A stretch of DNA of 64,000 nucleotides. Source: Nocardia nova SH22a (GTDB lineage: Bacteria; Actinomycetota; Actinomycetes; Mycobacteriales; Mycobacteriaceae). How positions within the stretch are numbered: the stretch's first letter is position 1; every line of letters begins with the position of its first letter. The stretch is from the NCBI RefSeq assembly GCF_000523235.1, contig NZ_CP006850.1, forward strand, positions 434,001-498,000, in the 5' to 3' direction. A program made the position numbers and the translations under genes. The notes beneath the pieces are model-generated. The model saw only the letters and a program-made list of their open reading frames with translations. It had not been told where the DNA came from and ran no database searches. Shown in pieces: positions 1-64,000 of the stretch.

Positions 1-1
1 C

Positions 2-1039
2 CTGCGCCTCCTGCAAACCGAAATGACCGGCGCCGGAGTGCTGGAACCGCTGCTGCACGATGCGCGGGTATCCGATGTTCTCGTGACCGCTCCGGACGCG
101 GTCTGGGTGGATCGTGGCAACGGCCTCGAGCGCGCACCCGTCCGCTTCTCCGACGAGGCGGCGGTCCGGCGCCTGGCACAGCGGCTGGCGCTGGCCGCGG
201 GCCGCCGCCTCGACGACGCACAACCCTGGGTCGACGGCCGGTTGCCGGAATACGAGCGCGCGCCCGGCGAGAGTTTCGGGGTCCGGCTGCACGCGGTGCT
301 CGCACCCATCGCCCAGGGCGGGACGTGTATCTCCCTGCGGGTGCTGCGGCCGGTGGGCCACAGTCTGAGCGATCTCCGTGCCTCCGGCACGCTGACAGCG
401 GAGTCGGCACGCCTGCTGGACGCCATCGTCCGAGCCCGGCTCGCCTACCTCGTCGTCGGTGGCACCGGCGCGGGCAAGACCACCCTCCTCTCGGCACTGC
501 TCGCCCGGGTGGATCCGGCCGAACGCATCGTCTGCGTCGAGGACGCGGCGGAATTGGCGCCGCCGCATCCGCACATCGTCCAACTCGTCGCACGGGTCCC
601 GAATGTGGAGGGCGCCGGAGCGGTCACCGTCCGGGATCTGGTGCGGCAGGCGCTGCGCATGCGTCCGGACCGCATCGTGGTCGGCGAGGTGCGCGGGGGT
701 GAGGTCGTGGATCTGCTCACGGCGCTGAACACCGGGCACGACGGCGGTGCGGGTACGGTCCACGCGAATTCACCGCGCGAGGTCCCCGCCCGCCTGGAAG
801 CCCTTGCGGCACTGGGCGGAATGAGCCGGGAGGGTCTGCACAGCCAGCTGGCGGCGGCGGTCCAGGTCGTCCTGGCGATGCGGCGCCGGTCCGACGGTAA
901 CCGGGTGCTGGGGGAGATCGGCCTGGTGGTCCGGGGCGACGCCGGGGTCCGGATCGAGACGGCATGGTGTGCGGACGCCGGTGCGACGCCCGCCCGGGCC
1001 GCGCTGTCGGACCTGCTGCGGGAAAGGGAACGACGGTGA
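2..1039 (+). CDS. tadA: TadA/CpaF-type pilus assembly ATPase (5' end outside window)
   Basis: Secretion ATPase of the GSPE/VirB11 type that powers assembly of Flp/Tad pili from the inner face of the membrane. The reading frame is open back to the window edge, so the gene probably starts upstream; an internal ATG lies at 23. Counting from that ATG, the Walker A motif GGTGAGKTT is at residues 146-154, followed by a Walker B/Asp-box region (RIVVGEVRGGE) and a conserved His-box region (NTGHDGGAGTVHAN). Its stop overlaps the GTG of the next gene by GTGA. Matches Rv3659c in position and type. Truncation is by the window, not by mutation as far as can be seen. Confidence 0.93.
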   Translation: MRLLQTEMTGAGVLEPLLHDARVSDVLVTAPDAVWVDRGNGLERAPVRFSDEAAVRRLAQRLALAAGRRLDDAQPWVDGRLPEYERAPGESFGVRLHAVLAPIAQGGTCISLRVLRPVGHSLSDLRASGTLTAESARLLDAIVRARLAYLVVGGTGAGKTTLLSALLARVDPAERIVCVEDAAELAPPHPHIVQLVARVPNVEGAGAVTVRDLVRQALRMRPDRIVVGEVRGGEVVDLLTALNTGHDGGAGTVHANSPREVPARLEALAALGGMSREGLHSQLAAAVQVVLAMRRRSDGNRVLGEIGLVVRGDAGVRIETAWCADAGATPARAALSDLLRERERR

Positions 1040-1827
1040 CCACGAGTCTGCTGTGCGGCGCCGCGGCCTTGCTCACCCTGCCGACTCCGATCCGCACGCA
1101 TCGGCTGCGCGCGCTGTACGGAGGCTCGGACAAGCGGCGAAATATGCCGCGCGCGTGGATCATTCGCGGCCTCACGGTCACCACAGTGGTCGTCACCATC
1201 GCCTTCGGGCCAGGTCCGGCCGGGGCGGTGGCGCTGGCGGTGGCAACCGGTGTGGTGCGGTCGAGAAGCCGCCACCGCGAACGCCGTCACGACGACGAGT
1301 GCCGGAAACTACTGGAGGGATTGGACGTGGTGATCGGCGAACTGCGAACGGGCGCGCATCCGGGCACCGCAGCGGCCGTGGCCGCCGGGGAGATCGGCGG
1401 CCCGATCGGAAACGCCTTCGCGGTCAGCGCCGCGCGTGCTCGGCTCGGCGGATCCGCCGCGGTCGGCCTGCGTACCCACAAGTGTGCTGTGACAACCGAA
1501 TTGGGCCGGGTGGCCGATGCCTGGGAGGTGGCCGAGCGGCACGGACTTGCCCTTGCCGATCTGCTCCGGGCGGCACGTGCGGATCTGGTCGGACGCAGGC
1601 GATTCGGTGAGCGCACGACCGCGGCTCTGGCGGGCGCCAGGGCCAGTGCCGCGGTGCTGGCCGGACTGCCACTGCTCGGTATCGCCCTCGGGCAGCTCAT
1701 GGGCGCGCATCCGCTACAGGTCCTTCTCGGCTCGGGAATCGGATCATTCGTCCTGCCGCTCGGCACGGGCTTGATCGCCGCGGGACTGCTCTGGGCCGAT
1801 GCCATCACCAGGCGGGTGACGGCATGA
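1036..1827 (+). CDS. tadB: TadB-like type II secretion system F-domain protein
   Basis: Inner-membrane platform protein of the Tad pilus machine. I chose the GTG at 1036, which overlaps the tadA stop as GTGA, rather than an earlier GTG-type start at 964 lying deep inside tadA. The 263-residue product has hydrophobic segments near both ends (about residues 43-70 and 205-255) around a charged cytoplasmic stretch typical of the F domain. The gene ends in an ATGA overlap with tadC, so the operon is translationally coupled. Corresponds to Rv3658c in position. Confidence 0.85.
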   Translation: MTTSLLCGAAALLTLPTPIRTHRLRALYGGSDKRRNMPRAWIIRGLTVTTVVVTIAFGPGPAGAVALAVATGVVRSRSRHRERRHDDECRKLLEGLDVVIGELRTGAHPGTAAAVAAGEIGGPIGNAFAVSAARARLGGSAAVGLRTHKCAVTTELGRVADAWEVAERHGLALADLLRAARADLVGRRRFGERTTAALAGARASAAVLAGLPLLGIALGQLMGAHPLQVLLGSGIGSFVLPLGTGLIAAGLLWADAITRRVTA

Positions 1828-2423
1828 CCGCGATCCCCGCCGCTCTGCTCGGCGCGGCCGTCGCGCTGCTGCTCGTTCCCGGCCACGTCACGCCATCCAG
1901 ACGGCTCCGCGCCGCGCGTGGTATCCCACCGCTGGAATCACCGCGAAGGAGCAGGCCGTCGGCGGGCGACCCGCTCGAGATCGCCTCCGCCCTGGACCTG
2001 CTGGCCGCCTGTCTGCGCGCGGGCCTACCGGTCGCCACCGCTGCCCGGGCGGTCGCTCCCGGCGCCCCTGATCCGTTCCGCACGGCCCTGCGCCGCGCCG
2101 CGGATCTGCTGGCGCTCGGCGCGGATCCGGTCGCCGCATGGGAACGCGCCGCCCGCGAGGCGCCGACCGCCGAGATGGACGCGCTGGCCCGGCTGGTCCG
2201 CCGATCGGCACGTTCAGGCGCGGCACTGTCGGGCGCGGTGGCAGATCTCGCGGATCAATGCCGATCCGCGGTGGAGGACGCCGCGGCCGCGCGCGCCGAA
2301 CGCGCCGGTGTCCTGATCAGCGGCCCGCTGGGGCTGTGCTTCCTTCCGGCCTTCGTCTGCCTGGGCATCGTGCCGGTGATCGCGGGACTGGCCGGGCGGG
2401 TGCTGGGCGGTGGGCTGTGGTGA
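1824..2423 (+). CDS. tadC: TadC-like type II secretion system F-domain protein
   Basis: Second F-domain membrane protein of the Tad system (199 residues), expected to pair with TadB. It has an N-terminal hydrophobic segment, a long Ala/Arg-rich cytoplasmic part with the helical repeat pattern of F domains (ALDLLAACLRAGLPVATAARAVA), and a hydrophobic C-terminus. It starts on an ATGA overlap with tadB. It is shorter than the proteobacterial TadC, as is usual for the mycobacterial Rv3657c type. Confidence 0.82.
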   Translation: MTAIPAALLGAAVALLLVPGHVTPSRRLRAARGIPPLESPRRSRPSAGDPLEIASALDLLAACLRAGLPVATAARAVAPGAPDPFRTALRRAADLLALGADPVAAWERAAREAPTAEMDALARLVRRSARSGAALSGAVADLADQCRSAVEDAAAARAERAGVLISGPLGLCFLPAFVCLGIVPVIAGLAGRVLGGGLW

Positions 2424-2480
2424 GGACATCGAGGACTCGGCGCGGACCGGCCGCGCCGATCGAAGGGATAGGGGAAACCG

Positions 2481-2708
2481 ATGCTGACAGCGACACGATC
2501 GGCGGTCCGGGAACTACGGGTCCGGGAACTACGTTCGCGACTGATCCAGGCCGCCGTGGCCGACGAGGGCATGAGTACGGCCGAATACGCCATCGGCACC
2601 ATCGCAGCGGCGGCGTTCGGGGCTGTGCTCTACACGGTGGTCACCGGCGATTCGATCGTCAACGCACTGACCAAGATCATCGACAAGGCGTTGAACACCA
2701 CGGTGTGA
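2481..2708 (+). CDS. DUF4244 family Flp-like pilin
   Basis: Small 75-residue protein of the DUF4244 family, the presumed major pilin of actinobacterial Tad loci (Rv3656c type). A basic N-terminal region is followed by DEGMSTAEYAIGTIAAAAFG. The Glu-Tyr pair next to the hydrophobic helix resembles the Flp pilin processing and assembly region, and the following segment is a single hydrophobic helix. A purine-rich ribosome site (GGGATAGGGG) precedes the ATG. The stop codon overlaps the GTG of the TadE-like gene. No prepilin peptidase gene is visible in the window. Confidence 0.85.
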   Translation: MLTATRSAVRELRVRELRSRLIQAAVADEGMSTAEYAIGTIAAAAFGAVLYTVVTGDSIVNALTKIIDKALNTTV

Positions 2709-3079
2709 GGCCGATCGGCAGGGAGCGGCGGCCGCTGCCGGATATCGCGGACCAGCGCGGCGCGGTCACGGTCGAGGCGGCTATCGCGTTGGCGGCGCTC
2801 GTGGTGGTGGTCGTCCTCTGCCTGGGCGCGTTGCTGGCGGCGTCGATGCAGGTCCGTTGCATCGACGCCGCTCGTGAGGCCGCGCGGCTCGCGGCACGGG
2901 GAGCCACCGCGGAGGCGGTGCCGATCGCGCGGCAGGTGGCCCCGCCCGGTGCGGTGATCGACGTCCACGAGGTCGACGATCGGATCGTCGCCACGGTCAG
3001 CGCTCGGGTGCCCGTTTTGCCGATGCTTCGACTACGGGCCGAGGCGGTCGCCGCGCGGGAACCGGGAGAGCCGCGATGA
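2705..3079 (+). CDS. tadE: TadE-family pseudopilin
   Basis: 124-residue minor pilin-like protein. The GTG at 2705 overlaps the pilin stop (GTGA). After a polar N-terminus (about 19 residues) comes GAVTVEAAIALAALVVVVVL, the conserved TadE motif with its Glu just before the membrane helix, then a small extracytoplasmic domain. A longer open frame extends upstream to 2138, but that part lies inside tadC and the pilin gene and is not credible. Its ATGA overlap with the next gene keeps it in the same operon. Matches Rv3655c. Confidence 0.85.
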   Translation: MRPIGRERRPLPDIADQRGAVTVEAAIALAALVVVVVLCLGALLAASMQVRCIDAAREAARLAARGATAEAVPIARQVAPPGAVIDVHEVDDRIVATVSARVPVLPMLRLRAEAVAAREPGEPR

Positions 3080-3456
3080 GGGCACGTACGCCGCTGTGGC
3101 GGAACTGCGCGGGCGGGGTCACCGTGACCGCGTGTCTGGCGCTCGTCGCGCTGCTCCTGGTGACGATCATGATCGTGCAGATCGCGTCGGTGATCTGTGC
3201 TCGTCATCGGGCGCAGAGCGCCGCCGATCTGGGCGCGCTGGCCGCGGCCGGGGCACTGGATTCCGGTGTGGAGACTGCCTGTGACCGCGCCGAGTCGGTG
3301 GTGCGCGCGGGCCGGATGCACATGGTCCGGTGTGCCGCGGTGGACTGGGATGTGACGGTCACCGTCGACTCGGAGGTGTCCCCGGCGATTGTGGGCCGTC
3401 GATCGGTTGTCGCCGTCGCACGGGCCGGTCCGGTCGCCGACGAAAAGCGATCATGA
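3076..3456 (+). CDS. Rv3654c-like TadE/TadG-type protein
   Basis: 126-residue protein of the helicase/secretion-neighbourhood TadE-like family: GGVTVTACLALVALLLVTIMI forms a single N-terminal membrane helix. It is followed by an Ala-rich region (AQSAADLGALAAAGAL) typical of TadG/Rv3654c proteins, which sit next to Tad genes and a DEAD/DEAH helicase. It is the last gene of the pilus operon; no strong terminator follows directly. Confidence 0.85.
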   Translation: MRARTPLWRNCAGGVTVTACLALVALLLVTIMIVQIASVICARHRAQSAADLGALAAAGALDSGVETACDRAESVVRAGRMHMVRCAAVDWDVTVTVDSEVSPAIVGRRSVVAVARAGPVADEKRS

Positions 3457-3758
3457 ATACCGGGCGGTTGGTGTCGGAAAGAATTGGTGACCGGAACCAC
3501 ATTAGGTCTGTTGTCCAGTCTGGCGGATTTCCATTCCGGATGTTGTGAATTCCGGTCGCGCAATTGTCCGAAGAATCTCTTGGTCACGATTCGGATAAAT
3601 GCATGCATGTGAATGCGCACATGTCTATTAATCGCTAGGGCAATGATTTGGTTAACATGAGTAATTTCCTCTTTAATCCTGGTGATCTCCGGGCCCGGAG
3701 GGCCTGTCAGCAGCGTTCCAGCAGGTATCCGCGGCATCTCCCGACGGTGTCTGCACCG
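3457..3758 (+). other. Intergenic region between Tad operon and helicase, low GC
   Basis: About 300 bases between convergent genes, clearly lower in GC than its neighbours, with no credible gene. It contains the perfect 14-base palindrome CTCCGGGCCCGGAG at 3687-3700, which might act as a weak terminator for either side but lacks a T-tract. The low GC suggests possible Lsr2 binding; this is inference only. Confidence 0.5.
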
Positions 3759-6209
3759 TTACGAATCGGGTTCGGTCGTGTCGTCCGGAAGTTCGGCCAG
3801 AATCGCGGTGAGCAGCGCCGCGGCGCCGGCCTTGTCCAGCGGGGCGTTGCCGTTCCCGCATTTCGGCGATTGCACGCAGGACGGACAGCCCTGAGGGCAC
3901 GAGCAGGAGGCGATGGCCGCGTGCGTGGCCGCCAGCCAGGTGCGCATCCGGCCGAAGCCACGCTCGGCGAAACCGGCCCCGCCGTGATGACCGTCGTAGA
4001 CGAAGACCGTGGGCAGCCCGGTGTCGGGGTGTTCGGCGATGGAGACCCCGCCGACATCCCACCGATCGCAGCTCGCGACCAGCGGCAGCATGCCGATCGC
4101 GGCGTGCTCGGCGGCGTGGAGCGCGCCCGGCACCCTGCGCGGCTCGATCCCGGCGCCGGCCAGCAGGCCCGGGGTCACGGTGTAGAACACCGCCCTGGTC
4201 GCCAGGATCTGTTCCGGCATATCGAGCTCGATGAGATCCAGCACCTCGCCGGTCGGCAATGTGCGCAGATAGCCGACGACCTGTCGGCTCACGCACACAT
4301 CGGCCAACGCCACGGTGACCCGTCCGTGGACGTGCTCGCGCAGTCGCTGCTCCACCGTCACCGAGGTGACGGCACGGGCACTGGTCGTCCATCCGGGCTG
4401 TTCGGCGTGGACCAGGGCGACGCCCGCCTCCGGATCGAGCTCGTCCACGACGAAGGTTTCACCCTGATGCAGATGGACCGCCCCGGCGTGCAGTGTGGCG
4501 GGTGCCCGCCCCGAATCGGCGGTGCCGAGCAGTCTCCCGCTGCTCGTGTCGACGATCGCGATCTGCGTGCCGATTCCGGCTCGGACATCGACCTCGTCGT
4601 GGGGATGGATACCCGAGGTCGGATACCAGCGAGCCGGGCCCCGCCCCTGCGCCCGGCGCTTGATCAGCCCCTGCTCGGCGAGGTCGAGGGCGATCTCCCA
4701 GGTCCCCAGCTCGCGTATCTCGGCATCGGTCATGGGGTGTTCGCCCACCGCGCACAGCAGATGCGGGGCCGCGACGTGGGGATTGTGCGGATCGGTGACG
4801 GCGGCCTCCACCGGGCGGCCGAGCAGGGCGTGCGGATGATGCACCAGATAGGTGTCGAGTGGATCGTCGCGCGCGATCATCAACACCAGTGATCCCTGGG
4901 TGCGGCGGCCGGCGCGACCGGCCTGTTGCCAGAACGAGGCGACCGTTCCCGGGAACCCGGCGATCACCACCGCGTCGAGTCCGGCGATATCGACGCCGAG
5001 TTCCAGCGCCGTGGTGGTGGCCGCGCCCAGCAGCGAGCCGTCGGACAGCCCGTCCTCGAGTTCGCGGCGGTCCTCGGCCAGATATCCGGCTCGATAGGCG
5101 GCGACGCGGTCGGCCAGATCGGGATCGACCTCCGCGACCATTCGCCGCACATCGATGGCCACGACCTCCGCCGCCCGGCGCGAGCGCACGAAGGTCAGCG
5201 TGCGGGCACCCTCGACCACCAGATCCGTCATGATCCGTGCTGCCTCGGTGGTGGCCGCCCGGCGCACCGGCGCGCCGTTCTCGCCGCGGAACTCGGTCAG
5301 CAGCGGTGGCTCCCAGAGAGCGACGGTGCGAGCCCCGTGCGGCGAGCCGTCCGTGGTCACCGCCGTCACCGGCGCGCCGATCAGTCGTTCGGCCGCGGTG
5401 GCCGGATCGGCGCTGGTCGCCGAGCAGAGTACGAAGGTCGGGTCGGCTCCGTAGTGGGCGGCCAGCCGCCGCAACCGGCGCAGCACCATCGCGACCTGGG
5501 ACCCGAAGACCCCGCGATAGGCATGGCATTCGTCGACGACGACATAGCGCAACCGGCGGAATATCCGGGCCCATCGCTGATGATTGCGCAGCACACCCAC
5601 ATGCAGCATGTCGGGATTGGTGAAGATCCACCGCGCATTCGCCCGTACCCATCGGCGGACCTCGGGCGGGGTGTCGCCGTCGTAGCAGGCCGGGTGGATG
5701 TCTCGCAGCGGGACGTCCGCGGTCAACTCGGCGGCCGCGCGGAATTGATCGGCGCCGAGTGCCTTGGTCGGCGATATATATAGAGCCGTCGCTCGCGGAT
5801 CCCGCCGGAGTTCGGTGAGGATCGGCAGTTGATATCCGAGCGATTTCCCCGATGCGGTCCCGGTGCACACCACGACATGACCGCCACCGAAAGCCAACTC
5901 GGCGGTATGAATCTGATGCGACCACGGCTTTTGTACACCGGATTCCCGTAGTGCCTCCACCGCTTCCGGAGCTGCCCAGGAAGGCCAGTCGGAGAACTGC
6001 GCGGCACGTGCCGGGAGTTCGGTCACATGAGTGATACGACTTTCCCCATCCGACACTCCGAAAAGGACACGATTCAGCAACGATGTCCCATAGCCGGTGG
6101 TATCCCCGGATGTCTGCCGGGTTGCCGCGCCGTTCGGATTCATCGGACCGAGACCGAGGTACGCGCCGAAACTGTGAACACTGTGTGCCGTCCCCGTGCG
6201 AGCTGCCAA
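3759..6209 (-). CDS. DEAD/DEAH box helicase with DUF1998 zinc domain (MrfA/YprA type)
   Basis: Superfamily 2 helicase, Rv3649 type, related to Bacillus MrfA (mitomycin repair). With the start at 6209, Walker A GTASGKS is at residues 117-123, the DECH box at 226-229, an SAT motif follows, and QQAGRAGRR forms motif VI. The C-terminus has a Cys cluster (CSCPQGCPSCVQSPKCGN) that fits the DUF1998/MZB zinc-binding region. The start is uncertain: the first 40 or so residues look unconserved, and family members usually begin near the GTSLLNRVLFG segment. DNA repair is a family-based inference. The conserved neighbourhood with the Tad genes is known in actinobacteria. Confidence 0.9.
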   Translation of the reverse strand: MAARTGTAHSVHSFGAYLGLGPMNPNGAATRQTSGDTTGYGTSLLNRVLFGVSDGESRITHVTELPARAAQFSDWPSWAAPEAVEALRESGVQKPWSHQIHTAELAFGGGHVVVCTGTASGKSLGYQLPILTELRRDPRATALYISPTKALGADQFRAAAELTADVPLRDIHPACYDGDTPPEVRRWVRANARWIFTNPDMLHVGVLRNHQRWARIFRRLRYVVVDECHAYRGVFGSQVAMVLRRLRRLAAHYGADPTFVLCSATSADPATAAERLIGAPVTAVTTDGSPHGARTVALWEPPLLTEFRGENGAPVRRAATTEAARIMTDLVVEGARTLTFVRSRRAAEVVAIDVRRMVAEVDPDLADRVAAYRAGYLAEDRRELEDGLSDGSLLGAATTTALELGVDIAGLDAVVIAGFPGTVASFWQQAGRAGRRTQGSLVLMIARDDPLDTYLVHHPHALLGRPVEAAVTDPHNPHVAAPHLLCAVGEHPMTDAEIRELGTWEIALDLAEQGLIKRRAQGRGPARWYPTSGIHPHDEVDVRAGIGTQIAIVDTSSGRLLGTADSGRAPATLHAGAVHLHQGETFVVDELDPEAGVALVHAEQPGWTTSARAVTSVTVEQRLREHVHGRVTVALADVCVSRQVVGYLRTLPTGEVLDLIELDMPEQILATRAVFYTVTPGLLAGAGIEPRRVPGALHAAEHAAIGMLPLVASCDRWDVGGVSIAEHPDTGLPTVFVYDGHHGGAGFAERGFGRMRTWLAATHAAIASCSCPQGCPSCVQSPKCGNGNAPLDKAGAAALLTAILAELPDDTTEPDS

Positions 6210-6579
6210 TTCACTGCCGAGTAGCGATCTGCGTCACAGCCGTTTTGCCTGACGCTCACTCGGTTATCGCTAAGCAAACCTACTCCAAGTTTGGATTTGG
6301 GCATTGTGCCCCTCACCTGCACATTCGCAAGATCATCTTTTTTGCAAATTGTCGGTAACTCAACTGTCGAATTGCCGGAAGACATGGTTCACTGGTTCCT
6401 GGTCGCAAGCTTCTGTGTTCGAGGGAACGGATCCAAAGTCCAAACCATCAGCAGGATCGATGTTGCGAACGGTGTGCTTGATGCTTCCTGCAGGGGGAAC
6501 AGAGTACAGCGGTCGGAACGGACCCGGTGGATCAAACCAAACTAGTCCGCCGTTCCGGTATGGAAAGAGAAGGAACAGA
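6210..6579 (+). other. Divergent promoter region and cspA leader
   Basis: 370 bases between the helicase start and cspA with lower GC than the genes. No coding signal stands out. It must carry the promoters of both divergent genes, and the distance to cspA leaves room for a long 5' leader as in other cold-shock genes. I could not fix a convincing -10/-35 pair. A good ribosome site (AGAGAAGGAACAG) precedes the cspA ATG. Confidence 0.45.
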
Positions 6580-6786
6580 ATGGCACAGGGAACTGTGAAG
6601 TGGTTCAACGCGGAGAAGGGGTTCGGCTTCATCGCGCCCGAGGACGGCTCCGCTGACGTCTTCGTCCACTACTCCGAGATTCAGGGGTCGGGCTTCCGCA
6701 CCCTCGAGGAGAACCAGAAGGTCGAATTCGAGGTCGGCCAGGGCACCAAGGGCCCGCAGGCCACCGGAGTTCGCGCGCTCAGCTGA
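6580..6786 (+). CDS. cspA: Cold shock protein CspA
   Basis: 68-residue single cold-shock domain protein that binds single-stranded RNA and [21 protein letters not shown] contains RNP1 (KGFGFI), and DVFVHY is RNP2. The ATG at 6580 follows an AGAAGGAAC ribosome site. A longer open frame from 6304 has no conserved sequence and was discarded. A strong intrinsic terminator follows, so this is a monocistronic gene. Matches Rv3648c. Confidence 0.97.
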
Positions 6787-6810
6787 GCGAGTAACCCAAA
6801 GGTCAGTTGT

Positions 6811-6846
6811 CTCGTCCCTCACCGCCGATGGGCGGTGAGGGACGAG
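6811..6846 (+). terminator. Intrinsic terminator after cspA
   Basis: Perfect 16-bp stem: the arms CTCGTCCCTCACCGCC and GGCGGTGAGGGACGAG flank the loop GATG. It starts 24 bases after the cspA stop. There is only a short T-rich tail, as is usual in actinobacteria. Confidence 0.85.
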
Positions 6847-7004
6847 TCGTATCCGGGGGAAGTAGACTCGATCGAAAACCGGGGCTTTTCGGAGTAACCG
6901 CGTTCGCCGGAAACCGGCGCTACGCACGGGGGAGTGCCACGGAACACCGCCGGGACTCCCGGGTCCGGAGCCCGAGCTACGGGCTTCGCGACAGCGAAAC
7001 ACGG

Positions 7005-7010
7005 TATAAA
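7005..7010 (+). promoter_or_regulatory. Possible -10 box of the topA promoter
   Basis: TATAAA about 93 bases before the topA start is the best -10-like hexamer in this GC-rich gap. No good -35 was found at 16-18 bases. Downstream (7012-7036) the segments GTCTC, GAGAC and GTCTC can form two mutually exclusive small hairpins in the leader. Confidence 0.35.
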
Positions 7011-7102
7011 CGTCTCTGGCGGGAGACATTTGTCTCTCCCATGCCCCAGCCGAGCGCCGCGCGACTGCGCCGCGCGGGTCGACAGGAAAGGTGTGTTCGC
7101 CG

Positions 7103-10033
7103 GTGGCAACACGAGACCGCGGTGCATCACCGACCCCCGATGCGGGCTCCGACGGGCCCGATGCGTCGGTCCCGGCCGGGCGGGGGCGTCTCGTACGCCG
7201 TCTCGTCATCGTCGAGTCGCCGACCAAGGCCCGCAAGATCGCGCCCTATCTGGGCCGCGGCTATACGGTCGAGGCGTCGGTGGGACATATCCGGGATCTG
7301 CCACGCGGGGCCGCCGACGTACCGGCCAAATACAAAGGACAGTCCTGGGCGCGGCTGGGTGTCGACGTCGATCACGACTTCGAGCCGATCTACGTCGTCA
7401 ATCCGGACAAGAAGGCCAAGGTCTCGGAGCTCAAGACCCTGCTCCGCGATGCCGACGAGCTGTATCTGGCCACCGACCCCGACCGCGAGGGCGAGGCCAT
7501 CGCGTGGCATCTGCTGGAAACGCTGAAGCCCAAGATCCCGGTCCGGCGGATGGTGTTCCACGAGATCACCGAACCGGCCATCCGGGCGGCCGCGGCCGAC
7601 ACCCGCGAGCTGGACAACGACCTGGTCGATGCCCAGGAGACCCGGCGCATCCTGGACCGTCTCTACGGTTACGAGGTCAGCCCCGTCCTGTGGAAGAAGG
7701 TCATGCCGCGGTTGTCGGCGGGCCGGGTGCAGTCGGTGGCGACCCGCATCGTCGTCCAGCGCGAGCGGGAGCGGATCGCCTTCCGGTCGGCGGAGTACTG
7801 GGATATCGCGGCGAAATTCGACGCGGGCGGCGGTGAATCGGATCAGGCCAATCCGCGGATCTTCGGCGCGCGACTGGTCACGGTCGACGGTTCCCGCGTC
7901 GCGGGCGGGCGCGATTTCGGATCCGACGGGCAGCTCAAGACCCGTTCCGGGGTCACCGTCCTGGACGAGGCCGCCGCACGACGGCTGGCCGCGGCGTTGC
8001 AGAACGCGGATTTCCAGGTCTCCTCGGTCGAATCCAAGCCCTACACCCGCAGGCCCTACGCGCCGTTCATGACGTCGACGCTGCAGCAGGAGGCCGCCCG
8101 CAAGCTGCGGTTCGGCTCCGAGCGCACGATGCGCGTGGCGCAGCGGTTGTACGAGAACGGCTACATCACCTACATGCGTACCGACTCCACCACGCTGTCG
8201 GAGTCGGCGATCACCGCGGCACGGGCGCAGGCGACCCAGCTGTACGGTCCGGAATTCGTGCACCCGACGCCGCGCCAGTACAACCGCAAGGTCAAGAACG
8301 CGCAGGAGGCACACGAGGCGATTCGCCCCGCCGGTGACACCTTCGCCACCCCGGGGCAGTTGCACGCCCGGCTCGATCAGGACGAGTTCCGGCTCTACGA
8401 GCTGATCTGGCAGCGCACCGTCGCCTCGCAGATGGCCGACGCCCGCGGTACCACCCTCACCGTCCGCATCACCGGCCGGGCCGGAACGGGTGAGGAATGT
8501 GTGTTCTCGGCCTCCGGTCGCACGATCACCTTCGCGGGTTTCCTCAAGGCCTATGTGGAGAGCGTCGACGAGGATTCCGGCAGTCAGTCCGACGACGCCG
8601 AATCCCGGCTGCCCGCCCTGACCGAAGGGCAGAACGTCAGTGCGACCGAACTCACACCGGACGGGCACACCACCAATCCGCCGCCGCGCTACAACGAGGC
8701 CTCGCTGATCAAGGCTCTGGAAGAGCTGGGGATCGGGCGTCCGTCGACCTACGCGTCGATCATCAAGACGATCCTCGATCGCGGATATGTCTACAAGCGC
8801 GGCAGTGCGCTGGTGCCGTCGTGGGTGGCATTCGCGGTGGTCGGTCTGCTGGAGGAGTATTTCGGCCGTCTGGTCGACTTCGACTTCACCGCCGCCATGG
8901 AGGACGATCTCGACGCCATCGCCGGTGGCCGGGAACAACGCGGGAACTGGTTGTCCAGCTTCTATTTCGGTGGTGAACACGGCGCCGAGGGGTCGGTGGC
9001 GCGGTCGGGTGGTCTCAAGCGGATGGTCGGCGAGCAACTCGACGACATCGATGCCCGCGAGGTCAACTCGATCAAGATGTTCGCCGACGACGAGGGCCGC
9101 GACATCGTGGTCCGGGTCGGGCGCTTCGGTCCGTATCTGGAGCGGATGGTGCGCAATCCGGATGATCCGGACGGCGATCCGATCTCCCAGCGCGCGAATC
9201 TGCCCGATGATCTGCCGCCGGACGAACTGACCCCGGCGATCGCCGAGAAGCTGTTCGCGACGCCTCAGGAGGGACGCGAACTCGGCGTCGATCCCGAGAC
9301 CAATCATCGGATCGTCGCCAAGGAAGGCCGTTTCGGCCCGTACGTCACCGAAATCCTGCCCGAGCCCGAGCCGGATCCCGATGCGAAGAAGGGCGCCAAG
9401 AAGCCGGCCGGGCCCAAGCCCCGGACGGGATCGCTGCTCAAATCGATGGATCTGTCCACGATCACCCTCGACGATGCGCTGAAACTGCTGTCGCTGCCGC
9501 GGGTGGTCGGTAAGGATCCCGAGTCCGGTGACGAGATCACCGCCCAGAACGGCCGCTACGGTCCGTATCTGAAGAAGGGCACGGATTCGCGGTCGCTCAC
9601 CACCGAGGACCAGATCTTCACGGTCACCCTCGAAGAGGCGTTGAAGATCTACTCCGAGCCCAAACGCCGTGGCAGGCAGGCCGCCAGTGCGGCACCGCTG
9701 CGGGAACTGGGCAAGGACTCGGCCACCGACAAGCCGATGGTGATCAAGGACGGCCGGTTCGGACCGTACGTCACCGACGGTGAGACCAATGCCAGCCTGC
9801 GCAAGGGCGACGAGGTGGAGTCGATCACCGACGAGCGCGCTTCCGAACTGCTCGCCGATCGCCGGGCGCGGGGCCCGGTGAAGAAGACGGCCAAGAAGGC
9901 CGCGAAGAAGGCGCCCGCCAAGAAGACCGCCGCGAAGAAGACCACCACGGCCAAGAAGACGACCGCCAAGAAAACAACGGCGAAGAAGGCCACCGCCAAG
10001 AAGGCGGCGACGCGGCCCGAGGCCGATCAGTAG
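7103..10033 (+). CDS. topA: DNA topoisomerase I
   Basis: Type IA topoisomerase (976 residues) that relaxes negative supercoils. I prefer GTG 7103 because AGGAAAGG ends at 7090, too close to the in-frame GTG at 7091. The Toprim domain starts at RRLVIVESPTKARK, with the acidic motif DPDREGE at residues 125-131. The catalytic Tyr is in YITYMRTDS (Tyr357). The C-terminal part has several repeated GRFGPYV/GRYGPYL units, the topoisomerase I C-terminal repeats of actinobacteria, and ends in a long Lys/Ala/Thr tail. Matches Rv3646c. Essential in mycobacteria. Confidence 0.97.
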   Translation: MATRDRGASPTPDAGSDGPDASVPAGRGRLVRRLVIVESPTKARKIAPYLGRGYTVEASVGHIRDLPRGAADVPAKYKGQSWARLGVDVDHDFEPIYVVNPDKKAKVSELKTLLRDADELYLATDPDREGEAIAWHLLETLKPKIPVRRMVFHEITEPAIRAAAADTRELDNDLVDAQETRRILDRLYGYEVSPVLWKKVMPRLSAGRVQSVATRIVVQRERERIAFRSAEYWDIAAKFDAGGGESDQANPRIFGARLVTVDGSRVAGGRDFGSDGQLKTRSGVTVLDEAAARRLAAALQNADFQVSSVESKPYTRRPYAPFMTSTLQQEAARKLRFGSERTMRVAQRLYENGYITYMRTDSTTLSESAITAARAQATQLYGPEFVHPTPRQYNRKVKNAQEAHEAIRPAGDTFATPGQLHARLDQDEFRLYELIWQRTVASQMADARGTTLTVRITGRAGTGEECVFSASGRTITFAGFLKAYVESVDEDSGSQSDDAESRLPALTEGQNVSATELTPDGHTTNPPPRYNEASLIKALEELGIGRPSTYASIIKTILDRGYVYKRGSALVPSWVAFAVVGLLEEYFGRLVDFDFTAAMEDDLDAIAGGREQRGNWLSSFYFGGEHGAEGSVARSGGLKRMVGEQLDDIDAREVNSIKMFADDEGRDIVVRVGRFGPYLERMVRNPDDPDGDPISQRANLPDDLPPDELTPAIAEKLFATPQEGRELGVDPETNHRIVAKEGRFGPYVTEILPEPEPDPDAKKGAKKPAGPKPRTGSLLKSMDLSTITLDDALKLLSLPRVVGKDPESGDEITAQNGRYGPYLKKGTDSRSLTTEDQIFTVTLEEALKIYSEPKRRGRQAASAAPLRELGKDSATDKPMVIKDGRFGPYVTDGETNASLRKGDEVESITDERASELLADRRARGPVKKTAKKAAKKAPAKKTAAKKTTTAKKTTAKKTTAKKATAKKAATRPEADQ
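9881..10011 (+). repeat. Lys-rich low-complexity tail of topA
   Basis: The last 40-odd codons of topA are near-repeats of AAG-AAG-ACC-GCC type, encoding KKTAAKK-like units. Such basic tails are known for mycobacterial topoisomerase I and histone-like proteins, and are thought to aid DNA binding. Slippage during replication could make the length vary between strains. Confidence 0.8.
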
Positions 10034-10040
10034 GCCGGAT

Positions 10041-10068
10041 CCGGGCGGTGTCCGACGACGCCGCCCGG
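10041..10068 (+). terminator. Hairpin between topA and holB
   Basis: Arms CCGGGCGG and CCGCCCGG with a 12-base loop right after the topA stop, extended by GGAT/GGATC flanks. There is no T-tract, so it may be only a weak terminator before holB. Confidence 0.4.
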
Positions 10069-10109
10069 CTCGGATCAGGTTGTCGGTCCCGCCGATTAGG
10101 GTGTAGCGC

Positions 10110-11309
10110 GTGGCAGGTGTCTTCGATCGGCTCGTGGGCCAGGACTCGGTCGAGTCCGAGTTGACCGCTGCCGCGGTGGCGGCGCGCGACGGGGTCGCCT
10201 CCTCGGCGATGACGCATTCCTGGCTCTTCACCGGACCGCCCGGATCGGGCAGATCCGTTGCGGCACTGTGCTTTGCGGCCGCCCTGCAATGCACCGCCGA
10301 GGGCACGCCCGGCTGCGGGCAGTGTCATGCGTGCACCACCACGATGGCCGGAACCCACGGCGATGTCCGCCGGGTGATTCCGGAGGGCCTCAGCATCGGC
10401 ACCAAGGAGATGCGCGAGATCGTGCAGGTCGCGGCCCGGCGGCCCAGTACCGGCCGCTGGCAGGTGGTGCTGATCGAGGACGCCGACCGGCTCACCGAGG
10501 CCGCGGGCAATGTGCTGCTCAAGGTCGTCGAGGAACCGCCCGAGCGCACGGTATTCCTGTTGTGCGCTCCGTCGGTGGATCCGGAGGACATCTCGGTCAC
10601 GCTGCGTTCCCGGTGCAGGCACATCCCTCTGGTCACTCCGTCGGTCGACGCGATCGCGCGGGTGCTGCGGGAAAGGGACGGGATGCCGTCCGGGCAGGCG
10701 GAGTGGGCGGCATCGGTGAGTGGCGGACATGTCGGCCGCGCCCGGCGCCTCGCCACCGACGAGCAGGCTCGTACCCGGCGCACCCGGGCCCTGTCGCTGG
10801 TATCGGCCGTCGCCCGGCCCGCCGCGGCCTATGCCGCCGGAGACGAGCTGGTGAAGTCGGCGGAAGAAGAGGCCAAACAGGTCAGCTCCGAACGCGATGA
10901 GCGCGAGCGCGACGAACTCGCCACGGCATTGGGCGCGGGCGGCACCGGTAAAGGCGCCGCCTCCGCCACCCGCGGCTCCGCCGGTGTGCTGAAGGATCTC
11001 GAACGCCGCCAGAAATCGCGCGCCACCCGCACCAGCCGCGACGCTATGGACCGGGCGCTCATCGATGTGGCAGGGCTCTACCGCGACGCCCTCGCCCTGC
11101 GATTCGGAACCACCGGCCGCACCGTGACATTCACCCACCCCGATCTCTCCGCGGAAATCCGCGATCTGGCCGACGAGGTGCCTCCCGAGGGCCTGCTCCG
11201 CTCCATCGAAGCCGTCCTGGCCTGCCGCGAGGCACTGGACTTGAACGTGAAACCACGGTTCGCGATCGCCGCGATGGTCGCGGGCCTCATCGCGGCCCGC
11301 TCCGCCTGA
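10110..11309 (+). CDS. holB: DNA polymerase III subunit delta'
   Basis: Clamp-loader subunit (399 residues, GTG start). The AAA+ domain begins VFDRLVGQDSVESEL. The P-loop reads GPPGSGRS at residues 42-49, with Arg in place of the Walker A Lys, consistent with a delta' subunit that need not hydrolyse ATP. A zinc-binding Cys set (C..CGQCHAC) follows, and the SRC motif is in LRSRCRHI. A region rich in Glu/Arg (about residues 250-270) links to the C-terminal domain. Matches Rv3644c, downstream of topA in the same orientation. Confidence 0.93.
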   Translation: MAGVFDRLVGQDSVESELTAAAVAARDGVASSAMTHSWLFTGPPGSGRSVAALCFAAALQCTAEGTPGCGQCHACTTTMAGTHGDVRRVIPEGLSIGTKEMREIVQVAARRPSTGRWQVVLIEDADRLTEAAGNVLLKVVEEPPERTVFLLCAPSVDPEDISVTLRSRCRHIPLVTPSVDAIARVLRERDGMPSGQAEWAASVSGGHVGRARRLATDEQARTRRTRALSLVSAVARPAAAYAAGDELVKSAEEEAKQVSSERDERERDELATALGAGGTGKGAASATRGSAGVLKDLERRQKSRATRTSRDAMDRALIDVAGLYRDALALRFGTTGRTVTFTHPDLSAEIRDLADEVPPEGLLRSIEAVLACREALDLNVKPRFAIAAMVAGLIAARSA

Positions 11310-11406
11310 CCGGTCGCTACGGCGAATTCCGCGGATCGAACCAGGCGATTCGGGTGCCGTCGATTTCCGCTGTTCCTTCGTGAACTATCCCGACCGCGCG
11401 CATCTG

Positions 11407-12366
11407 TCATCCGGCATCCACCGGTGTCCTGTGATTCCGCCGGTTGGATCGCTGTTCGGCTCGCCATTGGCCGGGATTCGCTCCGAACCGTTCCAGAAAG
11501 GCTCGTTTGAATGTGCTGTGGGAACCGAAACCGCAGGCGAAGGCGATATCGGACAGGCTCCGGGTCTCGAACGGATTCGACAGCAATTGGCGGGCTCGCT
11601 CCAGACGGGTATCACGCAGGAGATTGGCGGGAGTGGTCCCGGCCTTGCGCAGCGCCGCCTCCAAGGTCCGGCGCGAGCATCCCAGGTGATTCGCGATCGA
11701 CGTGACCGTCAGATCGGGATCGCGGTAGTGGGTCGAAACGAAGAGTCGGGCGGCATCGGCGATCCGGATGAGCGTGGTCCGGTCCGGGGCTCCACGCTCG
11801 TCCAGTGCGGAACGCAGCACATCGGCCAGCGCCGAGTTGAGATGCGCGAATTGCCACGCGGACAACGAATCCCGGTGCCTGACCATCTGATCGACGATGT
11901 CGCGCGCCGATCCCAGCAGGGGGTCGGATTCCGGATCGGACGACAGCGACGGTCGGTTCCTGAAGTCCCGGGGAACAACGTCGCCCGGCACCGTGACGAT
12001 CCGCGCGGAAATGCCGTCGCCATGCGCCAGTTCCATCGGCCGGCGCCAATCGATCAACGCCATCTGTCCAGGTGCCAGCAGGGCCGATTTACCGTCTTGG
12101 ACGACCCCGATCCGGCCGCCTCGGGAGATGACGAGCCGAGCCGAGCCGTCGTTGTCGCGACGCGCATCGCGGGAAGTTCGCCGGTAGCGAATCTGCCCGG
12201 AGGTGAATTCGATCAGCTGCGGATCGCCCAGCTCGTAGCTGGTGAGTCGCTGGACCCGCGTCAGTCCCTCGAAATCTCGCGAATCGGCGAATTCGTAACC
12301 TAGATTTCCGTGGTTGGCAGAAACGTGATGCGTCCAGGAAATCGGGGCCATCGCCTTTCGGAACAT
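11407..12366 (-). CDS. AraC family transcriptional regulator
   Basis: Regulator with an N-terminal AraC-binding-like sensing domain and a C-terminal double helix-turn-helix. The latter is seen in LTVTSIANHLGCSRRTLEAALRKAG and SLSDIAFACGFGSHSTFKRAFLERFG followed by PGQWR. The frame is open up to 12609, but the sequence before the ATG at 12366 is lower in GC and unlike the family, so I use 12366; another ATG lies at 12351. It converges on holB. The target is unknown; the divergently placed thioesterase remnant may once have been regulated by it. Confidence 0.8.
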   Translation of the reverse strand: MFRKAMAPISWTHHVSANHGNLGYEFADSRDFEGLTRVQRLTSYELGDPQLIEFTSGQIRYRRTSRDARRDNDGSARLVISRGGRIGVVQDGKSALLAPGQMALIDWRRPMELAHGDGISARIVTVPGDVVPRDFRNRPSLSSDPESDPLLGSARDIVDQMVRHRDSLSAWQFAHLNSALADVLRSALDERGAPDRTTLIRIADAARLFVSTHYRDPDLTVTSIANHLGCSRRTLEAALRKAGTTPANLLRDTRLERARQLLSNPFETRSLSDIAFACGFGSHSTFKRAFLERFGANPGQWRAEQRSNRRNHRTPVDAG

Positions 12367-12618
12367 CGATCCATCTCGCGGCTCGTGGCACGCTGCGTTT
12401 CGCGGGCCGCGGCCGCATCGAATACTTCGGTCCCAACTCGAGGCGTGCGTGTATTCATCGAGTCGATCATCGAGAACTTCGCTGGTGAAAAGAGTTAAGC
12501 GCCACAGTGTTACTCCGCGCGTTACCGCCGATCTCGCGGAACTTTCCGACCGAGCTCCGGATCGCTTCGAGCAGAGGTGTAACGGCTCTCGAATAGCGTC
12601 TGTGATCATGGACGTTGA

Positions 12619-12885
12619 CCAGTACGTTCGGCGACGAGCTTCGAAGCCGAGGTCTTTCCGGGCGATCGCCTGATCTGCGGGGTCAGGACCGTTGGCCGGA
12701 CGGCGAAATCCTTCACCCTCGGCCAGGCGCTGTGGCGCGGAGATACCTCGGTGCAGGTGGCGAGCGGATCGACTGTCTTGATCACCATCGATGAAGAATC
12801 GGGCCGTTCCGTCCCTGTCGCGCCACGGCTATGGGTGGCGTTGCTGCGGGCCGACGGTGTCGGGCCCGACACCGCTGACATGTGA
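12619..12885 (+). pseudogene. Remnant of a hot-dog fold acyl-CoA thioesterase
   Basis: Open plus-strand frame without a start codon that reads FEAEVFPGDRLICGVRTVGR, then TLGQALWRGDTSVQVASGS and VLITIDEESGRSVPVAPRL, ending at TGA 12885. This is the C-terminal half of a 4HBT-type thioesterase. A stop at 12616 closes the frame upstream, and the N-terminal catalytic half is absent. An ATG at 12609 is in another frame. I read it as a decayed gene next to the AraC regulator. Family assignment rests on the sequence pattern only. Confidence 0.55.
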
Positions 12886-12994
12886 TCGGGCCCTTCGATG
12901 CTGCCGGGTCACCCGCGCTCGGCGTTCGCTCATCCTGAACAGTCGTTGCGTGTGAGTGGGGCGCCGGGCGCGGTTGGGTGGGCTGACACCCGAT

Positions 12995-13900
12995 TCAGAC
13001 GAGATGTTGTCGCAGGAACTTCACCTGGGCTTCGACGGCCGGTTCGTATTGGTCGAGTACCGCGGCGTAGTGGCCGCCCGGCAGCCGCACCAGTTCTCCT
13101 CGTGGCGCTCGATGTGCGGCTCGGACAGCGGGTTCGGCATAGGCGACGCCGTCGTCGTCGAATGCCACGACAAGCAAGGGACACCGAATACCGGTGACCT
13201 TGCTTGCCGGTCGGAAAAGCACGGTGGTCAGGGCCGATCTGGCCGAAACCTCCTGGCGCCATTCGGGATAGCGATTATCGGGATTGAGTGCGGCGTTGCC
13301 GTTGCGCGCATCGGGCGAGGTGAGCGCGGATGCGCTGCCGGGCTCTCCGTTGAGTGCTACCAGCTGTGGATCACGGCCGAACAGTGCGCCGCCCGCATCT
13401 TTGAATGCCCGCCAGGTCAAGCCTCGGATCTCCGAAAGATTGGTATCGCCTCGCCGCATCGCGATCCGGCCCGAGGCCGGACCGTCCACCAGCGGCGCCA
13501 CCGCTACGGCCGCCGCGATCCGATGGTCGCGTGCACTCAGCCGCAAGACGTAGCCGCCCGACAATGAAAATCCCCAGATCGCGGTTTTCGCCGGGTCCAC
13601 CTCCGGCAGTGTGCTGGCGAAATCTATTGCTGCTCGCCAATCGGCCAATTGTTTGTCGATCGATACGAACTGGCGTGGTTTACCACCGCTTTCCCCGAGG
13701 TAGCGGAAGTCGAATGCCAGCACCGAGAACCCCGCCTCTTGGAACCGCGGCGCAAAACGATCCGTTGCCGGTTCTTTCGTTACTCCCAGACCTCCGGCCA
13801 TAACGATGCACGCACCGTTCTTGCCTGGATAGTGCCACGCTGCGCATTCTTCGCCATTACTCCAGAATCGAACCTTGGTCCGCCCGGTTATAGTGGTCAT
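12995..13900 (-). CDS. Alpha/beta hydrolase
   Basis: 301-residue hydrolase of the type often annotated as Xaa-Pro peptidase-like or DUF1100-like. The nucleophile elbow GFSLSG places Ser at residue 112. An FDDDG segment and GGHY near the C-terminus supply the likely Asp and His. The product starts MTTITGRTKVRFWSNGEECA without a signal peptide, so it is cytoplasmic. It is transcribed divergently from the TetR gene at 14097, which probably controls it through the palindrome at 14068. The substrate is unknown. Confidence 0.85.
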   Translation of the reverse strand: MTTITGRTKVRFWSNGEECAAWHYPGKNGACIVMAGGLGVTKEPATDRFAPRFQEAGFSVLAFDFRYLGESGGKPRQFVSIDKQLADWRAAIDFASTLPEVDPAKTAIWGFSLSGGYVLRLSARDHRIAAAVAVAPLVDGPASGRIAMRRGDTNLSEIRGLTWRAFKDAGGALFGRDPQLVALNGEPGSASALTSPDARNGNAALNPDNRYPEWRQEVSARSALTTVLFRPASKVTGIRCPLLVVAFDDDGVAYAEPAVRAAHRAPRGELVRLPGGHYAAVLDQYEPAVEAQVKFLRQHLV

Positions 13901-14067
13901 TTTTACCTCTCTCGAAAGTGCGGATTTCTGATTTCACAATTAATCGGAATTCGCCTCGCGGCCGGATCTTCGACGTGAGTTCGCGGGCAATCGAGCGCCG
14001 CGTGGCGGTGCTGGGGAAGGTGAGCCGAGGGGTGAAGTAGTAGAGTGGGCCCGTGCTCACTAACATA

Positions 14068-14082
14068 CATACAGTCGGTATG
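14068..14082. promoter_or_regulatory. TetR operator (CATAC-N5-GTATG)
   Basis: Inverted repeat CATAC AGTCG GTATG, 14 bases before the TetR gene and in the spacer shared with the divergent hydrolase. Palindromes of this form in TetR-target spacers are typical autoregulatory operators. Assignment to the adjacent TetR is inferred from position. Confidence 0.6.
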
Positions 14083-14096
14083 AAAGGCAAGTGTAG

Positions 14097-14711
14097 ATGA
14101 ATCCTGGTCGCCGTACTCAGGCCGAGCGCTCCGCCATGACTCGCGACGCTCTGGTAGCGGCAGCGCGCCCACTCTTCGCGCGAACGGGGTTCAGCGAGGT
14201 GAGTGTCGAAGCCATCGTGCGGGCTGCTTCCGTGAGCCGCGGCGCCTTGTATCACCACTTCACCGACAAGAACGAACTCTTCGCCGCGGTACTCGAGGAG
14301 ATCGAAAGCGAGGTCGCCGATCGAATCCGTGCTGCCGCGGCAGACGGCGCCGATGCCGACCCGATCGATGTGATGCGCTCGGGTGCGGCCGCCTTCCTGG
14401 ATGCCTGCGCCGAGCCGGAAATCCACCGGATCATGTTGGTCGACGCACCGGCGGTGCTCGGCTGGGTGCGTTGGACCGAGATCAGCGCGCAAAACAACAT
14501 GGGTTTGATCCAGGACCTGCTGGCGCAGTCGATAGAGACCGGCCGGATCCCCGTTCAGCCGGTGGATCCGCTGGCGCACACCCTCTTGGGAGCGCTTCGG
14601 GAGGCGGCGTTGTACCTGGCTCGATCGGAGGACACTGCGCGAGCGCGACGTGAGGTCGGCGACGTCATCGATCGGCTGATACGAAACCTCGCCGCAGATC
14701 CGTCACAGTAG
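14097..14711 (+). CDS. TetR family transcriptional regulator
   Basis: 204-residue regulator. The N-terminal helix-turn-helix is seen in RDALVAAARPLFARTGFSEV and IVRAASVSRGALYHHFTDKN; the C-terminal ligand domain is of the common TetR_C type. It starts at an ATG just after the CATAC-N5-GTATG palindrome and is divergent from the alpha/beta hydrolase, so local repression of both genes is likely. The ligand is unknown. Confidence 0.92.
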   Translation: MNPGRRTQAERSAMTRDALVAAARPLFARTGFSEVSVEAIVRAASVSRGALYHHFTDKNELFAAVLEEIESEVADRIRAAAADGADADPIDVMRSGAAAFLDACAEPEIHRIMLVDAPAVLGWVRWTEISAQNNMGLIQDLLAQSIETGRIPVQPVDPLAHTLLGALREAALYLARSEDTARARREVGDVIDRLIRNLAADPSQ

Positions 14712-14744
14712 AGAACGGTACTCGAATACGGTATGCCGCAGGGA

Positions 14745-14882
14745 CTACGCGTCGCGCCCGGCAGGTCGGCTGCCGGAGGCCACGTCCAGTGAAAGCTGTT
14801 CCCCCGCAATCGCAACGGCCGCACCGTCCTCGCCGAATACAATCACCGACGCCTTTCGCATCCCAGGCGGGTCTGCCCACAT
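14745..14882 (-). CDS. Small ORF of 45 codons, unknown
   Basis: Reads MWADPPGMRKASVIVFGEDG, followed by AAVAIAGEQLSLDVASG and a stop. The composition is protein-like, but there is no clear ribosome site and I recognise no family. It could be a fragment of a lost gene in the gap before tRNA-Thr. Weak support. Confidence 0.22.
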   Translation of the reverse strand: MWADPPGMRKASVIVFGEDGAAVAIAGEQLSLDVASGSRPAGRDA

Positions 14883-14986
14883 CGCCCGGCCGGAGACCGG
14901 TGCGGATCTACCCGTTCACACCGGCCCCGACCACCAGTTTTCGTGTTCGGCCCCCGAGGCGATAGACTCGCCACGCCGAAAGGCAC

Positions 14987-15062
14987 GCCGCCTTAGCTCA
15001 GTCGGTAGAGCGCTTCACTCGTAATGAAAAGGTCGGGGGTTCGATTCCCCCAGGCGGCTCCA
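14987..15062 (+). tRNA. tRNA-Thr (CGT anticodon)
   Basis: A full cloverleaf can be drawn. The acceptor GCCGCCT pairs with AGGCGGC, the D-arm is GCTCAGTCGGTAGAGC, the anticodon loop is CTCGTAA with CGT reading ACG, and the T-arm is GGGGGTTCGATTCCCCC. A CCA end is encoded. The anticodon stem has one C.A mismatch at its top pair. The same tRNA lies in this neighbourhood in mycobacteria. Confidence 0.96.
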
Positions 15063-15066
15063 GGTC

Positions 15067-15100
15067 AGAGGCCCTTTCCGGGGAACCGGGAAGGGCCTCT
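15067..15100 (+). terminator. Terminator after tRNA-Thr
   Basis: 15-bp stem (AGAGGCCCTTTCCGG against CCGGGAAGGGCCTCT, one G.U) with the loop GGAA, starting 5 bases after the tRNA CCA and followed by CGTCGTTTCG. Confidence 0.8.
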
Positions 15101-15141
15101 CGTCGTTTCGGTCCGCGACGGGTCTATGTGGTGGGGGCGGG

Positions 15142-16212
15142 TCACCGGTGGAAGGTGATGGGGGCGGTGGGGCCCAGGGCCAGCAGGCGTAGTGATGCCG
15201 GTTGGGTCGAGTTCTCGATGTGGGTCGGGATGTCGGTCCAGTCCTGTTGTCCGGCTGTGGGTTCGGTGTCGAGGCGGGCCAGGCGGACGCGCTGGAGTGA
15301 GTCTGCGCCGATGGTGTCGGAGGTGGAGGTTTCCGCGCTGAGCCAGGTGCCGGTCGGGGTGAATTCGATCCATGGGTCGGCCAGGGCGATTTCGCCGAGG
15401 TGGAAGCGGGTGGCGGCGACCGCGGTGCCGCGGTATCGGATGGTGCCGAGGCCGGAGGTGGGGTCGAGATCGGCACGGTCGAGTTCGAAGGTGAGGGTGC
15501 CGTTGTCGACGCCCGCGCCGCCGGAACCGCTGAGGGTGCCTTGCAGGGGACCGGTCACGGTGGGGGCGAAGTTGTTCGACACGGCCCACCTGAGATCGGC
15601 GGCGGGCGGCCGGGGCGTGTCGGGGCCGGGAGTGGGGTCGTAGTGCACGGGTACCGACAGCTCCTGTGCGGCGTTGACCGCATCGGCCGCGGCGTAGGTG
15701 TACACGCCGAATGCCGCGTCGGCGGGGACCGTCGTGGGCTGCTTCACGGTCAGGGTGGCGGTGAAGTTGCCGTCGTCGTCGAGCGGAACCCATTGTTTGC
15801 GGACGGTCCGTTGGAGATCCAGCGGAGCCTGCGGCACCCGCCGCAGCGCCGAATCGCTCAGCGCCCAGGCCACCGCCGACCGGTCGGCCGCTCGGGTGGC
15901 GGCCGGTGCGCCCTCGGACGGTTTCCAGTGCGGCGCGAACGCGCCGAAGGTGACGAAGGTCCCGTGCGGAACGCCGGGAGGAACGGGAACCGGCAGTCCG
16001 GAGGTGTTGGATGCCGGATCGAATCCGTGCCCTCGAACCACGATCCGGTCGCCGGGATGCAGCACCGCCGCTCCCAGGGGCGTGGTCCCGTCCGCGGCGA
16101 AGACCTCGATCGAAGGTGTCGTATCGGCCGCCGCGGGTGCGGCCTGTACGATACCGGCCCCCGCCAACGCCGTGCAGGCAACCGCGAGCCCGCGCATCAT
16201 CAGAGCATTCAT
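15142..16212 (-). CDS. Secreted protein, possibly with a C-terminal HtaA-like domain
   Basis: 356-residue exported protein. The signal peptide is MNALMMRGLAVACTALAGAG, ending near AAPAAADTTPS. The N-terminal half (about residues 30-110) looks like a neocarzinostatin/Ig-like fold found in actinobacterial surface proteins (VLHPGDRIVVRGHGFDP). The C-terminal half (about 205-350: LRWAVSNNF, GTIRYRGTAVA, LADPWIEF) resembles HtaA haem-associated domains. No C-terminal anchor is seen. Haem binding is a guess from this similarity; the gene stands alone. Confidence 0.65.
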   Translation of the reverse strand: MNALMMRGLAVACTALAGAGIVQAAPAAADTTPSIEVFAADGTTPLGAAVLHPGDRIVVRGHGFDPASNTSGLPVPVPPGVPHGTFVTFGAFAPHWKPSEGAPAATRAADRSAVAWALSDSALRRVPQAPLDLQRTVRKQWVPLDDDGNFTATLTVKQPTTVPADAAFGVYTYAAADAVNAAQELSVPVHYDPTPGPDTPRPPAADLRWAVSNNFAPTVTGPLQGTLSGSGGAGVDNGTLTFELDRADLDPTSGLGTIRYRGTAVAATRFHLGEIALADPWIEFTPTGTWLSAETSTSDTIGADSLQRVRLARLDTEPTAGQQDWTDIPTHIENSTQPASLRLLALGPTAPITFHR

Positions 16213-16288
16213 AAGGTCACCCTAACTCCGCGGTAAATACGCACTTCGCGTGGGGATTTTCCGCGCGGACACCCGGCGTCCGGCGGTG

Positions 16289-17002
16289 TCACACCTGCAG
16301 AAGGAGCTCCGTGAGTTCGCGGGGCATGGTGATCATGCAGTCGTGGCCGGTCGGGAGCTCCCAGACGCGTGCCGGGGCGCCGTTGGGCTGAGTGGCCGGG
16401 ATGGGGCGGCGGGCGGGTTCGCCTGCGGTGCAGTGGATGTGGGTGCGGGGGATCGCGTCGGTGCCAGGGTTGTCGAGAGAGACGGACTGCTGCAGGCAGC
16501 GCACCGGCTGGTCGGACAGCATGGTGCGTAGCCACGCGAGGTCGGTGGGGTCCGTCACGCCGAAAAGTCCCGCTGGTGCGGGGAGTTCGGCCATCGGCGG
16601 GATTCGCCAGTCCGTTCCGGACTGCCGGGCGAGGTCGATGAGATCTTGGCATACCGGCAGGACGTCGACGGCGGTCTCGCCGTGTTGCGGGACCATCGCA
16701 TCGAGGTACACCAGGTGGGCGATCCGGTCCGGGATCCGGTTGGCGACCGCCGAGATGACCAGCCCTGCGTAACTGTGCCCGACGAGGATCACCTCGGTGA
16801 GGTCTTCGGCGACGATCAGGTCGACGATGTCGTCGACATGCGTGTCGAGTCCGACCTCGGGGCCGAGCAGATGGCGGCGATCGCCGTAACCGGTCAGCGT
16901 CGGTGTACTCACTCGATGACCGGCCGATGCCAACGGCGGAATCACTCGGGCCCAGCACTGCCCACTGTGCCAGGCCCCGTGTATCAGCAGATAGGTCGAC
17001 AT
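16289..17002 (-). CDS. Alpha/beta hydrolase (EstC/salicylate-esterase-like)
   Basis: 237-residue hydrolase starting MSTYLLIHGAWHSGQCWARV, with the HGAWHSG oxyanion strand and the nucleophile elbow VGHSYAG (Ser77). A C-terminal ELPTGHDCMI supplies His. Without a signal peptide it is cytoplasmic. I use the ATG at 17002; the same frame stays open to 18895 but that stretch crosses other genes. It is divergent from the TetR gene at 17138, with three GGGACA-type operators between them, so repression by that regulator is likely. The substrate is unknown. Confidence 0.87.
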   Translation of the reverse strand: MSTYLLIHGAWHSGQCWARVIPPLASAGHRVSTPTLTGYGDRRHLLGPEVGLDTHVDDIVDLIVAEDLTEVILVGHSYAGLVISAVANRIPDRIAHLVYLDAMVPQHGETAVDVLPVCQDLIDLARQSGTDWRIPPMAELPAPAGLFGVTDPTDLAWLRTMLSDQPVRCLQQSVSLDNPGTDAIPRTHIHCTAGEPARRPIPATQPNGAPARVWELPTGHDCMITMPRELTELLLQV

Positions 17003-17031
17003 CGTCTGAACTCCATTCGTGTGTGACTGGC

Positions 17032-17104
17032 CGGACAGTGCCCGATCTGCGATCATCGAATAAGTGGGACACCGTCCCGTTTGAAAATACGGGACAGTGT
17101 CCCG
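17032..17104. promoter_or_regulatory. Cluster of three CGGGACA-N-TGTCCCG operators
   Basis: Site at 17090-17104: CGGGACAGTGTCCCG, perfect 7-bp arms. Site at 17066-17080: GGGACACCGTCCCGT, near-perfect. A degenerate third copy CGGACAGTGCCCG lies at 17032-17044. The first two also form a larger inverted repeat around TTGAAAAT. They fill the spacer between the hydrolase and its divergent TetR gene, so they very likely bind that regulator. Confidence 0.7.
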
Positions 17105-17137
17105 TTTATCAATCGATGTGGCGAGGAGAGGGAAGCG

Positions 17138-17728
17138 GTGGCAGAAGGCGATGCCGGAACCGGGCGGGTGGTACGGCCCCGACGAGCGGATGCGCGACGT
17201 AATCAGGAGGCTCTGCTCGATGCGGCGGCGGCGGTCTTCGTCGCCTCGGGAGTGGAGGCTCCGATTCGGGATATCGCAGTGCGGGCGGGAGTGGGGACGG
17301 CCACGATCTATCGTCACTTCCCGACTCGCGCGGATCTCATCGTCGCCGTGTACCGGCATCAGGTCGAGTCGCTGGCCGAAACCGGTCCGGAGTTGTTGGA
17401 GAACGCTGCGAGTCCCTATGTGGCACTGGGCCGTTGGATCGAACTGTTCACCGATTTCGTCGTCACCAAACAGGGGCTGGCAGCGGTACTGCAGTCCGAC
17501 GACCCCTGTTATGACCCGTTGCACTCCTACTTCTTGGATCGGCTGGTGCCTGTCTGTACTCGATTGCTTTGCGCGGCAGCCGAATCGGATGAGATCGCAC
17601 CCGGCCAGGATGCCTACGAACTCATGCGCGGCGTCGGTGGGCTGTGTGCTGGAGCCGGAGGGAATCTCGACTACAACGCCCGGCATCTGGTCGGCCTGCT
17701 CGTTGCCGGTCTGCGGCAGTCTCGTTGA
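17138..17728 (+). CDS. TetR family transcriptional regulator
   Basis: 196-residue regulator. I choose GTG 17138, preceded by GAGGAGAGGG, over a start at 17081 that would lie inside the operators. The helix-turn-helix is IRDIAVRAGVGTATIYRHFP, close to the SbtR/KstR2-like group; the C-terminal domain holds CYDPLHSYF and a small-residue C-terminus. It probably represses itself and the divergent hydrolase. A second inverted repeat lies after its stop, before the DUF2568 gene. Confidence 0.9.
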   Translation: MAEGDAGTGRVVRPRRADARRNQEALLDAAAAVFVASGVEAPIRDIAVRAGVGTATIYRHFPTRADLIVAVYRHQVESLAETGPELLENAASPYVALGRWIELFTDFVVTKQGLAAVLQSDDPCYDPLHSYFLDRLVPVCTRLLCAAAESDEIAPGQDAYELMRGVGGLCAGAGGNLDYNARHLVGLLVAGLRQSR

Positions 17729-17787
17729 CCCGGTGGGGTGCGTACGGCTCCGGGGAGGTTCGGGATATTGACAACGTGACAGCTGAC

Positions 17788-17821
17788 GTGAACACTGCTC
17801 TTGTAAAAGAGCAGTGTTCAC
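17788..17821. promoter_or_regulatory. Perfect 15-bp inverted repeat before the DUF2568 gene
   Basis: GTGAACACTGCTCTT and AAGAGCAGTGTTCAC surround GTAA. Each arm is itself a pseudo-palindrome (GAxCAxTGxTC), a pattern of double-dimer TetR operators. A TTGACA hexamer at 17768-17773 stands 17 bases before AACACT, so the repeat overlaps a possible -10 region. An operator is more likely than a terminator because no T-tract follows and a gene starts 17 bases later. Confidence 0.6.
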
Positions 17822-17837
17822 GTAAGGAGTTGCGGTC

Positions 17838-18199
17838 ATGCAGGAACTGTGGCGATGGGCGAATCTGACCTTGGCGTTCGTCATGGAGCTGGCCGCTCTG
17901 GCGGCGTTGGGGGTGTGGGGGTGGAAGGTGGCCGATGCCACCGCGATCAAGGTCGTGTCGGCGATCGGCGCGCCCTTGATCGCGGCGGTGTTCTGGGGTT
18001 TGTTCGCCGCCCCAAAGCCACCTTCGACATTCCGCTGCTCGCGACCGCCACCAAGACGGTGGTGTTCGCCAGTGCCGCCGCGGCGTTGTGGAATATCGGC
18101 TACGGCACCACCGCGGTGGTTTTCGTCCTGGTACTCGTCGCGAATCTGATGCTGATCCGAATCGGGCACCTCGCGGCGCCCGTCGGCGCCCTCCAGTGA
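17838..18199 (+). pseudogene. DUF2568 (YrdB-like) membrane protein, frameshifted
   Basis: The reading starts at ATG 17838 after AAGGAG with MQELWRWANLTLAFVMELAA and runs through FWGLFAAPK. The rest of the family pattern (ATFDIPLLATATKTVVFASA, then three more hydrophobic segments) continues in another frame to the TGA at 18199. The switch is at a run of four C at 18010-18013; one more C would restore one frame of about 120 codons. It is either a true recent null mutation or a homopolymer sequencing error. The product would be a small four-helix membrane protein of unknown role. Confidence 0.75.
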
Positions 18200-18213
18200 C
18201 CTTCCGCGCGGTA

Positions 18214-19605
18214 TCAGGTCGCCGGTACGACCCAGGTCGGGATATCTTCCGTGGACTCGGTGGTGACAGGGCCGCGTTTCGGGAAGTCCCGCAGGACAGC
18301 GGATTCGGTCCTGCCGGTCGTGACACTCAGTGTCTCCCAGCGGAATCCGAGGTCGTGCACCGCGACGGTGAGCAGGTTGCGGGTGAACGCGCTCAGGTCG
18401 GTGGCCTCGCGGCGGGAGGTCGCCACCAGTGCCGCGCTGCTCTGCGCCACGGACAGGTTCTCCTGAACGGCCAGTGACAGCATCGGGTTGTCGGCCAGTT
18501 CGATGAAGAAGTCGGCTTCCCCCGCCGCGGCGACGGTCGCCCGATCGAAGCGAACGCGGTTGCGCAGGTTGAGGAACCAGAACTCGGCCTGCGGCAGACC
18601 CTGCGGAATGCGGTCGCCGATGGTGGCGGCGAACAATGGGATGTCGGATTCGGCGAAGGTCCGCTCGTACAGAACATCGCGGACCGTGGCGGCCAGCGGC
18701 TGCCGATAGGGCGCCACCACATCGGTGTGCGCGGGGTAGGGAACGCGAATCTCGGTGGCGAATCGACCTGTGCCACGGACGGTTTCGATGAGACGCAGCA
18801 CATCGGAGCGGATGCCGGAGACGGCCACGATGTGCGGTGAATTGATGACGGAGAGTTTCAGCCAGCCGATGTCGTGGGCGATGAGCGATTCGCATTCGGC
18901 GGTATCGATACCGAGCACCGCCATGGTGTAGCCGAGTGGCGCGTGTTCGGCGATGAAGTCGGCCCGGACCTTCGTGGCCACGACGGCGTCACGCAGCGTG
19001 GCGTATCCGCAGATCGCGGCGGCGGCCAGTTCGCCCTGGCTGTGCCCGACGGCGACGCTCGGCCGCACACCCGCCGCGAGCCACATCGCCGCCAGGCCGA
19101 CGGTGTGCATGAACAGTGCCGGTTGCAGTACGCCGATATCGTCGGCGCGGGTCTCGTCACCCAGCAGATAGCGCCGCGGTTCGGGACTGGACAGCTCGTC
19201 GGACAGCGTCGCGGCGCATTCGTCGACCTTGTTGCGGTAGGCCGCCGAGTGCTCGTAGAACAGCGTGCCCATTCCGGGATGCTGGCTGCCCTGCCCGGGG
19301 AAGACGAAGCCGAATCGCCGGGCGGTGGCCGGACCGTCCGCGCGGATCAGATTCGGATCGGGCTCGTTCGACACGAGCGCGTCCAGGGCGGCGAGCAGAT
19401 CCTCCGGCCCGGAGGCCGTGATCACCGCGCGATACGGGCGCACCGTGCGGGTGCGCAGCAGGGTGTCGGCGATCCGGCCGATACCGGCGTCGGGGTGCGC
19501 GGTGAGGTAGGAGCGCACGGCGGCGGCCTCCTCGGTGAGCAGTTGCGGAGTCTCCGCCGAGACGACGACCGGGGTCCGTCCGTCCGGCAACCTGTAATCG
19601 GAAAT
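18214..19605 (-). CDS. Stand-alone acyltransferase domain protein (MbtD-like), probable ATT start
   Basis: Malonyl/acyl-transferase of the polyketide AT fold, about 463 residues. FVFPGQGSQHPGMG and the catalytic GHSQGE (Ser about 189) are clear. The N-terminal YRLPDGRTPVVVSAE resembles the start of the MbtD-type AT module in mycobactin/nocobactin assembly, but no KR or ACP domain follows. No ATG or GTG fits. A TTG at 19590 is 21 bases from AAGGAGG and would cut into the conserved RLPDGR. An ATT at 19605 stands six bases after AAGGAGG, which I prefer. It may serve a siderophore or lipid pathway in trans; the partner genes are not in the window. Confidence 0.8.
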   Translation of the reverse strand: MSDYRLPDGRTPVVVSAETPQLLTEEAAAVRSYLTAHPDAGIGRIADTLLRTRTVRPYRAVITASGPEDLLAALDALVSNEPDPNLIRADGPATARRFGFVFPGQGSQHPGMGTLFYEHSAAYRNKVDECAATLSDELSSPEPRRYLLGDETRADDIGVLQPALFMHTVGLAAMWLAAGVRPSVAVGHSQGELAAAAICGYATLRDAVVATKVRADFIAEHAPLGYTMAVLGIDTAECESLIAHDIGWLKLSVINSPHIVAVSGIRSDVLRLIETVRGTGRFATEIRVPYPAHTDVVAPYRQPLAATVRDVLYERTFAESDIPLFAATIGDRIPQGLPQAEFWFLNLRNRVRFDRATVAAAGEADFFIELADNPMLSLAVQENLSVAQSSAALVATSRREATDLSAFTRNLLTVAVHDLGFRWETLSVTTGRTESAVLRDFPKRGPVTTESTEDIPTWVVPAT

Positions 19606-19639
19606 CGTGCGCCTCCTTACTCGCCTGACCTGTCGCCTA

Positions 19640-19665
19640 CGAATCTATTCGGCGAATCTATTCGG
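19640..19665. promoter_or_regulatory. Tandem palindromic repeat CGAATCTATTCGG x2
   Basis: Two direct copies of a 13-base unit at 19640-19652 and 19653-19665. Each contains the palindrome CGAAT-CT-ATTCG, 35-60 bases before the probable acyltransferase start. The position suits an operator for an unknown regulator. Confidence 0.5.
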
Positions 19666-19743
19666 CCGCTACCGGCGAGTACGGGGCGGTACAAACGTCC
19701 GGACATCCGGCGGCCCGCGCGTTCCGGCGGGCCGTCGGATCGA

Positions 19744-20259
19744 TCAGGGCACGACCTCGAACACATCTCCCGGATTCACGTAGTCGTAGAACGCCTTGGC
19801 CCCTTCGGGAGTCATCCGGATGCACCCGTGCGATTTCTCCTCGATGGGACCGATGTGGGTCGCGATGTCACCGTTGAAGAAGACCGCCCAGCGCATTTCC
19901 GCGTTGTGCATGGTGCTCCAGTGATACGGCTCCTTGAACGCGACATGGAAAGTGCCCGGCGGGGTTTCGTAGCCGGGCCGGCCGTGGGAGATGGGTGTCG
20001 GGCCGTAGACCACGCGGCCGTTGTCCATCAGCCAGCCCTCGTTGGTGGACAACCGCAGGCAGGCGCGGGCGGCCGCCGAACACGGTGCGGTGGCCAGGCC
20101 GGGCGGGGCGGGCACGAGTTGCGGGATCCCGGGAATGTCCGGCCCGCCGGGCCACACCGGATCGGCGCCCGCGGGCGCCGTGACAGCGAATCCGGCGGCC
20201 GCGATCGCTGTCGCGGCCGCCGCCCTGACCGTCCATCGGGTGATACTCGTGCAGCTCAT
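19744..20259 (-). CDS. Secreted L,D-transpeptidase (YkuD domain)
   Basis: 171-residue exported enzyme for 3-3 cross-links or related peptidoglycan modification. The signal peptide spans about residues 1-32 (ending AGADPVWP). The YkuD signature SHGCIRM gives His144 and the catalytic Cys146; an upstream His is in IATHIGP. It is shorter than the Ldt enzymes with Ig-like domains (LdtB type), having only the catalytic domain, as in Rv0309/Rv0192-like small proteins. It is a single gene. Confidence 0.9.
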   Translation of the reverse strand: MSCTSITRWTVRAAAATAIAAAGFAVTAPAGADPVWPGGPDIPGIPQLVPAPPGLATAPCSAAARACLRLSTNEGWLMDNGRVVYGPTPISHGRPGYETPPGTFHVAFKEPYHWSTMHNAEMRWAVFFNGDIATHIGPIEEKSHGCIRMTPEGAKAFYDYVNPGDVFEVVP

Positions 20260-20431
20260 AGCGTCCGACCTCTCTCATCGGCCCGATGTCCGGACCGAGC
20301 CGGAGCATCGGGGTTGTTTCGACGACCAAGCTGGGACGGCACCGTATGCGGTCGATGTGTCATCGATCACAGTGCATTGATGATCATTGTGAACCGCCGA
20401 GCGCGCCGATGGGGCGCAATGGTCGCAGAGT

Positions 20432-21220
20432 TCACAAATCCGGCAGGCCGAGTTCGAGGTTGGGCGCCGCGATACCGCCGTCGATCTCCAGGATCTTGCC
20501 GGTGAGATAGCTGCCCGCCGATGAGCACAGATAGACGATCCCGGCGGCGATATCGGTCGGATCGCCCAGCCGGTGCAGCGGCGTGTCGGCCTCCATTCGA
20601 GCCTTGACCTCGGGGTTCTGGGCCACGACCTCGAGTGCGGAGGTCAGCACCGAGCCGACCGCGATGGCGTTGACCCGGATCCGCGGTGACAGGTCGGCGG
20701 CGGCCAGCCGGGTCCAGTGCGCCAGCGCGGCCTTCGCGGTGCCGTAGGCCAGGAAGCCGCGGCCGGGCGCGCGCCCCATCATCGACGAGATGTTGACCAC
20801 CGCACCGCCGTCTTTTTCCAGCATGTGCGGAACGGCCGCGCGGGTGAGGGCATGTGCGGTGGAGACGTTGAAGCGGAAGGCCTCCTCCAGGAACTCCGGC
20901 GAGGTGGTCAGGAAGGTGTTCGGCATGGTGCCGCCGACATTGTTGACCACGATGTCGATGCGGCCGAGTTCGGCGGCGGTGGTGTCGGCCAGCGCGGTGA
21001 CCGCCGACAGATCCGACAGATCGCAGGCCACGGGCAGTGCGCGGCGGCCGGTCGCGCGGATCTGTTCGGCGACCGCGTCCAGTTGCGACTGTGTGCGCGC
21101 CGCGAGCGCGACATCGGCGCCCGCCTCGGCCAGGGCCAGCGCGGTGGCGGCGCCGATTCCGCGTCCGGCGCCGGTAACGACGGCGACCCGCCCGTCGAGG
21201 CGGAATTTGTCCAGGATCAT
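20432..21220 (-). CDS. SDR family oxidoreductase
   Basis: 262-residue classical short-chain dehydrogenase. The cofactor motif TGAGRGIG is at 16-23, NNVG at about 93-96, the catalytic Ser at about 145, and Tyr159/Lys163 in YGTAK. Asp68 after the third strand (CDLSD) fits the usual adenine contact. It ends in a Rossmann-type C-terminus ([12 protein letters not shown]). It is divergent from the TetR gene at 21299, with an AT-rich palindrome between, so that regulator probably controls it. The substrate is unknown; steroid or acyl substrates are common in this clade. Confidence 0.9.
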
Positions 21221-21251
21221 CGTGCAGTCCTCTCTTCGGTGTCTCCGCAGT

Positions 21252-21271
21252 GTTAAGAATTAACTCTTAAC
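21252..21271. promoter_or_regulatory. Operator GTTAAGA-N6-TCTTAAC
   Basis: AT-rich 7-bp inverted repeat in the spacer of the SDR/TetR pair, and very distinct from the GC-rich surroundings. It probably binds the adjacent TetR protein and covers both promoters. Confidence 0.65.
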
Positions 21272-21298
21272 TGTCAAGAGTTTCGACTCAAAACCCTG

Positions 21299-21931
21299 GT
21301 GGGGCTTATTGTGCACAGCGTGGAAGTGAGAAGTGCCCGAGAGCGATTGATGGCGGCGGGGGAGCGGCTGATCGCCGAGCGTGGATATCTGGTGCCGCTG
21401 CGCGATATCGCCGCGGCGGCGGGGCAGCGCAACAACTCCGCGATCCCTTACCACTTCGGATCGCGCGACGGACTCGTCGAGGCGGTGGTGGCGCAACGGC
21501 TGGCGACGCTGGAGGTGCGCCGGTTGGAGCTGCTGGCCCGGCGCCCCGCCCCGGACGATGTGCACGCCCTGCTGGACGCCCTGGTGGTCCCGATGTTCGA
21601 GCTGGGGGCCATCGACGAGACATCTTGCTACGCAAGGTTTCTCGAACAGATCCGTACCCACCCCGCGGTGTCGGACGCGGCCAACCTCGCCAGCGACGAG
21701 CGCACCTCGGTGCGAATGATCGTGGGCGGCTTGGACGCCGCACTGGCCGAGCTGCCACCGCGCCTGCGCCACCGTCGACTCCGCAGTCTCACGACCGTGC
21801 TGTTCTCCCTGCTGGCCGATCACGAACGTGCCGTGGAAGCGGGCAAGGTGGCCGCCGACGATCGCACGGCGTGGGTGGAGATCATCGACATGCTCGCCGG
21901 AACCCTCACCGCGCCGGTCACCCACCGGTGA
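21299..21931 (+). CDS. TetR family transcriptional regulator
   Basis: 210-residue regulator with the helix-turn-helix VPLRDIAAAAGQRNNSAIPY, whose Asn-Asn-Ser recognition helix is typical of one actinobacterial TetR group. The start is uncertain: GTG codons at 21299, 21311, 21320 and 21326 are all in frame and none has a good ribosome site, so a leaderless message is possible. It is divergent from the SDR gene and followed 18 bases later by the glyoxalase-like gene, which may be co-transcribed. Confidence 0.88.
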   Translation: MGLIVHSVEVRSARERLMAAGERLIAERGYLVPLRDIAAAAGQRNNSAIPYHFGSRDGLVEAVVAQRLATLEVRRLELLARRPAPDDVHALLDALVVPMFELGAIDETSCYARFLEQIRTHPAVSDAANLASDERTSVRMIVGGLDAALAELPPRLRHRRLRSLTTVLFSLLADHERAVEAGKVAADDRTAWVEIIDMLAGTLTAPVTHR

Positions 21932-21949
21932 CTGTGGAAGGATCGCACG

Positions 21950-22327
21950 ATGTCCAGCGATGAGATCGGTTTCGCCGCTCCGATTCCCGTGCTGCGTATC
22001 TATGACGTGGACAAGGCCTACGAGTTCTATCGGGACTTTCTCGGTTTCGAGATCGAATGGGAGCACCGGTTCGGGCCGGATTTCCCACTCTACGTTCAGA
22101 TTTCGCGATCGCACGCCCGACTGCACCTGAGCGCGCATCACGGGGACGGAACGCCGGGGTCGGTGGTGTGGACCGCGGTGGACGGGATCGACGGCTGGCA
22201 GGCCGAACTGGCCGCCCGCGATTATCCGTTCGCGAAGCCGGGCACTCCCGAGGACGGGCCCGGGGGCCGCGGCTTCCAGGTGATCGATCCGTTCGGCAAC
22301 GTACTGCGGTTCGCACAACCCGACTGA
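21950..22327 (+). CDS. Glyoxalase/bleomycin-resistance superfamily protein (VOC)
   Basis: 125-residue single VOC-fold protein. PIPVLRIYDVDKAYEFYRDF begins the first beta-alpha-beta-beta-beta module, and RGFQVIDPFGNVLRF ends the second with the usual Asp-Pro-x-Gly-Asn. GNVLRFAQP lacks the obvious full metal set of glyoxalase I, so it may bind a ligand rather than catalyse. It probably forms an operon with the TetR gene. Confidence 0.85.
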   Translation: MSSDEIGFAAPIPVLRIYDVDKAYEFYRDFLGFEIEWEHRFGPDFPLYVQISRSHARLHLSAHHGDGTPGSVVWTAVDGIDGWQAELAARDYPFAKPGTPEDGPGGRGFQVIDPFGNVLRFAQPD

Positions 22328-22341
22328 TCTGGCGGCGGCCG

Positions 22342-22806
22342 GTGTCCGCCGATTACCGTGGTGAGGTGGATATCGCGTATCGGGCTCCCGCATCGCCTAC
22401 CGGGTGGCGGACGGCGGGTATGCCGTTGCTGGTCGCCGGTGCCGCGGCGGGGGCGGCGATCGTGCTGCATTTCCGCGATCCGCACACGCACGGTGCGTAC
22501 GGCCTGTGCCCGTTCTACGCGCTCACCGGATGGTGGTGTCCGGGGTGCGGTGGTCTGCGGGCGATGCACAACCTCACCGAGGGGCGGGTGCTCGATGCCG
22601 TGCACAGCAATGTCTTTCTGCTGCCGCTGCTGCTCACGGTGATGTTCTGGTGGGGTCGATGGGCGGTGGGGCGCTGGCGCGGGCGGCCCGACACATCCTT
22701 CCCGTTCCGGATCGGCGGACGTGGGCAGTGGGTGCTGATCGGCGCGCTCGTCGTGTTCACCGTGCTGCGTAACACACCCTTCGGCACCTGGCTGGCCCCG
22801 GCCTAG
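22342..22806 (+). CDS. DUF2752 membrane protein
   Basis: 154-residue membrane protein with the DUF2752 signature CPFYALTGWWCPGCGGLRAM, two Cys pairs placed near a membrane helix, and further helices near residues 28-48, 90-110 and 130-148. Starts are ambiguous: GTG 22342 (used) or GTG 22366. The function is unknown; the conserved Cys suggests metal or redox binding, which is unproven. Confidence 0.82.
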   Translation: MSADYRGEVDIAYRAPASPTGWRTAGMPLLVAGAAAGAAIVLHFRDPHTHGAYGLCPFYALTGWWCPGCGGLRAMHNLTEGRVLDAVHSNVFLLPLLLTVMFWWGRWAVGRWRGRPDTSFPFRIGGRGQWVLIGALVVFTVLRNTPFGTWLAPA

Positions 22807-22823
22807 CGAGGCATGCTGAAGAT

Positions 22824-23027
22824 ATGACCGAAGTGGAGACGACCGGTTCGTTGAAGGCGCGAGTGCGCGCGAAGATGCTGCGTCAGCTGAACGAGGACGG
22901 CGCACCCGACCCCGAACAGGACGACCCGCGGCAGATCGCGATCGAGAACGATCTCGAGGCACTGGATTCCGTCACCGACGGCGATCCGCTGGTAGAGGAG
23001 CTGGCCGCGCGCTACCTCGTTCCCTGA
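22824..23027 (+). CDS. Small acidic protein, unknown
   Basis: 67 residues, highly charged, with no signal or membrane segment: MTEVETTGSLKARVRAKMLR, then an Asp/Glu/Pro-rich middle and EELAARYLVP. It is compact and in step with the preceding gene (17-base gap). I recognise no family. Its end overlaps the 3' end of the desulfurase gene on the other strand by 16 bases. Confidence 0.6.
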   Translation: MTEVETTGSLKARVRAKMLRQLNEDGAPDPEQDDPRQIAIENDLEALDSVTDGDPLVEELAARYLVP

Positions 23028-24490
23028 GGAGTCGCGCAGGGTGCGGCGCCCGAACTCGATTCGGTGAGTCCCGGCCGGGTCTCCGGCAGCGGGGACCACT
23101 GTCCGTCGGCACGGGTGTAGTTCCAGCGGGCCCCGTCCCGGACCAATCGCCGCAGGGCGTCGATCAGACGGTCCACATCGGCGACCGAGGTGCCCAGGCC
23201 GACGCTCGCGCGCACGGCCCCGTCCACATTCAGCCGCCGTAGCAGCGGATGTGCGCAGAACTTGCCGTCGCGCACGCCGATGCCGTATTCCGCCGACAGA
23301 TATGCCGCCACCCGGCCCGGCTCGAATCCGTCGATCGTGAAGGCGACGATGCCGACACTGTCGGCGCTGTCGTCGAAGATGCGCAGACTATGAAGTCCGG
23401 CAATGCTTTCCAGCCCGTCACGCAGTCGCTCGATCAGGTGGTGTTCGTGGTCGACCACGGCGTGGGCGTCCAATTCGGCCAGCGCCTCGCAGGCGGCCGC
23501 GACCGCCGCGGCGCCCAGCACATTCGGTGAACCCGCCTCGTGCCGCTGCGGTGCGCAGGCCCACCGGGCATCCTCGGTGGTCACAGCGGTCACCGCACCG
23601 CCACCAGCCAGATACGGCGGCGCCGCGTCCAGCCAGTCGCGACGGCCGACCAGCACTCCGGCGCCGAACGGGGCGTACAGCTTGTGGCCGGAGAAGGCCA
23701 GGTAGTCGATGCCGCCGGATTCCACCGCACAGCCCTGGAGGTCGATGCGGCGATGCGGGGCCAACTGGGCCGCGTCGACCAGGATGCGCGCGCCGCGGCG
23801 GTGCGCGATCGCGGTCAGTTCCGCCAGCGGCAGCACCTCACCGGTCACATTCGACGCGCCCGTAACGGCAAGCAGCGCAGCGGGTTCGGCGCACAGTTCG
23901 GCCTCGATCCGCCGCAGCGTCTCGGCGATGGTGCTCGCGGCACGCACCACCCGGCGGCCGCCGCGGGTCCACGGCAGGAAGTTCGCGTGATGTTCGATGT
24001 CGAGAACCACGGTGTCGCCGGGGACGCAGCAGGCCAGCAGATTCAGCGAATCGGTGGTGTTGCGGGTGAAGACGACGACCTGATCGTCGGCCGCGTTCAC
24101 CGCGCGGGCCACCGAATTCCGCGCGGCCTCATAGCAATCGGTGCTGACGCGGGAGGCGTATCCGGCGCCGCGATGCACGCTGGCGTAGAAGGGCAGCAGT
24201 TCGTTCACCCGGTCGGTGACCTGGGCGAGGGCGGGGGCGCTGGCGGCGTAGTCGAAGTTGGCGTAGGTGCGGAAACCGCCCTGCACCAACGGAACTCGCA
24301 GATCGCAGCCGGACACCCGGGCGATCGGCTCGCCGGTGCGGCAGGCGCGGGTCGCGTTGCTGTCGCATGCCGACGCGGAGCACGAGGTGCAGGTGCAGGT
24401 GGGGCTGGTGCAGGTGGATTCGTCGCAAATCTGTTCTGCGACAGCGATTTCGGCGGTAGCGACGACGGTTTTCGACACGACAGTGCTCAT
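23012..24490 (-). CDS. SufS-like cysteine desulfurase with Cys-rich N-terminal leader
   Basis: 492-residue class V aminotransferase-fold PLP enzyme. The PLP Lys is K270 in SGHKLYAPFGAG, with His168 and Asp239 as expected. GVRDGKFCAHPLLRRL matches the SufS/CsdA loop RxGHHCAxPLL, so Cys412 is the likely persulfide residue: group II cysteine desulfurase chemistry (Cys to Ala plus sulfane sulfur). The first 65 residues are an extra leader holding eight Cys (22, 27, 32, 34, 37, 42, 50, 62), unusual for the family. The ATG at 24490 follows AAGGGG. A SAM-IV riboswitch lies upstream, tying expression to methionine/SAM status. No suf genes are adjacent. Confidence 0.85.
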   Translation of the reverse strand: MSTVVSKTVVATAEIAVAEQICDESTCTSPTCTCTSCSASACDSNATRACRTGEPIARVSGCDLRVPLVQGGFRTYANFDYAASAPALAQVTDRVNELLPFYASVHRGAGYASRVSTDCYEAARNSVARAVNAADDQVVVFTRNTTDSLNLLACCVPGDTVVLDIEHHANFLPWTRGGRRVVRAASTIAETLRRIEAELCAEPAALLAVTGASNVTGEVLPLAELTAIAHRRGARILVDAAQLAPHRRIDLQGCAVESGGIDYLAFSGHKLYAPFGAGVLVGRRDWLDAAPPYLAGGGAVTAVTTEDARWACAPQRHEAGSPNVLGAAAVAAACEALAELDAHAVVDHEHHLIERLRDGLESIAGLHSLRIFDDSADSVGIVAFTIDGFEPGRVAAYLSAEYGIGVRDGKFCAHPLLRRLNVDGAVRASVGLGTSVADVDRLIDALRRLVRDGARWNYTRADGQWSPLPETRPGLTESSSGAAPCATPQGTR

Positions 24491-24511
24491 CGGGACAATC
24501 CCCTTGTTCAG

Positions 24512-24542
24512 GGACTCCGGATGTGGAGGATGAACGGAGTCC
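24512..24542 (-). promoter_or_regulatory. Hairpin between riboswitch and desulfurase start
   Basis: On the minus strand GGACTCCG pairs with CGGAGTCC around a 15-base pyrimidine-rich loop, 22 bases before the ATG. A second tiny pairing GGGGA-TTG-TCCC covers the ribosome site. Together they could form the expression platform of the SAM-IV element. Mechanism inferred. Confidence 0.5.
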
Positions 24543-24544
24543 GC

Positions 24545-24653
24545 GCTTGCCGTGCTCGGTCGAGCAACGGCCAGGTCGTCACCCGGAGCACCCCACCGCG
24601 GAGGAGGGTTGCCGACCAGCGAGCCGGGGCTTGATGCTGGCACTCATGACCTG
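24545..24653 (-). ncRNA. SAM-IV riboswitch
   Basis: The minus-strand RNA reads CAGGTCATGAGTGCCAGC, then AAGCCCCGGC, GCTGGTCGGCAACCCTCC, CGCGGTGGGGTGCTCCGGG and TGACGACCTGG. It matches the actinobacterial SAM-IV consensus nearly throughout, including the P1 pair CAGGTC/GACCTG. The 3' hairpin GCTCGACCGAGC typical of the class is also present. SAM binding would turn off the downstream desulfurase, as known for other SAM-IV elements. Confidence 0.92.
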
Positions 24654-24748
24654 AACCGAGATTGGCAGACGGCGCGGCGGGTTGTCAAGCGCCGACTCGG
24701 ATCGGTATGTGCGGCAAGGCGGAAGAAAACCGCGAAACCAGTTGTGTC

Positions 24749-25300
24749 TCAGTCCAATCCGGCGGGGCGGTGATAGGTCCCGTTGTAGTACAGCAGCGGG
24801 TTGCGCATCGGTTCGTCCGAGGTGTCGTCGTGCACCCGGGTCACCAGGCCGACCACCAGGGTGTGATCGCCGATGGGGATCAGCCGATCCACCGTCGCCC
24901 GCACCCAGATCGGCGTGCCGTGCAGGACCGGCTCACCGGTGTCGAGCGTCGACCACTGCTCCGGATCGGTGAACCGATGCTCGGCCGCCCGCGAAAACCG
25001 TTGTGCCAGATGCTGTTGATGTTCGCCGAGGAAGTGGACGACCACCGATTCGGCCTCTGACATCGCGTCGATGGACGAGGACGTGTGCGCGATGTTGAAC
25101 GAGATGAGTGGCGGATCCAGGGACAGCGAGGCGAAGGAGGTGGCGGTGAAACCCACCGGGCGATCCGGCCGGGAGAGGGTGACGATTGTCACTCCGGCCG
25201 GATAGTGCCGCATCGCGGATCGATACTGTGCCGCGGTGATGCCGTCGTGTCCGGGACCGAGATCGGCGACCTCGGCATCGGGTCGCTGGGAACTGCTCAC
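24749..25300 (-). CDS. Flavin reductase family protein
   Basis: 183-residue FMN-binding split-barrel protein: [20 protein letters not shown] and [15 protein letters not shown] are the classical flavin reductase (HpaC/ActVB-like) signatures. It probably supplies reduced flavin to a two-component monooxygenase, none of which is adjacent. It is divergent from the enoyl-CoA hydratase gene. Its 3' end precedes the SAM-IV element on the same strand, so read-through is possible. Confidence 0.9.
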
Positions 25301-25383
25301 GGTTCCAACCTACGTCCTGTTCCCCGCCACATATTCCGGACCGCTGTCTCGGACGCCGCGAACTGCCCCGATACGCTGTAAGA

Positions 25384-26205
25384 ATGACTGATTGGAAGGC
25401 TTTCGACGTCGAGCGCACCGGTGCTGTCGCACGGGTGACGCTGACCGGGCCCGGTAAGGGCAATGCGATGGGACCGGATTTCTGGAGCGAACTGCCGCGG
25501 ATCTTCGCCGAACTGGACGCGGACGCCGAGATCCGGGCGATCGTGCTCACCGGATCGGGAAAGCACTTCTCCTACGGTCTCGACCTGCCCGCGATGAGCC
25601 CGACCTTCGGTCCGCTGCTGGGTGAGAAGGCCCTGGCCGCCCCGCGCACCGATTTCCTGTACGAGATCCGGCGCATGCAGGATTCGGTGACCGCGGTCGC
25701 CGACTGCCGCAAACCCGTCATCGCGGCGGTGTCCGGGTGGTGCGTGGGCGGTGGTCTCGATCTGATCGCCGCCGCCGATATCCGGCTGGCCAGCGCCGAG
25801 GCGAGTTTCAGCCTGCGCGAGGCGAAGGTCGCGATCGTGGCCGATATCGGTTCGCTGCACCGGCTTCCGGGCATCATCGGTGAGGGGCATCTGCGCGAGC
25901 TGGCCTACACCGGCAAGGACATCGACGCCGCGCGGGCCGAGAAGATCGGCCTGATCAACGACGTCTATCCGGATCAGGAGGCGGTGCTGGCCGCCGCGCA
26001 CGCGCTGGCCGAGGAGATCGCGGCCAATCCGCCGCTGGTCGTGCAGGGCATCAAGGACGTCCTCGACCAGCCGAAGGCGGGCAAGATCGCCGACGGGCTG
26101 CGCTACGTCTCGGCGTGGAACGCGGCGTTCCTGCCCTCGGAAGATCTCACCGAAGCGATTCAGGCGGTCTTCGAGAAGCGCAGCCCGGTCTTCCGCGGTA
26201 AGTAG
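25384..26205 (+). CDS. Enoyl-CoA hydratase/isomerase family (crotonase)
   Basis: 273-residue crotonase-fold protein. The oxyanion-hole segments IVLTGSGKHFSYGLDL and KPVIAAVSGWCVGGGLDLIAAADIRLAS are intact. An acidic residue set at EAKVAIVADIGSLHRLP resembles dienoyl-CoA isomerases (ECH1-like) more than plain hydratases; that subclass is a suggestion. It ends before a bidirectional terminator. Confidence 0.9.
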   Translation: MTDWKAFDVERTGAVARVTLTGPGKGNAMGPDFWSELPRIFAELDADAEIRAIVLTGSGKHFSYGLDLPAMSPTFGPLLGEKALAAPRTDFLYEIRRMQDSVTAVADCRKPVIAAVSGWCVGGGLDLIAAADIRLASAEASFSLREAKVAIVADIGSLHRLPGIIGEGHLRELAYTGKDIDAARAEKIGLINDVYPDQEAVLAAAHALAEEIAANPPLVVQGIKDVLDQPKAGKIADGLRYVSAWNAAFLPSEDLTEAIQAVFEKRSPVFRGK

Positions 26206-26214
26206 CGTTCGGGC

Positions 26215-26251
26215 GACGGCGCTCGCGAAGGCATCGCCCGCGAGCGCCGTC
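26215..26251. terminator. Bidirectional terminator between crotonase and ppa genes
   Basis: Perfect 13-bp stem GACGGCGCTCGCG/CGCGAGCGCCGTC with an 11-base loop between convergent stops. Confidence 0.85.
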
Positions 26252-26259
26252 GAACGGCG

Positions 26260-26751
26260 TCAGTGTCCGCCCTGCTCCTGCAGCCGCTTGTACGCCTCGT
26301 CGGCCAGGGTCTCGGCCTTGGCGCGGCCGTCCCAGCCGTCGACCTTGACCCACTTGCCGGGCTCGAGATCCTTGTAGTGCTCGAAGAAGTGCTCGATGGC
26401 CTTGCGCTCGAACTCCGGAATGTCGTTCACATCCTGGATGTGATCCCAGCGCTTGTCACCGGCCGGAACGGCCACGAGCTTCTCGTCGCCGCCCGCCTCG
26501 TCGCTCATCAGCAGGACGCCCACGGGACGGGCCTCGACGATCACACCGGGGAACACCGATTCGGGCAGCAGCACCAGGCAGTCCAGCGGATCGCCGTCGG
26601 AGCCGAGGGTGTTCTCGATGTAGCCGTAGTCGGCCGGGTAGACCATCGGGGTGTAGAGGTAGCGGTCCAGGCGAACCCGGCCGGTCTCGTGGTCGACCTC
26701 GTACTTGTTGCGCTGACCCTTGGGGATCTCGATGGTGACGTCGAACTCCAC
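26260..26751 (-). CDS. ppa: Inorganic pyrophosphatase
   Basis: 163-residue family I pyrophosphatase hydrolysing PPi to phosphate. The N-terminal [17 protein letters not shown], the metal-binding motif [10 protein letters not shown], and [16 protein letters not shown] with the mycobacterial-type C-terminus are all present. The start is GTG 26751 after GGAGATGAC; the upstream open frame has no support. It is divergent from dacB as in mycobacteria (Rv3628/Rv3627c). Confidence 0.97.
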
Positions 26752-26898
26752 GTCATCTCCTTCGTCTGATGCGTATGCGCGCTGCGAGCCTGCCGACTCA
26801 CCAACACGTTCGGGGGAACCCCGGCGAGGTGAGGATAGTGTGGTCCGTGCGGCAGGGAGCGTCCGCCTCGCACGGGTCGATAGGGAGACAGCTGTCAC

Positions 26899-28383
26899 GT
26901 GGTAGGTCGTGGTAAGCAGAACATCGGTGGGCTGGCCTCTCGTCGGCGCCGCAACATGTGGATCGCGGTGCTGGTAGCCACCGTTGTGGCCGTCGTCGTG
27001 GTCGCGGCCGTCCTGGTGACGGTCCGGCCGTGGACCGAGGAGTTCCGGCACGGTGGTTTGACGGTGGCCGCACCGCCCGCGCCCGTGAAGCCGTTCCCGC
27101 AGCTGACCCCCGCGGCGCCGGATGCGCCCGAGGCGAGTCCGCAGGGGCTGGCCAAGGCGCTGGCCCAGGTCGCTACGAGCCCGGATCTGGGGAGCTTCGC
27201 CGGATCGGTCTCCGATCCCGATACCCGGACCACGCTGTGGAGTGCCGATCCGGACAAGCCGATGATCCCGGCCTCCACGCTCAAGGTCATGACCACCGCC
27301 GCCGCCCTGCTCGTGCTGCCCGCCGATCATCGGCTCACCACCCGGGTGGTGGCCGGATCGGCGCCGGGCGAGGTGGTCCTCGTCGGCGCGGGTGATCCGA
27401 CGCTGACCGCACAGGCCGACGGGAAGGGCTACTACCCGGACGGTCCGAAGCTGTCGGATCTGGTGTCCCAGATTCGCGCCAGCGGACATCCGGTCGACTC
27501 GGTGGTGGTCGACACCTCGCTGTATTCGGGCCCCGCCTGGCCGTCGGGCTGGGATCCGGTCGATATCGCGGGCGGTTCGTGGGCCCCGATCGAACCGGTG
27601 ATGATCGACGGCGGGCGGCTGGATCCGCTGGTCGAGTATTCGCCGCGGTCGGCGACACCGGCATTGGACGCGGGCCGTCGCCTGGCGCTGGAACTCGGCG
27701 CCGATCCGGCGAAGGTGCGGCTCGGCAAAGCCCCCGCCGGCGCCGCCGAGCTGGCCCACGTGGACTCCGCCAAGCTGCGGGATCGTCTGCGCGACATGAT
27801 GATTCACTCCGACGACGTCCTCGCCGAGGCGATCGGCCGGGAGATCGCCGGGGTGACCGGCGGGGAGCAGTCCTTCGCCGGCGCCGCCGCGGCCACACTC
27901 ACCGCACTGCGCGCCGCGGGCTTCGACACCACCGGGGTCACCCAGATCGACAACAGCGGCCTGTCCACCGACGACCGGGTGCCGGCCCGGCTGCTCGACC
28001 GGATCCTGGCCGAGGCCGCCGCCTCCGACGCGGCGCCGGACACGAAGACATCGGGAACCACGGGAGCGCCGGTGGTCGAGACCGGTGACAGCAGCGCCGC
28101 TCCCTCGCCGCTGGCGCCACTGCTGGACTACCTCCCGGTCGCGGGCGGTTCCGGATCACTAGCCGAGCGGTTCACCGACGGTGGTCCGCAGCGGGCGGGC
28201 GCGGGCTGGGTGCGGGCCAAGACCGGAACTCTCTCGGTCTCGAGCGCGTTGGCTGGATATGTGTTGGATCGCGACGGCCGGGTCGTCACCTTCGCGCTGA
28301 TGTCGAACGACCGGCCGCCAGAGGCCAGCCGTCCGGCCTTGGACGCCGTCGCCACCGCACTCCGTAACTGTGGCTGCTCCTGA
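26899..28383 (+). CDS. dacB: D-alanyl-D-alanine carboxypeptidase/endopeptidase (PBP4 type)
   Basis: 494-residue class C penicillin-binding protein, Rv3627c type, GTG start. A basic cytoplasmic start and a membrane helix at about 20-42 anchor it, followed by a Pro/Ala-rich linker. The active-site SxxK is Ser126-Thr-Leu-Lys129 and KTG is 441-443. The second motif reads Ser304-Asp305-Asp306 where PBP4 enzymes normally have SxN. A Ser/Thr-rich insert (about 375-405) precedes the last motif. Acts on cell-wall peptides outside the membrane. Confidence 0.92.
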
Positions 28384-28396
28384 CGGGTGGTACGAG

Positions 28397-29485
28397 ATGA
28401 CCGGAATCGATGACACCTCCGCCGCGACGGAGGACACACCCGCGAAGCGATCGATCCTGGCGGGCTCGGTGGACTGGGCGCTGGCGGCGCGCACGGGCAG
28501 TGCCGTCGTCCCGTCCGGGCCCCGGACCACCCGGTATTCCGCCGAGCAGGTGGTGCGGGAACTCGCGGAGGCGTCCATCCGGGCCGAGGGGCCGGTTCGC
28601 GAGGTGAGCCTGCTCGCCGACGATCGTCCCGTGCCCGCCGCCACCATCGTCGATCGGCCCGGCTGGATTCGCGCCGCCGCCGCATCGATGTCCGAGCTCA
28701 CCGGCGTCACCGACGCCGAACGCGGCCGCTTCACCGGAAAACCGGCGGGTGTGCAGGCGGGCGCCATGCTGGCATTCCTGTCGACGGCGATTCTCGGCCA
28801 ATACGATCCGTTCACCGGACCCGACGGCACCCTGTTGCTGGTGGCGCCCAACATCATGGCCGTGGAACGCGCACTGGGGGTGTCGCCCAGTGATTTCCGG
28901 CTGTGGGTCTGCCTGCACGAGGTGACCCACCGGGTGCAGTTCTCCTCGGCGCCCTGGCTGGCCGACTACATGAAGAGCAATGTGGACACCCTCGGCGCGG
29001 TCGGTGACGAACCGTTCAACGAGGTGCTCACCAGACTGCTCGAGGAGGTCCGCCGCCGCCGCGACAACGCGGGCAGCGACGATCCGGCCGATCGCGGTGT
29101 GCTGGGCCTGCTGCGCGCCACCCAGCCGCCGCCGCAGCGCGAGGCACTGGATCGGCTGCTGATGCTCGGCACACTGCTCGAAGGCCACGCCGACCACGTC
29201 ATGGACGCCGTCGGCCCGGCCGTGATTCCCACGGTGAGCCAGATCCGCGAGGCCTTCGATCAGCGCCGCCGCCGTCCGGCCAATCCCATCCAGCGACTGC
29301 TGCGCGCCCTGCTCGGTGTCGATGCCAAAGTCGCCCAGTACGTGCGCGGGAAGGCGTTCGTGGACGAGGTGGTGGGCAAGGTCGGGATGGCGCGGTTCAA
29401 CACGGTCTGGACCGATGCGGAGACGCTGCCGCGCACCGACGAGATCAGCACGCCGCAACGGTGGATCGATCGAGTTCTGGAGTGA
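28397..29485 (+). CDS. Zinc-dependent metalloprotease (DUF2342/F420-biosynthesis-associated family)
   Basis: 362-residue protein of the actinobacterial family with the zincin motif HEVTHRVQF (HExxH at about 174-178) and a later EGHADHVMD that supplies a third ligand. I use ATG 28397 behind GGGTGG rather than GTG 28370, which overlaps dacB and lacks a ribosome site. Its substrate is unknown. Matches Rv3626c; it couples to tilS by a GTGA overlap. Confidence 0.85.
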   Translation: MTGIDDTSAATEDTPAKRSILAGSVDWALAARTGSAVVPSGPRTTRYSAEQVVRELAEASIRAEGPVREVSLLADDRPVPAATIVDRPGWIRAAAASMSELTGVTDAERGRFTGKPAGVQAGAMLAFLSTAILGQYDPFTGPDGTLLLVAPNIMAVERALGVSPSDFRLWVCLHEVTHRVQFSSAPWLADYMKSNVDTLGAVGDEPFNEVLTRLLEEVRRRRDNAGSDDPADRGVLGLLRATQPPPQREALDRLLMLGTLLEGHADHVMDAVGPAVIPTVSQIREAFDQRRRRPANPIQRLLRALLGVDAKVAQYVRGKAFVDEVVGKVGMARFNTVWTDAETLPRTDEISTPQRWIDRVLE

Positions 29486-30495
29486 ATCCGCCCGGCGACG
29501 CCCGTGCGAGACCGTCGGACCCGGGTGCCGTGCGGCTTCCGGAGACCGCGGCCGTCCTGGCCGTGCGGCACGCGGTACGCGACTGGCTCGCGCGGCACCG
29601 CCCGTCCGAGCCGGTGGCGGTCGCGCTGTCCGGCGGTGCGGATTCGCTGGCGCTCACCGCGGCCACGGTGGTGGAGGCGCCCGCGGTCGATGCCCTGATC
29701 ATCGATCACGGGCTGCAACCGGATTCGGCCGAGGTCGCGGCCGAAGCGTCGGCCGCGGCTCTGCGGCTGGGCTGCCGGTCGGCCCGCGTCCGCCGGGTGA
29801 CGGTGACCGGTCCGGGCGGTCCTGAGGCCGCCGCGCGGCAGGCGCGGTACCGGGCCTTGGACGAACTGCGTGACGGGCTGCCGGTGCTGATCGCGCACAC
29901 CCTCGACGATCAGGCCGAAACCGTGCTGCTGGGCCTGGCCCGCGGCTCCGGGCAGCGCTCACTGCAGGGGATGGCGGCCTTCGATGATCCGTGGGGGCGT
30001 CCGCTGCTGGGCATCCGGCGCGAGACCACCCGGCAGCTGTGCCGGGATCTCGGATTGCGAGCGCACGAGGATCCGCACAACAGCGCCCCGGAATTCACCC
30101 GGGTCCGGTTGCGCACGGAGGTCCTGCCGCTGCTCGAGGATGTCCTGGGCGGGGGCGTGGCATCGGCACTGGCCCGGACCGCCGCGCAACTGCGCGCCGA
30201 CGGTGAGGTACTCGATTCGATAGCCGATGAGTTGCTGTCGCGGGCGCGCGATGGTTCGGCGGTGTCGGTCGAGATACTCGCCACGGCGCCCGGTGCGATC
30301 CGGCGGCGCGCTCTCCGATCCTGGCTTCTCGAAGGTGGCGCAAAAGCGTTGACGGACAAGCATTTACGAGCGGTCGAGACATTGATCACCGACTGGCGCG
30401 GCCAGGGCGGGGTCGCGGTCGGCGGCGGAATGCCGGGGACAAGGTTGGTTGCCAGGCGCGAACATGGCAGGCTGACACTGGCGTTCGCACGATAA
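29482..30495 (+). CDS. tilS: tRNA(Ile)-lysidine synthetase
   Basis: 337-residue PP-loop ATPase that modifies C34 of tRNA-Ile(CAU) so that it reads AUA. The PP-loop SGGADS is at about 50-55, and HTLDDQAETVLLGLARGSG is conserved. I use GTG 29482, which overlaps the previous stop; the frame also opens at 29461. Matches Rv3625c and is followed closely by hpt. Confidence 0.95.
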   Translation: MNPPGDARARPSDPGAVRLPETAAVLAVRHAVRDWLARHRPSEPVAVALSGGADSLALTAATVVEAPAVDALIIDHGLQPDSAEVAAEASAAALRLGCRSARVRRVTVTGPGGPEAAARQARYRALDELRDGLPVLIAHTLDDQAETVLLGLARGSGQRSLQGMAAFDDPWGRPLLGIRRETTRQLCRDLGLRAHEDPHNSAPEFTRVRLRTEVLPLLEDVLGGGVASALARTAAQLRADGEVLDSIADELLSRARDGSAVSVEILATAPGAIRRRALRSWLLEGGAKALTDKHLRAVETLITDWRGQGGVAVGGGMPGTRLVARREHGRLTLAFAR

Positions 30496-30519
30496 CGACC
30501 CGAAGGGAAGCCAGCGCAC

Positions 30520-31074
30520 GTGTACGGGGATGACATAGCGTCGGTGCTGATCACCGAGGAGCAGATTCAAGCCAAGGTCGACGAGCTGGCAGAACTGATC
30601 GCCAAGCGATATCCCCCCGACGCACCCGAGGGAGATCTGCTGCTGGTCGGAGTGCTCAAGGGCGCGATCTTCTTCATGACCGATCTGGCGCGGGCCTTGC
30701 CCATTCCGACGCAGATGGAGTTCATGGCCGTCTCGTCCTACGGGTCGTCGACCTCGTCCTCCGGTGTGGTGCGGATCCTGAAGGATCTGGACAAGGACAT
30801 CGCCGGGCGCAATGTGCTGATCGTCGAGGACATCATCGATTCCGGGCTGACCCTGTCGTGGCTGATGCGCAATCTGTCCAGCCGCAATCCCGCCTCCCTC
30901 GAGGTGGTGACGCTGCTGCGCAAGCCCGATGCGCTGCGCACCCAGCTCGAGGTGGCGAATGTGGGCTTCGACATTCCGAACGAATTCGTGGTCGGCTACG
31001 GCCTCGACTACGCCGAGCGGTATCGCGACCTGCCCTATATCGGCACGCTGAATCCGCGCGTCTACAGCGCCTGA
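30520..31074 (+). CDS. hpt: Hypoxanthine-guanine phosphoribosyltransferase
   Basis: 184-residue purine salvage enzyme. The PRPP-binding loop [14 protein letters not shown] (about 99-112) and the pyrophosphate loop GVLKGA are intact; the C-terminal [14 protein letters not shown] matches. GTG start after AAGGGAAG. It forms an operon with tilS. Matches Rv3624c. Confidence 0.97.
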
Positions 31075-31451
31075 ACTGGGCGTACGCCCGAGAACGTGAC
31101 CGAATCTCGCCATAGTGTGGCGAATGTCACTGTTTGAACATGTTCCCTGCGCAATCGCTATCGATGGATGTTGCTGACCGACCGATATAGATGCGCGTGT
31201 CATGTTTCCGTGTGGTCGCGCGGTGTGTCGAAGGTTGTAGTCGCAGGTCACTGCCCGCCTACCGGGCCGGTTTCGGGGGAATCGGCGGTTGTCGGAAGGT
31301 TCGCTGGGAAGTGGCCGAGGCGATTGCGCTGCACTTATGACGAACATCTATGCTGTCAGTAACAAACCGTTTGGCTGTTTATGACCCTCTATTCAAACTC
31401 GAAGGTCTGAAGCGGCTGGATTTCCAAGACCGATTCTGATAGCAAGGTGCT
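31075..31451 (+). other. Intergenic region between hpt and LysR gene
   Basis: About 375 bases with no credible gene. GGGCGTACGCCC lies at 31079-31090, just after hpt, and may weakly terminate. The last 80 bases have lower GC and include TATTCAAACTCG and GATTCTGATAGCAAGG before the LysR start, where the regulator's own binding site would be expected. Confidence 0.5.
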
Positions 31452-32348
31452 ATGGACCCGCATTTGCGCGACCTGCGGTACTTCGTCGCCGTCGCTGAGG
31501 AACTGCACTTCACCAACGCCGCCCAGCGGCTGCACATCGCTCAGCCCACCCTCTCGCGGCAGATCCGCCAGCTCGAGCGGCAACTCGATGTGGTCCTGTT
31601 CGATCGCAATCAGCGCAGTGTCGCGCTGACCGTGGCCGGTAAGGAACTGCTCGAGGGCGCCCGCCGAATTCTGGAGCTGTGGGAGGTCACCAATGTGGCC
31701 CTGCAGGAAGCCGGCGAGGTGCTGCGGATAGGCATCCCGAGCTCGATCGGGCGCGGCCTGATCGCCGAGTTGGAGAGCGCCAGCGGACATCGCCTGGCCC
31801 TGCACTCGGCCTCGTGGACCGATCCCTCCAGCGGACTCGCCGGCCGGCAGGCCGATCTGGCGCTGATGTGGTTGCCGGTTCCCGACTCCGGCCGCTACCG
31901 CTGGCAGGTGCTGCGCACCGAACCGCGCTGGATTCTGCTGCCGGAGAACCACCGGCTCGCCGATCAGGACAGCATCGAATTCGCCGATCTGATCGACGAG
32001 CCGTTCATCGCGATGCCGTCCGAGGCCGGTGCGGCACGTGACTTCTGGCTCGGCGGCGATGCCCGCAACGGCCGTCAGGCCAAGATCGGCGGGGAGGCCG
32101 CCACGGCGGAGGAGCGGCTGGAGGCCGTCAGCCTCGGCCTGGGCGTGTGCCTGCTGGCCGAGAACAATGTGCCGATGTACCGGTGGCCGGGACTGACCGC
32201 GCGGCCGGTGTCGGGCCTCGCGCCGTGTGAACTCGCCATGGTGTGGCGGGCCGACGACGATCGGCCGACCATTCTCGATTTCGCCAATCGCGTTGTCGCC
32301 GGAGGTTTCTCGGTTCTCGAAGACGATCGGCAGCCGACCGGCAGTTGA
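31452..32348 (+). CDS. LysR family transcriptional regulator
   Basis: 298 residues. The N-terminal winged helix-turn-helix starts DLRYFVAVAEELHFTNAAQR, with LHIAQPTLSRQIRQLE as the recognition region; a periplasmic-binding-like effector domain follows. It converges on the amidase gene with only three bases between the stops, so its usual divergent target is not visible; the upstream 377-base gap ends at hpt. Confidence 0.92.
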   Translation: MDPHLRDLRYFVAVAEELHFTNAAQRLHIAQPTLSRQIRQLERQLDVVLFDRNQRSVALTVAGKELLEGARRILELWEVTNVALQEAGEVLRIGIPSSIGRGLIAELESASGHRLALHSASWTDPSSGLAGRQADLALMWLPVPDSGRYRWQVLRTEPRWILLPENHRLADQDSIEFADLIDEPFIAMPSEAGAARDFWLGGDARNGRQAKIGGEAATAEERLEAVSLGLGVCLLAENNVPMYRWPGLTARPVSGLAPCELAMVWRADDDRPTILDFANRVVAGGFSVLEDDRQPTGS

Positions 32349-32351
32349 CTG

Positions 32352-33962
32352 TCAGGCGGTGCGCTGCCAGGGCTGCGCGGCCTCCAGCTGCGCGGCCAGG
32401 CACAGCAGCGTCGATTCGCTACCAGGCGGCCCGGCCAGCTGGGCCGCCACCGGCGTTCCGGTGCGCGGATGCAATCCCATCGGCACACTCATCGCGGGCC
32501 AGCCGACCAGATTCCACAGCGGCGTGAACGGCGAGTAGCGGACGCTGGCAACGACATTCGCCAGCCAGCCCCGGGCATGCCAGCTGCGAGCCGCCGGTGC
32601 GGGCGCGGCCAGCGTCGGCGTGATCACCACATCGTGCCGATCGAAGAAGTCCTGTAATCGCGCCTCGATCCGGTCCACCTGGCCGGGCCGGATCAGGCCC
32701 GCCCGCAGGACCGCGCGCCCCAGGCCGACGTGAACGCGAGTGCGTCGTTGCAGCAGTTCCGGATTCGCGACCGCCCCCGCCTCTCGCGCGGCGTTGGCGA
32801 GCCAGCGCAACGCCAGTGCCGTCGTCGCGCCCTGATAGGGCAGTGCGGCCGGTACCACGGTGTGCCCGGCCTCCCCGGCGAGCCGGGCGGCGGCCTGCGC
32901 GGCCGCGGTCCAGTGCCGGTCCACCCGGATCAGCGGGGAGGGCGATCCGGCGGCGAGGGCGATACGTAGTGGCGTGGGGGGCTCCAGATCGGCCAGTGCC
33001 GGACGATCGGCCAGTACCGACAGCACGAGTGCGGCATCGGCGACCGTGGTCGCCAGCGCGCCGTTCTCGGTCATCCCGCCCCACGAGTCCACACCCACCT
33101 GGGCCGGTACCACCCCGCGCCCCGGCTTGATCCCGACGACACCGCAGCAGGCGGCCGGGATACGCACCGACCCCAGACCGTCGTTGCCGTGTGCGACGGG
33201 GGTCAGCCCGGCGCCGACCGCGGCGCCGGAACCACCGGACGAACCACCCGCGCTGTGGCGAACGTTCCACGGTGAGCGGGAAATTCGATCGGGGGTGTCC
33301 GACACACCCCAGAGCCCGCCCTCCGGCATCTCGGTCAGGCCGACGACGATCGCGCCCGCATCCCGTAATCGGCGCACCACCGGATGGTCGGAGCGGGCGG
33401 GGGTGGCGAGCCCGGCGACGGACCCGGCGGCGGTGATCTCACCCGCGACGTCGATGTTGTTCTTCACCGCCACCGGAACTCCGGCCAGCGGGAGGATGTC
33501 CAGGTCCGCACGATCGGCCAGCGCCCGGCTCTCCGCCCGGGCCTGCTCGGTGCGGATCGTGGTGAAGGCGCCGACCCGGGCGTCACCGTCGTCGATGCGT
33601 TCCAGTGCGGCGTCCACGATCTGGCCCGCGGTGACGGCGCCGTCACGCACGGCGGCGGCGATCGCGACCGCGGTGGTCAGGGCGAACGGATCGGTGGCGG
33701 TGGTGTCCGGGCCGCTGGAGTTCGGGGGCGTCGTGTCCGAGGAGGTGGGGGGCGTGGCCGGGGGAGTGGAATCCCCGGCCGGCTCCGGATGCCCGGGTTT
33801 CCCGGACGAATCATGCTGTGCCGCATCGGCAGCCGTGTCGGGGCCGGATGTCTCGGCGGATCTCGAACGGTTCGTTTCGGCCGCGTCCACCGGTACCTCC
33901 TGAGTGGCGCGCGTGACGGCGTTCGATGTCGCGTCGGCTAGTGCGGTGCCCTCGTTCTGCAT
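32352..33962 (-). CDS. Amidase (amidase-signature family)
   Basis: 536-residue amide hydrolase. The Ser-cisSer-Lys triad is seen as Lys in PVAVKNNID, then HSAGGSSGGSGAAV and GNDGLGSVRIPA. The first 90 residues form a Ser/Thr/Pro/Asp-rich tail without a signal peptide; the AS domain begins about DPFALTTAVAIAAAV, so the real start might be internal. The substrate cannot be read from the sequence. The SDR gene lies 123 bases upstream on the same strand. Confidence 0.88.
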   Translation of the reverse strand: MQNEGTALADATSNAVTRATQEVPVDAAETNRSRSAETSGPDTAADAAQHDSSGKPGHPEPAGDSTPPATPPTSSDTTPPNSSGPDTTATDPFALTTAVAIAAAVRDGAVTAGQIVDAALERIDDGDARVGAFTTIRTEQARAESRALADRADLDILPLAGVPVAVKNNIDVAGEITAAGSVAGLATPARSDHPVVRRLRDAGAIVVGLTEMPEGGLWGVSDTPDRISRSPWNVRHSAGGSSGGSGAAVGAGLTPVAHGNDGLGSVRIPAACCGVVGIKPGRGVVPAQVGVDSWGGMTENGALATTVADAALVLSVLADRPALADLEPPTPLRIALAAGSPSPLIRVDRHWTAAAQAAARLAGEAGHTVVPAALPYQGATTALALRWLANAAREAGAVANPELLQRRTRVHVGLGRAVLRAGLIRPGQVDRIEARLQDFFDRHDVVITPTLAAPAPAARSWHARGWLANVVASVRYSPFTPLWNLVGWPAMSVPMGLHPRTGTPVAAQLAGPPGSESTLLCLAAQLEAAQPWQRTA

Positions 33963-34085
33963 ATGTCAAAGCCCCCGTCGCGTCGTGGTCGATATGGGGT
34001 GTTTCGATGCTGACGCGCAAGTTATCACCTTCGGCGGCGCCTGCCGATGATGATCGCCGGGGTGGCGACGAGGGCCCGCATCGGA

Positions 34086-34937
34086 TTATCCGGCGGCCGA
34101 ATCGGTTCCGCGCCGGACCCGCTCCTCGTACGCTCGGCGTGCCGCGGAGTCCACGTCGCCGAGGAAGGCGTCCTGAGAACCCAGCGACCGGCCGATCGCG
34201 TCACCGAGGGACTGCGGCAGCAATCCCACCACCTGCGCCATGATCCCGGCCATCCTGGTGACCCGGACCTTCGCCTTGGGCTTGACCAGCAGTCCGGCGA
34301 TGGCCTCGGCGATGTCCTCCGGCTCGGCGGGGGCCATCACCTTCGGTACCGAAACGCCCGATCCCAGTTCGGTATTGGTCAGCGTGGGCAGTACCGACGA
34401 GAACGACACGCCGGTTCCCCGGTACTCCTCACGCAGCGTGTCGGTGAATCCGAGGACCGCGTGCTTGGTCGCGTTGTAGGTGGCCAGGCCGGGGATGTGG
34501 CTCTCCCCGGCGAGTGAGGCGATGTTGACGACATGTCCGCTGCGGCGCGGCAGCATCCGCGCCAGGGCCAGTTTGGAACCCAGGATCACGCCGTAGACAT
34601 TGATGTCGATGATGCGGCGGGTCAGCGCGTCCGGCTCGTCGACCACCCTGCCGGTGGGCATGATTCCGGCATTGTTGATCAGCACGTCGATCGGTCCGAG
34701 TTCCCGCTCGACATCGTCGAGGAAGGTGCCGAACGACTGCTGATCGGTCACGTCCACCCGGCCGTAGTGATCGAAATCGTGGTCGGTGCCGGACTGTTTG
34801 ACCGCGGTCTCGTCCACATCACCGATCGCGATCTTCGCGCCGAGGGCCTGCAATCGCGTCGCGGTGGCCAGCCCGATACCCCGGGCGCCGCCGGTGATGA
34901 CGACGACCTTGCCGCGAATGGTGCCGAAGTCGCTCAT
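34086..34937 (-). CDS. SDR family oxidoreductase
   Basis: 283-residue classical SDR: TGGARGIG (residues 15-22), NNAG, and YNATK with Tyr/Lys. The ATG at 34937 overlaps the aldehyde dehydrogenase stop (ATGA), so both are one operon and probably act on successive alcohol/aldehyde steps. The long C-terminal region (PKAKVRVTRMAGIMAQVVGL) is typical of mycobacterial SDRs such as Rv0484c-like proteins. Confidence 0.9.
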   Translation of the reverse strand: MSDFGTIRGKVVVITGGARGIGLATATRLQALGAKIAIGDVDETAVKQSGTDHDFDHYGRVDVTDQQSFGTFLDDVERELGPIDVLINNAGIMPTGRVVDEPDALTRRIIDINVYGVILGSKLALARMLPRRSGHVVNIASLAGESHIPGLATYNATKHAVLGFTDTLREEYRGTGVSFSSVLPTLTNTELGSGVSVPKVMAPAEPEDIAEAIAGLLVKPKAKVRVTRMAGIMAQVVGLLPQSLGDAIGRSLGSQDAFLGDVDSAARRAYEERVRRGTDSAAG

Positions 34938-36565
34938 TTCTTCCCTCCGACCGTGTCGAGCACGTCCTTGATCCCCAGCCGCCGGATACCGCGCGCACCC
35001 GCGGCACGCATGGCGGCCAGCGCGAAACCGATCTTGGCCGTGTTGTACGGGAACCACATCAGTTCTTTTTCCTGCGTCGGCAGGATCGGGACGGTGATGG
35101 CCTGCTTGCGGCAGTACTTGCGCACCCCGTCGGCGCCGCCCCAGCGCGCGCCCACACCGGACTGCTGCTGACCGCCCATCGGCAGTGCGAAGTTGAACAG
35201 GTTCGCGAAGACGTCGTTGATGTTCACCGCGCCCGCGTTCAGCTGCCGCGCCACCCGCTCACCGCGCGCCTTGTCACCGGTCCACACCGAGGCCGACAGG
35301 CCGTAGATCGAGTCGTTGGCCAGGCGGATCGCCTCGGCCTCGTCGGCCACCTTCATCACCGGGATGGTGGGGCCGAAGGTCTCCTCGGTCATGCAGGTCA
35401 TCGAGTGGTCGACGTCGGCGAGCACGGTCGGCTCGTAGAAGGTGCCGACGCCGGTGGCCTTGCCCCCGGTCAGCGCCCGTGCGCCCTTGGCGACCGCATC
35501 GTCGACGTGGCCGGACACGATGGCCTTCTGCGCGTCGTTGGCGAGGGCGCCCACATCGTATTTCGGTTGCCGTCCGTCGGCGCCCTGCCGCAGTTCGCGC
35601 ACATGGTCCGCCAGTTTTCTGACGAAGGTGTCGTAGACCGGCGCTTCGACGTAGACCCGCTCCACCGAGATGCAGACCTGACCGGCGTTGAACAGGCCGC
35701 CGAAGGCCACGCCGTACGCCGCGCGGTCGATATCTGCGTCGGCCAGCACGATGGCCGGATCCTTACCGCCGAGCTCGAGGCTGTAGGGGATGAGCCGTTC
35801 CACACAGGCCGCGGCGATCCGCTTACCCGTCTTGGTCGACCCGGTGAACTGCACGTAGTCGACATTGTCGACGACCGCGGCCCCGGTCGCACCGGCGCCG
35901 GTCACCACGGCGAACACCGGCGGGGCGCCGATCTCGGACCAGCCGCGCGCCAGTTCCAGCGCGGAAAGGGGAGTCACCTCGGACGGTTTGAGGACGACCG
36001 CCGCACCCGCGGCCAGCGCCGGAATCACATCGATGACCGGCATCGCGAGCGGGAAGTTCCACGGTGTGATCACGCCGACCACCGGATACGGACGGTACGC
36101 GGTGATCAGCTTCTTGACCCGGGCCAGCGGGCTGTGCGGGGCGGGGTGGTCGTCGGCGAGGAACTTCTCCGCGCGACGGGCGTAGTAGCCGATCAGGTCG
36201 ACCGAGAAGTTCGGATCGATGAGGGCGTCGATGCGGGCCTTACCGGTCTCCGACTGCAGCACATCGGCCAGATGATCGCTGTGGTCGATGATCCAGTCCT
36301 GGAGTCTCAGCAGCCACTCCTTGCGGCCCTCGGCCCCGATCGCCTCCCATTCCGGCTGGTAGAGACGCAATTCCCGGACCTTGGCGGCGACCGCTTCGGC
36401 CGATTCGGCCGGGACCGTGCCGGACAGTTCGCCCGTGGCCGGATTGCGCACTTCGATTTCGGTGGCGGCCGGTTTCGCGGTACGAGCGGCGGCCTTGCGG
36501 GCCGATTTACGAGCGGCGGTGCCGCCGGAGGCGGATTCGCCGGGCACCGATTCGGTATTCGTCAC
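34934..36565 (-). CDS. Aldehyde dehydrogenase (succinate-semialdehyde dehydrogenase-like)
   Basis: 543-residue NAD(P)-dependent dehydrogenase. Asn170 (TPWNFPLAMP), Glu264 (SLELGGKDP) and the catalytic Cys298 (FNAGQVCIS) are all present. An extra N-terminal stretch of about 35 residues is rich in Lys/Arg/Ala. It resembles Rv1731/GabD2-like enzymes of mycobacteria; the exact substrate is not fixed. It is divergent from a PucR-type regulator at 36709, a likely controller. Confidence 0.92.
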   Translation of the reverse strand: MTNTESVPGESASGGTAARKSARKAAARTAKPAATEIEVRNPATGELSGTVPAESAEAVAAKVRELRLYQPEWEAIGAEGRKEWLLRLQDWIIDHSDHLADVLQSETGKARIDALIDPNFSVDLIGYYARRAEKFLADDHPAPHSPLARVKKLITAYRPYPVVGVITPWNFPLAMPVIDVIPALAAGAAVVLKPSEVTPLSALELARGWSEIGAPPVFAVVTGAGATGAAVVDNVDYVQFTGSTKTGKRIAAACVERLIPYSLELGGKDPAIVLADADIDRAAYGVAFGGLFNAGQVCISVERVYVEAPVYDTFVRKLADHVRELRQGADGRQPKYDVGALANDAQKAIVSGHVDDAVAKGARALTGGKATGVGTFYEPTVLADVDHSMTCMTEETFGPTIPVMKVADEAEAIRLANDSIYGLSASVWTGDKARGERVARQLNAGAVNINDVFANLFNFALPMGGQQQSGVGARWGGADGVRKYCRKQAITVPILPTQEKELMWFPYNTAKIGFALAAMRAAGARGIRRLGIKDVLDTVGGKK

Positions 36566-36708
36566 GATCTGTCTCTCCCACGTGCGCTGCGCTGCGGACG
36601 ATTGACTGCGGAACTATGATCGTGTCACAACGGCCTGTGCAGTTCTTGGCCTTCACGGTCAAGTCAGTGGCCGGAATTTGGTTCCCGAGCACAAATCGGA
36701 GGTCTCCC

Positions 36709-37992
36709 ATGGCCACGGCTCCATCGAGTGTGGAGGTGCGGCAGTGGATGGCCGATTTCGTCGCCGAGACATTGCGCGGTGACACCCTCGAGCAGTTGGT
36801 CGCGCGCCTCGACGCGCAGGTCGTCGAACGCGTTCCCGAACTCACCGACCGGGATCTGCGCCGCGATCTCGAGGCCAGCACCCGGGCCCACGCCTTCGCG
36901 GTACTCGGCGGCCTGACCCAGGACACGATGGATTACGCGGTCCCGCAGCAGGCGCACGCCTTCGCGCGCACGCTGGCCCGGCGCGGCTACGACCTGCGGG
37001 TCCTGCTGCGGGTCTATCACGTCGGCCAGGAGGCCGCACTGGACTACATGACCGATGTGATCGAGGAACGCCGTCTGCCCGACCGATTCGAGCGCACGGC
37101 TCTGCTGCGTATGTTCGAGCGCTCGACCCGCTGGGTCAACACCTCGGTGGAGGTGCTCACCGACACCTACACCCGCGAACGCGAGCGCGGACTGCGCGCG
37201 GCCTTGAATCAGCGCACCGAGATCGTGCGGGCGCTGCTGTCGGGTGAGGATCCGGATGCCGACCACGCCTCGGCGCGGCTGGGATTCCGGCTGGCCCAGC
37301 GTCAGATCGCCGCGGTGTTGTGGACCGACACCGAATCACGGGCGGCGGGCGAGCTCGCCGGAACCTGTCCGGCGCCCGATGCCGACGGCGGTAACGACGA
37401 GCTGGGCCTGCTGGAACGAATGGCGGTGCGGGTGGCGACCGCGGTGGGCGGCGGCGGAATTCTCACCGTCCCGGCCGGGTCGTCGGCGCTGTGGGCCTGG
37501 CTTCCGGTGGATTCGGATTACCCGGATTCCGTTGTCGCGGCGGCGAAGACCGTCGTCGCCGCGCCGGTGCGAATCGCGCTCGGCGTGCCCGCGACCGGAA
37601 CGGCGGGTTTCCGGCAGAGCCATCACGAGGCGATCGCGGCCCGGCAGGTGGCCGAGCGCGCGGCGGCCGATCTGGGCCGGGCGGTGTCCTACGCGCAGGT
37701 GGAAACCGCCTACCTGGCCGGTGCGGACGTGCCTGCGATGCGATCGCTGATCCGGCGCGAACTCGGGCAGTTGGCCGGATCGGGCCCGAACTCGGCACGG
37801 TTGCGCGAGACGCTGCTGGCCTATCTGCGTTGTCACCGCAGTCCCGAAGGCGCGGCGGCGGTTCTCGGGGTGCACAAGAACACGGTTCGCTACCGGATTC
37901 AGCGCATCGAGGAACTACTCGGCCGCCGGATCGACGAATGCGGGTTGCGCCTCGAGCTCGCGCTGGAATGTGCCGCGATCTACGGGGTGTGA
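36709..37992 (+). CDS. PucR/CdaR-type transcriptional regulator
   Basis: 427-residue regulator with a C-terminal PucR helix-turn-helix (EGAAAVLGVHKNTVRYRIQR) and a GGDEF-like middle region typical of the family. I use ATG 36709 behind CGGAGG, not the open frame from 36616. It is divergent from the ALDH-SDR operon, with a 143-base spacer. It probably activates that operon in response to a metabolite. Confidence 0.88.
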   Translation: MATAPSSVEVRQWMADFVAETLRGDTLEQLVARLDAQVVERVPELTDRDLRRDLEASTRAHAFAVLGGLTQDTMDYAVPQQAHAFARTLARRGYDLRVLLRVYHVGQEAALDYMTDVIEERRLPDRFERTALLRMFERSTRWVNTSVEVLTDTYTRERERGLRAALNQRTEIVRALLSGEDPDADHASARLGFRLAQRQIAAVLWTDTESRAAGELAGTCPAPDADGGNDELGLLERMAVRVATAVGGGGILTVPAGSSALWAWLPVDSDYPDSVVAAAKTVVAAPVRIALGVPATGTAGFRQSHHEAIAARQVAERAAADLGRAVSYAQVETAYLAGADVPAMRSLIRRELGQLAGSGPNSARLRETLLAYLRCHRSPEGAAAVLGVHKNTVRYRIQRIEELLGRRIDECGLRLELALECAAIYGV

Positions 37993-38000
37993 GGGACGGC

Positions 38001-38252
38001 TCAGACCAGATCGCCGGAGCGACGCAGGGGCGGTTCGGCCGTCGCGGCGATCGGATGGTCGGGCAGTTCCGCCAGCAAGGTGGTCGTCGCCTCGGCCACC
38101 GCCGCGACCGCCTTGTCGAAGGCGGGCTTGGTCACGTACGACAGCCCGGTCAGCCCGCCCACCTTTCGGACGTATTCCTGTGCGGCAGCGAAGATTTCCT
38201 GGTCGGTGGCGCGCGGTTCGAGTCCGCGCAGCAGTGTGATGTTGCTACCCAT
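38001..38252 (-). CDS. DUF2277 domain protein
   Basis: 83-residue protein. It starts MGSNITLLRGLEPRATDQEI, matching the small DUF2277 family (normally MCRNI...LxxFEPPAT). The usual Cys2 is Gly here. The family has no known function. The ATG at 38252 was chosen because longer frames are not conserved. It converges on the PucR gene. Confidence 0.8.
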   Translation of the reverse strand: MGSNITLLRGLEPRATDQEIFAAAQEYVRKVGGLTGLSYVTKPAFDKAVAAVAEATTTLLAELPDHPIAATAEPPLRRSGDLV

Positions 38253-38409
38253 GCGCCGAGAGTAGTCCTCGGTACCCGCCTGTGCGGCCGAAGAAACGGC
38301 ATATGTGAAAAATGTGTGTATCGGAATGTGGCCGGTCGTCGAATCCGGCCCGCCACACCGCCGCGATAGACGATGTCGACACGGCATCGTGTGATAACCG
38401 AACCCGCCG

Positions 38410-39258
38410 ATGGCCGATGCGACACAATCGACAACCATGGCTGCCCGCGACATGCCGACCCTGACCACCTTCCCCTATCCGGAGCTGGACGAGCGCGAGG
38501 ACGATCACTGGTCCGGCGCCCAGGTCTCCGAAGACGAATTGCGCGCCCTGTCCCTCGGCGCGTTCTACTCCGCGCGCTGGGACGCCTTCCACGACGCGCT
38601 GCTGCTCGGCCCCGAACGCGACCATCCGCTCGGCGATCGCCGGGAACTGGCCATCGACACGCTGACCGGCGCCTGGGGCATCACCGACGGCACCGAGGCG
38701 ATGGCCTCGATGGAACAGCTGCTCGAAGGGATGCACGGACCGCTGTACGCCCTGGTGCATCCGCTGGTGACCCATGCCCTGAACTCACCCGAACGTGATC
38801 GTTTCGGCGAGCGGGCCGATCGGCACCGGGCCTTCCTGCGGCAGGTCGGATCGTTCCGGGGGATGGACAACCCCGAGGCGCTGGTCCGCGACTACGACAT
38901 CTGGACGCAGGCCATCAAACTCGATCTGACCGGACATCTGGTCCAGCCGCTGCCCGCCGATATCCAGGCATGGGATCTGGCCCGGGTGGTCGCGGTGGCG
39001 CGGATGGCGTTCACCGCGGGCTATCTCGAGGCGGACGCGGCCTGGGACTACGTGATGCGCGCGCTACCGCCCGCGCAGCGGCGCTACCGCAACTGGCGGC
39101 AGTTCGGCGACGCCTATCTCACCGGCTGGACCTACTGGCAGGCCTGTGAGGACATGGCCGTGCTCAAGTCCGGCGGTGTCGACCGGCGCCTCGAACTGGT
39201 CCGGTTGTGGATGCGGCCGACCAGTCCGTGGCGGCGTATCGCGCTGCAGGGGGAGTAG
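38410..39258 (+). CDS. DUF1266 domain protein
   Basis: 282-residue cytoplasmic protein with the DUF1266 pattern: SLGAFYSARW, AWGITDGTEAMASMEQLL, AWDLARVVAVARMAF and FGDAYLTGWTYW. DUF1266 proteins occur near polymorphic-toxin and secretion loci in some bacteria, but nothing here supports that role. The start may be ATG 38437 or 38452 instead. Confidence 0.75.
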   Translation: MADATQSTTMAARDMPTLTTFPYPELDEREDDHWSGAQVSEDELRALSLGAFYSARWDAFHDALLLGPERDHPLGDRRELAIDTLTGAWGITDGTEAMASMEQLLEGMHGPLYALVHPLVTHALNSPERDRFGERADRHRAFLRQVGSFRGMDNPEALVRDYDIWTQAIKLDLTGHLVQPLPADIQAWDLARVVAVARMAFTAGYLEADAAWDYVMRALPPAQRRYRNWRQFGDAYLTGWTYWQACEDMAVLKSGGVDRRLELVRLWMRPTSPWRRIALQGE

Positions 39259-39261
39259 CGC

Positions 39262-40185
39262 TCAGTCGGGGAGCGAGCGCAGTATGCCGCGGCCGTACCG
39301 CTGGAACTGCGCATCGTCCACCATCGCCAGCGAATGCCGCTCCACCAGCAGTTCCCACTCCGAATACAACTGGGACACACCGGGATCCGGCGGCGCCACG
39401 GCGCCGTCGGCGGATTCGCGCTGAATCGCGAAATTTACCGCGCCGACGATGCGATCGGTATCGGCCCGATCGGTGCCGACGAACCGCCACGTCGTATTGC
39501 CGTCGGTGAGATCGATGCCGTACTCGCCGCCGGGTTCGTCCCCGGTGCCCTTGCCGACCTCGGCCGAGATCAGCGCGGCCACCGGCATCTCGTGCGCGTA
39601 GCGCGGCGTCGAACCGATGGACAGGAACAGCACGCGGCCGGTGGTGACCGCGAGTAGGCCACGCCCTCGCCCGGCGGGCGGTACCGCGGTGACCGCGGCC
39701 GTCTCCAGCATGAATTCGGCCGGTGTGACCATCCCGTGGAGGACCCCGGTGGCCGCGCGGGTCTCCCGGCGCGGGGCCATGCGCCGCACGGCGCGGTCCA
39801 CATCGGCGCGGGTCGGGCCCGTCCGGCCCCACACCGGAGCGGGCGGAACGAGATCCGGCGCCGACATGTCGATGCGCTGGGTGCCCACGATCTGGGAGTT
39901 GATCCGCTGCACGATCACGGTGGCCGCCGGTACATCGTGTTCGGCGATCAGCACCGGTAAGGGGGTGCGATCGGCCGGAACGCCGGTGAGTACCGGACTG
40001 GGGTAACGCAGATAGATTTCGATCACGACCGCATCGTCGGCGCGCCGGTTCAGCCGGACCTTCAGCAGGTCCGACACCGGAACGTCGAGCACCCGCTCGC
40101 CGTCGGTTCCCGGTCGCAGGACCTGGACTCGCCCGCCACCGTGCCGCAGTATCGCCGTGGGTGTCCGTAGCTCGACTATGTCCAT
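39262..40185 (-). CDS. Conserved hypothetical protein with PH-like region
   Basis: 307 residues starting at ATG 40185 (MDIVELRTPTAILRHGGGRV). The middle (about 150-260) with GLLAVTTGRVLFLSIGS and WRFVGTDRADTDRIVGAVNFA looks like a bacterial PH/GRAM-type fold, and the C-terminus reads like a SHOCT-poor tail. No signal peptide. It is divergent from ftsH. The function is unknown. Confidence 0.7.
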   Translation of the reverse strand: MDIVELRTPTAILRHGGGRVQVLRPGTDGERVLDVPVSDLLKVRLNRRADDAVVIEIYLRYPSPVLTGVPADRTPLPVLIAEHDVPAATVIVQRINSQIVGTQRIDMSAPDLVPPAPVWGRTGPTRADVDRAVRRMAPRRETRAATGVLHGMVTPAEFMLETAAVTAVPPAGRGRGLLAVTTGRVLFLSIGSTPRYAHEMPVAALISAEVGKGTGDEPGGEYGIDLTDGNTTWRFVGTDRADTDRIVGAVNFAIQRESADGAVAPPDPGVSQLYSEWELLVERHSLAMVDDAQFQRYGRGILRSLPD

Positions 40186-40496
40186 ACCCCCTGCGTTCGC
40201 TCTGTGTTGTCGCTCACAATAGGTCGTGCATGCCATGATTGGGACCACTTGGGCGGACACCCTGGGGTGAGCGCCCGATAGGCCGGGAACCACCTGCGTT
40301 CTCCGACCGTTTACCTGTTGAACTGCATCAGCTGCCGAACTGCGCGATGTATCGAGTAGACCGTACGCGGTAACGTGGCTTGTCCGCATCCGTTCTGCCC
40401 GACCAGGTCGGTGCCGATCCGGATACGGCACCGCTCGACGCATCGTAGGCACATACCGGAAACACCGGAAAGGACTGGCCAGCCGGCCGACGCTCT
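40186..40496 (+). other. Divergent intergenic region with long ftsH leader
   Basis: 311 bases. No gene. It contains the ECF-type promoter pattern at 40285-40311 and a hairpin GGTGCCG/CGGCACC (40410-40432) in the ftsH leader. A ribosome site (GGAAAGGAC) is 17 bases before the ATG. Confidence 0.5.
40285..40311 (+). promoter_or_regulatory. ECF-sigma-type promoter upstream of ftsH
   Basis: GGGAACC followed by 16 bases and CGTT, the -35/-10 pattern of SigE/SigH-type promoters in mycobacteria. The expected transcript starts about 175 bases before ftsH. The same pattern and spacing recurs before clpC. Confidence 0.5.
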
Positions 40497-42872
40497 ATGA
40501 ACCGCAAGACAGTGTTTCGCAATCTGACCATAGTCGCGGGCATCCTGCTGGTGATCTATCTGGTCAGCTACTTCAGCAACGACACGCGCGGCTGGAAGAA
40601 CGTCGACACGTCGGTGGCGCTCAGCCAGCTGGCCGACAAGCCGAACGTCAAGCAGGTGCAGATCGATGACAAAGAACAGCAGCTGCGCATCACCCTGAAA
40701 CAGGGCAACGAGGCCACGGGCAATCAGACCCAGATCATGGCCAAGTACCCCGGTGGCAGCGAGGTGTCCGCGCAGATCCTGCGCGATGTGCAGGACTCGG
40801 GCGCGCCGTTCAACACGGCCGTCAAGCAGGACAGCTGGTTCACCCAGATCCTGCTGTTCGTCCTGCCGATGGTGCTGCTGCTCGGCATCTTCGTCTTCGT
40901 CATGGCCCGGATGCAGGGCGGTGGTCGCGGCGGCATGATGGGCTTCGGGAAATCCAAGGCCAAACAGCTGTCGAAGGATATGCCCAAGACCACGTTCTCC
41001 GATGTGGCCGGTGCCGACGAGGCGGTCGAAGAGCTCTACGAGATCAAGGACTTCCTGCAGAACCCGGCCCGGTATCAGGCGCTGGGCGCCAAGATCCCCA
41101 AGGGCGTGCTGCTCTACGGTCCGCCGGGAACCGGTAAGACGCTGCTGGCCCGCGCGGTCGCGGGTGAGGCCGGGGTGCCGTTCTTCACGATCTCCGGTTC
41201 GGACTTCGTCGAGATGTTCGTCGGTGTCGGCGCCTCCCGCGTGCGTGATCTGTTTGATCAGGCCAAGCAGAACAGCCCCTGCATCATCTTCGTCGACGAG
41301 ATCGACGCGGTCGGCCGCCAGCGTGGCGCCGGTCTCGGCGGCGGTCACGACGAGCGCGAACAGACCCTGAACCAGTTGCTGGTCGAGATGGACGGTTTCG
41401 GTGACCGCACCGGCGTGATCATCATCGCCGCCACCAACCGGCCCGACATCCTCGATCCCGCGCTGCTGCGTCCGGGCCGTTTCGACCGGCAGATCCCGGT
41501 CGGCAATCCGGATCTCGCCGGGCGCCGGGCGATCCTGCGGGTGCATTCGCAGGGCAAGCCGATCGCTCCCGATGCCGATCTGGACGGGCTCGCCAAGCGC
41601 ACCGTCGGTATGTCGGGTGCGGATCTGGCCAACGTCATCAACGAGGCCGCGCTGCTCACCGCGCGTGAGCACGGCAATGTGATCACCGGCCCGGCGCTGG
41701 AGGAGTCGGTCGACCGGGTGATCGGCGGCCCGCGGCGCAAGAGCCGCATCATCAGCGAGCACGAGAAGAAGATCACCGCGTATCACGAGGGTGGTCACAC
41801 CCTGGCGGCGTGGGCGATGCCGGATATCGAGCCGGTCTACAAGGTCACCATCCTGGCCCGCGGTCGCACCGGCGGTCACGCCATGACCGTGCCCGAGGAC
41901 GACAAGGGCCTGATGACCCGGTCGGAGATGATCGCGCGGCTGGTCATGGCGATGGGCGGCCGCGCGGCCGAGGAACTGGTGTTCCACGAGCCGACCACCG
42001 GCGCCTCCTCCGATATCGACCAGGCCACCAAGATCGCCCGCGCGATGGTGACCGAATACGGCATGAGCGCCCGCCTGGGCGCCGTGCGCTACGGCCAGGA
42101 GCAGGGCGATCCGTTCCTGGGCCGCTCGATGGGGACCAATTCGGACTACTCGCACGAGGTCGCCCGGGAGATCGACGAGGAGGTGCGCAACCTCATCGAG
42201 GCCGCGCACACCGAGGCGTGGGCGATTCTCAACGACTACCGCGACGAACTCGACGCCCTCGCCACCGCGCTGCTGGAACGGGAAACCCTGCACCGCAAGG
42301 ATCTCGAGCAGGTGCTCTCGACCGTCGACAAGCGGCCGCGCATCACCGCGTTCAACGATTTCGGTGAGCGGGTGCCCTCGGATCGTCCGCCGGTGAAGAC
42401 CCCGCGCGAACTCGCCGCCGAGCGCGGCGAGCCGTGGCCGGAGGAGGACGAGACCCCCCAGGTGGACCAGCCCGCCCCGGCGCCGCAGCCGGTTCCGGCC
42501 AATGGTTATCCCCAGCAGGGGTACCGGAATCCGACACCCGCCTACGGGTATCCGGCGCAGCCGCAGCCCGGTGGTCATCCGCGTCCCGCGGGTGGTCCGG
42601 GATATCCGCCGCGGCAGCCGACGCACGGTTCGCGGCCCGACTACGGCGCCCCCGCCGGTTGGTCGGCGCCCGGCTGGCCGCCGCAGGACGAGGGCGGTCA
42701 AGGTCCGCAGACCGGTCAGCAGCCCGAATACGGTGGCGGCGCCCCGGGATACCCGGATCCGCAGCGCTACGGCGGCAGCCACCGACGGCCCGACTGGTCC
42801 GGAGACCAGGAGCCGACCCAGAACGGCGCCCAGGATCACGGCGATTGGGACGGACCGAACGGCCGGCGGTGA
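40497..42872 (+). CDS. ftsH: ATP-dependent zinc metalloprotease FtsH
   Basis: 791-residue membrane-bound AAA+ protease (Rv3610c). Membrane helices are at about 8-26 and 115-137. AAA Walker A GPPGTGKT is at 208-215, Walker B and the second region of homology follow, and the zinc motif H430EGGH434 follows. The last 145 residues form a Pro/Gly/Tyr/Gln-rich tail, longer than in most bacteria but usual in actinomycetes. Degrades misfolded membrane proteins. It is followed by folE in the same direction. Confidence 0.97.
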
Positions 42873-42956
42873 CCGGCTGCGATTAGGCTCGACGGTCGGG
42901 TGCGGCGGCAGATGACGCCGCACGCGACGGTTATGTGATTGTGGAGGAGTCCTCGA

Positions 42957-43619
42957 ATGTCGGCCAACAACGGCGCTTCGGCTGGATCCGATACGGCATC
43001 TCTGGATGCCGCTGTCGTGGAGGCGCCCCCGATCGCCCTGAGCACCGGGCGGCCCTTCGATCAGGAGCGGGCCGAGGCGGCGGTGCGGGAGTTGCTGATC
43101 GCGGTCGGCGAGGATCCCGATCGTCCCGGTCTGCTCGACACTCCGGCGCGCGTCGCACGGGCCTATCGCGAGACCTTCGCGGGCCTGTACACGGAACCGG
43201 ATTCGGTACTGAACACGACCTTCGACGAGGGACATCAGGAATTGGTCCTGGTGCGCGACATTCCCATGTACTCGACCTGTGAGCACCATCTGGTGTCCTT
43301 CCACGGCGTCGCGCACGTGGGATACATCCCGGGGCCGCAGGGGCGGGTCACCGGCCTGTCCAAACTGGCCCGGCTGGTCGATCTGTACGCCAAGCGCCCG
43401 CAGGTGCAGGAGCGGCTGACCAGTCAGATCGCCGACGCGGTGATGCGGAAACTGGATCCGCGCGGCGCCATCGTCGTGATCGAGGCCGAACATCTGTGCA
43501 TGGCGATGCGCGGAATCCGCAAACCCGGCGCGAGCACCACGACCTCCGCGGTGCGCGGTCTGCTGCAGACCAACGCGTCCTCGCGTGCCGAGGCACTCGA
43601 CCTGATCCTGCGCAAATGA
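42957..43619 (+). CDS. folE: GTP cyclohydrolase I
   Basis: 220-residue enzyme making 7,8-dihydroneopterin triphosphate for folate. The zinc ligands STCEHH and HLCM are present, with HEL-VL and [13 protein letters not shown] as in the family. ATG 42957 is behind GGAGGAG. First gene of the folate operon (folE-folP-folB-folK-DUF3180). Confidence 0.97.
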
Positions 43620-43629
43620 GCGGTCGCCC

Positions 43630-44565
43630 ATGAGCGAATTGATCACACCGCGGGACGGGCGCTCGTGTGTCGTGATGGGCGTGGTGAACGTCACCAGCGA
43701 CTCCTTCTCCGATGGAGGTCGCTATCTGGATCCGGCACTGGCGATCGCGCACGGGGTGCGGCTGTACGAGGACGGCGCCGACATCATCGATGTGGGTGGT
43801 GAGTCGACGCGGCCCGGTGCGGTGCGGGTCGACCCGGAAACCGAAGCCGCGCGGGTGGTTCCGGTGATCCGCGGCTTGGTCGAGGCGGGCGTGCCGACCA
43901 GTGTGGACACGATGCGGGCGGCTGTCGCGGCCGCGGCGATCTCGGCCGGGGCGAGCGTCGTCAACGACGTCTCCGGTGGCCGGGCCGATGCCGAGATGGT
44001 GAAAGTCGTTGCCGCCGCCGAGATTCCGTGGATCCTGATGCATTGGCGCGCGAACGCCGAACATCGGCACACCGGTCCGGCCGAACATTACGACGACGTC
44101 GTCGGCGAGGTGCTGGCGGAACTGTCGGCCCAGGTGGATCTGGCGATGGCGGCCGGTGTGCATCCGAGTCGGCTGGTCCTGGATCCGGGGCTCGGATTCG
44201 CCAAGAACGCCGAGCACAACTGGGCCCTGCTCGGCGCCCTTCCGGAGTTGACCGCCCAGGGGCTGCCGATGCTGATCGGCGCGTCCCGCAAGCGCTTCCT
44301 GGGTTCGCTGCTGGCCGACGAGTCCGGCCCCCGCCCACCCGACGGCCGCGAGGTCGCCACCGCCACCATCTCCGCTCTGTCGGCCGCGCACGGGGCGTGG
44401 GGGGTGCGAGTGCACGATGTGCGCTCGTCGGTGGACGCCATCGTCGTCGCGGAGGCGTGGCGGCGAGCCGCCGATCAGGTGGAGCGGCGGGCCTCCGATC
44501 AAGTCGAGCGGCGGGCCGCCGATCGAACCGGGCAGGCCGTCGATCAGAGTCAGGGGCGCGAGTGA
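43630..44565 (+). CDS. folP: Dihydropteroate synthase
   Basis: 311-residue TIM-barrel enzyme joining pABA to the pterin; the sulfonamide target. [15 protein letters not shown], the GGESTRPG motif, and [12 protein letters not shown] are present. The C-terminus has a 24-base tandem repeat giving [16 protein letters not shown]. Its stop overlaps the folB GTG. FolP1 type (Rv3608c). Confidence 0.97.
44472..44519 (+). repeat. 24-base tandem repeat in the folP tail
   Basis: Two near-identical units starting CGATCAGGTGGAGCGGCGGG and CGATCAAGTCGAGCGGCGGG, followed by a decayed third. They encode an 8-residue unit beyond the folded enzyme, so length variation is probably tolerated. Confidence 0.75.
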
Positions 44566-44936
44566 GTTCGGATCGCATCGAGTTGCGGGGCCTGCGCGCC
44601 TACGGCTATCACGGCTGCTTCGATTTCGAACGCCGCGACGGCCAGGAATTCGTCGTCGACCTCACCCTGTGGACGGATTTCGCCCGCGCGGCCGCGACCG
44701 ACGATCTGTCGGCCACCGTCGATTACGGTGAGCTGGCCCAACGCGCGGTCGCGATCATCACGGGCCCGCCCCGCAATCTGATCGAGACGGTCGCCGCCGA
44801 GATCGCCGACGAGATCATCCGGGACGACCGGGTATCCGCGGCCGAGGTGGTCGTGCACAAACCGTCCGCACCGATTCCGCACACCTTCGCCGATGTCCGG
44901 GTGGTCGCCACCCGTCGGCGGGAGGTGTCCGGATGA
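44562..44936 (+). CDS. folB: Dihydroneopterin aldolase
   Basis: 124-residue folate enzyme. [20 protein letters not shown] carries the conserved HGCF/E region; the Lys in [11 protein letters not shown] is catalytic. The GTG overlaps folP and the stop overlaps folK by ATGA. Confidence 0.96.
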
Positions 44937-45469
44937 GTCGCGCGGTGTTGTCGATCGGGTCGAATCTGGGTGATCGGTTCGGCTATCTGCGCAGTGTGGT
45001 CGATGCCCTGGCACCCCGGCTGATCGCCGTATCGTCGGTGTACTCCACCCCGCCGTGGGGCGGGGTGCCGCAGGAGAACTACCTCAATGCCGTTGTGGTG
45101 GTGGAGGATCCGGCGTACGGTCCGCGCGATTGGCTCAGCAGCGGACAGGAACTGGAGCAGCGCGCCGAGCGGGTTCGTGAGGTTCGCTGGGGAGCCCGGA
45201 CATTGGATGTCGACGTGGTGTGGTGCGCCGAGCTTCGCCGCGACGGCGCCCATCCGGTCGTCAGCGCCGACCCCACCCTGACCCTGCCGCATCCGCAGGC
45301 CCACAACCGGGCGTTCGTCCTGGTGCCGTGGTCGGAGATCGAACCCGATGCCGTGCTCGAGGTGGAGGGGCGGTCGCGGCCGATCCGGGAACTGCTGGCC
45401 GAACTCGATCCCGGTGAGGTCGAGGGTGTGCGGATGACCGAACTGTCGTTGCGCGCGGCGGATCGATGA
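44933..45469 (+). CDS. folK: HPPK, 6-hydroxymethyl-7,8-dihydropterin pyrophosphokinase
   Basis: 178-residue kinase. [38 protein letters not shown] (magnesium Asp pair) and [15 protein letters not shown] are all standard. It follows folB by an ATGA overlap. The C-terminal extension after about residue 155 is variable. Confidence 0.97.
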
Positions 45470-45482
45470 GCGGCGGCCGGTC

Positions 45483-45962
45483 ATGAACGTCATGCGACCG
45501 ACGAAGGTCCTGGATCTGCTCGCGAATGTCGCGATCGCGGCGGCGGTGGCGTGGGTCGCCACCCGCTGGGCGTATTCCAGCTTTCCGCCGATCACCGCGC
45601 TCGCCGCGGCCTCGCTGTATCCGGTGGCGGCGGTGGAGGCGGTGCTGGCCTTCATGATTCGTTCCCGCGTCGGGGACCACCGCATCGGTGACGGTCCGAA
45701 GCAGTTGCATCCGATCACCGCGGCCCGGGCGGTGGCGCTTGCCAAGGCGTCGGCACAGGTGGGCTCGCTGGCGGCGGGCGTGTGGCTGGGCTTCCTGATC
45801 TGGGTGTTTCCGCAACGCGGCACCATCCGCGCGGCGGCCTCGGACACCCCCGGCGCGATCGTCGGCCTGGTGGCCGGGCTGGTTCTCGTCGCGGCGGCGC
45901 TGTGGCTGGAGTATTGCTGTCGGGCGCCGCATGAACCCCCCGACGAACCCGCTACCTCATAG
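45483..45962 (+). CDS. DUF3180 membrane protein
   Basis: 159-residue protein (Rv3605c type) with four hydrophobic segments and RIGDGPKQLHPITAARAVALAKASA, the family signature. It starts at 45483, or possibly at ATG 45492. It closes the folate operon. The function is unknown. Confidence 0.88.
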   Translation: MNVMRPTKVLDLLANVAIAAAVAWVATRWAYSSFPPITALAAASLYPVAAVEAVLAFMIRSRVGDHRIGDGPKQLHPITAARAVALAKASAQVGSLAAGVWLGFLIWVFPQRGTIRAAASDTPGAIVGLVAGLVLVAAALWLEYCCRAPHEPPDEPATS

Positions 45963-46032
45963 CTAACAGCCTGGTCGGTTCATCTGAACCGCCTCCGAGC
46001 CGGATTCCGCTATTCGAGCTACCCTTGCGGGC

Positions 46033-47097
46033 ATGGTTTCACCCTCCCGTAGCAGTACTTCCTCGCGGCAGCGGGACAACGCGGGAAAAATAGTCGTCGG
46101 CGTATTAATTCTGCTCGGTCTGATTGCCAGTGTGTTTCTGATTTTCAGCAACAATGTGCAACTGGTCCGGGTCGGTCTGGTCGCTGCCCTGTGGGCCGCC
46201 GCGGTGGCCGCACTGGCCGCGACCCGCTATCGCCGGGATGCGGCCGTTGATCAAGCGAAGACCCGTGACCTGCAGAAGGTGTACGAGTTGCAGCTCGAAC
46301 GCGAGATCACCGCGCGCCGCGAATACGAACTCGGCGTCGAATCGCGGGTCCGGCGCGAAGTGGGCGCCGACGCGGCCGAGCTGGCGGCGTTGCGCGGTGA
46401 GCTCACGGTGTTGCGTGAAAGCCTCCAGCGACTGTTCGACGGCGACCTGTTGGTCGATCGACCGGCGCTGCGCGCCGAGGCGGTGCGGGTGCAGGAGCTC
46501 ACCCGTGCCACCGTGGCGAACGGTAGCTCGCAGGAAACCGACACCTGGGACGCGTGGAGTTCGCCGTCGGCGCCACTGCATGTGGTGTCTCCGGTCTTCG
46601 ATCCCGACCATCCCGAACCGCCGATGTTCGCCAGTCCTTACGACGATCCGGTGACGGCGGAGACGGCCGTCGTGACGGCCGAGCCGTCCGAGGCTGAGGA
46701 TGACTCGGATGCCGCGGAGTCGGCGCGGGATTCGTCGGAGGAGAAGTCGGCCGAGAAGTCGAAGGAGAAGGAGGCCGCGAGCGCGGCGGTGGATCCGAAG
46801 TCCGCCGATGCCGAGAAGGTGGACGCCGAGAAGGATTCCGCCGACACCGATCGGGCGCGGCCGTCCGCGGAGTCCGGCGAGAAGTCGGCGGAGAGTGAAG
46901 TCGTTGCGGAGCCGGCCGCCGCCGTTCCGGCATCGTCGGTGCCGAGGCTGGCGCCGGTTCAGCCCGCGGCGACCATGGGGACCGCGGGTTCGCGCCGTCG
47001 CCGTCACGCCGACGCCGATGCGAATCAGCCGGGCCGCAAGCTCACCGTCGCGGAGATCATGGCCAATCTGCAGTCGGAGCAGAACGGCGCGAAGTAG
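46033..47097 (+). CDS. DUF6779 membrane protein with acidic/Lys-rich tail
   Basis: 354-residue protein of the Rv3604c type. Two membrane helices (about 20-40 and 47-62) are followed by a coiled-coil-like helix (about 70-135) and a long disordered tail rich in Ser/Ala/Glu/Lys (SAEKSKEKEAAS). It probably lies mostly on the cytoplasmic side. Unknown role in envelope or division. Confidence 0.82.
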   Translation: MVSPSRSSTSSRQRDNAGKIVVGVLILLGLIASVFLIFSNNVQLVRVGLVAALWAAAVAALAATRYRRDAAVDQAKTRDLQKVYELQLEREITARREYELGVESRVRREVGADAAELAALRGELTVLRESLQRLFDGDLLVDRPALRAEAVRVQELTRATVANGSSQETDTWDAWSSPSAPLHVVSPVFDPDHPEPPMFASPYDDPVTAETAVVTAEPSEAEDDSDAAESARDSSEEKSAEKSKEKEAASAAVDPKSADAEKVDAEKDSADTDRARPSAESGEKSAESEVVAEPAAAVPASSVPRLAPVQPAATMGTAGSRRRRHADADANQPGRKLTVAEIMANLQSEQNGAK

Positions 47098-47172
47098 TCA
47101 CCTGAAACAGGTTGCATGTAACAGTAAGTATCGCTAACTTCGGTGTAGTAGTACGCGAAGGAGACACCGAAG

Positions 47173-48153
47173 ATGCTGTCCACTGCCGCCGACAAGACGC
47201 CGGTCGATTCCGAGTATCACGAGATCCTGCGCGGTCTGTCCGAGGGATCGGTCACCAAGAATTTCGACCCTTACCTCGATATCGATTGGGACTCACCGGA
47301 TTTCGCCATCGACCCGACCGATACCCGCTGGGTGATGCCGGAGGAGGATCCGCTCGGCCGTCATCCCTGGTACAAGGCCCAGCCGCTGGAACGGCAGATC
47401 GCGATGGGGATGTGGCGGCAGGCCGGTATCGCCAAGGTCGGCCTGGATTTCGAGCAGCTGCTCATTCGCGGCCTGATGCAGTATCTGGTCTCGGTGCCCA
47501 ACGGTGATCCGGAGTTCCGCTACGTCACGCACGAGGCTGCCGAAGAGTGCAACCACACGATGATGTTCCAGGAGATGATCAACCGCATCGGCGAGGATGT
47601 GGTCGGCATGGGCACCATCGACCGCAAGCTGACCATGATCATCTGGCCCGCGGTGAAGTACTTCCCGGAACTGTTCTTCACGATGATCCTCGGCGGCGAG
47701 GAGCCCATCGACCATCTGCAGAAGTCGCTGCTGCGCGCGGGCACCGACCTGCACCCGATGGTGCAGCGGGTGATGCAGATCCACGTGGCCGAGGAGGCCC
47801 GCCACATCTCCTTCGCCCACGAATACCTGCGCCGCAACGTCCCGGGCATGAACCCCGCCCTGAAATTCGCGCTGTCCCTGCTGTTCCCGACCGCGATGCG
47901 CATCATGCTCGACATGATCATGACCCCACCCCGCGAGTTCGTCGAGAAGTTCGACATCCCCGCCGAGGTCATGCGCGAGGCCTACTGGAGCAGCCCGAAA
48001 TCCCGCGCCACCGCCCGCGGCGTCTTCGGCGATGTTCGCGCATTGGCCACCACCAGCGGTCTGATGAACCCCGTGGCGAAAGTGGCGTGGCGCCTGCTGG
48101 GCATCGACGGCCCGGCGACCCGCTACCGCAGCGAACCAGTCCGCTCCGCCTGA
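47173..48153 (+). CDS. AurF-like diiron oxygenase
   Basis: 326-residue protein of the AurF/para-aminobenzoate N-oxygenase family. The metal motifs EAAEECNHTMMF and HVAEEARHISFAHEY supply Glu and His ligands of a diiron centre. The substrate is unknown; AurF oxidises aryl amines to nitro groups, but many actinobacterial homologues lack such pathways. It stands alone between DUF6779 and DUF2520 genes and is not in the M. tuberculosis order, so it is probably an insertion. Confidence 0.88.
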   Translation: MLSTAADKTPVDSEYHEILRGLSEGSVTKNFDPYLDIDWDSPDFAIDPTDTRWVMPEEDPLGRHPWYKAQPLERQIAMGMWRQAGIAKVGLDFEQLLIRGLMQYLVSVPNGDPEFRYVTHEAAEECNHTMMFQEMINRIGEDVVGMGTIDRKLTMIIWPAVKYFPELFFTMILGGEEPIDHLQKSLLRAGTDLHPMVQRVMQIHVAEEARHISFAHEYLRRNVPGMNPALKFALSLLFPTAMRIMLDMIMTPPREFVEKFDIPAEVMREAYWSSPKSRATARGVFGDVRALATTSGLMNPVAKVAWRLLGIDGPATRYRSEPVRSA

Positions 48154-48273
48154 CCCCCACTGAGGGAAATATCACCCACCCCCACCCTGTCCGCCCGCCC
48201 TCCCCCCACCTATTCTCGATTCGTAACGTCCGGTACCCGCTATGCGGGACTGGAACGACTTTTCGAGAGGACA

Positions 48274-49278
48274 ATGGTGACCTCTGAGTTTTCGCGGCCC
48301 GACGAGGCCGGATCATCGCGGCCCGCGGGTGCGAATGCGCGCGCGGGTCACCCGTCCGACGGTTCCGGTATCACCGATGGTGATCCCGCACCGGCGCGTC
48401 TGACGGTGGGCATCGTGTCCGCCGGCCGGGTGGGCTCGGCGCTGGGCGTGGCCTTGGAGCGGGCCGGACATGTGGTCTTCGGCGTCGCGGCCATTTCGGA
48501 CGCGTCGCGCCACCGCGCGCAAACCCGGTTGCCGGAGTCGCGGATCCTGCCCGTCGAGGAGATCGCCGCCCGCAGTGAGCTGCTGATTCTCGCCGTTCCG
48601 GACAGTGAGCTTCCGGGTCTGGTCGCGGGATTGGCGACCGCCGGTGTGGTGCGTCCGGGCACGATCGTCGCGCACACCTCGGGCGCCAACGGCGTCGCGG
48701 TGCTGGCGCCGCTGCGTGGCGTGCGTCCCCTGGCGATCCACCCGGCGATGACCTTCACCGGCCACGACGAGGACACCGCCCGCCTCGCCAATGCCTGTTT
48801 CGGAATCACGGCGGCCGACGAGATCGGGTACGCGATCGCGCAGTCGCTGGTGATCGAGATGGGCGGGGAACCGGTGCGGGTGGCGGAGGAGCAGCGCACG
48901 CTCTACCACGCCGCCCTCGCGCACGGAAGTAATCACCTGGTGACGCTGATCGTCGACGCGGTAGCAGCCTTGCGTGCCGCGCTGGACGGTCCGGGCCTGC
49001 TGGGACAGCCGACGGTCGACGATCAGCCGGGCGGCCTGGCCGAGCGCATGCTGGCGCCGCTGGCCTCGGCGGCGCTGGACAATGCGCTGCGCCGGGGACT
49101 TCCGGCGCTGACGGGCCCGGTGGCGCGCGGCGACACGGCCGCGGTGGCCGCCCATCTGACCGCCCTCGAAGCCGCCGATCCGGACCTCGCCGACGGTTAC
49201 CGCGCGATGTCGTTGCGGACGGCGCAGTTGACGGGGGCTGATCAGGAACTGATCGATGTACTGGAGGTGCGGCGGTGA
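48274..49278 (+). CDS. Rossmann/DUF2520 protein
   Basis: 334-residue protein of the Rv3603c type: [22 protein letters not shown] is an NAD(P)-binding Rossmann start, and the C-terminus (after about residue 175, [15 protein letters not shown]) is the DUF2520 helical domain, akin to ketopantoate-type reductases. Its GTGA overlap with panC and gene order suggest a role in pantothenate or CoA synthesis, possibly ketopantoate reduction; this is inferred. Confidence 0.85.
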
Positions 49279-50210
49279 AGAAGTTGACTCCGGAGCAACT
49301 GCGTCAGCTGTACCGCCCGGGTGAGCTGACCGTGGTGCACGAACCGGCCGCGGTGTCGGCGGTGACCTCGGCCCTGCGGGCGGTGGGCCGCACGGTGGCG
49401 CTGGTGCCGACGATGGGTGCCCTGCATCAGGGGCATCTGGAGCTGGTGCGCCGGGCCAAGCGCACGAATCAGGTTGTCGTGGTGTCGATTTTCGTCAATC
49501 CGCTGCAGTTCGGCGAGAACGAGGATTTCGACACTTACCCCCGCACGCTGGACGCGGATGTGGCATTGCTGCGCGATGAGGGCGTGGCAATGGTGTTCGC
49601 GCCGAGTGTGGCGCAGATGTATCCGGAGGGTCCGCGGACCTCGGTGCATCCGGGCCCGCTGGGTGCGGAACTGGAGGGTGCGAGCCGCCCGACCCATTTC
49701 GCCGGGATGCTGACGGTGGTGGCGAAACTGCTGCAGATCGTCCAACCGCACGAGGCGTTCTTCGGTGAGAAGGACTATCAGCAGCTGACATTGATCCGGC
49801 AGATGGTGCGGGATCTGAATTTCGATTCCGAAATCATCCCGGTGGCGACGGTCCGCGAGACCGACGGCCTGGCGCTGTCCTCGCGCAACCGATACCTCGA
49901 CGATGCCCAGCGCGAACTGGCGATCACGTTGTCGGCGGCCCTGGTGGCGGGTCGGCACGCGGGCGGCCTGGGCCCCGAGGCGGTATTGGCCGCCGCCCGA
50001 TCGGTATTCGACAGCGCACCCGATGTGGACGTCGACTATCTGGAGCTGCGCGGCGCCGATCTGGGACCGATTCCGGGCAGCGGCAACGCCCGCCTGCTGG
50101 TGGCCGCCCGCATCGGCAAGACCCGCCTGATCGACAACATGGCTGTCACCGTCGCGGCAGCCGACGGAACTTCTGCTCTCCCCGCCCAGCCTGCCCAGGC
50201 CGACGCATAG
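49275..50210 (+). CDS. panC: Pantothenate synthetase
   Basis: 311-residue enzyme joining pantoate and beta-alanine with [12 protein letters not shown] is the HIGH-like motif, and [15 protein letters not shown] and [16 protein letters not shown] are conserved. GTG start overlapping the DUF2520 gene. It is followed 14 bases later by panD. Confidence 0.97.
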
Positions 50211-50224
50211 GAAAGGCGACCACG

Positions 50225-50644
50225 ATGTTGCGCACCATGATGAAGTCCAAGATCCACCGCGCCACGGTGACTCACGCCGATCTGCACTATGTGGGCTCGG
50301 TGACCGTGGATCCGGATCTGATGGACGCCGCGGATCTGCTCGAGGGTGAGCAGGTCTGCATCGTCGATATCGACAACGGCGCCCGCCTGGAGACCTATGT
50401 GATCGCCGGTGAGCGCGGCTCGGGTGTGATCGGAATCAACGGCGCGGCAGCGCATCTGGTGAATCCGGGCGATCTGGTGATCCTGATCGCCTACGCCATG
50501 ATGGACGAGGCCGAGCTGCGCGAGTACCAGCCGCGGGTGGTCTTCGTGGACGATCGCAACCGCCCGGTCGAGCTGGGCGCGGATCCGGCCCATGCCCCGG
50601 AGGGCTCCGGCCTGACCTCGCCGCGCTCGCTGACCTTCGCCTGA
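50225..50644 (+). CDS. panD: Aspartate 1-decarboxylase
   Basis: 139-residue pyruvoyl enzyme making beta-alanine. The self-cleavage Gly24-Ser25 lies in [16 protein letters not shown]. The C-terminus (after about 115) is a flexible Pro/Ser tail, the region in which pyrazinamide-related changes are known in mycobacterial PanD. It is between panC and coaX. Confidence 0.97.
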
Positions 50645-50661
50645 GCCGCGGGCCACCGAGG

Positions 50662-51456
50662 ATGCTGCTGACGATCGACGTCCGCAACACCAGTATCGAG
50701 ATCGGCCTGTTCTCGGGGAACGGGTCGCACGCGGAACTGGCACATACCTGGCGGGTGCACACCAACCCGCTGCTCACCGCCGACGAATTCGCCATGCAGG
50801 TGCGCGGCCTGGTGGGTGATCGGCTGGATCAGGTGATCGGTGTGTCGGCGCTGTCCACGGTGCCGCCGGTGCTGCGCGAACTGCGGGCGATGCTGGAGCG
50901 GTACTGGTCGCATGTGCCGCACGTTCTCGTGGAACCCGGTGTGCGAACAGGGATTCCGCTGTTGGTGGACAATCCCAAAGAGGTCGGCGCCGACCGGATC
51001 GTGAACTGCCTCGCCGCCTATCACCGGTTCGATTCACCGGCGATCGTGGTCGATTTCGGCACCGCCATCTGTGTCGATCTGGTGTCGGCGAAGGGCGAAT
51101 TCCTCGGCGGCACAATCGCTCCCGGTGTGGAGATCTCCACCGAGGCGCTCGTGGCCCGCAGTGCGCTGCGGCGCGCTGAACTCACCCGGCCGCGGTCGGT
51201 GGTGGGCAAGAACAGCATGGAGTGCATGCAGTCCGGTGCGGTGTTCGGATTCGCCGGTCTGGTGGACGGCCTGATCGACCGGATCCGCGACGAACTCGAC
51301 GCCTTCGCCGGTGACGATGTCTCGGTGGTCGCCACCGGCCCGACCGCGCCGCTGATCGTGCCGGAATCGGAGACGATCGATCATCACGAGCCGCATCTGA
51401 CCCTGGACGGTCTGCGCCTGGTGTACGAGCGCAACCAGCAGCGCCGCCGTCCATGA
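50662..51456 (+). CDS. coaX: Type III pantothenate kinase
   Basis: 264-residue ASKHA-fold kinase for the first CoA step. The phosphate motif is [12 protein letters not shown], with Arg where Gly is usual. [28 protein letters not shown] and [11 protein letters not shown] follow. Last gene of the pantothenate operon. Confidence 0.95.
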
Positions 51457-51487
51457 CCGGCCGGTTGTGTGGTGACGCACACCGCGG

Positions 51488-51515
51488 TTGCGCGGCGGGA
51501 ACGCCCTGCTAAACT
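51488..51515 (+). promoter_or_regulatory. Promoter of the Cys-leader/cysteine dioxygenase operon
   Basis: TTGCGC, 16 bases, then TAAACT at 51510-51515. The leader GTG begins 8 bases after the -10 element, the right distance for transcription to start at the GTG itself (leaderless). The -35 is weak. Confidence 0.55.
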
Positions 51516-51522
51516 TCGACTC

Positions 51523-51564
51523 GTGACTTTCCGCGTGAGCACCCAGGAGTGTTGTCGAGGCTGA
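51523..51564 (+). CDS. Leaderless 13-residue leader peptide with Cys-Cys
   Basis: The ORF reads VTFRVSTQECCRG then TGA, starting GTG. It has no ribosome site and lies 7 bases after a -10 box, as in leaderless genes. Tandem TGT-TGT codons at 51550-51555 are followed by Arg, Gly and stop. Poly-cysteine leaderless short ORFs that sense cysteine supply have been described upstream of sulfur genes in mycobacteria; this one fits that class. The peptide itself probably has no function. Confidence 0.75.
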   Translation: MTFRVSTQECCRG

Positions 51565-51629
51565 TTCGCCTCGGCTGATGTTCGAGGCTGCGTACCCGCC
51601 CTCGATCATCCGCAACTCCTGGAGCCTCG
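51556..51629 (+). promoter_or_regulatory. Four-segment attenuator with SD sequestration
   Basis: Segment 1 CGAGGC (51556-51561, the last leader codons), segment 2 GCCTCG (51568-51573), segment 3 CGAGGCT (51583-51589), segment 4 AGCCTCG (51623-51629). Pairs 1:2 or 2:3 and 3:4 are mutually exclusive. Segment 4 overlaps the ribosome site GGAG (51621-51624) of the gene at 51633. A ribosome stalled on the Cys codons would cover segment 1, let 2:3 form and free the site. Confidence 0.65.
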
Positions 51630-51632
51630 CTC

Positions 51633-52286
51633 ATGCGTTCCTCTGTTATCAACGCCGCTGCCACCTCGACAGGTGAGTCCGCTCGTCACCGTTCGGGCCA
51701 GCTTCCCCCGGTTCGTACCGGTAGCGCCCTCGCCGCGGAACTGGCCGAGCGTTCGGTCTCACCCGCATTGCCCACCCGCCTGCGCCCGGCCGATCTGCTG
51801 CGGCTCACCGACGAGGGCGCGGAGGACGTGCTGGCCGGTCGGTTCGACCACCTGCTGCCGTCCAGTGGTGTGTGGCCGACCGAAAACCGCTGGGCGGTAA
51901 GGCTTCTCGCCGACGACGAGGTCGATGTCTGGCTCATCAGCTGGGTTCCGGACAAGTACACCGAACTGCACGATCACGCCGGATCGCTCGGCGCGCTGAC
52001 GGTGCTCAGCGGTGCGCTGTCGGAATTCCGCTGGAATGGAAAGGAATTGCGCCAGCGCACCCTTTCCGCCGGTGATCAGGCTTCTTTCCCGCTCGGCTGG
52101 GTGCACGACGTGGTGCGTGCTCCCGACCAATTCGCGGGCGTTCCCGAACCGTCGAATCCGACATTGTCGGTGCACGCCTATTCACCACCCTTATCTGCCA
52201 TGTCCTATTACGAGGTGACCGGGCACGGGACGCTGCGGCGCACCCGCTCCGTGCTCACCGATCAGCCCGAAGGCGATGTGAAATGA
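51633..52286 (+). CDS. Cysteine dioxygenase family (cupin) protein
   Basis: 217-residue cupin of the CDO type I group. The metal motif is TELHDHAGSLGALTVL (His113, His115), with a further His in LGWVHDVV, and SVHAYSPPLSAMSYY near the end. CDO oxidises cysteine to its sulfinate; bacterial relatives may prefer other thiols. The first 45 residues are poorly conserved. It overlaps the rhodanese gene by ATGA. Expression is likely controlled by the Cys-leader attenuator. An identical pairing with rhodanese is common in actinobacteria. Confidence 0.9.
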   Translation: MRSSVINAAATSTGESARHRSGQLPPVRTGSALAAELAERSVSPALPTRLRPADLLRLTDEGAEDVLAGRFDHLLPSSGVWPTENRWAVRLLADDEVDVWLISWVPDKYTELHDHAGSLGALTVLSGALSEFRWNGKELRQRTLSAGDQASFPLGWVHDVVRAPDQFAGVPEPSNPTLSVHAYSPPLSAMSYYEVTGHGTLRRTRSVLTDQPEGDVK

Positions 52287-52714
52287 CGCACATGACCATC
52301 ACCGGCATGTTGGACGCGGCTCGTGCGCAGCTGAAACGCATGTACGCGTTCGAATTGCCGGAGGCCGTCGCGCGCGGCGCCCTGCTGGTCGATATCCGCC
52401 CGCAGGCCCAGCGGGTCCGGGAGGGCACGCTGCCGGGCGCGCTGGTCGTCGAACGCAATGTGCTGGAGTGGCGGCTCGACCCGACCAGCTCCGCGCGGCT
52501 GGCCCTGGCCACCGACCACGATCGGGAGTGGGTGGTGGTCTGCTCGGAGGGATACACCTCGAGTCTGGCCGCGGCGTCCCTGCAGCAATTGGGGCTGCAC
52601 CGGGCCACCGATCTGGTCGGTGGCTATCAGGCGGTGAAGGCCGCGGGACTGCTGTCGGTGGCCGCGGGGGCACCGCATCTGGCCGGTGAGATCAGCGCCC
52701 TGGTGTCGCTGTAA
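52283..52714 (+). CDS. Rhodanese-like sulfurtransferase
   Basis: 143-residue single rhodanese domain: LLVDIRPQAQRVREGTLPGA and the active loop VVCSEGYTSS with Cys87. It probably moves sulfane sulfur from or to the thiol dioxygenase product line; the coupling to the CDO gene by ATGA overlap supports a joint role in thiol catabolism or sulfur recycling. Confidence 0.93.
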   Translation: MTHMTITGMLDAARAQLKRMYAFELPEAVARGALLVDIRPQAQRVREGTLPGALVVERNVLEWRLDPTSSARLALATDHDREWVVVCSEGYTSSLAAASLQQLGLHRATDLVGGYQAVKAAGLLSVAAGAPHLAGEISALVSL

Positions 52715-52780
52715 TCGCGCCGGTGAACGGGGGTCGGGGGCACGAAGAACGATTTCCGGAGCACGATAGGGTAGTTCGCT

Positions 52781-54346
52781 GTGAGCACCCCGAACACCCC
52801 TTCGTCCGGTGACTCCGCGGGCCGGGCTCCCGCGGGGCAATCCCGTCCTGCCGCAGTGGAAGTCGACATTCCGGAGCAGATGCGGATTCGCCGAGAGAAG
52901 CGCGAGCGACTGCTCGATGCGGGGGTGGACGCCTATCCGGTGGTGGTGCCGCGTACCCACAGCCTCGCCGAGATCCGGGCCGCGTATCCGGATCTCGAGC
53001 CCGATACCAGCACCGGACAGCAGGTCGGAGTGGCCGGGCGCGTCATTTTCACGCGCAATACCGGCAAACTCTGTTTCGCGCAGCTGCAGGAGGGCGACGG
53101 CACCAGACTGCAGGCGATGATCAGCCTGAACGGGGTGGGCGCCGAGGCGCTGGCGGCCTGGAAGGCCGATGTCGATCTCGGTGACTTCGTCTTCGTGCAC
53201 GGTGAAGTGATCTCCTCGCGGACCGGTGAATTGAGCGTCATGGCCGATTCCTGGTCGATGGCGGCCAAATCGCTGCGGCCGCTGCCGGTGGCGCACAAGG
53301 AGTTGAGCGAGGAATCCCGGGTCCGGCAGCGCTATGTGGATCTGATCGTGCGCCCGGAGGCCCGGGAGATGGCCCGGACCCGCGTCAAGGCCGTGCTCGC
53401 GCTGCGAACTGCGCTGGAGCGCAGGGGATTCCTCGAGGTCGAGACGCCGATGCTGCAGACCCTGCACGGTGGTGCGGCGGCGCGTCCGTTCGTCACCCAT
53501 TCCAATGCGCTGGATATGGATCTGTATCTGCGCATCGCGCCGGAGTTGTTCCTGAAGCGCTGTGTGGTGGGCGGGATCGAGAAGGTCTTCGAGATCAACC
53601 GTAACTTCCGTAACGAGGGCGCGGACTCCACACATTCGCCCGAGTTCGCGATGCTGGAAACTTATGAGGCCTACGGCACCTACGACGATTCCGCGCGGAT
53701 GATGCGGGAATTGATCCAGGAAGTCGCTCAGGAGGTCTTCGGAACACAGGTTGTCACACTCGCCGACGGCACGGAATACGACCTGAGCGGAGAGTGGAAC
53801 ACCGTCGAGATGTACCCCTCGCTGTCGGATTCCCTGGGGGTCGAGGTAACCCCGGAAACGACGGTTCCGGAATTGCTCGCGCTCGCCGATCGGGTCGGTC
53901 TGGAAATTCCTTCGGACAAGGGTTACGGGCACGGCAAACTGGTCGAGGAACTGTGGGAACATACCTACGGCGACAAGCTCTACGCCCCCACTTTCGTCCG
54001 TGACTTCCCGGTGGAGACGTCTCCGTTGACACGTCAGCACCGGAGTAAGCCGGGCGTCACCGAGAAGTGGGATCTCTACGTTCGCGGATTCGAGTTGGCC
54101 ACCGGCTACTCGGAACTCGTGGATCCGGTGATTCAGCGGGAACGGTTCGTGGACCAGGCCAGACTGGCCGCCGCCGGTGACGACGAGGCCATGCGCCTGG
54201 ACGAGGACTTCCTCGCGGCAATGGAGTACGGCATGCCGCCGACAACCGGAACGGGTATGGGAATCGATCGGTTGCTGATGGCGTTGACCGGTCTCGGAAT
54301 CCGGGAAACGATACTGTTCCCAATTGTGCGTCCGGCTGGGCGCTGA
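52781..54346 (+). CDS. lysS: Lysyl-tRNA synthetase (class II)
   Basis: 521-residue GTG-start enzyme. An OB-fold anticodon-binding domain (about 75-175) is followed by the class II core: motif 2 [20 protein letters not shown] and motif 3 [15 protein letters not shown]. The N-terminus carries about 30 extra residues. Matches Rv3598c; it precedes lsr2. Confidence 0.97.
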
Positions 54347-54376
54347 GTGTCGGGATTGAATGCCTGATTCCCCGTC

Positions 54377-54404
54377 TTGGCAATTTTGTAATTAGAGGTA
54401 TTCT
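54377..54404 (+). promoter_or_regulatory. lsr2 promoter
   Basis: TTGGCA and TATTCT with 16 bases between, in an AT-rich patch after lysS. The leader is about 50 bases with GAGAGGAC before ATG. Confidence 0.6.
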
Positions 54405-54461
54405 CGACTCGGGCATCGGCCTGGTATCCGGGTCGCACGATTTCGAGAGGACGTTCATCTC

Positions 54462-54827
54462 ATGGCAAAGAAGGTCACCGTTAGCCTGATCGACGATGTC
54501 GATGGTGAGTCCATTGCGGACGAGACCATCGAGTTCGCGATCGACGGTGTTTCGTACGAGATCGACCTGTCTGCGGCAAATGCGGCGAAGCTGCGGGACG
54601 GGCTGGATGCGTGGGTCAGCAATGCCCGTCGGGTGAGTGGTCGTCGGCGCAGCAAGCCGATCGGCGCGGGTACCGCGGCGCCGAAGGGACGAGTGTCCAT
54701 GGATCGCGAGCAGAGTGCGGCAATTCGGGAATGGGCGCGGCGCAAGGGCCACAAGGTTTCCGCACGTGGCCGCATCTCCGCCGATGTCGTGGAGAGCTAT
54801 CACAAGGAAGTGGGCCGCAACAACTGA
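54462..54827 (+). CDS. lsr2: Lsr2 nucleoid-associated protein
   Basis: 121-residue H-NS-like silencer that bridges AT-rich DNA. The N-terminal dimerisation domain is [28 protein letters not shown]; the C-terminal DNA-binding domain [21 protein letters not shown] contains the AT-hook-like RGR. It is separated from lysS by its own promoter and ends in a strong terminator. Confidence 0.98.
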
Positions 54828-54853
54828 GTGTGTTGCGAGACCCGGCCGCGTAT

Positions 54854-54904
54854 GCCGCTGCCGCCCGGAGGAATCGTGCGACGTCCGGGCGGCAGCGGCA
54901 TTTT
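54854..54904 (+). terminator. Terminator after lsr2
   Basis: Perfect 16-bp stem GCCGCTGCCGCCCGGA/TCCGGGCGGCAGCGGC with a 14-base loop, followed by ATTTTC. Confidence 0.88.
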
Positions 54905-55007
54905 CGGTGCTCGGCGTGGTGATCTTGCTCGGCGCGGCGGTCGCGCGGCACCATGGGGTATATGCGTATGACGTCACTGGCGATCGAGAAGCGGGGGTAG
55001 CGACGCG

Positions 55008-55634
55008 GTGACGGGAATTCACGAATCGTTTCTGCGCTTCACCGATCGAGCGGGCGGCCGGCACGAGCTGACGCTGACACCGGATCGGGTGCGGATCACC
55101 ATCGGGCGGTCGCCTCAGGCCGATCTGGCACTGTCCTGGGACGCCGAGGTGTCGCGGTTGCATGCGGCCGTGGAATATCTCGGCGCGCACTGGACCATCG
55201 TCGACGACGGGCTCTCGCGTAACGGCACTTTCGTCAACGGGGAGCGGCTGGCCGGGCGGCGGCGACTCGAGACCGGTGACCGCATCCGGGTGGGCACGTC
55301 CATTCTGTCGTTCCACGACTACACCGGCGGGGTCGACGACGCGACCCGGACATCGGTGGGGCCCACGCTGCCCAGTCTGCGATCGCTCACCGATACCCAG
55401 CGTGCGGTGCTGATCGCCCTGTGCCGCCCGTATCGCGGCAATACCGAATTCGCCACCCCCGCCTCGAATCAGCAGATCGCCGACGAGCTGTATCTGAGTG
55501 TCGATGCGATCAAAACCCATCTGCGCGCGCTGTTTTCGAAGTTCGGCGTGGAGGATCTACCGCAGAACCAGAAGCGGGTGCGCCTGGCGGCCCTGGCCAT
55601 TCAGACCGGAATCATCTCGCACCGCGATCTGTAG
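55008..55634 (+). CDS. FHA domain protein with C-terminal helix-turn-helix
   Basis: 208-residue protein: an FHA phosphothreonine-binding domain (VRITIGRSPQADLALS, VSRLHAAVEY, SRNGTFVNGERL) followed by a SARP/LuxR-like helix-turn-helix region (SNQQIADELYLSVDAIKTHL). It may link Ser/Thr kinase signalling to transcription. GTG start. The neighbours give no target. A similar fusion is common in actinobacteria. Confidence 0.88.
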   Translation: MTGIHESFLRFTDRAGGRHELTLTPDRVRITIGRSPQADLALSWDAEVSRLHAAVEYLGAHWTIVDDGLSRNGTFVNGERLAGRRRLETGDRIRVGTSILSFHDYTGGVDDATRTSVGPTLPSLRSLTDTQRAVLIALCRPYRGNTEFATPASNQQIADELYLSVDAIKTHLRALFSKFGVEDLPQNQKRVRLAALAIQTGIISHRDL

Positions 55635-55731
55635 GCATGGGACCGCCGGTCCCGGTTACTGGCCGGTATCGGTCCGTATCCGTCATCGCCCCGGCTAGCG
55701 TGTCGGAACACGTTCTAGTTCGGGAGGGTTC

Positions 55732-56709
55732 ATGACGCGATCTCCTATGGTGCGAGCGCTGCGCGGATTACGGCGGTTGCCCGGGACCGCATTGATCCTG
55801 GTGGTACTGAGCACGCTGTGGACGACGGCGGCCGGCGCGGCCCGGGCCGACTATCCGGTCGACTACAACTTCTTCGCCGGAATCCCCTATGAGCTGCGCA
55901 ATCCCGGCGGCTCCCTGCCCGGCGCCAACGACTGGTCCTGTCGCCCGAGCGCGGCCCATCCCGAACCGGTGGTCCTGGTGCACGGCACCGGCGGTGGGGC
56001 GCAGACGAATTGGGGCGTGTACGCGCCGCTGCTGGCCAATGAGGGCTACTGCGTCTACTCCCTGACCTACGGCGCCTACGATCTGCCGTGGCCGCTGTCG
56101 GCGATCGGCGGTATGCGCCCGGTCCAGGACAGCTCGGCGCAGCTCGCTGCCTTCGTGGACCGGGTCCGCGCCGCGACGGGTGCGACGAAGGTCGATCTGA
56201 TCGCTCATTCCCAGGGCAACCTGGTCGGCAACTATTTCGTCAAGCGCCTCGGCGGAAGCGACAAGGTCGACAAGTTCGTCGCCATCGCCGCCCCCTGGCT
56301 GGGAACCTTCGGCCCCGTGATCGATCCCGCCCGGAATTTCGCCCGCGGCCTGGGCGCCGGTCCCGCCTTCGAAGCGATGCTGGGTGTGACCCCCTGCGCC
56401 GCCTGCGCCCAGATGACCGGCACCTCGGATTTCATGAAGTCCCTGAACGCAGACGGTGTCTACGACCCGAACGTCACCTACACCAATATCGAGACCCGCT
56501 ACGACGAATTGGTCGTTCCGTACACGGTCGCCCTGGTCCCGGGCCCGAAAACCACGAACATCCTGGTCCAGGACGGATGCGACGCGGACTACTCCGAACA
56601 CGCGGGCATAGCGGGCAGCGACCGAGCCGCAGCCTTCGCCCTGAACGCCCTGGACCCGGATCACCCCCGCACCCCGCCCTGCCACTTCATCCCGCCACTG
56701 ACCGGCTAG
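55732..56709 (+). CDS. Secreted triacylglycerol lipase/esterase (class 2 lipase family)
   Basis: 325-residue exported hydrolase. The signal peptide covers about residues 1-39 (ending AAGAARADYP). The lipase motif AHSQGN gives Ser160; VVLVHGTGGGA is the oxyanion segment. A Cys pair (Cys70, Cys107) and a CAAC region may form disulfides. Substrates are probably long-chain esters. Followed by a 500-base gap before clpC. Confidence 0.92.
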   Translation: MTRSPMVRALRGLRRLPGTALILVVLSTLWTTAAGAARADYPVDYNFFAGIPYELRNPGGSLPGANDWSCRPSAAHPEPVVLVHGTGGGAQTNWGVYAPLLANEGYCVYSLTYGAYDLPWPLSAIGGMRPVQDSSAQLAAFVDRVRAATGATKVDLIAHSQGNLVGNYFVKRLGGSDKVDKFVAIAAPWLGTFGPVIDPARNFARGLGAGPAFEAMLGVTPCAACAQMTGTSDFMKSLNADGVYDPNVTYTNIETRYDELVVPYTVALVPGPKTTNILVQDGCDADYSEHAGIAGSDRAAAFALNALDPDHPRTPPCHFIPPLTG

Positions 56710-56805
56710 CTCCCAATCGCTGGCAACCCCACCCGGAGAAGGCGACCTTGCACACACGAGGTGAGCGGGCACGCTGAAAGCGTTTCCGAGGTAGTCGCAC
56801 TGGGT

Positions 56806-56901
56806 GGGTTGGCGGCAATCTCGTCGTTGGGGTGCCGCTGCGTAGGCGACGAAGGAGCAAGCAGCGGTGCCCCAACGGCGAGACTCAGGGGCCGCCAACC
56901 C
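56806..56901 (+). ncRNA. Candidate structured RNA: 34-bp stem hairpin
   Basis: Outer arms GGGTTGGCGGC and GCCGCCAACCC pair perfectly over 11 bases. After an internal loop, 23 more bases pair (56819-56841 with 56861-56883) with only three wobbles. All three are U.G/G.U if the plus strand is transcribed, but would be A.C mismatches on the minus strand. The terminal loop is 19 bases. The pattern indicates selection for RNA pairing on the plus strand. Role unknown; a terminator is unlikely without a T-tract. Confidence 0.5.
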
Positions 56902-56978
56902 CCGCCGAGCGGAGCGAGGCGAAACAAACACAGCGCCGCAAACCCCGCCGGAGCGAAGCGGAGGCCAAAAACACCGTT

Positions 56979-56989
56979 CGCTGTCGGCG
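56979..56989. promoter_or_regulatory. ClgR-like box upstream of clpC
   Basis: CGCTGTCGGCG resembles the CGC-N5-GCG core of ClgR sites that activate clp genes in actinobacteria, with one mismatch to the published mycobacterial pattern as I recall it. It is 228 bases before clpC. Confidence 0.3.
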
Positions 56990-56998
56990 TAGCCGTTC

Positions 56999-57025
56999 GG
57001 GAAACGTTCTGCTCGTAGTTCCGTT
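56999..57025 (+). promoter_or_regulatory. ECF-sigma-type promoter upstream of clpC
   Basis: GGGAAAC, 16 bases, CGTT; the same layout as the pattern before ftsH. Transcription would begin about 180 bases before clpC. Confidence 0.45.
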
Positions 57026-57216
57026 ATGACTGAATGAGTCGTGTTGTCGCCGGTTCGCAATAGGGTGGACGGACGACGGCCGTAGCCTCCGCCAACTAGA
57101 GTAGAGGCGGGGGATGCAACCCCAAGGCTTCATGGCAGGCTGGCGCCACAGGTGTGAAGCACGAAACACAGTAGCGCCGGACGCCGTAGATAGCGGAGCA
57201 GGAGAGTGAGGGAGCG

Positions 57217-59766
<2,550 letters not shown>

Positions 59767-59785
59767 GCAATCCGAATCGGACCGT

Positions 59786-59822
59786 GAGTGCCGGTCACCC
59801 CATGGAGGGGTGACCGGCACTC
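59786..59822 (+). terminator. Terminator after clpC
   Basis: Perfect 16-bp stem GAGTGCCGGTCACCCC/GGGGTGACCGGCACTC with the loop ATGGA, 19 bases after the stop. Confidence 0.88.
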
Positions 59823-59929
59823 CGGCGTTTCAGGTGTACCTTTCCGTGCGTCGTCACCGGGAAAGTCGGTGGCGCACGGCGAGACGCATGAGCCATCCTC
59901 GGGAGAACGCGGCGAGAGGATGGGACCGG

Positions 59930-60709
59930 ATGCTGAGCGATGCGCAGGTCGACGCTTTCGTGGCCGAGGGGTTCGTCCGGGTGGACGGGGCATTCTCGGC
60001 GGAGACGGCGACTGCGGCGCGCGAGATCCTGTGGCGCGCCACCGGGTGCGATCCGGAGGATCCGGCCACCTGGAACCAGCCGGTGATCCGGTTGCCGGGC
60101 TTCGGTGACGAGCCGTTCCGGGTGGCGGCCCGGAGTCCGTTGCTGGCGCGGGCCTGCGATCAGCTGGTCGGTCCGGGGCGGTGGGTGCCGCGAAATGGTC
60201 TCGGTACCTTCCCGATTCGCTTTCCGAGCGATCAGCCACCGGGAGACGACGGATGGCATATCGATGCGAGTTTCGCCGGGGACGACGATGATCCGAGCGA
60301 TTACGGGCGATGGCGGGTGAACGTCGTGTCGAAAGGACGCGGACTGCTGATGCTGTTCCTGTTCTCCGACGTCGGCCCGCAGGACGCCCCGACTCGGATC
60401 CGGGCCGGATCGCATCTGCGGATGGCGAGAGTGCTGGAACCGTACGGCGAGGCCGGGGTCCCGATGTTCGATCTGGTGGACGATTTCGCGACGACGGCCG
60501 ATCTGCCGGAGGTAGCGGCGACCGGGCGGGCCGGGGACGTCTACCTGTGTCATCCCTTCCTGGTCCATGCCGCCCAGCCCCATCGGGGCGCGCATCCGAA
60601 GTTCATGGCGCAGCCGCCGCTCGAGCTGAACGAGGAGTTCCGGCTCGAGCGGCCGGACGGTGACTACGTGCCGGTCGAGGCCGCTGTGCGGCGCGGATTG
60701 GGCCGATAG
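59930..60709 (+). CDS. Phytanoyl-CoA dioxygenase family protein
   Basis: 259-residue Fe(II)/2-oxoglutarate oxygenase. MLSDAQVDAFVAEGFVRVDG opens the fold typically; GWHIDASF gives the iron HxD, and HPFLVHAAQPHRG supplies the distal His and the 2-oxoglutarate Arg. An ATG at 59888 would add 14 residues; I prefer 59930 as the conserved start. The substrate is unknown. It converges on the LLM oxidoreductase gene. Confidence 0.88.
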   Translation: MLSDAQVDAFVAEGFVRVDGAFSAETATAAREILWRATGCDPEDPATWNQPVIRLPGFGDEPFRVAARSPLLARACDQLVGPGRWVPRNGLGTFPIRFPSDQPPGDDGWHIDASFAGDDDDPSDYGRWRVNVVSKGRGLLMLFLFSDVGPQDAPTRIRAGSHLRMARVLEPYGEAGVPMFDLVDDFATTADLPEVAATGRAGDVYLCHPFLVHAAQPHRGAHPKFMAQPPLELNEEFRLERPDGDYVPVEAAVRRGLGR

Positions 60710-60716
60710 CGGCGGC

Positions 60717-61505
60717 TCAGCTGAGCAATTCGAGGACGGGGGCGAAGCCCTCGGCGAGGTCGCCGGGGACGATCACCTCGTCGATGCCGTACTTGTCCTG
60801 GCGTTCACGCAGGATATCGGCGGCCGCCTCGGGGTCGGCGGGAAGCAGAGCGAACGAGCCCGCGTCGCGCAGTTGTGCGGCGTCGAAGTGTCCGGACGGT
60901 GACCAGGCGGTGCGCTCACCGACGCCGATCAGTTGGCTGGTGAAGGGGATCGGGCGGTCGGTGCTGTCGCGGACCAGGGAAAACAGTTGTGCGACATCCT
61001 GTTCGGTCGCCTTCGGTCCTACCGCGGTGAGGATGCGATCGGCGAATCCGGCTGCGGCGGTGAGCATTCGCGGCCCGGCCGCCGCGACCATGACGGCCGG
61101 TGCCGGATCCACCTCGGCGCGGACGGCTTCGACGATGTCCCGCAGATGGGTCCGGCGCTGTCCGGGCGAACCCCACGGCAGGCCCAGGCGCTGGGCCTCC
61201 GCCTCCGCGCCGGGCCGCCCCACCCCGATTCCCAGTTCGAAACGTCCATCGGAAAGTGCTTGCAGCGCGGCGGTTTCGCGAACCACGGTGGCGGCGGTGC
61301 GGAGTGGGGCCGCGAGGACATTGGGGCGCAGGCGCAGGGTCGTGGTCACCGCGGCCGCAGCGGCCAGAGCCGGAAACGGTGACTGTGTCATGAGGGTGTC
61401 CGGCATCAGCAGGGTGTGGTAACCCTGTTGTTCCGCGTCCCGCGCGGCGGCGGTCCAACCGGTCGCCGATTGCGGGACGAGCATGGTTCCGAAACGGATC
61501 GTCAT
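60717..61505 (-). CDS. LLM class F420/flavin-dependent oxidoreductase
   Basis: 262-residue luciferase-like TIM barrel protein of the actinobacterial F420-related group (FGTMLVPQSATGWTAAARDA, RPNVLAAPLRTAATVVRETA, FELGIGVGRPGAEAEA). Probably uses F420H2; the substrate is unknown. Confidence 0.88.
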   Translation of the reverse strand: MTIRFGTMLVPQSATGWTAAARDAEQQGYHTLLMPDTLMTQSPFPALAAAAAVTTTLRLRPNVLAAPLRTAATVVRETAALQALSDGRFELGIGVGRPGAEAEAQRLGLPWGSPGQRRTHLRDIVEAVRAEVDPAPAVMVAAAGPRMLTAAAGFADRILTAVGPKATEQDVAQLFSLVRDSTDRPIPFTSQLIGVGERTAWSPSGHFDAAQLRDAGSFALLPADPEAAADILRERQDKYGIDEVIVPGDLAEGFAPVLELLS

Positions 61506-61542
61506 AACTACTCCGATGTGAAAGATGCCGGGCGAGGCTGAG

Positions 61543-61806
61543 TTACGGACGCGCGCCGCGCCGGGTGCGGCGTAGTACCTCCAGACGGCTCAGATAGTCC
61601 TCCTCACCGATCTCACCCCGTGCGAAGGATGAGCGCAAGGCTCCGATACCGCTGTCGCGCAAGCTGCTACGCCGGACGAGCAGGATGAGACCCGTGATGA
61701 CGACGAGCCAGAACAGCAGCGGGAAGACCCAGAAGAACGGCCAGGGATGCCAGCCGTAGTGATCGGCCGAGAGGTTCGTTGTCGCTGCGGTCAGGTGCGA
61801 AGTCAT
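61543..61806 (-). CDS. Small SHOCT domain membrane protein
   Basis: 87 residues: one membrane helix (about 22-44, FFWVFPLLFWLVVITGLILL) followed by the short SHOCT motif FARGEIGEEDYLSRLEVLRR. Function unknown; it lies 37 bases upstream of the LLM gene on the same strand. Confidence 0.82.
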   Translation of the reverse strand: MTSHLTAATTNLSADHYGWHPWPFFWVFPLLFWLVVITGLILLVRRSSLRDSGIGALRSSFARGEIGEEDYLSRLEVLRRTRRGARP

Positions 61807-62028
61807 GAGTACAGCGTCGCGCGCAGGATGTGCCGTGACATCGGCTCCGAGGCTGTAGCCGGTCTACGTAGCGGTGCGTATCCGCGCGCGAGCGGTTTCC
61901 CGTGTTCCGCCGGGCCCGGGTGACATCGTCGTCGTCCTGTGCCGACGGCCTCGGCAGCGCCGGAAGTTGTCGGTGCGGCGGCGTACGGTGGACAGCGTTC
62001 GGGAAAATTCGACAGGGGGAGCGAAAAG

Positions 62029-62673
62029 ATGACCAATCCGGATGCCACACTCATCGCGGTCCTGCTGGACCGTTCCGGTTCCATGCAGTCGATCAAGGCC
62101 GACACCGAGGGCGGGCTGGCCGCCTACTTCGAGGAACAGCGCAAGCTGCCCAGGCAAATCCAGGTGACGTTCGCGCAGTTCGACACCGAATACGAGTGCC
62201 TGTATTCGAATGTGCAGATCGACCGGATTCCGGCGCCGGAACTGCATCCGCGCGGCGGGACGGCGCTCTACGACGCCCTCGGCAAACTGGTCACCGATGT
62301 GGGCGCCGAGCTGGCCGCGCGACCCGAATCCGAGCGGCCGGGCACGGTCATCGTCGTGGTACTCACCGACGGGCACGAGAATTCCAGCCGGGAATGGACC
62401 CACGCGGCGGTCCGGTCGCTGATCACCCAGCAGCAGGAGGTCTACAACTGGGACTTCCTGTTCCTCGGCGCCAATATGGACGCCGTGGAGATCGGCGCCA
62501 GTATGGGGTTCGCGCCGAGTCAATCGATCACCTACGCGGCCGCACCCGCCGGGGTGGCGGGTGTATTCGGTGCGGCGGCAGCGTATTCCGCGCGCCTGCA
62601 GTCCGATCCCGGTTCGGCGCGCAGCAGCGGATTCACCGATTCCGAACGGCAGCAGTCGAATCCGGGGGAGTGA
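62029..62673 (+). CDS. von Willebrand factor A domain protein
   Basis: 214-residue cytoplasmic VWA domain. The MIDAS motif DRSGSMQ (Asp14, Ser16, Ser18) and GGTALYDALG, VLTDGHENSS complete the metal site. The C-terminus is Ala/Ser-rich. The ATG at 62029 follows AGGGGGAGCG. No TerD or MoxR partners are nearby. Confidence 0.9.
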   Translation: MTNPDATLIAVLLDRSGSMQSIKADTEGGLAAYFEEQRKLPRQIQVTFAQFDTEYECLYSNVQIDRIPAPELHPRGGTALYDALGKLVTDVGAELAARPESERPGTVIVVVLTDGHENSSREWTHAAVRSLITQQQEVYNWDFLFLGANMDAVEIGASMGFAPSQSITYAAAPAGVAGVFGAAAAYSARLQSDPGSARSSGFTDSERQQSNPGE

Positions 62674-62821
62674 ATGTCGGCCCGTTGGGCTGCATCGCCG
62701 CTGGGTCGGTGCCGAGGGCGACGTGAGTCGATGGCCGGACCGAGGGCGCGGGTCGGCCAGATCTACACCCGCGCCGCACCACTGCGGTGCCGCCATGTGC
62801 GTGCGGCGCAGCGGCGGCTGG

Positions 62822-63487
62822 TTACTGCCAGCCCGGTCGGACCAACCCCGACTCGTAGGCCATCACCACCAGCTGTGTCCGATCACGAGCGTTGAGCTTC
62901 AACAGGATTCGGCTCACGTGGGTGCGCGCGGTCGCGGGACTCATGAACAAGCGCTTGCCGATCTCGGCATTGGTGAGACCCTCCGCTACGAGCGTCATCA
63001 CCTCGCGCTCGCGGTCGGTGAGGTCGGTCAGCGTCGTCTCGGGCGCGGGTTTGGCACGGGTGGCGAATTCGGCGACCAGGCGGCGGGTGACGCTGGGCGA
63101 CAGCAGTGCGTCACCCCCGGCCACCACCCGGACGGCCTTCACGAGATCCGCGGGTTCGGTGTGTTTGACCAGGAATCCCGTCGCACCGGAACGCATCGCC
63201 TCGAAGACGTACTCGTCTAGCTCGAAGGTGGTCAGCACCACCACCTTCACCTCGGTGAGTGCGGGGTCAGCGGCGATCTCGCGGGTCGCGGCCAGGCCGT
63301 CGAGAACCGGCATCCGGATATCCATCAACACCACATCCGGACGCAGTTCCCGGGCCAGCCGCACGGCCTGCTCGCCGTTATCGGCCTCGCCGACGACCTC
63401 GATTCCGTCCTGGGCATCCAGCAGCGCGGCGAAACCGGCACGCACCAGAGCTTGATCATCCGCGACCAGGACCCGTATGTCGTTCAC
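62822..63487 (-). CDS. LuxR/NarL-type response regulator
   Basis: 221-residue two-component regulator. The receiver has the phosphoryl Asp56 in VVLMDIRMP and acidic DD at 10-11; the output is a LuxR helix-turn-helix (LTDREREVMTLVAEGLTNAE). It lies downstream of the histidine kinase at the window edge; both read on the minus strand and probably form one system. The signal is unknown. Confidence 0.94.
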   Translation of the reverse strand: MNDIRVLVADDQALVRAGFAALLDAQDGIEVVGEADNGEQAVRLARELRPDVVLMDIRMPVLDGLAATREIAADPALTEVKVVVLTTFELDEYVFEAMRSGATGFLVKHTEPADLVKAVRVVAGGDALLSPSVTRRLVAEFATRAKPAPETTLTDLTDREREVMTLVAEGLTNAEIGKRLFMSPATARTHVSRILLKLNARDRTQLVVMAYESGLVRPGWQ

Positions 63488-63696
63488 GAAACCTCCTGTA
63501 CAACAAGATATTCAGCGGTGAGCGCCCGAGCTGGACCGGCGGCGTCCTGGAAGTCGCGGCATGCTGTCATCGGTGACCTGCTCCGGCGCGGCGATCGGCA
63601 TGGTTCGTGACGGTGGGTCGTCCGACCTCTGGCGGATGGTCGCGTGCCCGCACCGGCCGTCCGGCACCGAATGCCGGTCGATGGCCTGCCCGCCGG

Positions 63697-64000
63697 TCAT
63701 TCTCGCTCCCGCGGCTCGGCCGCGGACTCAGGAGTACCGGCGTCGTTCGCTCGATCGGCGGAGCGCGGTGGGCGGGTTCGGAGGTGAGCGTCGTTCGCTC
63801 GACCCGACGGAGTCGATGGGAGGGTGCTGCCATGTTCCCGGGCGGCCGCGGTCGCCGGAATCGGTAGCCGTGCCTCGACTCGGAACCCGCCGTCCGTGCG
63901 CGCCGCCGCGGACAACTCCCCTCCGAGTGCGTGCGCGCGTTCGATCATGCCCGGAATTCCGTTCCCCCCACCGGTTGTGGACGACTGTGGAGAATTCGGC
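63697..64000 (-). CDS. Sensor histidine kinase, C-terminal part (continues outside window)
   Basis: Only the end of the kinase is present. TTGGGNGIPGMIERAHALGG is the G-box of the HATPase_c domain, followed by GELSAAARTDGGFRVEARLP and a disordered Arg/Pro/Glu-rich tail of about 50 residues. An internal ATG at 63948 is not the start. It pairs with the response regulator downstream. A short direct repeat GCGTCGTTCGCTCGA lies in its tail. Confidence 0.85.
   Translation of the reverse strand, partial: PNSPQSSTTGGGNGIPGMIERAHALGGELSAAARTDGGFRVEARLPIPATAAAREHGSTLPSTPSGRANDAHLRTRPPRSADRANDAGTPESAAEPRERE

Follow-up and report, generated by a model that had tools for sequence, protein, structure and literature searches.

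The locus described here raises the question of what a 13-codon ORF carrying two consecutive cysteine codons does immediately in front of an operon annotated for the oxidation of cysteine. The operon lies between coaX (50662-51456) and lysS (52781 onwards) in the window, the whole stretch of 64,000 nucleotides analyzed from Nocardia nova SH22a, which is part of one 8.35-Mb chromosome. A preliminary description of this DNA, made from the sequence, had proposed a leaderless Cys-Cys leader ORF followed by four complementary segments, the last of which would sequester the ribosome site of the dioxygenase gene. Table 1 presents the features of the locus as they are understood after the comparative analysis.

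Table 1. Coordinates of the operon genes, leader elements, and paired strands (positions in the window).
Feature	Position	Strand	Basis or remark
Extended -10-like element TGCTAAACT	51507..51515	+	7 nt before leader GTG; TAAACT at 51510-51515
Leaderless-like leader ORF VTFRVSTQECCRG, 13 codons, stop TGA	51523..51564	+	sequence, conservation
P0 5' strand CGCGTGAGC, leader codons Arg-Val-Ser	51532..51540	+	pairs with 51629-51637
P1 5' strand CCAGGAGT, Gln-Glu codons	51543..51550	+	pairs with 51615-51622
Sensor codons TGT TGT (Cys-Cys)	51550..51555	+	invariant
P2 5' strand GTCGAGGC, segment 1 of the preliminary description	51554..51561	+	RNAalifold
P2 3' strand GCCTCGGC, segment 2 of the preliminary description	51568..51575	+	leader stop codon in hairpin loop
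P3 5' strand TCGAGG, segment 3 of the preliminary description, accessory	51582..51587	+	A-U to G-C change
P3 3' strand CCTCGA, conserved partner of segment 3	51600..51605	+	RNAalifold, pair counts
P1 3' strand ACTCCTGG, overlaps GG of SD	51615..51622	+	alignment; RNAalifold
Shine-Dalgarno-like GGAG (SD) of CDO gene	51621..51624	+	sequence; 8 nt before ATG 51633
P0 3' strand GCTCATGCG, contains CDO start codon	51629..51637	+	covariation, alignment
Cysteine dioxygenase type I homologue (CDO), 217 aa	51633..52286	+	PF05995, E 1.9e-9
Rhodanese-domain protein, 143 aa	52283..52714	+	PF00581, E 2.6e-11

The operon and its leader ORF

The best PDB matches of the first gene product are 8qfr (E 6e-12) and 8qfl, both named 'Cysteine dioxygenase', and the protein carries an HDH motif at residue 113, a VHD motif (with the H at about 158), and HAYSPP at 181; a comparison with NCBIfam returned no family at E 0.001. 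The ATG of the rhodanese gene (52283) overlaps the CDO stop codon as ATGA, and each of the 111 loci tested encodes a rhodanese relative on the same strand as CDO. The spacer between the SD and the CDO start is 8 nt in most compared loci. The same genome also harbors a CDO paralogue (3536050-3536373, minus strand, 36% identity) with a same-strand rhodanese and without a Cys-Cys leader.

The leader itself was confirmed letter for letter, including the GTG at 51523 seven bases after TAAACT, the 13 codons, the tandem TGT, and the CDO ATG at 51633. The TGT TGT pair, located near the end of the ORF, is invariant in all 88 aligned leaders. In the 87 Nocardia-type loci, the leader cysteines are encoded by TGT in 174 of 174 cases, versus 22 of 95 in 26 long ORFs of the window. 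A TANNNT box precedes the leader start by 7 nt in 81 of these loci and by 6 nt in the other 6, and column identity across 83 distinct sequences is 0.80 at this box versus 0.46 at positions -60 to -17. Five short ORFs (6-40 codons) begin 6-8 nt after a TANNNT in the 64-kb window, and only the VTFRVSTQECCRG ORF contains Cys-Cys. A sigma-70 scan found no two-box promoter upstream of the leader, an absence that an extended -10 element alone would explain. Transcription would start at the leader GTG (51523) itself.

Among 493 relatives, 80 loci fetched by protein were kept (79 from Nocardia, one from Antrihabitans), and all 80 harbor a Cys-Cys short ORF with a TANNNT before its start. The background in these loci is low: 38 of 2887 off-site 250-nt windows contain a Cys-Cys short ORF, and 2 of them also the TANNNT. 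The idea of a leaderless-like Cys-Cys leader is supported.

Predicted pairing of the leader with the dioxygenase start

At minimum free energy, 51523-51635 is predicted to form a three-way junction (z -4.95; none of 200 shuffles folded as well). RNAalifold, run on the 88 aligned leaders with no structure given to it, recovered P1, P2, and P3. Two of the four SD bases fall within P1, and P2 (together with P3 in Nocardia) is nested inside P0/P1. Across 80 distinct rows, pairing reaches 100% in P2, 97.7% in P3, and 99.2% and 81.0% in the two halves of P1, which is imperfect in a number of loci. P3 shows a double change from A-U to G-C in 11 of the 80 rows, with 7 rows unpaired at that position. 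In the wider set described below, the P3 columns are empty in 44-48 of the 58 distinct rows. Judging from these alignments, P3 is accessory and mainly a Nocardia feature, since letters are present in just 10-14 of the wider-set rows.

The conserved structure is, as the alignments predict it, the leader ORF paired with the translation start of CDO through P0 and P1, two helices over the ribosome site and the start codon that the preliminary description had missed. In 85 sequences that reach into the gene (78 distinct; L063, L066, and L090 excluded), 90.4% of the P0 and P1 cells are paired, with 2 double-change pairs, versus 29.5-51.5% for slid versions. In a second alignment of 60 sequences (58 distinct) made with the covariance model, and therefore fitted to the structure, with L187 in effect a training sequence, 90.2% of cells are paired versus 22.9-52.7% for slid versions. 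Double changes occur there at 16 of 30 pairs, in 64 cells versus 19.3 in shuffles, a control that is weakened, like all shuffle controls used, by the kinship of the sequences. RNAalifold on 28 leaders hand-chosen by the analyst from 56 newly fetched ones recovered P0 and P2, with four pairs showing double changes (UA-CG 6, AU-GC 4, AU-GC 3, and one single); it preferred small local pairs over P1, the 3' strand of which this alignment does not keep in register.

The first base of the CDO start codon offers a direct view of P0. In 132 distinct loci, the leader partner and the start base are T/A in 108, T/G in 8, C/G in 7, C/A in 4, and other combinations in 5. CDO starts with GTG in 18 of these loci, where the leader partner is C in 7, T in 8, and G in 3, whereas in the ATG loci it is T in 108, C in 4, and A or G in 2. 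Some changes from ATG to GTG are thus matched in the alignment by a T-to-C change in the leader, supporting P0. Swap tests used fixed offsets from the Cys codons and the start codon, with identical loci removed and with L228 and L240 (start not located) as well as L239 and L241 (no leader) excluded. In 50 loci outside the genus, P0 is paired at 78% overall and at 82-98% at seven inner positions, and own pairing is better than swaps (0/5000; 35 distinct pairs). Within the Nocardia set, own P0 pairing is no better than swaps (1076/5000). When leaders were swapped against ribosome-binding sites, the mean own energy was -26.50 versus -25.86 for permuted partners (0/2000), but own energy was better than the mean swap in no more than 49 of the 87 loci. 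Much of the conservation of P0/P1 has another cause, because these strands are also coding or part of the SD.

The coding role of the strands is relevant to a further explanation, in which the product of the ORF is a functional Cys-Cys peptide that acts in trans. The C-terminal ECCRG is indeed almost invariant across the Nocardia leader set; these residues coincide with the P1/P2 strands, however, variation in the N-terminal half has left its pairing largely intact, and loci from other families have different endings, so that such a peptide is extremely improbable. It is also very unlikely that the leader sets termination, intrinsic or Rho-dependent, before the operon. Rho has been suggested for mycobacterial cys leaders (PMC1262725), but a search for intrinsic terminators (hairpin plus U tract) before the first gene found no terminator-like site in 51400-52300, and the conserved pairing targets the SD and the start codon. 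The latter point supports control at the level of translation without a terminator, as had been proposed. At gathering score, Rfam gave no match at the leader, its matches in the whole window being a SAM-IV riboswitch and a tRNA.

The four-segment switch of the preliminary description has to be weighed against the same alignments. According to this proposal, stalling at the Cys codons lets segments 2 and 3 pair, which prevents segment 3 from pairing with segment 4, AGCCTCG (51623-51629), and blocking the SD. All four segments are present, and the 1:2 pairing corresponds to P2. Segment 4, however, is not conserved: of 79 distinct sequences, 44 lack its fifth pair and 23 its seventh, and its pairing percentage and covariation lie within shuffles (equalled by 223 and 94 of 500, respectively). 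Segment 3 has its conserved partner instead in the CCTCGA of P3, upstream of the SD, and the conserved block of the ribosome site is P0/P1. In the cross-genome comparison suggested as a check, the Cys codons are conserved and the pairing of segment 4 is not kept.

The 2:3 alternative can form in 79 of 79 distinct Nocardia-type sequences, largely because segments 1 and 3 are near-copies, and a C of segment 3 (alignment column 80), which by the analyst's reading has no P3 partner, is kept in 78 of 79, as would fit some role for 2:3. On the other hand, once segment 1 is removed the window RNA refolds to P3 rather than to 2:3. The emptiness of the P3 columns in most wider-set rows also makes 2:3 auxiliary at most. 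The complete four-segment switch is consequently unlikely, while 2:3 pairing may help in Nocardia.

The effect of a stalled ribosome was predicted as the cost of opening the RNA from SD-1 to ATG+2, with an assumed footprint that extends 18 nt upstream and 13 nt downstream of the first A-site base and with 10 shuffled leaders per locus. Over the 87 loci, the predicted cost is 14.8 kcal/mol for the free RNA; it falls to 9.6 when a ribosome occupies the first Cys codon, to 11.1 when one occupies the stop codon, and to 10.0 when the leader is shuffled. The free cost exceeds the stalled cost in 85 of 87 loci, by 3 or more in 62 of them. In L089, L090, L095, and L096 the costs are 10.2 and 5.3, with the effect present in three of the four. 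In computation, the ribosome site is covered by a structure that stalling would disrupt. The mean probability that GGAG is unpaired, a measure tried first on fragments cut at ATG+9 and applied to an SD of which P1 covers two of four bases, disagrees: it is 0.30 free and 0.17 stalled in the 87 loci, which goes against the model. Also counting against it, a window RNA truncated through 51566 is predicted to keep some of its SD inside a small hairpin of 4 bp. Both measures are predictions, and the opening cost was given more weight because it reflects the needs of an initiating ribosome.

Spread of the leader among genomes

In a survey of the order, the dioxygenase was detected in 82 of 298 genomes at E <= 1e-20, and upstream regions were compared in 70, the 12 distant ones being omitted. 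Family loci outside the genus harbor a Cys-Cys short ORF in 21 of 23 cases in a first set (L089-L111), the exceptions being L099, without a short frame, and L109, with one Cys followed by a stop. A further 16 family loci (L112-L127) yielded a Cys-Cys candidate in 14, with L112 less certain and none in L122 and L123. Elsewhere in the order, 24 loci outside the family (L128-L151) gave a candidate leader in L128, L141, and L147, and a fourth, in L133, is likely due to chance. The first three end in FDECCRPGN, FDECCR, and FDETCC, respectively. Within the class, the enzyme was detected in 63 of 296 genomes at E <= 1e-15, and 28 of the 41 outside the family were compared. Five of these loci (4 of 8 and 1 of 20), all from one genus (g111), carry an MRCCC ORF, which three other members of g111 do not have. 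This five-codon ORF (L162-L166), in another actinobacterial family, lies 63-72 nt before the dioxygenase match and is a Cys leader for this enzyme that is unrelated to the Cys-Cys one.

A covariance model trained on 85 sequences was used to scan the family genomes at E <= 0.1 with the stricter filters of Infernal. It gave a single match per genome in 66 of 151 genomes, covering 13 of 31 genera. Of 56 newly fetched matches, 54 have a leader with ECCRG or ECCQG, and two weak ones (L239 and L241) have no leader. Three of the new matches (L186-L188) are from the genus of the window, and over the stretch compared L187 is identical to L042 and L195 to L066. The leader is well conserved in Nocardia and recurs in other genera of its family.

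One large group of genomes (g2) is presumably Mycobacterium. No structure emerged when 29 Mycobacterium-type leaders were folded to a consensus. In a swap test of 28 of them (L109 skipped), own pairing scored -15.70 versus -14.51 for permuted partners (19/5000), which hints at pairing just upstream of the SD. Many leaders of this type, which occur among L091-L127, show, by eye, a hairpin after the Cys codons with the stop codon in or near the loop. The predicted opening cost in 17 loci is 7.0 free and 7.4 stalled, the free cost being higher in 5 of 17. These leaders possibly represent a different version of the switch, with pairing upstream of the SD rather than over it.

Proposed mechanism and place in sulfur metabolism

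The leader is probably a Cys-tRNA-sensing translational attenuator of the CDO-rhodanese operon. This reading draws on the ORF, the promoter-like box, the helices, their conservation and covariation, and the predicted energetics, from which we infer the transcript start, the stalling, the coupling, and the sign of the response. The transcript would begin at the leader GTG, and ribosomes would load on its 5' end and translate the 13-codon ORF. With plentiful Cys-tRNA they would pass fast, and between passages leader codons 4-10 would refold on the downstream gene, P0 and P1 with nested P2 (and P3 in Nocardia) hiding half of the SD and the CDO start codon. With Cys-tRNA in short supply, a ribosome would wait with TGT in its A site, on top of the 5' strands of P0 and P1. 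No stem would then form, and the dioxygenase would be translated, as would the rhodanese via the ATGA overlap. In the simplest reading, the sensor ORF is itself the blocking strand, and no 2:3 rearrangement is needed because the waiting ribosome covers the codons that form P0/P1.

Since such a ribosome would break P0/P1, the operon should be ON when Cys-tRNA is short. The same sign had been predicted from the four segments and is supported here as a prediction, and so is the remark that induction by starvation is odd for a cysteine-consuming enzyme. A weak or reversed response of the same anatomy, in which passing ribosomes hold the stem open and high leader translation drives expression, would suit a cysteine-degrading enzyme, and the predicted opening cost likewise falls, to 11.1, when a ribosome sits at the stop codon. 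Termination is normally brief, however, the invariant tandem Cys codons predict sensitivity to Cys-tRNA, and expression from the poly-cysteine leaderless ORFs of M. smegmatis studied by Canestrari in 2020 reportedly rises in cysteine limitation; such a response seems improbable. Avoidance of cysteine in the proteins was considered as support for the starvation-ON sign. CDO lacks any Cys in 81 and the rhodanese has a single one in 85 of the 87 Nocardia-type loci (counted from the aligned start), but this is neutral because the leader-free paralogue is similarly Cys-poor.

The leader joins a known kind, the poly-cysteine leaderless attenuators of mycobacteria, an assignment made by sequence and computation. 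The likeness, already pointed out in the preliminary description, holds for a short ORF with its Cys codons grouped towards the 3' end, the sulfur or cysteine genes downstream, and the proposed control of translation; the RTG start would be leaderless as well, with a TANNNT 6-7 nt upstream in 87 of 87 loci. Work on the M. smegmatis leaders is summarized in PMC9031893, according to which elongation speed depends on cysteine, and in PMC13236596; PMC9386245, PMC4340878, and PMC11133741 yielded nothing further. In Fig 7 of PMC4633059 (Shell 2015), Cys-rich leaderless uORFs precede cysA2, Rv0485, and nirA, whereas here the target is a dioxygenase and rhodanese operon. The present leader also differs in having just two Cys codons and in an ORF strand that covers the SD and start codon with covarying pairs. 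PMC9094748 mentions six predicted regulatory cysteine-rich sORFs. The cys leader peptides predicted in Actinobacteria (PMC1262725) share the Cys codons near the stop codon and the lack of a detected terminator; the mycobacterial regions treated there have no conserved terminator hairpins, whereas the leader described here has a conserved structure and precedes another operon. As in a classical trp-type transcription attenuator, the position of the ribosome on sensor codons would decide the RNA fold, but there is no terminator and the target is a translation start. A search of the open-licence PMC literature found no recognizable description of a leader before a cysteine dioxygenase. As far as checked, the target operon, the covarying start-codon stem, and the spread are new.

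A second poly-Cys leader is present in the same genome (L246/L248, about 667369-668139, minus strand), with a leaderless-like ORF VSTRRELMLTRRRTVDLCRLGGCCCLCM 7 nt downstream of a TAAACT. It ends in LGGCCCLCM and is followed first by a frame of at most 160 codons and next by a 277-codon double-rhodanese frame, an arrangement that resembles the cysA2 case of PMC4633059. The dioxygenase would therefore be co-induced with such genes. Under the filter used, the loci of the sulfite-reductase and PAPS-reductase families in this genome gave no leader. The SAM-IV riboswitch of the window (24538-24651, minus strand, 111.9 bits) overlaps the start of frame 23012-24643 (minus strand), which by its look encodes a putative class-V aminotransferase or cysteine desulfurase whose N-terminal region is unusually rich in Cys.

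The analysis provides a poly-cysteine leaderless attenuator with a compact covarying RNA structure in which the start codon of the target is itself paired, and extends attenuator control to a cysteine-oxidizing operon that Nocardia shares with further genera of its family. More tentatively, the dioxygenase-rhodanese pair could belong to a cysteine-starvation set, with a Cys-tRNA attenuator present in many genera inducing an enzyme annotated as cysteine-degrading. If this is true, the pair would recover sulfur from another thiol, a persulfide, or a cysteine derivative, and the annotation of this actinobacterial branch of dioxygenases would be misleading. The opposition between the starvation-ON prediction and the annotated function offers a clear test of the role of the dioxygenase.
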